A stretch of DNA of 34,337 nt from Alphaproteobacteria bacterium (lineage in GTDB: Bacteria; Pseudomonadota; Alphaproteobacteria; GCA-2731375). Shown here one piece after another: positions 1-34,337 of this stretch. The position numbers and the translations under genes are program-made. The notes below the pieces were generated by a model. It had not been told where the DNA came from and did no database searches. It was given only the letters and a program-made list of their open reading frames with translations. The stretch's first letter is position 1; each line of letters begins with the position of its first letter. The DNA lies in contig VGEV01000023.1 of assembly GCA_016869175.1 (NCBI GenBank), positions 1-34,337 of the forward strand, read 5' to 3'.

Positions 1-134
1 GCCTGCGCTTGTTGAAGCTCGGCGCCCGCATCGTCGAGACCGCCCATCGCGTGCGCATCGCCTTCGCCGCCGTTTGCCCGGATGCCGCTCTCATCCGCTT
101 GCTCGCCGGCGCGCTTCGACCCGCCGCTCCATGA
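1..134 (+). CDS. IS1380-family transposase, C-terminal fragment (cut by window start)
   Basis: Reading from base 3 gives 43 residues ending at a TGA at 132-134. The tail contains LLKLGARIVETAHRVRIAF and then a Cys-Pro-Asp-Ala-Ala segment. From memory, this matches the conserved end of IS1380-group DDE transposases, in which a basic segment with an 'ARxVETAxRxRLAFA' pattern precedes a short variable tail. Everything upstream, including the catalytic DDE residues, is outside the window, so activity cannot be judged. The gene points toward the truncated YdbH-like gene, which is on the opposite strand. The family call is recognition of a short tail and could be wrong at family level, but a transposase end is likely given the IS-like DNA that follows. 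Confidence 0.7.
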   Translation, partial: LRLLKLGARIVETAHRVRIAFAAVCPDAALIRLLAGALRPAAP

Positions 135-302
135 CCGACGGGGCCGATGCCCCGAAAACACCCGTTCCCGCAATCCCAAACCAATAACCCGACACCCGAC
201 AAACCAACCCGCGATGAAAAAGACGCAACGACCACGCATGCCGCGTGATCGCCTTGCCTCCCTGCCCATCACATCATGGCCTCTCGTGAATAAACCGGGC
301 TA
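1..302 (+). mobile_element. 3' end of an IS1380-like insertion sequence (left part outside window)
   Basis: The window opens inside the last codons of a transposase. About 170 bp of non-coding DNA follow before the sequence becomes the coding region of a YdbH-like gene on the other strand. The stretch near 281-302 reads like the terminal inverted repeat of an IS (on the minus strand it begins CCTAGCCCGGTTTATTCACG). The left end and the target duplication are outside the window, so the exact boundary, about 302-305, is an estimate. Family assignment rests on the transposase tail only. Confidence 0.6.
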
Positions 303-1575
303 GGCTCTGGCGTCCCGGTGTCACCACGCTGTCGCCGCTCCAGCCCAGCGCGACGGTGCCGTCCACGCCGTTCAACGACCAATCCCGTCCGCGCAACGAC
401 AGGCTGCGCGCGCTGATCGTCGCGCGCGCCTGCAGCGCGCCCTGGTTCCAACTCACATCGCCATCCGCCTCCAGCCCGCCGTCGGCCGTAAGATTGGCGC
501 CGAAGCGCGGCGACAGATCGAACAAGGTGCAGCCGGGCGAGCTGAACGCAAGACCGCCAAGCCGCCAGATCGCCCGACCCGCCTTGCGCCCCAGGTCGTG
601 CTGGCCGGACAGCGTCAGCCGCGCTTCGCCGAGCGTGGTCGCATCGCCTTCCAGCCGAAGCTGGTCGCCCGCAAGCGTCAAGGCCGCGTTGAGCGTCAGC
701 GGGCCGTGCCACGGCATGGCCTCGCGATGCAGCAGGGCAGGAACGTGCAGCAGCAATACCTGCTGGTCCTGGCCGAGGCCGGCCAGCTGCAGCTCCACCG
801 TTTCGGCGGTCAGCTCCCCGTGGCCGGGCAGGAGCAGGCCAAGGGTGCTCAGTCGGGCGATTGCCGGTTCGCGTTCGGGTCCGATGGCGAAATCGCTGGC
901 CAGCCGCCAGACGGCTTCGCTGGCTTGCCCCCAACCGGCGACGAGGCGGCCCTCGACCGGTTTGCCCCGCTCGAACGGCAGGCGCATGGTCAGCGAGGCC
1001 CGTGCCGGCTCCTCGGCGAGCCGCGTGGCCAACTCGGCCGTCACTTGGGTGTCGCCGCGCCGTTGCCGCCGCACAGCGGCGTCCAGCGTGGCCTCGGCCG
1101 GTCCCAGCGGCGTGCCGTAGCGCACGCGCGTGCGGTTGAGCGCGATCGTCGGCAGGGGCGGGCGCGGTTCGTCGGTTGCCTCGTGCGACATCATGTCGGC
1201 AAGGGCGTCGGCCAGGCGGGGGTCGCGCAGGTCCAGGCTGAGGCCGATGACCTCGATGCTCTCGGCGATGGGATTGCCGAGCGGCCAGAGCCGAAACCGC
1301 GCGCGCACCCGCTCCGCGCCGATGCCAGGGGTCAGCCGCAGTCCGCTGATCTCGGCCGCTTTCAAGTCGATCGACACGACCTTAAGGTCGGCTTCGGGAA
1401 AGCCCAGATCGGCGATCGCCTCGCGCAGCACGTCCTCGATGATGGGCTTGCGCCAGAGCATGATCGTCAGAACGCCGACCGCGCCCAGCGCCATGGCACC
1501 GAAGATCGGCAGCAGCCAGCGCCAGAGCGTCGGCCGTTGCTCTGCGTAAAGCGGGCGCCGGCGCCGCCAGCGCAT
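274..1575 (-). pseudogene. YdbH-like (AsmA-like superfamily) envelope protein, 3' part removed by IS insertion
   Basis: The frame encodes 433 residues. It opens with a basic N-terminus, an inner-membrane anchor at about residues 19-41, then a long beta-rich region of the kind seen in YdbH/AsmA-like proteins, which in Escherichia coli help move phospholipids between the membranes. YdbH relatives are roughly twice this length. Here homologous sequence ends near base 303, and the last residues (RFIHERP and stop) are encoded by the IS end, so the protein is a truncated hybrid. The start at 1575 overlaps the stop of the upstream SnoaL-like gene (ATGA), so it was translationally coupled. The missing half may survive on the far side of the IS. 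The family call comes from overall pattern and is moderately secure; the truncation is clearer than the family. Confidence 0.6.
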
Positions 1576-2066
1576 CAGCCTTGGCCGCGTGCTTGCGTCC
1601 GCTTGCTGGCCAGGCGGAAAATCGCGCGATTGCCGCTTCGCCAGGCCAGCTTCAGCGCGTAGGCGGCGATCAGCCAGCCGCCGTCCGGTTCCCGCCGCAG
1701 ACTGAAATCGTAGTGGCCGCCAATGGTGTAGCTGGGGTCGCCTTGCTCGTTGGCCAGCACATGGGTCGCCTGCATATAGACGACCGCGCGCGCCCTATCG
1801 CCATCCAGCCAGTGCATGTGCTGACCCAGCAGATGCTGCGTTGCGTCCATGCCGTCGATCAGCGCGCGGATCTGTCCCACCCATTCCTCGGCCGGTCCTT
1901 GAAACGCTCGCCCCGGCACCAGCGAGACGAAATCGGCGGTGATCCGCGCGGCGAAGCAGGTACGCAGCAGCGGCCAGTCGCGGCTATCGACGGCCCAGGC
2001 ATAACGGCCGGCGAGGTCGGTCAGCGCCTGCCGGTCGCTCAACGGGGATGGCTCGACTGCTGGCAT
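1575..2066 (-). CDS. SnoaL-like / NTF2-fold protein
   Basis: A 163-residue protein. A region with DLAGRYAWAVDSRDW, then 'LLRTCFA', then a Gly-Gly-His-Tyr-Asp strand and a 'GGWLI..Y.LK..W' end, is the layout of the SnoaL-like cone-shaped alpha+beta domain (NTF2-like superfamily). Members act as small cyclases, isomerases, dehydratase-like enzymes or non-catalytic binders; the substrate cannot be read from sequence. I chose ATG 2066 because an AGGAAAG Shine-Dalgarno lies about 8 nt before it and it gives a family-typical length. An upstream ATG at 2159 would add low-complexity Arg-rich residues and overlap the CoxL-like gene. The gene starts 25 bp after the CoxL-like stop and overlaps the YdbH-like start, so it belongs to that minus-strand operon. 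Confidence 0.72.
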   Translation of the reverse strand: MPAVEPSPLSDRQALTDLAGRYAWAVDSRDWPLLRTCFAARITADFVSLVPGRAFQGPAEEWVGQIRALIDGMDATQHLLGQHMHWLDGDRARAVVYMQATHVLANEQGDPSYTIGGHYDFSLRREPDGGWLIAAYALKLAWRSGNRAIFRLASKRTQARGQG

Positions 2067-2091
2067 CCGCGGCTTTCCTGCATCGGCGCCG

Positions 2092-4419
2092 TCACGCCGC
2101 CTTGCCGGCATTGAGCGCCTGCCAGACCCTGAGCGGCGTGGCCGGCATGTCGAGGGCACGGACGCCGGCGCCCGCGTGCAAGGCGTCGATCAGGGCGTTC
2201 ATCACCGCCGGCGGCGCGCCCACGGCGCCGGCCTCGCCCGAACCCTTGATGCCGAGCGGATTGGCCTTGGTCGGCACATTGTGAAACTGGAACTCAAAAC
2301 TCGGTGCCAAGTCCGCGCGCGGCATGGCGTAGTCCATGAACGAGCCGGTCAGCAACTGGCCGGAGCCAGGCTCATAGACCGTGCCTTCGCACAACGCCTG
2401 ACCCAGGCCTTGCACGATGCCGCCGTGCACCTGGCCGATCAGCAGCAACGGATTCACGATCCCGCCGAAATCGTCGACGATGCAATAGCGCATGAGTTCG
2501 ACCCGGCCGGTTTCCGGATCGACCTCGACCTCGCAGATATGCGAGCCGTTGGGAAAGGTCGGCGCCTGCGGGCTGTGGGTGTACTGCTGGTCGAGCCCGG
2601 GCAGGGCTCCATCGCCGGCCGTGGGGCGTTCGCGCGCGCCCTTGGCCACTTCGAAGAGCGTGACCGAGCGATCGGTGCCGGCCACCCGGAAGCGGCCGTC
2701 GGAGAACTCGATGTCGACCGCCGCCGTTTCCAGCAGATCGCCCGCCACCTGCTTGCCGCGCTCGATCACTTTCTCCGCCGCGCCCAGCACCGCCGAGCCG
2801 CCGACCGGGATCGAACGCGAGCCGCCCGTCAGGCCGAACGGCACCACGTCGCTGTCGCCCTGCAGAAGGTGAATGCGTTCGGCGTCGATGCCCAGCACAT
2901 GCGACAGGATCTGCCGGTACGAGGTTTCGTGGCCTTGGCCGTTATGCTGGGTGCCGATGACGATGGTCACGCTGTCGTCGGGGTTGAAGCGAAGCTGGGC
3001 CGTTTCCGGGAAGCCGCCGCTGCAGCGTTCGACATAGCTGGCCATGCCGATGCCGCGCAGCCGGCCCCGGCGCTTGGCTTCGGCCCGGCGCGCCTCGAAA
3101 CCCACCCAATCGGCAGCGCGCATGCATTCATCCATCACCCGCTCGAACTCGCCGCTGTCGATCACATCGCCCATCGGCGTGCGGTAGGGCAGGTCGGACG
3201 GCTTGAGGAAATTGCGCCGGCGGATTTCCGCCGGGCCAAAGCCGCTTTCGCGGCCGGCCGCATCGACCAGACGTTCGATCAGATAGGCCGCCTCCGGTCG
3301 CCCGGCGCCGCGATAGGCGTCGACCGGCACGCTGTTGGTCAGCACGCCCTTGACGTTCGCGAAGATGGCCGGGATGCGGTAGAGCCCGCCCACCATGGTG
3401 GCGCCGTTGGTCGGGATGTAGGGCCCGAAATTGGACAGGTAGGCGCCGAGATTGGCGTGCGTGGTCACCTTGAGGGCAAGGAAGCGGCCGGCCGCGTCGA
3501 GCGCCAACTCGGCCTGCGAGACGTTGTCGCGGCCATGCACGTCGGAGACGAAGGCATCGCTGCGGTCGGGCGCCCACTTCACCGTGCGGCCGGTGCGCCT
3601 GGCGGCCCACAGCACGAGGCACTGCTCGGGGTAAAGGAAGGCCTTCATGCCGAAGCCGCCGCCGACGTCGCCCGTCAGCACGCGCAATCGCTCCTTCGGC
3701 ACACGCAGCACCTGTTCGGCCAATTGGTCGCGGATGAGGTGCGTGCCCTGCGAACCGGTGGTCAGCGTGTAGCGGCCGGTGGCGGCGGAGAACTCGCCGA
3801 TGGCGCCGCGCGGCTCCATCGAGTTCACCACCAGGCGGTTGTTGACGATGGCGAGCTTGACCACGCGCGCCGCCTTGGCGAAGGCGGCGTCGACCGCCGC
3901 TTCATCGCCCACCGCCCAGTCGAAGCAGACATTCCCGGGGATCGCCTCCCAGACGCGCGGCGCCCCTGGACGGGCGCTGGCCACCGTGTCGGTCGTGGCC
4001 AGCAATTCGTCGATGTCCAGATCGACCAGCTCGGCGGCGTCGCGTGCCTGCGCCAGCGTTTCCGCCACCACCAAGGCCAACGGATCGCCGACATGGCGGA
4101 CGCGGCCTTGCGCCAGTATGGGCCGGGGCGTCTCGCCCCGCTCGCTGCCGTCGCGGTTCTTGATGGGAATGAGGCAGGGGATGTGCCCGAGGCCGTCGGC
4201 CGCCACATCCTCGCCCGTCAGCACCGCCAGAACCCCGGGCGCCCGGCGCGCCGCCTCGGCATCGAGCTGGCGGATGACGCCATGCGCCATCGGCGAACGC
4301 AGCACGACGGCGGCGGCGGCGCCCGCCACCGGCACGTCGTCGTTATATCGGCCGCGCCCGGTCAACAGCCGGCGGTCCTCGGTGCGCGTGACCGCCTGTC
4401 CGATGCCGAACTTCGCCAT
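2092..4419 (-). CDS. Xanthine dehydrogenase-family molybdopterin-binding subunit, CoxL-like form II
   Basis: This 775-residue protein has the full layout of the large subunit of molybdenum hydroxylases. An N-terminal aldehyde oxidase a/b hammerhead domain (about 15-135) is followed by two molybdopterin-binding domains. Visible landmarks are GGGFGMK (253-259), AYRGAGR (368-374) and the C-terminal GSGEAG, whose Glu (about 729) is the catalytic base in the family. The AYRGAGR loop marks 'form II' CoxL-like proteins. True CO-oxidising form I enzymes carry AYXCSFR with the Cu-bound Cys, which is absent here, so CO oxidation should not be inferred. Such enzymes normally work as a heterotrimer with an FAD subunit and a 2Fe-2S subunit; neither is encoded in this window. 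It lies 19 bp after a 3-hydroxyisobutyrate dehydrogenase-like gene in the same operon. Substrate unknown. Confidence 0.88.
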   Translation of the reverse strand: MAKFGIGQAVTRTEDRRLLTGRGRYNDDVPVAGAAAAVVLRSPMAHGVIRQLDAEAARRAPGVLAVLTGEDVAADGLGHIPCLIPIKNRDGSERGETPRPILAQGRVRHVGDPLALVVAETLAQARDAAELVDLDIDELLATTDTVASARPGAPRVWEAIPGNVCFDWAVGDEAAVDAAFAKAARVVKLAIVNNRLVVNSMEPRGAIGEFSAATGRYTLTTGSQGTHLIRDQLAEQVLRVPKERLRVLTGDVGGGFGMKAFLYPEQCLVLWAARRTGRTVKWAPDRSDAFVSDVHGRDNVSQAELALDAAGRFLALKVTTHANLGAYLSNFGPYIPTNGATMVGGLYRIPAIFANVKGVLTNSVPVDAYRGAGRPEAAYLIERLVDAAGRESGFGPAEIRRRNFLKPSDLPYRTPMGDVIDSGEFERVMDECMRAADWVGFEARRAEAKRRGRLRGIGMASYVERCSGGFPETAQLRFNPDDSVTIVIGTQHNGQGHETSYRQILSHVLGIDAERIHLLQGDSDVVPFGLTGGSRSIPVGGSAVLGAAEKVIERGKQVAGDLLETAAVDIEFSDGRFRVAGTDRSVTLFEVAKGARERPTAGDGALPGLDQQYTHSPQAPTFPNGSHICEVEVDPETGRVELMRYCIVDDFGGIVNPLLLIGQVHGGIVQGLGQALCEGTVYEPGSGQLLTGSFMDYAMPRADLAPSFEFQFHNVPTKANPLGIKGSGEAGAVGAPPAVMNALIDALHAGAGVRALDMPATPLRVWQALNAGKAA

Positions 4420-4438
4420 GATGCCACCTTTCGCCGCG

Positions 4439-5329
4439 CTAGGCCTTGCCGCGGATCATCTGGATGATGCCTGAGAAGTCCATGTCGGCATTGCCCGCGT
4501 TGGCGAACAGGGCCATCAGCGCTTGCGCTTGCGCGCCCATCGGTGTCGCGGCGCCGGTCTGCCGTGCCGCGTCTTGCGCCAGACGCAGGTCCTTCCACAT
4601 CAGCTTGGCGGCGAAGCCCGGCTGGTAGCCGCGGTTGGCCGGCGTCGTGGGCACCGGCCCCGGCACCGGGCAATAGTTCGTGAGCTGGAAGGACGAGCCG
4701 GACGACTTGGAAACGATGTCGAACAGCACCTGCTTGTCGAGGCCCAGTTTCTCCGCCAGCACGAAGGCTTCGCAGGTGCCGATCATGTTGATCGCGGCCA
4801 TCATGTTGTTGCAGATCTTGGCCGCCTGGCCGTTGCCCGGGCCGCCCGCGTGCACGATGGTCCGGCCCATGCCCTCCAGGATGGGCCTGGCCTTGGCGAA
4901 GGTGGCGGAGCTGCCGCCGCACATGAAGGTCAGCGTGCCTGCTTCCGCGCCCATCTGGCCGCCCGAAACCGGCGCATCCAGCATCTCGAAGCCGGCCTCG
5001 GAGGCGGCCTTCGCGACCGCGCGGGCGGTTTCCACGTCGATGGTCGAACAATCGAGCAGCACCGTGCCCTTGGCCGCCGCCGCCAAGGCGCCCTCCGGCC
5101 CTAGATAGACCTCGCGGCTTTCCTTGCCGGTCGGCACCATGCTGACCACGAACTCCATGCCACTGGCCGCTTCCCTGATCGACTGGCAGGCCTTGGCGCC
5201 GGCCTGTGCCAGGTACTGCACGGCCTCCGGCCGCAAGTCATAGACCTTGAGCTTGTGTCCGGCCTTGATCAGGTTGCGCGCCATCGGCCCGCCCATGTTG
5301 CCCAGTCCGATGAAGCCGATCGTCGCCAT
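4439..5329 (-). CDS. 3-hydroxyisobutyrate dehydrogenase-like NAD(P)-dependent oxidoreductase
   Basis: A 296-residue beta-hydroxyacid dehydrogenase. The N-terminal Rossmann motif GFIGLGNMG is at residues 5-13, the substrate-binding signature DAPVSGG at 118-124, and the catalytic Lys171 lies in GNGQAAKICNN, with Asn175 after it. The family oxidises 3-hydroxyisobutyrate, tartronate semialdehyde, 6-phosphogluconate-like or related beta-hydroxyacids. The pattern and length fit the MmsB/GarR group, but the exact substrate is not readable. The ATG at 5329 is preceded by a G-rich Shine-Dalgarno (GGGGGAA). It is the first gene of a minus-strand operon with the CoxL-like, SnoaL-like and YdbH-like genes, and it is divergent from the aldo/keto reductase. 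The 107-bp divergent spacer contains an inverted repeat TGGCG-TTC-CGCCA around 5367-5382, which could be an operator; no clear promoter was identified. Confidence 0.85.
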   Translation of the reverse strand: MATIGFIGLGNMGGPMARNLIKAGHKLKVYDLRPEAVQYLAQAGAKACQSIREAASGMEFVVSMVPTGKESREVYLGPEGALAAAAKGTVLLDCSTIDVETARAVAKAASEAGFEMLDAPVSGGQMGAEAGTLTFMCGGSSATFAKARPILEGMGRTIVHAGGPGNGQAAKICNNMMAAINMIGTCEAFVLAEKLGLDKQVLFDIVSKSSGSSFQLTNYCPVPGPVPTTPANRGYQPGFAAKLMWKDLRLAQDAARQTGAATPMGAQAQALMALFANAGNADMDFSGIIQMIRGKA

Positions 5330-5436
5330 GCGTTCCCCCGCTCGCTTCGTTCGCCTGCCGCCTATGTAATCCCTGGCGTTCCGCCAACCAAGTCGGACAT
5401 GCCATGATCGCAGGTCGGCGCGATCGGGAGAACGGC

Positions 5437-6270
5437 ATGCGGACCGTGCGGTTGCCAGGCGGTGAGACGGTGCCAGCGCTGGGGCTCGGTACCTGGCGAA
5501 TGGGCGAACGGGGCGGCAATCGCAAGGCCGAGGGGGCGGCGCTCAAGCTTGGCCTGGACCTCGGCCTCCGGCTGATCGACACGGCCGAGATGTACGCCGA
5601 CGGCGGCTCGGAGGAGGTGGTGGCGGACGCCATCGCCGGGCAGCGCGACCAGGTCTTCGTCGTCAGCAAGGTGTATCCGCACAATGCCGGCCGCGACAGC
5701 GCCATTGCCGCTTGCGAACGCAGCCTGATGCGGCTGCGAACCGACCGGATCGACCTCTACCTGCTGCACTGGCGCGGCTCGATCCCGCTGGGCGAAACGG
5801 TCGAGGCGTTCGGCCGGCTGCGGCAGGCTGGCAAGATCCGCTATTTCGGCGTGAGCAATTTCGATGCGGGTGACATGGCCGAGCTCTGGCGGCTGCCGGG
5901 TGGCCCGGCCTGCGCCGCCAACCAAGTGCTCTACAACCTGGCGCGGCGTGGGATCGAATTCGATCTCGTGCCCTGGTGCGCCGAACACGGGCTGCCGCTC
6001 ATGGCCTACACGCCTCTGGAGCCCGATCACCTGGCGCGCCACAAGGGGTTGCTGACGATCGCCAAACGGCTTGGCGTGGCACCGTTGCAGGTGGCACTGG
6101 CCTGGCTGCTGGCGAAGCCGCAGGTGATCTGCATCCCCAAGGCCAGCCAGCCCGAGCATATGCGGCAGAACCGGGCGGCGCTCGACCTGAAGTTGACGGC
6201 CGAGGATCTGGCGGAGCTCGACCGCGCCTTTCCGCCGCCGAAGACGCGTCGCCCGCTGGAGATGCTCTAG
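5437..6270 (+). CDS. Aldo/keto reductase
   Basis: A 277-residue NADPH-dependent (beta/alpha)8-barrel reductase. The catalytic tetrad is visible: Asp48 and Tyr53 in LIDTAEMY, Lys78 in VVSKVY and His111 in LLHW. The family signatures LGLGTWRMGE near the N-terminus and GVSNFD in the middle are also present, with a C-terminal 'IPKASQ' cofactor-binding stretch. Substrates in this family are aldehydes and ketones and cannot be assigned here. I prefer ATG 5437 over the in-frame ATG at 5404 because GGGAG lies 7 nt before it and homologues begin with a short lead into 'LPGG..VPALGLGT'. The stop overlaps the stop of the convergent threonine aldolase gene by a few bases. Confidence 0.9.
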   Translation: MRTVRLPGGETVPALGLGTWRMGERGGNRKAEGAALKLGLDLGLRLIDTAEMYADGGSEEVVADAIAGQRDQVFVVSKVYPHNAGRDSAIAACERSLMRLRTDRIDLYLLHWRGSIPLGETVEAFGRLRQAGKIRYFGVSNFDAGDMAELWRLPGGPACAANQVLYNLARRGIEFDLVPWCAEHGLPLMAYTPLEPDHLARHKGLLTIAKRLGVAPLQVALAWLLAKPQVICIPKASQPEHMRQNRAALDLKLTAEDLAELDRAFPPPKTRRPLEML

Positions 6271-7322
6271 GCCGCGGCCTTGCGCAAGACGCGGGCGACG
6301 GCGGCGATGGCGCGCTCGATCGCTTGGTCGTCGATGTCGTTGTGGATGGCGAAGCGCACCACCTTCGGCCCGAACGGCATGGCCAGGATGCCTTCCTTGG
6401 CCAAGCGTTCGCAGAAGGCCTCTGGCGTCATCTGGGTCAGCGTGGGCACCACCAGGTTGGTCTCCACTTCCGCCGGATCGAGGCTGAGGCCCGGCTGATT
6501 GGCCAAGCCATCGGCCAGACGCTTGGCCCGCGCGTGGTCTTCCGCCAGACGCGCAATCATGGTGTTGAGCGCGACCAGCGCGGCGGCGGCGATGGTGCCG
6601 ACCGGCCGGAAGCCGCCGCCGAACATCTGCCGGACGCGCACCGCCTCCTCGATCAGCTCCTTGGGGCCGGCCAGGACCGCGCCGATGGGCGCGCAGAGGC
6701 CCTTGTTGAGCGAGGCGGCCACCGTGACCGCGTGCCGGGTGAAGTCGGTTGCCGGCCGGCCGCTGGCAATCGCGGCGTTGAAGATGCGCGCGCCGTCGAG
6801 ATGCACGGGCAGCTTGGCCCGGCGCGCGATGTCGGCCACCGCCGCGCAGTGCGCTTCGGGCAGGATGGTCCCGCCATAGCGCACATGCGTGTTCTCGATC
6901 ACGATCATGCCGGTCTTGGGAAAGGATTCCGCCACGGGCGTCAGGGCCGCTTGTTCCAGTGCCGCCAGATCCATCGCGCCGCGCCTGCCGGGCAGGGTGC
7001 GGAGGGTGGCGCCGGAAAGCGCCGCCGGCGCGCCGCCCTCGGAGGTGATGATGTGCGAGCGCTCCTCGCACAGGATGGCGCGGCCGTGGCCGGTGAACAG
7101 GTGGATGGCGATCTGGTTCGCCATGCCGCAGGTCGGCACGAACAGCGCGTCCTCCTTGCCCAGCAGTTCGGCCGCGCGCGCCTCCAGCGCCGCCTGATGC
7201 TTGTCCTCGCGCAGGCCGAAGCCGCTGGGCTCGACCGCCGCCTTGACCATGGCCTCGACCATCGCCGGCGTCGGACGGGCGAGGAAGTCTGAGCGGAAGT
7301 CGACGATCGCCTGTTGGCTCAT
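6267..7322 (-). CDS. ltaE: Low-specificity L-threonine aldolase (PLP-dependent)
   Basis: A 351-residue PLP enzyme of fold type I that cleaves L-threonine or L-allo-threonine to glycine and acetaldehyde; many relatives accept other beta-hydroxy amino acids. Landmarks are the opening 'DFRSDFLARPTPAM', EERSHI (86-91), HLDGAR (174-179, with Asp176 contacting the PLP ring nitrogen) and the PLP Lys207 in SLNKGLCAPIG. The length matches the family. The gene is divergent from the SDR gene at 7386 with only 63 bp between them, so their promoters must overlap. It converges with the aldo/keto reductase and overlaps it by 4 bp. Substrate stereopreference cannot be deduced, so the gene symbol is given for the family rather than for a proven orthologue. 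Confidence 0.88.
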   Translation of the reverse strand: MSQQAIVDFRSDFLARPTPAMVEAMVKAAVEPSGFGLREDKHQAALEARAAELLGKEDALFVPTCGMANQIAIHLFTGHGRAILCEERSHIITSEGGAPAALSGATLRTLPGRRGAMDLAALEQAALTPVAESFPKTGMIVIENTHVRYGGTILPEAHCAAVADIARRAKLPVHLDGARIFNAAIASGRPATDFTRHAVTVAASLNKGLCAPIGAVLAGPKELIEEAVRVRQMFGGGFRPVGTIAAAALVALNTMIARLAEDHARAKRLADGLANQPGLSLDPAEVETNLVVPTLTQMTPEAFCERLAKEGILAMPFGPKVVRFAIHNDIDDQAIERAIAAVARVLRKAAA

Positions 7323-7385
7323 GGTGCACCTCTCTCATTCGCCGCCGGCCATTTTACAATCCCAGCCTAGCAGAAGGGGTCGGCC

Positions 7386-8135
7386 ATGCGCATGAGGGAC
7401 AGGGTTGCGATCGTCACGGCATCCGGCGGGCCGATGGGCCGCGCCATCGCCGAACGGCTGGCGCAAGAGGGGGCGAGCCTGGTGCTGAACGACATCTCCG
7501 CCCGCCGCCTGGATGCCAGCCTGGCCGCCTTCACGGCGAGCGGCTGGCCGGCGGTCGGTCTGAGGGCCGATGTTTGCAACCGGCCGGAAGCCGAGGCGCT
7601 GGTGACGCTCGCGGAAAAGACCTTTGGCGGCGTGGATGCGCTGGTCAACGTGGTGGGCGGGCTCAAGGGCGCCATCCGCGTCGCGCTCGATGAGATCGAC
7701 GACGAACGCTGGGATGCCACCATGCGGCTCAACCTCAAGGGCTGCCTGCACATGACGAAGCTGGCAGCGCCGCTGATGCGGGCGAGCGGGCAGGGCCGCA
7801 TCGTCAACATCAGCTCGATCTCCTATGCCGGTGTCGCCGACCAGGCGGACTATGCCGCCGCCAAGGCCGGCGTCGCCGCCTTCAGCCGCTCCTGCGCCTT
7901 GGCGCTGGCGCCCAGCGTCACCGTCAACTGCATCATGCCGGGGTTGATCGAGACGAGCGTGCTGGAACGCGAGAGCGAACAGGCCAAGGCGGCGCTGCGC
8001 AACGCGGCACCCTTGTGCCAACTGGGCAAGCCGCGCGACATCGCCAATGACGCGCTGTTCTTCCTGTCGGACGAAGCGGCCCACATCACTGGCCAGTTCC
8101 TGGCCGTGTCGGGGGGCATCTGGCCCTCACTCTGA
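7386..8135 (+). CDS. Short-chain dehydrogenase/reductase (SDR)
   Basis: A 249-residue classical SDR. The nucleotide-binding motif is the slightly unusual TASGGPMGR (11-19, in place of TGxxxGxG), followed by NVVGG (88-92) where most members have NNAG. The catalytic Ser143/Ser144, Tyr156 and Lys160 are present in NISSISYAG and DYAAAKAG. The C-terminal 'ITGQFLAVSGG' is typical of FabG-like oxidoreductases. The variant glycine-rich loop still keeps enough glycines to bind NAD(P). Substrate unknown. ATG 7386 has an AGAAGGGG ribosome-binding site 7 nt upstream. The gene is divergent from the threonine aldolase, and its end overlaps the end of the convergent DUF423 gene by 9 bp. Confidence 0.87.
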   Translation: MRMRDRVAIVTASGGPMGRAIAERLAQEGASLVLNDISARRLDASLAAFTASGWPAVGLRADVCNRPEAEALVTLAEKTFGGVDALVNVVGGLKGAIRVALDEIDDERWDATMRLNLKGCLHMTKLAAPLMRASGQGRIVNISSISYAGVADQADYAAAKAGVAAFSRSCALALAPSVTVNCIMPGLIETSVLERESEQAKAALRNAAPLCQLGKPRDIANDALFFLSDEAAHITGQFLAVSGGIWPSL

Positions 8136-8498
8136 GGCAGGCGCGAGCAGGCCGCCCAAGCCGCCAAGCGCCAGCAGCAGCCAGCCCAGGAGCAACAGAC
8201 TGCCGCCCAGCGGCGCGAGCGAGCCGGGCCCGTCGAAAGCCAGCGCCAGCAGCGAGCCGCAGAACAGCAAGGCACCAACCAGCAGCGCCAGACCCGCCAG
8301 CCAGACGAAACGCCCGGCCCAGGCCGAGCGCAGCCTGTCGGCCAGCAGGGCCGCCAGGATGACGGCCGGCGCGTGCAGCAGGGCATATTGGCTGGCGAGC
8401 CGCACGAGATCGCGCGCCCGCTCCACGCCGGCCAGGCCGTGCGCCGCGTGGGCGCCCGCGGCGACGCCCGCCGCGCCCAGCAGCGCGGCCAGCGCCAC
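8127..8498 (-). CDS. DUF423 (YgdD-like) small membrane protein, start uncertain
   Basis: A roughly 123-135 residue, very hydrophobic protein with four predicted membrane helices. It has the DUF423 hallmarks: an early 'GAAGVAAGAHAAHGL' segment, 'QYALLHAPAVILAALLA' and a late 'PLGGSLLLLGWLLLAL' helix. The function of this family is not known to me. The start is a problem. No ATG lies near the expected place: the only in-frame ATG (8723) would add 75 residues that overlap the upstream SDR gene and do not look like this family. Candidates are GTG 8498 (used here) or a CTG at 8531 that overlaps the SDR stop and would give the usual few residues before the first helix. It is probably read with the upstream SDR gene. 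Confidence 0.68.
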   Translation of the reverse strand: MALAALLGAAGVAAGAHAAHGLAGVERARDLVRLASQYALLHAPAVILAALLADRLRSAWAGRFVWLAGLALLVGALLFCGSLLALAFDGPGSLAPLGGSLLLLGWLLLALGGLGGLLAPASE

Positions 8499-8527
8499 CA
8501 GGGCAAGCGCCGGCCGCGAGACGCCCT

Positions 8528-9391
8528 TCAGCGCTTTACCCGGTTCTTCGCATCGCCCGGCCAGACGCGCGTGCTGGCGGCCAGTTCCGGCCAGCCGATG
8601 GGCGCGCCGCACTGCTTGGCCGCATCCGCCGGTGGCTTGTCGAAGTCCCAGTTGGCGGCAACGTAGCGCTGGCCAGTCACGCCGCTCCCGGCCTCGGAAA
8701 CCAGCCAGTTGATCGGCCCGCACATCGCTTCCGGCCGGATCAGGGCGGCGCGGTCGAAGCCGGCCTCTTTCGGCACCATGGGCGTGTCGGCCGGACCGCC
8801 CGGCACCACGATGTTGACGGTGATACCAGCGTCCTTGAACTCCGCCGCCCAGCCGGCCGAGCTCGCCTCGATCGCCGCCTTGCTGGGACCATAGGGCAGG
8901 AAGCCGCGGTTCAGCATGGTGAAGAAGCTGGTGGTGACGCTGATGACGCGGCCCCAGCCGTTCTTCTGCAGATAGGGCATCACCGCGCGGGTCATCAGAT
9001 AGGTGCCGGTGGCGTTGACGGCGAACACCTTGTTCCAGAGTTCGGGTGTCACTTCTTCAAGCTTGACCGGGTTCTGCATGTGGTCGGCGCGGACCACGCC
9101 CATGCCCAGGCCGGCGTTGTTGACCAGGCCGTCCACCCGGCCGAAATGGCGGGCCACGGCGGCGACCGCCGCTTGGCAATCCGCCTCTTGCGCGATGTCG
9201 CCACCCACGGCGAACACGTCCGCCGCGTTGCTCTCGCGCCGTAGCTCGGCAACGAAGGCTTCGGCCGCGCCGCGGTCGATGTCCATCACCGCCACCCGAT
9301 GGCCTTGCGCCAGCAAGCCGCGCACGATCGCCCGGCCAAGCCCGCCCGCGCCGCCCGTTACAATGATCACCCGTTTCGGTTGCTCCGACAT
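8528..9391 (-). CDS. Short-chain dehydrogenase/reductase with extended C-terminus
   Basis: A 287-residue SDR with the complete set of motifs: TGGAGGLGR (12-20), NNAG (91-94), Ser/Thr in 'SVTTS' (about 151-155), Tyr167 and Lys171 in YGPSK. It is longer than the usual ~250 residues; the last 35 or so form an extension rich in Trp, Pro and Lys (with 'GWPEL' and 'VWPGD') beyond the SDR core. The substrate is unknown. Thirty base pairs separate it from the BadH-like SDR upstream, and the DUF423 gene follows closely. The minus-strand set thioesterase, acyl-CoA dehydrogenase, BadH-like SDR and this SDR is probably one operon for a CoA-linked catabolic route. Confidence 0.87.
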   Translation of the reverse strand: MSEQPKRVIIVTGGAGGLGRAIVRGLLAQGHRVAVMDIDRGAAEAFVAELRRESNAADVFAVGGDIAQEADCQAAVAAVARHFGRVDGLVNNAGLGMGVVRADHMQNPVKLEEVTPELWNKVFAVNATGTYLMTRAVMPYLQKNGWGRVISVTTSFFTMLNRGFLPYGPSKAAIEASSAGWAAEFKDAGITVNIVVPGGPADTPMVPKEAGFDRAALIRPEAMCGPINWLVSEAGSGVTGQRYVAANWDFDKPPADAAKQCGAPIGWPELAASTRVWPGDAKNRVKR

Positions 9392-9421
9392 TCTCCCCCT
9401 CCTGTCGCGTCGTCCTGGGTC

Positions 9422-10168
9422 TCAGCCGTTCATGGTCAGGCCGCCGCTGACGCTCAGTACCTGGCCGGTGACGTAATCGCAGCCGGGACCGCAGAAATAG
9501 ACGATGGCGTCGGCCACTTCCTCGGGCTTGGCGACCCGACGGAAGGGAATGGCCTTGGCCAGCGCCTCGCGCAGATTCTGCGGCGTGCTGGCGAACAGCG
9601 GCGTGTCGGTCGGGCCGGGGCAGACGCAGTTGACGTTGATCTGGAAGCGCGCCATCTCGCGCGCCACCGACTTGGTGAAGGCGATGACGCCGCCCTTGGC
9701 CGCGGCATAGGGGGTCTCGCCGGAACTGCCGACCCGGCCGGCATCGCTCGAGACGTTGACGATCTTGCCGCGCTGCGCCTCCACCATGCCCGGCAGGAAG
9801 GCATGCGTCATGCGGATCGGACCCAGCAGGTTGAGGCCGATGACCCGCTGCCAGAATTCCGGCTTGGTGTCGAGGAAGCGGGCATGCTGGTCCCAGCCGG
9901 CGGCGTTGACCAGGATGTCCAGCCGGCCGACCTCCGCCAGCACCTGTTTGGCGAAGGCCGCCACCGACGGGTCGCTCAGCAGGTCGGTCTGAACGAAGCT
10001 CACTTTGTGGCCTGCCTTGCCTTCCTCGGCCGCCGTCGCCTCGCCCTTCGCCTTGTCGATGTCCGCGATAAAGACCCGCGCGCCCGCCGCCGCCAGCTTC
10101 GCCAACGTCGCCCGGCCGATGCCCGACGCGCCGCCGGTCACCACCGCGCTCTTGCCTTGCAGGTTCAT
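9422..10168 (-). CDS. SDR resembling 2-hydroxycyclohexanecarboxyl-CoA dehydrogenase (BadH-like)
   Basis: A 248-residue classical SDR with TGGASGIGR (11-19), Ser140/141, Tyr154 and Lys158 in PYAAAKGG. Several stretches agree closely with what I remember of Rhodopseudomonas palustris BadH: 'GWD' after the NAAG motif, 'GRVGSSGE.PYAAAKGG', 'VCPGPTDTPL' and the terminal 'TGQVLSVSGGLTMNG'. BadH oxidises 2-hydroxycyclohexane-1-carboxyl-CoA to the 2-keto ester in cyclohexanecarboxylate degradation. The adjacent acyl-CoA dehydrogenase (10-bp gap) and CoA thioesterase fit a CoA-ester pathway, but the partner genes badI/badK/aliA are not in this window. I therefore infer a 3-hydroxyacyl-CoA-type dehydrogenase and leave the gene symbol blank. 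Confidence 0.83.
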   Translation of the reverse strand: MNLQGKSAVVTGGASGIGRATLAKLAAAGARVFIADIDKAKGEATAAEEGKAGHKVSFVQTDLLSDPSVAAFAKQVLAEVGRLDILVNAAGWDQHARFLDTKPEFWQRVIGLNLLGPIRMTHAFLPGMVEAQRGKIVNVSSDAGRVGSSGETPYAAAKGGVIAFTKSVAREMARFQINVNCVCPGPTDTPLFASTPQNLREALAKAIPFRRVAKPEEVADAIVYFCGPGCDYVTGQVLSVSGGLTMNG

Positions 10169-10178
10169 CTCTCTCTCC

Positions 10179-11339
10179 CTAGTTGGCCAAGTGGCCGGTC
10201 AAGGCCCGGGCAATGACCAGCCGCTGGATGTCGTTGGTGCCCTCGTAGATCTTGCAGCCGCGCACCGCACGATAGATGCGCTCGACCGCCTGACCGCGCA
10301 CATAGCCGTAGCCGCCAAAGGTCTGCACCGCGTCCGAGGCCACCCGCTCGGCCATCTCGGTGGCGAACAGCTTGGCCATGGAGGCTTCCTTGAGCGCGGG
10401 CCGGTCCGCGCTCTTCAGCGCCGCGGCATGCAGCACCAGTTCGCGCGCCGCCTCCACCGCCGTCGCCATGTCGGCCAGCCGGAAGGACACGGCCTGGTAG
10501 CCGGCAATCACCTTGCCCATGCTGCGGCGTTCGCCGGCATAGGCAATGGCGTGTTCCAATGCCGCCCGGGCCATGCCGACCGCCTGGGCGGCGATGCCGA
10601 TCCGCCCGCCCTCCAGATTGGCCAGCGCGATGCGGTAGCCCTGGCCCTCCTTGCCCAGCAGCGCATCGGCCGAAAGCCGAATGTCGTCGAACGCCAGTTC
10701 GGCGGTGTCGGAGGCGTTCTGCCCCATCTTCTTCTCGACCCGCACCACGCGATAGCCCTTGGCGTCGGTTGGCACCAGGAAGGCGCTGATCCCCCGCTTG
10801 CCGGCGGCGGGGTCGGTCACGGCGAAGACCAGCGCCAGATCGGCGTTGGCGCCGGTGGTGATGAACTGCTTGCCGCCGGTCAGCACAAAGCCATCGCCCT
10901 CGCGCTTGGCCCGGCTCTTGATCGCGCCGGCATCGGAGCCGCCTTGCGCCTCCGTCAGGCAGAAGCAGCACAGCAGCTCGCCCCGCGCCAGCGGCCGCAG
11001 GTAGCGGGTCTTCTGCGCCTCGCTGCCATATTCCAGCAGCGGCATGCAGCCGACCGAGTTGTGGCCGCTCATCACCGTCGCCACCGCGCCGTCGCCGGCC
11101 GAGATCTCCTCCAGCGCGAGCGCATAGGCGACAAAATCGAGGCCGGCGCCGCCCCATTCCTCCGGCACGGTCATGCCCAGGAAGCCGAGCTGGCCGAGCT
11201 CACCGAACACCTCGCGCGGGAACTGCGCGCTCTCATCGCGCGCATCGGCCAAGGGGGCCAGCTTGTCGCGGGCGAACTGCCGGGCGAGATCGCGCGCCGC
11301 TTCTTGTTCCGGGGTCAGGATCACGGCCGGCCCTGCCAT
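10179..11339 (-). CDS. Acyl-CoA dehydrogenase
   Basis: A 386-residue FAD enzyme that introduces a 2,3-double bond in an acyl-CoA. It has the N-terminal helical domain (about 8-120), the beta-domain with 'CFCLTEAQGGSDA' (the FAD/substrate signature, 125-138) and the C-terminal helical domain. That last domain carries 'QTFGGYGYVRG' and the catalytic base Glu366 in IYEGTNDIQR. The position of this Glu is that of short/medium-chain and branched-chain types. I chose ATG 11339, which overlaps the thioesterase end by 19 bp. The in-frame ATG at 11465 adds Arg-rich sequence with no relation to the family. Next to the BadH-like gene, a cyclohexanecarboxyl-CoA dehydrogenase (AliB-like) role is possible but unproven. 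Confidence 0.92.
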   Translation of the reverse strand: MAGPAVILTPEQEAARDLARQFARDKLAPLADARDESAQFPREVFGELGQLGFLGMTVPEEWGGAGLDFVAYALALEEISAGDGAVATVMSGHNSVGCMPLLEYGSEAQKTRYLRPLARGELLCCFCLTEAQGGSDAGAIKSRAKREGDGFVLTGGKQFITTGANADLALVFAVTDPAAGKRGISAFLVPTDAKGYRVVRVEKKMGQNASDTAELAFDDIRLSADALLGKEGQGYRIALANLEGGRIGIAAQAVGMARAALEHAIAYAGERRSMGKVIAGYQAVSFRLADMATAVEAARELVLHAAALKSADRPALKEASMAKLFATEMAERVASDAVQTFGGYGYVRGQAVERIYRAVRGCKIYEGTNDIQRLVIARALTGHLAN

Positions 11340-11779
11340 TCGGTGCGCAGGAACTTGAACACTCCGCCGACAGCGCAAATGGGCTCGTCGCGCACGCGAA
11401 GCAGGCAGCGCAGGAAGGCGAGCGAACGCGTCATGCGCACGACCTCGACTTCCCCGTCCACCCACTCGCCGGGTTTCGTCGCCGCCAGATACTCCACCGT
11501 CAGGCTGACCGTGACGTTCATGCGCCGGTCGAGCGAATACAGCATGCGGCCCATGATCTGGTCAGCGAACGTATAGAGCGCACCGCCATGCACCATGCCG
11601 ACCGGGTTGGTATGCTCCGGGCGCGGCAGGAAACCGTAGCGAAAGCGGCCCTCGCCCGCGGCGCGGAAGTAGAACGGCCCGGCGACCGCGCCGAAGGGCC
11701 CCTCCGGCCGGATCACCTTGAAGCCCGGCGGGACCTCGGGCGGGTTGTCGCACTGTGGCGCGATCTCTGTTGGTGGCAT
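11321..11779 (-). CDS. PaaI-type hotdog-fold thioesterase
   Basis: A 152-residue single hotdog domain. The PaaI/4HBT signature 'HTNPVGMVHGGALYTFAD' sits at about residues 56-73, with HGG at 64-66 and Asp73 in the usual catalytic-helix position. This is followed by 'VSLTVEYLAATKPGEW.DGE' strands. Such enzymes release acids from acyl- or aryl-CoA. I use ATG 11779, which gives a family-typical length; an ATG at 11920 would add 47 residues without similarity and extend into the promoter area of atpH. It is the first gene of the acyl-CoA operon and divergent from atpH. The 185-bp divergent spacer must hold both promoters, but I could not identify either convincingly (a TATAGA hexamer lies just before this start). 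Confidence 0.82.
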   Translation of the reverse strand: MPPTEIAPQCDNPPEVPPGFKVIRPEGPFGAVAGPFYFRAAGEGRFRYGFLPRPEHTNPVGMVHGGALYTFADQIMGRMLYSLDRRMNVTVSLTVEYLAATKPGEWVDGEVEVVRMTRSLAFLRCLLRVRDEPICAVGGVFKFLRTEWQGRP

Positions 11780-11964
11780 CTCGGGCCCGTCTATATCATG
11801 CAAGCCAGCAGCGGCATCCAGCTTCTTGCGCAGCCCTGGCGAGCATGCTACCAAGCCGCCGCCATTCGGGGGTGGTCGCCCAGCAGTCCGGCGGGCGGTC
11901 GATTTAGCGATAGACTTCAAGGACTTCGGTCAGGTCTTAAGCGCAGCAGGAACGCGGGAGAGCC

Positions 11965-12525
11965 GTGCCAGCCGAAGCCAGTGTCGTGTCTGACGTCGCG
12001 CAACGCTATGCCGCCGCGCTGTTCGATCTGGCCCGCGAGGGCAGGACGCTGGACGCCACGGCGGCCGATCTACAGCGCCTGCAAGCGATGGTGGCCAGCA
12101 GCCCGGACTTGGCGCGGCTGGTGCGCAGCCCGATGTTCCGCCGCCAGCAGCAGCAGGCGGCCATGGCCGCGGTCCTGGCTGGCGCCGGGATTGCCGGTCA
12201 CGTGGCCAATCTGGTCGGTGTGCTGGTGCGCAACCGGCGGCTGTTCGCGCTGGCCGATATCGCGCGCGCCTTCCGGCGGCTGTTATCCGAGCATCGCGGC
12301 GAATTGCCCGCCCACGTCACTTCCGCCCATCCGCTGAGCGAGCGCCAGGTGCAGGCCATCCGGGCGGAGCTCACGGCCTCGACCAAGCGCGAGGTCAGCG
12401 TCGAGACCGCGGTCGACCCCAGCCTGCTTGGCGGCCTGCTCGTCAAGATCGGCTCGCGGATGATCGATTCCTCGCTCAGCGGCAAGCTGCAGCGCCTGCG
12501 TGTCGCCATGAAGGGAGCGCGTTAG
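11965..12525 (+). CDS. atpH: F1Fo ATP synthase subunit delta
   Basis: A 186-residue delta subunit (OSCP family), the clamp joining F1 to the peripheral stalk. The N-terminal 'AQRYAAALFDLA' helix and the C-terminal 'VDPSLLGGLLVKIGSRMIDSSLSGKLQRL' pattern are diagnostic. Translation starts at GTG 11965 with GGGAG 6 nt before it; no ATG start fits. The stop codon TAG is directly followed by the atpA ATG, so the two are coupled. It is the first gene of the F1 operon atpH-A-G-D-C; as in other alphaproteobacteria the F0 genes lie elsewhere. Confidence 0.96.
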   Translation: MPAEASVVSDVAQRYAAALFDLAREGRTLDATAADLQRLQAMVASSPDLARLVRSPMFRRQQQQAAMAAVLAGAGIAGHVANLVGVLVRNRRLFALADIARAFRRLLSEHRGELPAHVTSAHPLSERQVQAIRAELTASTKREVSVETAVDPSLLGGLLVKIGSRMIDSSLSGKLQRLRVAMKGAR

Positions 12526-14067
<1,542 letters not shown>

Positions 14068-14082
14068 GCCGGCCGAGCGGCG

Positions 14083-16420
<2,338 letters not shown>

Positions 16421-16449
16421 GGTCGGAATCAGGACGGAAGGCGGAACCA

Positions 16450-16848
16450 ATGGCCGGGGAACTGCGCTTCGAGCTGGTGGCGCCCGAGCGCCTGTTGTTG
16501 GACCTGCCGGTGCGCATGGTCACGCTGCCGGGCGCGGAGGGTGACATGGGCATCCTGCCGGGCCATGCGCCGTTGATCACCGGACTGCGGCCGGGCGTGC
16601 TGCTGGTCGATGCCGCGGAAGGCGAGGAACGCATCTTGGTAGGCGGTGGCGTGGCCGAGATCGCGCTCGACCGGTTGACCGTGCTGGCGGAGGAAGCGAT
16701 CAACGTCAAGGAGCTCGACCGCGCCCGGCTCGACCGCATGCTGAAGGATGCGGAGGAAGATCTGGTCGACGCCAGGGACGAAGGCGCCCGGACGCGCGCC
16801 GAGGCGCGGCTTGCGTATTTGCGGCTGATGCGGGCCGCCGCCGGCTGA
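16450..16848 (+). CDS. atpC: F1Fo ATP synthase subunit epsilon
   Basis: A 132-residue epsilon subunit. The N-terminal beta-sandwich has 'FELVAPERLLLDLPVRMVTLPGAEGDMGILPGHAPLITGLRPGVL', followed by a C-terminal helical hairpin (about 90-132) that can inhibit ATP hydrolysis in many bacteria. It sits 29 bp after atpD with a GGAAGG ribosome-binding site and closes the F1 operon. No clear intrinsic terminator is seen in the 90 bp before the next gene. Confidence 0.96.
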   Translation: MAGELRFELVAPERLLLDLPVRMVTLPGAEGDMGILPGHAPLITGLRPGVLLVDAAEGEERILVGGGVAEIALDRLTVLAEEAINVKELDRARLDRMLKDAEEDLVDARDEGARTRAEARLAYLRLMRAAAG

Positions 16849-16871
16849 TCGCCCAGGGCCGCCACGCCCCC

Positions 16872-16901
16872 TTGGAAATGACCGGGAAAGCTTCCTATAT
16901 T
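16872..16901 (+). promoter_or_regulatory. Putative sigma70-type promoter for the ferritin-like gene
   Basis: TTGGAA (16872-16877) and TATATT (16896-16901) are separated by 18 bp. They lie in an AT-richer pocket between atpC and the ferritin-like gene, with the start codon 38 nt downstream of the -10 box. Both hexamers are close to the consensus. This would let the gene be expressed apart from the ATP synthase operon. Confidence 0.5.
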
Positions 16902-16938
16902 GCAACCGGATGAAGCCGCAAGGCCGGAGCCGTTTGCC

Positions 16939-17757
16939 ATGAGCTGGTCGCTCGATGACATCGCCTGGTCACGCTTCGAGGCCGCGCGCGTCGACCGGGA
17001 AATCCTGCAGGTGGTCAAGGCCGCCGCCTTGGTGGAGCGCAACGCGGCCGATTATGTCGACTATCTTTGCCGCGTGTTTCCCGACGATGCCGAGTTCAAG
17101 GCGGCGGCCCGGCAGTGGGGTGTCGAGGAAGAGCGGCACGGTGAGGCGCTGGCGCGCTGGGCGCGGCTGGCCGACCCGGATTTCGATTTTGCCGCCGCGC
17201 TTGGCCGGTTTGTCGCCGGCTATCGGCTGCCGCTGGGCGCGACGCGGTCGGTGCGGGGCAGCCAGGCGGGCGAATTGATTGCCCGTTGCATTGTCGAATG
17301 CGGGACGTCCTCGTTCTACAGCGCCATCCGCGATGCGTCCCACGAGCCGGTGCTGCGCGACATTTGCCACCGTATCGCCGGCGACGAGTTCCGCCATTAC
17401 CGACTGTTCCAGAAGCATCTCAACCGCTATGGCGGACCGCGCAGTCTGTCGCTGGCCCGCCGTCTCGCGGTGGCGTTCGGCCGCGTATCCGAGGCGGGCG
17501 ACGACGAGTTGGCCATGGCCTTCCACTGCGCCAACAGGCTGCCCGAACCGTTTGATCGCGTTGGTGCCGCGGCGCGCTATGAGTTGCTTGCCGGCAAGCT
17601 CTATCGGCCGGCGCATAGCGACCGGATGGTGGCGATGATCGCCAAGGCCATCGATCTCAACCCGCAAGGCCGGCTGGTCCGGCTGCTGCAGCGGCTGGCT
17701 TGGCGCCTGGTGCGCGCCCGGCATGGCTGGCTGGCCTGGCGGCAGGCCGCGGCCTGA
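16939..17757 (+). CDS. Ferritin-like diiron-domain protein
   Basis: A 272-residue, mainly helical protein. A four-helix bundle with the classic ligand set of ferritin-like diiron proteins is visible: Glu33 (VERNAADY), Glu64 and His67 (EERH), Glu120 (CIVECGT), and Glu150 and His153 (DEFRHY). The last ~100 residues form a basic helical tail rich in Arg, Leu and Trp that is not part of the diiron core. Members of this superfamily store iron, reduce peroxide or oxygenate substrates, and the role here is not readable. I use ATG 16939; a TTG at 16900 would also be in frame but coincides with the likely -10 box. It follows atpC in the same direction and faces the alpha/beta hydrolase gene tail to tail. 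Confidence 0.8.
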   Translation: MSWSLDDIAWSRFEAARVDREILQVVKAAALVERNAADYVDYLCRVFPDDAEFKAAARQWGVEEERHGEALARWARLADPDFDFAAALGRFVAGYRLPLGATRSVRGSQAGELIARCIVECGTSSFYSAIRDASHEPVLRDICHRIAGDEFRHYRLFQKHLNRYGGPRSLSLARRLAVAFGRVSEAGDDELAMAFHCANRLPEPFDRVGAAARYELLAGKLYRPAHSDRMVAMIAKAIDLNPQGRLVRLLQRLAWRLVRARHGWLAWRQAAA

Positions 17758-17763
17758 ACCGCC

Positions 17764-18660
17764 TCAACCGGCCGCGAAGCGCTGGCGGAAGAAACTTTCG
17801 ATCTCGACGTTTGCCTCGTCCGGGCGCTCGAACGGCGCGAAATGCCCGGCCTGCGGCAGCACGCGAAGCGTGAAGTCCTGGAAATAGTCGCCAAGGCGGT
17901 CGGACCAGATGTGCCGCACCACCGGGTCGGCCTCGCCCCACAGGATGCGGGTCGGCACCACGATGGGGGGCAGTTTCGGCGGTCCGTCGCGGATGATCGC
18001 CCGTCGCATGGCATCGATGCCGCGATACCATGCGAAACCGCCGGCCAGCGCCCCCGGCGCCATGAAATTATCGACCCAGGCCTCTAGGTCGTCTGCGAAA
18101 GCCGTCTTGTCATAGGCCCAGTGGCGCAGAAAATGCTGGATGTAGAGCCGGCAGGTCTCGCGGTCATGGCCGACCAGGGCCGGAGCCCAAGGCTGTTGGT
18201 TGAAGGTCTGGTACCAGATTTCCGGCAGTTGATCGGCGTTCGCCCAGCGGCTGCCGATGCCGGGATAGGGGCAGTCGAAAAAGAACAGACCGACGAGCCG
18301 TTCGGGATGGGCGCGGGCGAAGGCCTGTGCCGCCATGGCGCCGACGTCGTGGCCGATCAGCCCCACGCGCCGCAACCCGAGCCGGTCCAGCAGCGCCAGC
18401 AGGTCCGCGGCCAGGCTGTCGGGCGTGATCGGCTGTGGCGGATCGCTGGGGATCAGCGGCCGGCTGCGGCCAAAGCCGCGCCAATCGGGCGCGATGCAGT
18501 CGAACGAAGCCGCCAGCACCGGCAGGTTCTTGCGCCAGATGCGCCAGAATTCCGGCCAGCCGTGCAGGAAGACAAGCGGCCGGCCCTGGCCCATGCGCAC
18601 AAGGTGCACGGCAACGCCGTTAGCCTCGACGAAGACGGGAGCGAATTGGGCTGTGTTCAC
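17764..18660 (-). CDS. Alpha/beta hydrolase, epoxide hydrolase-like
   Basis: A 298-residue alpha/beta hydrolase. HGWPEF (33-38) is the HGxP oxyanion motif of epoxide hydrolases and dehalogenases. The nucleophile elbow GHDVGA puts Asp105 as nucleophile. The acid/base pair lies in 'ILWGEADPV' and '[12 protein letters not shown]' near the end. An Asp nucleophile points to epoxide hydrolase or haloalkane/haloacid dehalogenase rather than esterase. The start is GTG 18660, which overlaps the rppH stop in a GTGA arrangement; upstream in-frame ATGs lie inside rppH and are discarded. It is the last gene of the minus-strand block. Confidence 0.85.
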
Positions 18661-19148
18661 GCCGTCCGGCTCTCGGCTAGCAGATGGCGAAAGGCGCTCA
18701 CGACCGCAGCGTAGCTGTCCCGCTTGAACGGGACAATGAGCTCGGGCAGGGCCGCCGCCGGCACCCACTTCCAGGCGTTGAACTCCGGCTCGGCGGTGTC
18801 GATGCGGATATCGCGATCCTGGCCCAGGAAGCGCATGGCGAACCACTTCTGCTTCTGCCCGCGATACTTGCCGCGCCAGACCTTGTCGGCGAGTTCCGCC
18901 GGCAGGTCATAGGTGATCCAGTCCTGGCTTTCCGCCAGCACCTCGACCCGGTCGGTACCAATCTCTTCCTTCAACTCGCGCAAGGCCGCCATCCGGGCAT
19001 CCTCACCCGCATCGATACCGCCTTGCGGCATCTGCCAGGCCTCGGCCACCTGATCGATGCGCTGGGCGACGAACACCAGGCCGGCCGCGTTCAGCAGCAT
19101 AATGCCCACGCCAGGACGATAGGGCCGCTGGTCCGCCGGCGGCTTCAC
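18657..19148 (-). CDS. rppH: RNA 5'-pyrophosphohydrolase (Nudix)
   Basis: A 163-residue Nudix enzyme that converts 5'-triphosphate RNA ends to monophosphate and so triggers mRNA decay. The opening '[11 protein letters not shown]', 'WQMPQGGID' and a full Nudix box (about residues 43-65, ending [10 protein letters not shown]) are those of RppH. '[10 protein letters not shown]' and 'EFNAWKWVP' further downstream are also typical of alphaproteobacterial RppH. The start is GTG 19148, overlapping the stop of the deacetylase gene (GTGA), so this gene is probably translated by coupling; the open frame continues upstream through the deacetylase gene but is only a shadow there. Its own stop overlaps the start of the hydrolase gene. 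Confidence 0.92.
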
Positions 19149-20230
19149 GAGCCGGTCCTCTGCCGGTTGACCACGGCCGAGACCGGCGCCAGTTGAAGGT
19201 TCTTCGCCTCCAGCGTCTGCACCCAGCGGGCGGCCCGTTCCAAGGTCACCGGAAAGGGGAAGCCCAACGCCAGCGCTTGTCCGTTGGCCAGGGCGATCCG
19301 CTCCACCTCCGCCAGCCGCGCATCGATGGCGGCGCGCGAGGCTTCCTGGTCGAGCATGCGGTCGCTGTGGGCGCGGGCCACCCCCAGTTCGACGGCCAGC
19401 CGGGCGGCCACGCTGTCGGGGGCGGTGCGGGCATCGACGAATACCAGGCCACGCTGGCGCAGGGCCTCCAGCACCGGCCGCATGTGCGGCTCCGAGGCCG
19501 TGAAGCGGGCTCCCATCAGCGTAATGACCCCCAGCGCGCCATCGGCGCGACCGAGCACCATGTCCAGCCGCTCGATGTTCTCGCGCGTGGTGGCGCTGGT
19601 GATCAACGCCAATGGGCCCGGGTCGTTGGCCGGATAGTCGTGCGGCTCCATGGGCAGTTGCATCAGCACCTCGTGCCCGGCGGCGCGGGCCTGCTCGACC
19701 AGCGCCTGCAGGCCGCTGGCATAGGGCGAGAAGGCCAGCGTCACCTCGGGTGGCAATTGCTGGATGGCGGCCTGGGTCTGCGTACGGTCCAGGCCCAGGT
19801 CGTGCACCACCAGGGCGATGCGCGGCCGGTCTGGCTTGGCCTGGAAGGGCTGTGCATGCTTCAGCCAATTGGCCGGAGCCGCTGCCGCCGTGCTCGCGGG
19901 CGGGCTCGCTGCCGGCCCGGGCGTCGCGGCCGTCGGCGGCCGCGCTGACGGCGCCGGCGGCGACGGCTGCGGGCGCTCTTCCGCCGGCGGTGCGGCAAGG
20001 GTCGAGGCCGGCGGCGTGGACGGTTGGCTGGCCGCCGGCGGAACCGGCGGCGCGAGGGCAAGCGTCAACTCGACCGCTTTCGGTGGCGGTGGCTTGGCCA
20101 GCGGTCCGGCGGCGATCAGCCAACCGCAGAGGCCCACGACCGCGAGCAACAGCAACGTGGCGGTGGCAATGAAGGCGTAGAGGCCGAGCCGCCGCTTGTC
20201 GCTGCTTGCTTCCGGCCGCTCTCCTGCCAT
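19145..20230 (-). CDS. Divergent polysaccharide deacetylase family protein (DUF610-like)
   Basis: A 361-residue protein. A single membrane anchor at about residues 15-42 is followed by a long Pro/Ala/Ser-rich linker (about 48-120), then the divergent polysaccharide deacetylase domain (about 130-355). That domain carries '[20 protein letters not shown]', '[20 protein letters not shown]', '[12 protein letters not shown]' and '[14 protein letters not shown]'. The domain is NodB-like in fold but lacks the usual metal triad; I do not know its function in any organism beyond its regular place next to envC/ctpA, which suggests a cell-envelope or peptidoglycan role in the periplasm. Many relatives have 'DDLG' where this one has 'HDLG', a possible loss of an acidic residue. 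Start at ATG 20230, 22 bp after ctpA. Confidence 0.85.
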
Positions 20231-20252
20231 GGCCGGCCCGGGCGATCCTCGC

Positions 20253-21623
20253 CTAGTTGCCGCCGCGATCGCCGAGCAGCGTCATGCCGCGCAGCAGGTC
20301 GAGAGCATAGGCGAGTTGGAAATCCTGCGTGTCACCGCCGATCCGGGCGATCAGCTTGGCCGCCTCCGAACCGACCGGCGGCGCTTCCGCGCCGGGCTTG
20401 CCGGCTTCGCCCGATTTCGGTTGCTTCTCGCTCGCCGCCGGTTTGCCGGCGTCCTTCGGCTTGCCCTTGTCCTCGAGATGGCGTGGCAAGTCGGCTTCGC
20501 TGCGCCGCGCCGGCGGCTTGTCCGCGCTTTCCACCTTGAGCTGTTCGACCTCGATATCGGGATCGATCCCCTTGGCCTGGATCGAGCGGCCGCTGGGCGT
20601 GTAGTAGAGCGCGGTGGTCAGCCGCAACGCACCGTGGCCGTGGATCGGTATGATGGTCTGCACCGAGCCCTTGCCGAAAGACTTGGTGCCGAGCACGATG
20701 GCGCGGCGGTGGTCCTGCAGGGCGCCGGCCACGATTTCCGACGCCGAGGCCGAGCCGCCGTTGATCAGCACGATGATCGGCTTGCCTTCGGCCAAGTCGC
20801 CCCGCCGCGCATTGTAGCGCTGCGCGTCGTCGTTGCGCCGGCCACGGGTGGAGACGATCTCGCCCTGTTCCAGGAAGGCGTCCGACACCGCCACGGCCTG
20901 GTCCAGCAGGCCACCGGGATTGTTGCGCAGGTCCAGGATGATGCCCTTCAGTTTGGGGCCCAGCTCTTCCTTGAACTTCTGCATCGCCTTTTTCAGGTTG
21001 GGCTCGGTCTGCTCGTTGAAGGTGGTGACGCGCACATAGCCGATCTCGCCTTCGTTGCGCGAACGTACCGACAAGATCTTGATGATGTCGCGGGTCAGCT
21101 TCACATCGAAGGGCTGCTCGTTGCCGCTGCGCAGCACGGTCAGCGTGATCGAGGAATTGACCGGCCCGCGCATCTTCTCGACCGCTTCCGACAGCGCCAA
21201 GCCCATGATCGGCTCGCCGTCCAGATGGGTGATCAGGTCGCCGGCCTTGATGCCGGACCGCGCCGCGGGCGTGTCGTCGATGGGCGAGACCACCTTGACC
21301 ACGCCGTTTTCCATGGTGACCTCGATCCCCAGGCCACCGAACTCACCGCGCGTCTGCACCTGCATGTCGCGGTAGTTCTTCTGGTTCAGGTAGCTGGAAT
21401 GCGGATCCAGGCTGCGCAGCATGCCGTTGATCGCCGCCTCGATCAGTTCGGGATCCTGCGTCTCGTTCACATAGTCGGCGCGGATGCGTTCGAACACATC
21501 GCCGAACAGATTGAGTTGCCGATAGGTCTCGGAACTGGCCGCGGCCGCCGGAGACAACGCACCCACGCTCGCGCCAACCATGGTTCCGGCGAACGCAAGC
21601 GCCGCTGCAAGCCTCTTACGCAT
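20253..21623 (-). CDS. ctpA: C-terminal processing peptidase, S41 family
   Basis: A 456-residue secreted protease. It has a signal peptide (about 1-28, ending AAAAS), an N-terminal helical part with 'ADYVNETQDPELIEAAINGMLRSLDPHSSYL', a PDZ domain (about 90-170) and the S41 catalytic domain. The catalytic Ser lies in GGSASASEI (289-297) and Lys in GTKSFGKG (312-319). The last ~90 residues contain a Lys/Pro/Glu-rich linker and a short conserved end. CtpA proteins trim periplasmic substrates, including cell-wall hydrolases. ATG 21623 overlaps the envC stop as TAATG, so the two are translationally coupled; an ATG 36 bp upstream is inside envC and gives no proper signal peptide. Confidence 0.94.
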   Translation of the reverse strand: MRKRLAAALAFAGTMVGASVGALSPAAAASSETYRQLNLFGDVFERIRADYVNETQDPELIEAAINGMLRSLDPHSSYLNQKNYRDMQVQTRGEFGGLGIEVTMENGVVKVVSPIDDTPAARSGIKAGDLITHLDGEPIMGLALSEAVEKMRGPVNSSITLTVLRSGNEQPFDVKLTRDIIKILSVRSRNEGEIGYVRVTTFNEQTEPNLKKAMQKFKEELGPKLKGIILDLRNNPGGLLDQAVAVSDAFLEQGEIVSTRGRRNDDAQRYNARRGDLAEGKPIIVLINGGSASASEIVAGALQDHRRAIVLGTKSFGKGSVQTIIPIHGHGALRLTTALYYTPSGRSIQAKGIDPDIEVEQLKVESADKPPARRSEADLPRHLEDKGKPKDAGKPAASEKQPKSGEAGKPGAEAPPVGSEAAKLIARIGGDTQDFQLAYALDLLRGMTLLGDRGGN

Positions 21624-22912
21624 TATCCGCTGACCTTTCCTTTTGGCGGGGCGATCCATGCTGCGGGATCGATCGGCTCGCCCTTGGCGCGAACCTCCAG
21701 ATAAAGGGTCCGCTCGCCTTCGCCGCGCCCCATCTCGCCAACGGGTTCGCCTCGCCGCACGCTATGACCGACTTCGGTATGCAGCCTTGCCAAGCCCGCC
21801 AGCAGAACATGATAGCCGTCGCCGTGCGCCAGGATCAAGACGAGCCCATAGTCGCGAAACGGCCCGGCGAAGGCCACCCGGCCGTGATAGGGCGCCACCA
21901 CTGTCGCCTCCGACCGGGTGGCGATGCGCCAGCCCCGTGCCCTCTGCCCTGCGGCATTGCTCTCTCCAAACTGGCCGATCGTCTCGCCGGCGACCGGCGA
22001 CAGGATCAGCCCGCGCGCCTTAGCAAATGGTTGTGCGACGGCATCCTTCGCAAGGCCCGGGTCGGCGGGCTGAAGGACGGCCGGTTCCGCCCGGCGCGGC
22101 TGGGACTGGCGGGACTCGGTCTCGGCGCGCTGCCGCTCCTGCTCAGCCCGGCGTGCCTGTTCCTCCGCCGCGCGGCGGGCTTGCGCCTCCTCTTCCAGCC
22201 GGCGCACGAGCTGTTTCAGGTCCGCCGCCTGCCCCGTCAGCCCGGCCAGGCGCAGGCTTTCCTGCTGGCCGGCCTGCCGGGCATGGCCTTCATCCAGCTC
22301 GCGTTGGCGCAACAGATCGGCCAGCCGGCGACGCTCCAGGGCAAGCGTCGACTGTTCCGTCGCCAGCCGGGCCTGCTCCGTCGCCAGGTCGCTCTCGTGT
22401 TCGGCCAGCCGCGCCAAGCGCTGGTTCAGCGCTGCCACCTGGTCGGCAATGCTCTCGCCGGCGGCCGCCAACAGCCGGCTGCCGCGCACCACTTGCAATG
22501 TGCCTCCCGGTGCCAGCAGGGCGGTGCCCGGCGGCTGCCGCGCCAGCCGCGCCAGCGTCTCGGCCAGCCGCGCCAGCTCCTCGCGGTTTGCCTGCAAGTC
22601 CTGTCGCTGCGTTGCGATCTCTGCCTGGAGCGCGGCCGCCCGCGCCTCGGCGTCGCTCAGGCGCAGTTCTGCCGCCTGCACCCGCTCCGCCGTATCGGCC
22701 AGCTTCTGGCCGATCGCCTGCACCTCGCGCTGCAGCCGCTCGGCATCCTGGCGCAGTTCGCGCTGCTGCTCCTGGGACTTGCCGATCTCCTTCTCGACCG
22801 CATCGAGTTGCCGGCGCGGCTCCGCCGCATCGGCGGCCCCGGCCGGCGGCGTTCCGCCAGGCCAAGCCAGAAAGCCAAGCACCAAGCCCCAGGTTGCCAG
22901 GTTCCTAGGCAA
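21623..22912 (-). CDS. envC: EnvC-like murein hydrolase activator with degenerate M23 domain
   Basis: A 429-residue protein. It has a signal peptide (about 1-26), a very long Gln/Glu/Arg/Ala-rich coiled coil (about 32-275) and a C-terminal LytM/M23 domain (about 300-420). In the M23 domain the metal ligands are missing. The first His-x(n)-Asp pair is absent around 'ESNAAGQRARGWRI', and the second motif reads 'HVLLAGL' where active enzymes have a His before the Leu. Such degenerate LytM proteins do not cut peptidoglycan; they activate amidases (AmiA/B/C type) at division sites. The gene follows gpmI with an 8-bp overlap and precedes ctpA with a TAATG overlap, a conserved trio in alphaproteobacteria. 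Confidence 0.88.
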   Translation of the reverse strand: MPRNLATWGLVLGFLAWPGGTPPAGAADAAEPRRQLDAVEKEIGKSQEQQRELRQDAERLQREVQAIGQKLADTAERVQAAELRLSDAEARAAALQAEIATQRQDLQANREELARLAETLARLARQPPGTALLAPGGTLQVVRGSRLLAAAGESIADQVAALNQRLARLAEHESDLATEQARLATEQSTLALERRRLADLLRQRELDEGHARQAGQQESLRLAGLTGQAADLKQLVRRLEEEAQARRAAEEQARRAEQERQRAETESRQSQPRRAEPAVLQPADPGLAKDAVAQPFAKARGLILSPVAGETIGQFGESNAAGQRARGWRIATRSEATVVAPYHGRVAFAGPFRDYGLVLILAHGDGYHVLLAGLARLHTEVGHSVRRGEPVGEMGRGEGERTLYLEVRAKGEPIDPAAWIAPPKGKVSG

Positions 22913-24488
22913 TCGCGCGCCGCAACGCTGGCACGCCCCGGCACAGCAGCGAACGGCCGGTCATCAGCACCGGCTGCGGCAGCCCCAGCAATTGCAGCAG
23001 GGTGGGCGCGATGTCGGCCAGCCGCCCGTCCGCCAGGGTTACCGCATGGCCGGCATTGAGCAACAGGGCGGGCACCGGGTTGGTGCTGTGCGCCGTCTGT
23101 GGCTCGCCGCTGTCCGGATCGCGCATCTGCTCGCAATTGCCGTGGTCCGCCGTAATGAACAGGCAGCCGCCCGCCGCGCGGACCGCCGCCTCCAGTCGGC
23201 CAAGGCAGCGGTCCACCGCACCCACCGCCTGGATCGCCGCCTGCAAGTTGCCGGTATGTCCCACCATGTCGGGGTTGGCGTAGTTCACCACGATGAAGTC
23301 GAATCGGCCCGAGCGAATCGCTTGTTCCAGTCTAGCCGTGACTTCGTAGGCTGACATTTCCGGCTGCAGGTCATAGGTGGCAACTTTCGGCGAAGGCACC
23401 AGGATCCGTTCCTCGCCCGCAAACACCCGCTCCTCGCCGCCGTTCAGGAAGAAGGTGACGTGCGCGTATTTCTCGGTCTCGGCGATGCGCAATTGGCATA
23501 GGCCGGCTGCGGCCACCACCTCGCCGATTGTCGCCTCCAGCGGCTCGGCCGGGAACAACGCCGGCAGGAACGCATCGAGCGCCGTGGAATAGCTTGCCAG
23601 GCCCAGGCCCGCGGCGAACCGGACGGTGCGTTGCCGCGGGAAGCCGTCGAACCGGGGGTCGAGCAGGGCGGTCAGGATCTCGCGCGCGCGGTCGGCGCGG
23701 AAATTGGCGAACAGCAAGCCGTCGCCGTCGGCCATCCCGCGATAGCCGGCCAATGCCACCGGCTCGAGGAATTCGTCGGTGCGGCCCTGGGCGTAGCTGT
23801 GCTGGATGGCGGCGTCGGCGTCCGTTGCGACGGCGCCCTCGCCGTCGACCAGCAAGGCATAGGCCCGCGCCACCCGTTCCCAACGCCTGTCGCGATCCAT
23901 GGCGAAGTAGCGGCCGCAGAGACTGGCCAGTCGGATGCCGGTCTGGCCGGCCACCGCGGCCAGGAAATCCCGGACATGGGCGGCGGCGCTCTGCGGCGGG
24001 GTGTCGCGACCGTCGAGAAAGGCATGCACCGCAACCGGCACGCCCGCCCCCGCCAACAGCCAGGCCAGGGCCGCGACATGCGCCTGGTGCGCATGCACGC
24101 CGCCCGGCGACAGCAGGCCCATCAGGTGGCAGCGGCCGCCGCTCCGCCGCAGCTTGGCGACGAAATCGTCCAGCGCCGCGTTCCGCGCCAGCGAGCCGTC
24201 GGCGATGGCGCGGTCGATCCGCGGCAGATCCTGATAGACCACGCGGCCGGCACCGATATTCTGGTGACCGACCTCGGAATTACCCATCTGCCCCTCGGGC
24301 AGGCCCACATCGCCGGCCGAGGTCTTCAGCAGGGCGTGCGGCTCGTTTGCCCACCAGCGCTTGAAATTCGGCGTCTCGCCCAGCGCAATGGCGTTGTCCT
24401 GGCGCGTTTCGCTGTGCCCCCAGCCGTCCAGGATGCACAACACCACCGGTCGCCGGCGGGGAAGGTGAGGGGGCTCAGGTTCGGTCAT
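22905..24488 (-). CDS. gpmI: 2,3-bisphosphoglycerate-independent phosphoglycerate mutase
   Basis: A 527-residue Mn-dependent enzyme of the alkaline phosphatase superfamily that interconverts 3- and 2-phosphoglycerate. Visible are 'LCILDGWGHSE' (metal-binding Asp), 'TSAGDVGLPEGQMGNSEVGH' (phospho-accepting Ser region), 'FLDGRDTPP', 'ANPDMVGHTG' and 'ITADHGNCEQM'. The start at ATG 24488 lies 9 bp after the enolase-superfamily gene and has only a poor ribosome-binding site, so expression may depend on coupling to that gene. The N-terminal ~13 residues (Pro/Arg-rich) are somewhat longer than usual; a GTG about 13 codons in is an alternative start. Confidence 0.96.
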   Translation of the reverse strand: MTEPEPPHLPRRRPVVLCILDGWGHSETRQDNAIALGETPNFKRWWANEPHALLKTSAGDVGLPEGQMGNSEVGHQNIGAGRVVYQDLPRIDRAIADGSLARNAALDDFVAKLRRSGGRCHLMGLLSPGGVHAHQAHVAALAWLLAGAGVPVAVHAFLDGRDTPPQSAAAHVRDFLAAVAGQTGIRLASLCGRYFAMDRDRRWERVARAYALLVDGEGAVATDADAAIQHSYAQGRTDEFLEPVALAGYRGMADGDGLLFANFRADRAREILTALLDPRFDGFPRQRTVRFAAGLGLASYSTALDAFLPALFPAEPLEATIGEVVAAAGLCQLRIAETEKYAHVTFFLNGGEERVFAGEERILVPSPKVATYDLQPEMSAYEVTARLEQAIRSGRFDFIVVNYANPDMVGHTGNLQAAIQAVGAVDRCLGRLEAAVRAAGGCLFITADHGNCEQMRDPDSGEPQTAHSTNPVPALLLNAGHAVTLADGRLADIAPTLLQLLGLPQPVLMTGRSLLCRGVPALRRAIA

Positions 24489-24497
24489 GGCAATCGT

Positions 24498-25661
24498 TCA
24501 GGCTGGCACCGCGTAGCCGCGGAGATAGTCCCAATCGAGTTCGACGCCAAGGCCCGGGCCTTCCGGCAGGCCGACGCTGCCGCCGCTTTCGCGCACCTGC
24601 GCCAGGATGCGCAAGGGCCGTTGCAGCATGGCGTCGCGAAAGCGGCTCTCGGTCGTATCGAACTCTAGCATGGGCGGGGTTGGCGCGATGCCGCCGGGCA
24701 AGTCCGGCAACGCGGCCAGCAGATGCAAGTTCACGGCCACCGACAAGTTGGAACCCCAGACATGGTTAACCACCGGCACGAAGTGAGCATGCGCCAGGGC
24801 CACGATCTTGAGATACTCGCTGATGCCGCCCAGCCCGCAGACCTCGGGCTGCACCAGATCGACACAACGTCCTTCCAGCAGGTCGCGGAAGCCCCAGCGA
24901 GTGAACTCGCCTTCGCCACCGGCGATCGGCATGTCGAGTGCCTGGGCCAGGTCGCGATAGCCCTGGCGGTCCTCGTTGGCGACCGGCTCCTCGAACCAGG
25001 CGACCCCCAGCCGTTCCAGTTCGCGCCCCAGGGGCAGGGCTTCTCGCGCGGTGTAGCAACGGTTGGCGTCGACCATCAGGTCGATATCGTCGCCGATCGC
25101 CTGCCGCACGGCCGTCGCCAACGCCAGGTCGGGCTTCGGACCCAGCCCGATCTTCATCTTCAGCGCGCGAAAGCCGAGGCCGACCAGTTCGCGTGCTTCG
25201 TCGGCGAAGCTGTTGGCCAGGCCCGCCTCCCGGCGCAACATCATGCCGTAGCCATAGACCGGAATGCGTTGCCGGCAGGGGCCGCCCAGCAGGCGGTAGA
25301 GCGGCAGGTTGGCGGCCTTGCCGGCGATGTCCCAGAGCGCGATGTTGATGCCGCTCAAGGCCTGCAGCAACAGGCCTTTCTGCCCATGGTCGCGCAGACC
25401 GTTGTACACCTTGTGCCACAGTCGTTCGCGCGCCAGCGCGTCCTCGCCCAGCAGCAGCGGCGCCAGGGTGCGTTCGACGATGGCCCGGTTGGCGAGCGCC
25501 ACCGTGCCCGCCCCGAAACACTCGCCAAGGCCGATCAGGCCTTCGTCGGTGACGACCTCGACGAAATGCGCCGTGCGCTCGCTGTAATAGGCTTGGCTGT
25601 AGCCCAGTTCGTGGGTCAGGGGATGGCGGAACACGTGGCTGCGGATGGCCACGATCTTCAT
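24498..25661 (-). CDS. Mandelate racemase / muconate lactonizing enzyme-type enolase-superfamily protein
   Basis: A 387-residue (beta/alpha)7beta-barrel enzyme. The N-terminal capping domain has 'GLIGLGECFG', and the barrel shows a KxK pair (Lys168, Lys170 in KMK), metal ligands Asp198, Glu224 and Glu250 (DANR, FEEP, GGEGE) and His300 in NHVWG. The KxK plus His arrangement is that of the mandelate racemase subgroup, which abstracts a proton next to a carboxylate, typically racemising or dehydrating hydroxy acids or sugar acids. The substrate is not readable. ATG 25661 overlaps the stop of the selenoprotein gene as ATGA, so the two are coupled; upstream in-frame ATGs are rejected. It is not part of the usual rlmH-gpmI neighbourhood, so it seems to have been added together with the selenoprotein gene. 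Confidence 0.88.
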   Translation of the reverse strand: MKIVAIRSHVFRHPLTHELGYSQAYYSERTAHFVEVVTDEGLIGLGECFGAGTVALANRAIVERTLAPLLLGEDALARERLWHKVYNGLRDHGQKGLLLQALSGINIALWDIAGKAANLPLYRLLGGPCRQRIPVYGYGMMLRREAGLANSFADEARELVGLGFRALKMKIGLGPKPDLALATAVRQAIGDDIDLMVDANRCYTAREALPLGRELERLGVAWFEEPVANEDRQGYRDLAQALDMPIAGGEGEFTRWGFRDLLEGRCVDLVQPEVCGLGGISEYLKIVALAHAHFVPVVNHVWGSNLSVAVNLHLLAALPDLPGGIAPTPPMLEFDTTESRFRDAMLQRPLRILAQVRESGGSVGLPEGPGLGVELDWDYLRGYAVPA

Positions 25662-26779
25662 TGCCGGGCGCCGCCTTTCTCGCCGGCGGCGGCGAACCGG
25701 TCGATGCCGATCGCGCCACGGAAATCGGCGGTGTCGTCCGCCTTCCATTGCTCGAGCGGAATGCCGGTGGCGTCGGCCACCCGGTCGATGGCGTTGAACA
25801 GCCCGGCGACCGCGGCCGCGTCGATCAGCCCCGCCCCGCCCAGCGCGGACGCCAGTTCGGCCCGCGCGTCGACCAGCGCCGGCTGATCGCGCGCCACCAC
25901 GGCCTCCGCGAAGCGCAGCAGCGGGCCGCCCTGGGGAACGCTGCCGCCCCGCCCGTCGTCACCCGCCGTCATCACCGAAAGCACATAGTCCGCACCCGCG
26001 TGTTGGCCGCTCGCACGGAGCAGCTGCGCATGGCTGGTGGTTCAATAGACGCACTGGTTCAAGGCCGAGACACGTCCGGCGATCAGTTCGATCTGCGCAT
26101 GGCTGATCGCGCGCGGTTCGCGCGCGTAGTCGCGCATCGCCGCCGCCGGCAGATACTGCGTTTCAACCAGGTCGAAGAAACCGCGCACCTCATCCGGCAC
26201 CAAACTCAGGGCCTGGCGTACATAGGCGCCGGTGCTCCCGGCATAGAGGTCGGCTTCCGCGGGCTGCACGGTCTTGGGATGGATCATCGGCACCCAGGCC
26301 CGTCCGGCGTCGAGGCCGGTGGGGCGATAGCCGCTGGGCGCGCCCGATACCGGCACCGGCAGCGGCCAAGGCGCAAGGCCAAGCGCCAGTCGGAACGTGT
26401 CGACCGCCGTCACCGTCGCCACCACGCCGATCAGCTCGACATATTGCTCGTCCGACAAGCCCTGGCCACGCAGGCCTTCCCGCCAGGCCCGGCTGAGCCG
26501 GCCGGGGTCGCTGACGATGCGATGCACCGCCTCGACCTGCGGCAAGGGCAAGGCGCCCAGGCTGTCGTGCCGACCCGGCACCGCGCCCGGCGTCAGCGCC
26601 GCGCTCCGCTCCCGGCACAGCCGGCAGTTCTGCGCCTGCCGGGCCTCGGCCGCGATGGCCACGCGCTCGGCGCCGGAGAACCACGTCCCGGCCCGGGCCA
26701 GTCGTCGCCAAGCCCGCGCATGCGCAGCCTGCAGGTCCTCGCGCACTGGCCATGGCGCGTCGTCATGGTTCACGGACAT
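25658..26779 (-). CDS. Alkylhydroperoxidase (AhpD/CMD)-related selenoprotein; in-frame TGA at 26042-26044 read as Sec
   Basis: A 373-residue product if TGA 26042-26044 is read as selenocysteine. Residues 240-250 then read Leu-Asn-Gln-Cys243-Val-Tyr-Sec246-Thr-Thr-Ser-His250, the CxxCxxxH site of AhpD/carboxymuconolactone decarboxylase-like redox enzymes with Sec replacing the second Cys. The frame continues 127 codons past the TGA with similar composition and ends in an ATGA overlap with the next gene, as expected for an intact ORF. The N-terminal half is a second, diverged CMD-like domain with a CRLC pair (Cys52, Cys55) but no His four residues on. The middle segment 'PDEVRGFFDLVETQYL' leads into the C-terminal domain. 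ATG 26779 has a good AGGGAAG ribosome-binding site. A hairpin fitting a bacterial SECIS follows the TGA. The family function is probably thiol/selenol peroxidase or reductase; the substrate is unknown. Sec insertion is inferred, since selA/B/C/D are not in the window. Confidence 0.87.
26006..26024 (-). promoter_or_regulatory. Putative bacterial SECIS hairpin
   Basis: On the minus strand, 17 nt after the TGA, GCTGCTC (26024-26018) pairs with GAGCGGC (26012-26006), seven pairs including one G-U, closing a 5-nt loop CGTGC (26017-26013). The loop begins 24 nt after the TGA. Bacterial SECIS elements are known to be short coding-region hairpins just after the UGA, with a small apical loop that has a G among its first two bases; this one fits. 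SelB binding is inferred. Confidence 0.72.
26042..26044 (-). other. Sec-encoding TGA codon (recoding site)
   Basis: An in-frame TGA at codon 246 of the alkylhydroperoxidase-related gene, preceded by TGC-GTC-TAT (Cys-Val-Tyr) and followed by ACC-ACC-AGC-CAT (Thr-Thr-Ser-His). TGA is used as a normal stop by several neighbours (for example rppH, the SDR at 8528 and the deacetylase), so a general TGA-to-Trp code is excluded. Confidence 0.85.
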
Positions 26780-26830
26780 GTCGCTTCCCTGTGGTTGCCT
26801 GCGCCTGTGGTCGATGATGCCCCATGTCGG

Positions 26831-27286
26831 CTAGCGGTGATAGGGATGGCCGGCCAGAATGCTGGCCGCGCGATAGAGCTGCTCGGCCAACAGCACCCGC
26901 GCCAGCAGGTGCGGCCAAGTCATGGGCCCAAGCGATAGCCGTGTTTGCGCACGCGCCGCCACGACTTGGTGCAGCCCCTCGGCGCCGCCGATCACAAAGG
27001 CGAGATCGCGCGGACCGCGCTCCCGCCATTGCCCCAGCAGCCCGGCAAAGCCGGCGCTGTCGAGCGCCGGGCCGGCGCGGTCGAGCGCCACCAGATGGGC
27101 GCCGGCGGGCACTTTCGCCAGCAGCAGCTCGCCCTCGCGCCGGGTCAACTCGGCGGCATGGAGCCGTCGGCGCTCGACCACCTCGACCACACGCGTGGGC
27201 CAGGGCAGCCGCCGCAGGTAGAGCTCGACCAGGGCCTGTTCCGGCGTGCCGTCGGCCTTGCCCACCGCCAGCAGGGTGAGCCGCAC
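26831..27286 (-). CDS. rlmH: 23S rRNA (pseudouridine-1915-N3) methyltransferase
   Basis: A 151-residue SPOUT-class methyltransferase that acts on helix 69 of 23S rRNA in assembled 70S ribosomes using S-adenosylmethionine. The knot region 'LAFVIGGAEGLHQVV', the 'LSLGPMTWPHLLARVLLAEQLYRA' segment and the terminal 'AGHPYHR' are characteristic, as is the N-terminal 'MRLTLLAVGK'. It starts 9 bp after rsfS. A 51-bp gap without obvious signal separates it from the selenoprotein gene. Confidence 0.96.
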   Translation of the reverse strand: MRLTLLAVGKADGTPEQALVELYLRRLPWPTRVVEVVERRRLHAAELTRREGELLLAKVPAGAHLVALDRAGPALDSAGFAGLLGQWRERGPRDLAFVIGGAEGLHQVVAARAQTRLSLGPMTWPHLLARVLLAEQLYRAASILAGHPYHR

Positions 27287-27295
27287 CGGCAGGGC

Positions 27296-27634
27296 TTAGC
27301 CGGTGGCCCGCGCCCGCGCTTCGGGCAACGCCATCGACCACATCTTCTCGAGATTGTAGAAGCGCCGGGTCTCGGCGCGGAACAGATGGACGATGACGTC
27401 GCCGGCGTCCAGCAGCACCCAGTCCGATTGACGCTCGCCTTCGACCCGGCATGGCCCGTGGCCGGCGGCCTTCAGCTTTTGCTGCAGGTGGTCGGCCATG
27501 GCGGCCAAGTGCCGCTGCGAGCGGCCGGTCGCCACCACCATGCAATCCGCGATGCTGCTCTTGCCGGTCAATTCGATCACGACGATGTCCTCGGCCTTGT
27601 CATCGTCGAGGGAATGGACCACCAGGTCCACCAT
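27296..27634 (-). CDS. rsfS: Ribosome silencing factor
   Basis: A 112-residue RsfS (formerly IojAP/YbeB) protein. It binds ribosomal protein L14 and blocks joining of the subunits in starvation or stationary phase. Seen: 'LDDDKAEDIVVIELTGKSSIADCMVVATGRSQRHLAAMADHL', 'DWVLLDAGDVIVHLF' and 'RRFYNLEKMW'. ATG 27634 gives the normal length; the frame is open further upstream, but that part is a shadow of nadD. It lies 46 bp downstream of nadD, as in many bacteria. Confidence 0.95.
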   Translation of the reverse strand: MVDLVVHSLDDDKAEDIVVIELTGKSSIADCMVVATGRSQRHLAAMADHLQQKLKAAGHGPCRVEGERQSDWVLLDAGDVIVHLFRAETRRFYNLEKMWSMALPEARARATG

Positions 27635-27680
27635 ACCACGCTCGGTCCGCGACCGCTCCGTCTCTCTGGCGATGGCGACG

Positions 27681-28328
27681 CTACTCCCAGACCCGCGCCG
27701 TTGCGGACGGCGCCCCGTCCCCGCCGGCGGCTTGCTGCCTCGCCGCGCGGATCGCCGTGGCGGAAGCCGGATGCACTTGCAGGCGCAACAGGCTCCACGC
27801 CGGCGGCGACCGGCCGAAAAGACCGCGCGGCTCGCGCACCTGGTTGCTCCGAAAGCGCGCGCCGGCTTGCCCCGCCAGGGCCATGTAAACATAGGAGCCG
27901 CGCTCGAAGACCGCAATCGGCACTGTGGATAAGATCGTGCGCCAACGCCGCCAACGCGGCAATTGCAACAGGTTGTCGGTCCCCATCAGCCAGACAAACC
28001 GGGCGCGTGGAAAGCGCCGGCGCAGCGCCTTCAGGCTGTCCGCCGTGTGGCGGGTGCCGAGCCGGCGCTCCAGGTCGCCGACCCGGATCGCCGGATGGCG
28101 GGCGATCGCCCGTGCGCCGGCCAGCCGTTCGGCCAGCGCGGCCATCCCGGCCGTCGGCTTGAGCGGGTTCTGCGGCGAGACCAGCCACCAGACCTGTGCC
28201 AGGCGCAACCGGCCGAGGGCCAGCAGGCTGATATGGCGGTGGCCGTCATGCGCGGGGTTGAACGAACCGCCCAGCAGGCCGATGCGCTGGCGGGTATCGC
28301 CGCGGAGCGGCGGGCCTAGGGCCGGCAC
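27681..28328 (-). CDS. nadD: Nicotinate-nucleotide adenylyltransferase
   Basis: A 215-residue enzyme that makes nicotinic acid adenine dinucleotide from nicotinate mononucleotide and ATP, the penultimate step of NAD synthesis. The nucleotidyltransferase motif [14 protein letters not shown] (with the HxGH-type signature ending) is at about 17-30, followed by '[11 protein letters not shown]', '[16 protein letters not shown]' and a late 'SATAIR' in place of the common ISST.IR. ATG 28328 overlaps the proA end by 13 bp, and proA-nadD-rsfS-rlmH are evidently co-transcribed. Confidence 0.95.
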
Positions 28329-29602
28329 TGCCCGTTGCCGCGCACCACGTATTTGTAGCTGGTCAGCTGCTCGGCGCCGACCGGCCCGCGGGCATGCAGG
28401 CGGCCGGTGGCGATGCCGATCTCGGCGCCCATGCCGAACTCGGCGCCGTCGGCATACTGGGTCGAGGCGTTATGCAGCACGACGGCGCTGTCGACGGTCG
28501 CGAGGAAATGCTCGGCCGCGGCGGTATCATCGGTCACGATGGCGTCGGTATGGTGCGAGCCGTGCCGACCGATATGCCCGATGGCGTCGTCCAGGCCGTC
28601 GACCACCTTGACCGCGATGACGGCGTCCAGGAACTCGGTGTCCCAGTCGGCCGGGCTCGCCGGTTTCACACGGGCGTCGATCGCCTGCGTCGGCGGATCG
28701 CCCCTGACCTCGCAGCCGGCCGTCAGCAGCGCCTGCACCAGCGCCGGCAGATGCGTGCCGGCGCAGGCGCGATCGACCAGCAGGGTCTCGGCCGCGCCGC
28801 ACACCCCGGTGCGCCTGAGTTTGGCGTTCAGGGTCACCGCCTGGGCCATCGCCAGGTCGGCCGCCGCATGCACGTAAACGTGGCAGTTGCCATCCAGGTG
28901 CGCCAGCACCGGGATGCGACTTTCCCGCTGCACCCGTTCGATCAGCGAGCGGCCGCCGCGCGGCACCACGATATCGACATAGTCGTTGAGGCCCAGCAGC
29001 AAGCCGACCGCCGCCCGGTCGCGGGTCGGCAGCAACTGGATGGCGGTCGCCGGCAGGGCGGCCGCTTTCAGCCCGTCCACCAGACAGGCATGGATGGCCC
29101 TGCTGGAATGCCAGCTTTCCGAGCCGCCGCGCAGGATCGCCGCGTTGCCGGCCTTGAGGCACAGGCCGCCGGCGTCGGCGGTCACATTGGGCCGCGACTC
29201 GTAGATGATGGCAATCACGCCGAGCGGCACGGCGACCCGGGCGATGCTGAGGCCGTTCGGCCGGCGCCATTCCGCCAGCGTGCGGCCGACCGGGTCGGGC
29301 AGGGCCGCCACCTCTTCAAGGCCCTTGGCGATCGCCTCGATGCGCTTGGCATCGAGCAACAGACGATCGAGCATGGCATTGCCGAGCCGCCCGGCGCGCG
29401 CCGCCGTCATGTCCAGCGCGTTGGCCGCCAGGATCTCCGCTTGCCGCTGGCGCACCGCGCCGGCCGCGCGCCTCAGGGCCAGGTTTTTTTGTTCGGGCGT
29501 GGCACGGCCCAACAGGGCGGCTGCGGCCTTGGCCTGCCGGCCGATGCACAGCACCGCCGCCGCCAGGTCCTGGCCCCCGTCGCTTGTCTCCGCCACGCTC
29601 AT
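28316..29602 (-). CDS. proA: Glutamate-5-semialdehyde dehydrogenase (gamma-glutamyl phosphate reductase)
   Basis: A 428-residue NADPH-dependent enzyme for the second step of proline synthesis. '[38 protein letters not shown]' (cofactor region) and the catalytic Cys in '[15 protein letters not shown]' are clear, and the end '[51 protein letters not shown]' is diagnostic. I use ATG 29602; the in-frame ATG at 29644 would give an atypical leader. Unlike the usual proB-proA arrangement, nearly 800 bp with an oppositely oriented toxin-antitoxin pair separate it from proB. A run of seven T (29484-29490, A7 on the coding strand) falls in the conserved Gln-Lys-Asn codons. Confidence 0.96.
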
Positions 29603-29653
29603 TTGCCGCGTCCCGATCCTGTGCTCGAAGATTAGCACGACCACAGCCCGGCT

Positions 29654-29735
29654 CTACAGCAGCGCCAGGTCGTCGCGGTCGATCATCTCGGCCCGACCGC
29701 GGGTGGCCGAGGATCGCCTCGAACTCGGCGGTGCG
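29654..29735 (-). pseudogene. Decayed second copy of the 3' end of proB
   Basis: This 82-bp stretch matches 30396-30476, the end of the intact proB including its stop codon, with about four substitutions and one inserted base (by eye). The extra G shifts the frame, so the last residues of ProB are spread over two frames: 'RTAEFEAILG' in one and 'RAEMIDRDDLALL' in another. It is not expressed as protein. It lies just upstream of proA, where the real end of proB would stand in an undisturbed proBA operon, so it most likely marks the original junction before the toxin-antitoxin cassette arrived. Confidence 0.88.
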
Positions 29736-29790
29736 ACCGCCCGCGATGGCGCTGGCAGCCGGATTTGCATGCATGGCGCTCCTTCCGCTA

Positions 29791-29804
29791 GGTTACATGT
29801 TACC
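29791..29804. promoter_or_regulatory. Possible operator palindrome of the toxin-antitoxin operon
   Basis: GGTTACATGTTACC is an inverted repeat broken by a single T-T position, 18 bp before the TTG start of the antitoxin. A TTGCAT hexamer (29765-29770) 18 bp before TAGGTT (29789-29794) could be a weak promoter overlapping it. MazE-type antitoxins usually autorepress through palindromes at this place. Binding is inferred. Confidence 0.4.
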
Positions 29805-29822
29805 ACGGTCGGGAGCGGTCCC

Positions 29823-30038
29823 TTGACGGCGGATATCAATCGGAAGCGTCGCGCGCGCGACAAGGTGCGCAGCTACCGCGAACGCATGCGGGCGCGGGGG
29901 TTGCGACCGATCCAGATTTGGGTGCTGGACACCCGCACGGCGACGTTCCGCGCCCAGGCGCACCGCCAATCGCTAGCCGTGGCACGGAGCCCGCGTGCGG
30001 AAGAGGATCAGGACTTCATCGACGCGATCTCCGAATAG
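29823..30038 (+). CDS. Antitoxin, MazE family (DUF3018-like)
   Basis: A 71-residue basic protein starting at TTG 29823 with GGGAG 7 nt upstream. The sequence 'RDKVRSYRERMRARGLRPIQIWV' followed by 'EEDQDFIDAIS' near the end matches what I know of the DUF3018 antitoxins paired with MazF/PemK toxins. The basic N-terminal part probably binds DNA and the acidic C-terminal tail probably occupies the toxin. The toxin gene follows after 8 bp. The annotated family end usually has a few more acidic residues after 'DAIS'; here it stops after Glu71. Its orientation is opposite to proB and proA, which flank it. Confidence 0.85.
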   Translation: MTADINRKRRARDKVRSYRERMRARGLRPIQIWVLDTRTATFRAQAHRQSLAVARSPRAEEDQDFIDAISE

Positions 30039-30046
30039 GGCGTGGC

Positions 30047-30370
30047 ATGAAGCGCGGCGAGGTCTGGACTGTGTCGGGCGCTGGCTACGCGGGCAAGCCG
30101 CGTCCGGCGGTCATCGTGCAGGATGATCGCTTTGATGCGACTGCCTCGATCACGGTCTGCGTCTTCAGCACGGACGAGACCGAGGCGCCGCTGTTCCGCC
30201 TGCCCGTCGGCCCAAGCGCGCGCAAGGGTCTGCGGTCCACCTCGCGACTGATGGTGGATAAGCTCACGACCGTCTCCAGGGACAGGCTTGGGATGCGCAT
30301 CGGACGCCTGGATGGCGAGGATGTCGTGCGCTTGAACCGGGCGATGCTGGTATTTCTCGGCCTGGCGTGA
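30047..30370 (+). CDS. MazF/PemK-type endoribonuclease toxin
   Basis: A 107-residue toxin. The N-terminal 'MKRGEVWTVSGAGYAGKPRPAVIVQDD' has the Arg-Gly-Glu-(Val/Ile)-Trp start and Lys-Pro-Arg-Pro-Ala-(Val/Leu)-(Ile/Val) loop of the MazF/PemK fold. 'STSRLMVDKLTTVSRDRLG' holds the Ser/Asp-Lys pair common near the active-site groove, and 'RLNRAMLVFLGLA' forms the last helix. MazF enzymes cut mRNA at short motifs; the motif here is unknown. ATG 30047 is 8 bp after the antitoxin stop. Its stop is 25 bp from the proB stop on the other strand (tail-to-tail). Confidence 0.9.
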   Translation: MKRGEVWTVSGAGYAGKPRPAVIVQDDRFDATASITVCVFSTDETEAPLFRLPVGPSARKGLRSTSRLMVDKLTTVSRDRLGMRIGRLDGEDVVRLNRAMLVFLGLA

Positions 30371-30395
30371 AGCCGTCCTGTCGCGGCGACGCCCG

Positions 30396-30476
30396 CTACA
30401 GCAGCGCCAGGTCGTCGCGGTGGATCATCTCGGCCCGACCGCGGTAGCCGAGGATCGCTTCGATCTCGGCGGTGCG
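30396..30476 (-). repeat. Direct repeat partner: 3' end of intact proB
   Basis: The last 81 bp of the working proB gene, in the same orientation as the decayed copy at 29654-29735. The two copies bracket the toxin-antitoxin pair, with about 660 bp between them. Identity ends abruptly on the coding side (after GTGCG at 29735 and 30476). Confidence 0.85.
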
Positions 30477-31511
30477 CCGGCGGATGATGCGGCGCGCCTC
30501 GTCCGCCGAATAGGCGATCAGCCCGCGCGCCAGGTCGCTGCCGGCTGCATCGCGCACCAGCACGGCATCGCCGCGCTCGAACTGGCCTTCGATCGCTAGC
30601 ACGCCCGCCGGCAACAGGCTCTTGCCGCCGCGCAGAGCGGCCACCGCGCCCGCATCGACCACCACGGTTCCGGCGGCGCGCAGGCCGCCGGCGATCCAGC
30701 GCTTGCGTGCCAGCGCCGGGTTGGCCTGGCTGACGAACCAGGTGGCCCGGCCGCCGTGCCGCAGGGCGGCCAGCGGGTTGTTGCGCCGGCCGTCGGCGAT
30801 GGCCATGTGGCAGCCGGCGTTGAGCGCGATGCGGGCGGCCTGCAGCTTGGTGGTCATGCCGCCCCGGCCCAGGCCGGAGCGCGAGGCGCCCGCCATGGCC
30901 TCGACCTGCGGGCTGATCTCGTTCACCTCGGGTACGAACGCGGCATCGGGGTGCAGGCCGGGATCGCGCTCGTACAGGCCGTCGATGTCCGACAGCAGCA
31001 CCAGCGCCTCGCAGCCGATCATCGCCGCCACCCGCGCGGCCAGGCGATCGTTGTCGCCGAAGCGGATCTCGTCGGTCGCCACCGTGTCGTTCTCGTTGAT
31101 CACCGGCACGGCGCCCAGCGCCAGCAACCGCATCAGTGTCGCCCGGGCGTTGAGGTAGCGCCGGCGCTGCTCGGTGTCGTCGGCGGTGAGCAGCACCTGC
31201 GCCACCGCGATGCGGTGACGGGCCAAGCTCTCCTGATAGGCGTGCGCCAGCCGGATCTGGCCGGCGGCGGCGGCGGCTTGGCTGTCCTCCAGCGTCAGCG
31301 TGCCGGCCGGCAGGCCGAGCGAGCCGCGCCCCAGCGCGATGGCGCCGGAGGACACCAGCAGCACTTCGGCGCCGTTCTGGCGCAGCGCCGCCACATCGTC
31401 CAGCAGCGCGTCGAGCCAGGCCCGGCGCAGGTCGCCATTGTCGCGTTCGACCAGCAGGCTGGAGCCGATCTTGACCGCGATCCGGCGCGCGCTGGCTAGC
31501 CGGCCGCTCAT
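30396..31511 (-). CDS. proB: Glutamate 5-kinase with PUA domain
   Basis: A 371-residue enzyme for the first step of proline synthesis (ATP + glutamate to gamma-glutamyl phosphate). The amino acid kinase domain (about 8-260) shows '[12 protein letters not shown]', '[17 protein letters not shown]', '[26 protein letters not shown]' and '[14 protein letters not shown]'. A PUA domain fills about 280-365, with '[29 protein letters not shown]'. Feedback inhibition by proline is usual for the family. ATG 31511 overlaps the obgE stop (ATGA). The gene is complete even though its 3' end is the site of a duplicated segment. Confidence 0.96.
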
Positions 31512-32515
31512 GCCGGTTCCTCGGTCCGGTGCGCGTCGAGCTGGCGCCCGAGCGCGCGCAGCACGTCGCCGACCCCGGTACCCGCCTGGCCCGACAGCAG
31601 CATGACCGGCCGCCGGGCGGCGCCGGCCAGCCGGCGCTGCCGGGCGGCCGCTTCGGCGGGGGTCAGCGCGTCCGACTTGTTGAGGCAGACCAGGCGGGGG
31701 CGGGCGGCCAGGCCGTGGCCATAGGCCTTCAGTTCGGCAACGATCGTGCGGTAGTCCGCGACCGGATCCTCCGCCGTGCCGTCCACCAGATGCAGCAGCA
31801 CTCGGCAGCGCTCGACATGCTGCAGGAAACGGTCGCCCAGCCCGGCGCCGTCATGCGCGCCGGCGATCAGCCCGGGCAGGTCGGCCAGCACGAACTCGCG
31901 GCCGTCGATCCCGACCACGCCCAATTGCGGATGCAGCGTGGTGAACGGATAGTCCGCGATCTTCGGCCGGGCGCGGCTGGTGGCCGCAAGGAAGGTCGAC
32001 TTGCCGGCATTGGGCAGGCCGACTAGGCCAACGTCGGCGATCAGCTTGAGGCGCAGGATGAAGCAACGCTCCTGGCCGGGCTCGCCCGGCTGGGCCTGGC
32101 GCGGCGCGCGGTTGGTGGAGGACTTGTAGAACAGATTGCCCTTGCCGCCGCGGCCGCCCGCCAACAGCGTCGCGCGCTGGCCGGGCGCCGTCAGGTCGGC
32201 AAGCGGGGTATCGCCGTCCTCGAGCAGGATCTCGGTGCCGACCGGCACCTCGATTGCCGCGTCGGCGCCGTCGGCGCCCGTGCGGTTGCGCCCGGCGCCG
32301 CCCCGGCCGTTGCCGGCGCGCACATGCGGCTGGTAACGGAAGTCGATCAACGTGTTGAGGCCGGCCACCGCCACCGCCACCACGTCGCCGCCCTTGCCGC
32401 CGTCGCCGCCGTCCGGGCCGCCATACTCGATGAACTTCTCGCGTCGGAAGCTGAGCGAGCCCGGCCCGCCCTTGCCGCTGCGCGCGAAGATCTTGGCTTC
32501 ATCCAGGAACTTCAT
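31508..32515 (-). CDS. obgE: Obg/CgtA GTPase
   Basis: A 335-residue essential GTPase that acts in 50S assembly and the stringent response. The N-terminal Gly-rich Obg fold (about 1-158) has '[33 protein letters not shown]'. The G domain has P-loop GLPNAGKS (166-173), '[14 protein letters not shown]', '[16 protein letters not shown]' and 'NKSDAL'. The C-terminal extension found in some Obg proteins is absent. ATG 32515 is the family-typical start; the open frame runs upstream into rpmA as a shadow. It lies 89 bp after rpmA with an intrinsic terminator between them, and it is coupled to proB. Confidence 0.96.
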
Positions 32516-32543
32516 GGCCAACCGGCCCGCTTGCTGGCCGCCC

Positions 32544-32576
32544 AAAGCAAAACGGGGAATGGCTCGCCATTCCCCG
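32544..32576 (-). terminator. Intrinsic terminator or attenuator between rpmA and obgE
   Basis: On the minus strand a perfect 10-bp stem CGGGGAATGG / CCATTCCCCG (32576-32567 and 32562-32553) closes a 4-nt loop. It is followed directly by TTTTGCTTT. This is the layout of a rho-independent terminator for transcripts coming from rplU-rpmA. Since obgE and all genes downstream lack an obvious promoter of their own, partial read-through is likely. Confidence 0.8.
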
Positions 32577-32604
32577 CCGACGCCCGCAACTGCCGCCGCG
32601 GGGG

Positions 32605-32880
32605 CTACTCCGCCGGCGCCGCCCCGGCAAGCGGCTCGACCGAGACATGGCTGCGGTCGCGCGCCCGGGTGCGGAACCGCACGATGCCCTCGATCAGGGC
32701 GAACAGCGTGTGGTCGCGGCCCACGCCGACATTGCTGCCCGGCCGCCACTTGGTGCCGCGCTGGCGCACGATGATGTTACCGGCCAGCACATGCTCGCCG
32801 CCATACTTCTTGACGCCGAGGCGCCGGCCCTCGCTGTCGCGCCCGTTGCGCGAACTGCCGCCCGATTTCTTGTGCGCCAT
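32605..32880 (-). CDS. rpmA: 50S ribosomal protein L27
   Basis: A 91-residue L27. The N-terminal '[29 protein letters not shown]' and '[30 protein letters not shown]' are almost invariant in bacteria. The N-terminus reaches the peptidyl transferase centre and lacks the cleavable extension found in Firmicutes. AGGAGA precedes ATG 32880. It lies 15 bp after rplU, and a terminator follows it. Confidence 0.98.
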
Positions 32881-32895
32881 GCCGGTTCTCCTCGC

Positions 32896-33213
32896 CTACG
32901 CGCCGGCGACGATATTGGTGATGCGCAATACCGTCTGTTCCTGGCGGTGGCCGGTGCGCCGGCGGTAATGCTTGCGTCGGCGCTTCTTGAAAATGCTGAG
33001 CTTCGGCCCGCGGCTTTGCTCCACCACCTGCGCCTCGACCAGCGCGCCCGCCACCACCGGGGTGCCCAAGGTCACCTGTTCGCCGTCGCCCAGCAGCAGA
33101 ACCGGCTCGATCCGCACGGTCTCGCCCGCCCCGGCCGGCAGCTGCTCGACGGTCAGCAGGTCGTTCTTGGCGACCCGGTATTGCTTGCCGCCGGTCTTGA
33201 CGATGGCATACAT
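32896..33213 (-). CDS. rplU: 50S ribosomal protein L21
   Basis: A 105-residue L21. '[14 protein letters not shown]' at the start, '[28 protein letters not shown]' and the terminal 'ITNI' are characteristic. It is the first gene of the minus-strand block, with a good promoter 80-110 bp upstream and a GAGG ribosome-binding site. The leader of about 75 nt can form a short GC hairpin (GGCCCG-loop-CGGGCC); whether it controls L21 synthesis is not known. Confidence 0.97.
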
Positions 33214-33294
33214 GCCGCGAACCTCGCTTGCGCGCCCGCCAAAGGGACGGCGAAGGCCCGCCGCCGGGCCGCGCCGGCAACGGGGAAGGCCGTC

Positions 33295-33323
33295 CGTATA
33301 AGGGCCGGGCGCGGCGCTGTCAA
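33295..33323 (-). promoter_or_regulatory. Sigma70-type promoter of rplU-rpmA
   Basis: On the minus strand, TTGACA (33323-33318) and TATACG (33300-33295) are separated by exactly 17 bp. The -35 box is perfect and the -10 box is good. Transcription would begin near 33288, about 75 nt before the rplU start. No other nearby sequence fits as well. Confidence 0.78.
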
Positions 33324-33386
33324 CGGCATCGGCCGGCGCCCGGCCGGGCTTGCGCCGGGGCCGCCGCCGGCCTAGTTATCGGCCCC

Positions 33387-33477
<91 letters not shown>

Positions 33478-33826
33478 CTCAATGGATATTACTCCATTCA
33501 TATCAATAATTTACCTTTTGACACTCGGGACATACCCACCACTGTACCCACCACTCTTTGGCGGCCAAGGCCGGACGGAGCGGGACGAGCGTCTACCGCC
33601 CCGGGGCTTGTCGACAGGCCGGGACCCCGTTTTGGGGACCCCCACGATGTACATGGTCGGCACCGCGCAACCCAATCGTAGTCGCCGGCCAGAGGCGTCC
33701 CAGCCGGTGAAGCGCCAACGCTATCCGCGTGTGAGTAATCGGGCATGCCGGCCGGCGCCAAATGCAATCTCAAGCACGGCTGATTATCATCCGATAGTCC
33801 AGATCGATGTTTTGAGGGAGCCGCGC
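33478..33826. other. Gene-free DNA after tRNA-Ser, possible integration-site remnant
   Basis: About 350 bp without a convincing gene. The first 60 bp are markedly AT-richer than the rest of the window and begin with a 6-bp inverted repeat AATGGA-TATTAC-TCCATT (33481-33498). A tandem 11-bp repeat follows (33533-33555), then GC-rich sequence with a short repeat GGGACCCC around a TTTT. The frames that cross it run out of the tRNA and look non-coding. No integrase, phage or IS gene is visible. Confidence 0.5.
33533..33555. repeat. Two tandem copies of TACCCACCACT
   Basis: Identical 11-bp copies at 33533-33543 and 33545-33555 separated by one G (12-bp period), 55 bp after the tRNA 3' end. Short repeated arms near a tRNA end are typical of recombinase arm sites, but no integrase is in the window to pair them with. 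Confidence 0.55.
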
Positions 33827-34153
33827 ATGTTCCATGACCACAATAACATGTTTGCCAACGTTGACCGCCTCTCGGAAGTCTACGAGCGGATGCTGGCGGA
33901 TCAGGCGCGGGACACCCGAAGCCAGGAGTGGGGGGTTAGGATTATGATCGGGTTTGGGCTCCTCGGGGTCTTTTGCATCATGTATTTTCCGCAGATGCAG
34001 GGTTTTTTGGTGTTCATTTGGACGCTTATAGCGCTGCACGCCATCAGGCTTTTCATCGAAAAGAGGGGCCGGGAATTCCTGCTGCACATCATCGACTACC
34101 ATGAATGGAAGGAGGAGCAGGCGAAGGCCCGCAAAGACTTAAGAGATGTCTAA
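33827..34153 (+). CDS. Hypothetical small membrane protein, two predicted helices
   Basis: A 108-residue protein that I do not recognise. The N-terminal ~40 residues are hydrophilic (with 'NMFANVDRLSEVYERMLADQARD'). Two hydrophobic helices follow at about 47-62 (IMIGFGLLGVFCIMYF) and 67-86 (GFLVFIWTLIALHAIRLFI), then a charged C-terminal tail rich in Lys and Glu that may form a helix. ATG 33827 is preceded by a strong ribosome-binding site GAGGGAG 6 nt upstream, which decides the start. Codon use is less GC-rich than in the neighbours, which fits recent acquisition. It is the first gene after the tRNA, and its stop overlaps the start of a possible 36-residue ORF. Confidence 0.72.
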   Translation: MFHDHNNMFANVDRLSEVYERMLADQARDTRSQEWGVRIMIGFGLLGVFCIMYFPQMQGFLVFIWTLIALHAIRLFIEKRGREFLLHIIDYHEWKEEQAKARKDLRDV

Positions 34154-34256
34154 GGCCGCGTCCGACGCCATCGCCAGCCGCATCGCCGCCGCCATGCGGG
34201 GCAAGCCGCGCGACGGCGGCAACGTGGTGGCGTTGAAGCCGAAGGCCCCTGCTTGA
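34146..34256 (+). CDS. Possible small ORF, 36 residues
   Basis: ATG 34146 overlaps the stop of the membrane-protein gene by 8 bp, and the frame runs to TGA 34254-34256. The product is basic and Ala-rich (begins MSKAASDAIASRIAAAMRGK). The overlap could allow coupled translation, but the purine-rich stretch before it is part of the previous gene, and I recognise no relative. It may be a real small protein or chance. Confidence 0.35.
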   Translation: MSKAASDAIASRIAAAMRGKPRDGGNVVALKPKAPA

Positions 34257-34337
34257 ATCGCGTCGAAGCCCCGCGCGCGCTGGGGTCATACACGACGGAA
34301 TGGTAGCGCCGGGCCTATAGCGCGTCAGGGCGAACAA

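Follow-up and report, generated by a model that had tools for sequence, protein, structure and literature searches.

A selenocysteine-decoding member of the alkylhydroperoxidase-related (seleno)protein family NF041238 in an alphaproteobacterial genome

The window considered here, the whole stretch of 34,337 nucleotides that was analysed (contig VGEV01000023.1 of an alphaproteobacterial assembly), carries on its minus strand two overlapping genes between rlmH and gpmI. One of the two contains an in-frame TGA codon directly within its predicted active site. The features of this locus are:

22905..24488, minus strand: gpmI (2,3-bisphosphoglycerate-independent phosphoglycerate mutase), downstream flank; TIGR01307, 640.8 bits
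24498..25661, minus strand: enolase-superfamily gene (mandelate racemase/muconate lactonizing type); Pfam MR_MLE_N and MR_MLE_C; ATGA overlap with the selenoprotein gene
25658..26779, minus strand: selenoprotein gene, NF041238 (AhpD_rel_CFYUT); 373 residues including Sec246, translated with TGA as U; TGA stop at 25658-25660
26006..26024, minus strand: bacterial SECIS-type hairpin GCUGCUC-CGUGC-GAGCGGC, with its start 18-19 nt downstream of the UGA and a small apical loop that includes G and U
26030..26053, minus strand: predicted active site C243-V-Y-U246-T-T-S-H250; C243, U246 and H250 invariant in 114/114 non-redundant relatives
26042..26044, minus strand: Sec codon UGA (codon 246); TGA in the same column in 114/114 non-redundant relatives
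26087..26089, minus strand: Glu231, predicted counterpart of the catalytic Glu of AhpD, 12 residues before Cys243; invariant in 114/114, aligned with the Glu of Deinococcus radiodurans AhpD (6k40)
26270..26779, minus strand: predicted N-terminal helical domain, approximately residues 1-170 (AlphaFold2 pLDDT 95.7); Cys52-x-x-Cys55 missing from a single divergent clade
26831..27286, minus strand: rlmH, upstream flank; NCBIfam and Pfam RlmH matches

The selenoprotein gene occupies a single frame that is made up of two ORFs, 26042-26779 (245 aa) and 25658-25984, with one TGA between them. Reading this TGA as Sec completes the C243 to H250 motif and adds 127 codons before the terminal TGA, which forms an ATGA overlap (25658-25661) with the start codon of the next gene; in all these details, the sequence-only reading from which this analysis set out was correct. 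Such a frame is far beyond chance, because the full-length family profile crosses the TGA unbroken and all 114 relatives have a TGA in the same column. Standard gene calling would split the gene and cut it before the active site, and the gene model is corrected accordingly.

The translated product matches the NCBIfam family NF041238, titled "alkylhydroperoxidase-related (seleno)protein", with 478.1 bits (E 1.8e-143; curated cut-off 175 bits), residues 12-363 covering positions 1-356 of the 357 in the profile. The C-x-[YF]-(U/C)-T motif of this family is present as CVYUT, and all examined relatives have U. The CMD core also scored over the respective thresholds (PF02627, 28.4 vs 23; TIGR00778, 32.5 vs 27.8), while the match to TIGR01926 (peroxidase-related enzyme) stayed at 52.1 bits, below its cut-off of 81.8. 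Together with the AhpD-type structures retrieved by sequence and fold comparison, these matches support the relation to AhpD and CMD that had been proposed from the letters. We are highly confident that the gene is a Sec-decoding member of NF041238, a statement about its identity rather than its reaction; computation established the gene, its Sec codon and SECIS, the decoding machinery, the family and the fold.

In a phylum-wide NF041238 search, no genome but the own passed the cut-off, and the matches below it were mostly to the C-terminal CMD part of the profile; we therefore turned to searches of the GTDB family and the class. The gene was present in 14 of 15 genomes of the same GTDB family and in 27/385 genomes of the class, every match having exactly one TGA. 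In a genome collection, a single-protein query found no relatives, its patterns being too specific to the own sequence; an alignment query found 502, of which the best 80 were combined with 56 loci from the family and class searches. In all of these 136 loci (114/114 after removal of duplicates) the TGA sits at the column of Sec246 within CxxU-x-x-x-H, and both halves of the protein are conserved. We found no Cys form at position 246 among these loci, although the sequence-only reading had proposed to search for such homologues, yet rarer Cys forms may exist among the collection loci beyond the best 80 of 502. Nor did any of these loci stop naturally at this position, which would have spoken against that reading. 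A plasmid search returned no relatives, Cys forms included. The relatives belong to Alphaproteobacteria and to records titled Gammaproteobacteria, Deltaproteobacteria, Candidatus Binatia, Myxococcales and Thermoanaerobaculia. Genomes of the same GTDB family have up to three selenoprotein copies in separate tree clades (NQCVYU, NGCYYU and LGCYYU types; L050-L078) and other genomes of the class up to four; the own genome has a single one. It encodes, besides, an ordinary Cys-containing peroxidase-related CMD protein with the motif NHCFYCLSAH (C134:585-923).

About 19-36 nt downstream of the TGA, a hairpin was folded in the own sequence and in 55 relatives. Downstream of the TGA, nearly all relatives have UGCUC-CGUGN-GAGCG in common, its five-base loop containing a conserved G and U. 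Across 54 distinct rows, 94.8% of cells pair; shifting one side by one to three columns lowers this to 33-60%. Conservation of the stem lies more in its sequence than in compensatory change, and compensatory changes are few because the SECIS sequence is itself conserved. The strongest evidence for the SECIS is the constraint on synonymous sites: of the 247 degenerate codon sites, the seven whose third base is best conserved are codons 254, 256, 253, 248, 257, 258 and 255, each lying within or next to the hairpin (third-base conservation 0.85-1.00, gene mean 0.53). Codon 256, for example, encodes Ala, Glu, Gly or another residue, yet its third base is always G, pairing with the invariant C of codon 254. 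The Rfam scan of the window returned tRNA-Ser as its sole match. In one divergent clade (L099-L101), the SECIS stem is altered (UUCCUC-CGUGA-GAGUGGA) and CxxU is kept.

The own genome (3.97 Mb, 100% complete) encodes the complete set of Sec-decoding genes that was to be looked for, all on one contig (C80): selA (547.9 bits, cut-off 267.9), selB (402 bits, cut-off 242), tRNA-Sec (70.2 bits, gathering threshold 47; identified by ARAGORN as tRNA-SeC with anticodon tca) and selD as part of an Ndh-SelD fusion (260 bits, cut-off 125). A lack of selB or selC, named beforehand as the finding that would overturn the sequence-only reading, is thereby ruled out for this genome. The sel genes form one cluster (C80:232-8719), in which selA-selB are followed by two sugar-enzyme-like genes, presumably glycosyltransferase-like and UDP-sugar-dehydrogenase-like, and then by tRNA-Sec and the fusion gene. 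The sole formate dehydrogenase alpha subunit match over the cut-off (C114:9716-11764) has no in-frame TGA and therefore gives no reason for the retention of the Sec machinery in that genome. In one clade (L133, L134, L203, L209, L212, L221) no more than about 7 kb separates the selenoprotein gene itself from selA-selB and the Ndh-SelD fusion. Across the class, selB was over the cut-off in 54/385 genomes, and these include all 27 with NF041238 (hypergeometric 8e-27, an indicative figure only, given that the genomes are related and not independent). The proposal of a selenoprotein is thus borne out by the machinery, the conserved TGA, the hairpin with its third-base constraint and the co-occurrence with selB.

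Two other explanations of the internal TGA can be weighed against this body of evidence. Were it a genuine stop or a pseudogene mutation, with the second ORF a relic, nothing beyond the TGA itself would speak for it, and the same TGA would have to recur in 114/114 relatives with both halves conserved, in the presence of a full set of sel genes and of codon constraint after the TGA; we consider this next to impossible. Equally implausible is an alternative genetic code with UGA read genome-wide as Trp or another residue, for which we found no support: TGA is also the terminal stop codon of this gene, relatives terminate with TAA, TAG or TGA, the genome has a tRNA-Sec(tca), and codon 246 falls where AhpD relatives have Cys.

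An AlphaFold2 model built from 44 sequences is confident (pLDDT 95.7, pTM 0.94) and nearly all helical, and can be read as two helical domains, the C-terminal one with an AhpD-type Glu-Cys-Sec-His set. In both the sequence-profile and the fold comparison, the closest solved structures are AhpD-type (6k40, 3c1l, 2prr), with the C-terminal domain nearest to D. radiodurans AhpD and to peroxidase-related proteins. In AhpD of Mycobacterium tuberculosis, the catalytic set consists of Glu118, Cys130, Cys133 and His137, the second Cys being peroxidatic. The invariant E231, C243, U246 and H250 match the Glu-Cys-x-x-Cys-x-x-x-His set at equal spacing (as seen here against 6k40), with the AhpD Cys aligned at the Sec column. 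Since that second Cys is peroxidatic, Sec246 would replace the peroxidatic Cys.

The N-terminal domain is harder to place. In a comparison of N- and C-domain profiles, a local E of 0.0017 went along with a probability of only 15%; we therefore rejected a clear duplication of the C-terminal into the N-terminal domain, and the sequences do no more than suggest that one is a duplicate of the other. Cys52-x-x-Cys55 occurs in 110/110 alignment rows with letters at these positions, but the divergent clade with the altered SECIS stem is without both Cys, so the pair is not essential to the family. Together with H71 and H86, C52 and C55 form a possible metal site.

How might this protein work? UGA codon 246 would be decoded as Sec by SelB and tRNA-Sec, aided by the hairpin just downstream. 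By analogy, the selenoprotein would act like AhpD, and we lean, with some reserve, towards peroxide reduction. Sec246, made reactive via Glu231 and His250, would reduce a hydroperoxide (or a similar electrophile) and be converted to a selenenic acid, which Cys243 would resolve into a Cys-Sec selenenylsulfide; the latter would then be reduced by a cellular thiol or a disulfide carrier. The N-terminal domain probably makes up the rest of the helical bundle, in the manner of a pseudo-dimer, and Cys52-x-x-Cys55 may relay electrons without being strictly required. Among the related loci, we found no conserved gene partner that would point to substrate or reductant.

Against peroxide reduction stands the less probable, though serious, alternative that this is a real NF041238 selenoprotein with a different chemistry, namely a thiol/selenol oxidoreductase, a dehalogenase or another CMD-fold enzyme acting on an organic substrate. 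The CMD fold is catalytically diverse, AhpD/CMD-fold proteins including decarboxylases and a debrominase (Bmp8), and the model yielded weak fold matches to Bmp8 (6ohj, 6ohi). Besides, AMP-binding, acyl-CoA dehydrogenase and enoyl-CoA hydratase genes lie near some relatives, and any acyl-CoA-type gene was found near 21/40 loci as compared to 11/40 matched controls (40 regions from the same genomes or close relatives). This neighbourhood signal is weak, however, coming from related genomes with a query partly derived from the loci and with most families singly not significant, and the active-site set is that of AhpD. Acyl-CoA metabolism as a conserved neighbourhood was rejected for want of a robust signal, only AMP-binding reaching p 0.037, uncorrected and with a query from the loci. 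More speculatively, and in our estimate rather improbably, the protein could be an essentially Sec-only two-domain CMD enzyme that acts on an organic substrate by a redox or dehalogenation step rather than by peroxide reduction, and in which Cys cannot substitute. If that were so, marine Alphaproteobacteria with several paralogues in one genome would have enzymes that differ in specificity.

The sequence-only reading had further drawn attention to the pairing with the enolase-superfamily gene, and here the comparison with relatives led elsewhere. A dedicated two-gene system would agree with the shared strand and the ATGA overlap, which makes translational coupling possible in the own genome. 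Yet none of 120 related selenoprotein loci (some being the same place fetched twice) had an enolase homologue nearby. In 12 of the 13 other GTDB-family genomes that have both rlmH and gpmI, the two genes are adjacent, about 94-150 nt apart (the 13th has them on separate contigs), while in the own genome 2.3 kb with the selenoprotein and enolase-superfamily genes separate them. Elsewhere in the GTDB family, the nearest enolase homologue is 40% identical. The closest plasmid relatives (59-63%) come from marine bacteria, and one of these has a sugar-acid cluster around it: on a plasmid of Pseudoalteromonas carrageenovora, a red-alga isolate, a 63% identical homologue adjoins genes for 2-dehydro-3-deoxygalactonokinase and 2-dehydro-3-deoxy-6-phosphogalactonate aldolase (a galactonate-type cluster), and that plasmid has no selenoprotein. 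A two-gene system is hence very unlikely, and the 0/120 loci together with the intact rlmH-gpmI junction rule out a conserved operon; the pairing is an accident of the own genome. Most likely, the enolase-superfamily gene encodes a sugar-acid enzyme and was acquired separately, and it is probably not functionally linked to the selenoprotein.

With respect to known proteins, the kind described here is already on record. The 2005 Sargasso Sea selenoproteome contained, as 'hypothetical protein 1', four Sec-containing sequences with a conserved CXXU and bacterial SECIS elements, for which a redox function was proposed (PMC1088965); the further counts of 7 and 5 in Table 2 of that study are taken to refer to Cys homologues, from the Sargasso data and from sequenced genomes, respectively. 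A 2026 review equates NF041238 with this 'AhpD-related protein (hypothetical protein 1, Sargasso Sea metagenome)', CxxU (PMC13188914). Family, Sec and SECIS have thus been known since 2005, and the NCBI library already has a model. Nor is the two-domain architecture little described, as had been supposed, for it equals the full length of NF041238 and of hypothetical protein 1 (PMC1088965, PMC13188914). Our study adds little that is new in kind. Its new elements are modest: the Sec-only usage in all examined relatives, the map of synonymous constraint at the SECIS, the two-domain model and the insertion at the rlmH-gpmI junction. Even so, NF041238 is catalogued but functionally blank, and with Sec in every examined relative it is well suited to studying why Cys cannot take the place of Sec.

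In direct comparison, the protein resembles NF041238 and hypothetical protein 1 in its full-length match, the CxxU-T motif and the bacterial SECIS, and differs only in having CVYU (the family name has CFYU) and in a genomic neighbour unique to this genome. AhpD-like (COG2128/TIGR01926, CxxU) and CMD-like (PF02627, CxxU) selenoproteins, families catalogued apart from NF041238, share the CMD core and a Sec at the second position of CxxU. Unlike these, the protein has an extra N-terminal domain, and its TIGR01926 score remains below the cut-off. D. radiodurans AhpD (6k40) and the peroxidase-related proteins 2prr, 2oyo and 3c1l have the fold of the C-terminal domain and the Glu-Cys-x-x-Cys-x-x-x-His set, but are about half as long, about 20% identical and have Cys instead of Sec. 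Finally, Sestrin 2 (5t0n, 5dj4) likewise combines two CMD-like helical domains in one chain, an analogy of architecture only, as the superposition is weak (TM about 0.45, rmsd above 12) and the protein is eukaryotic and without Sec.
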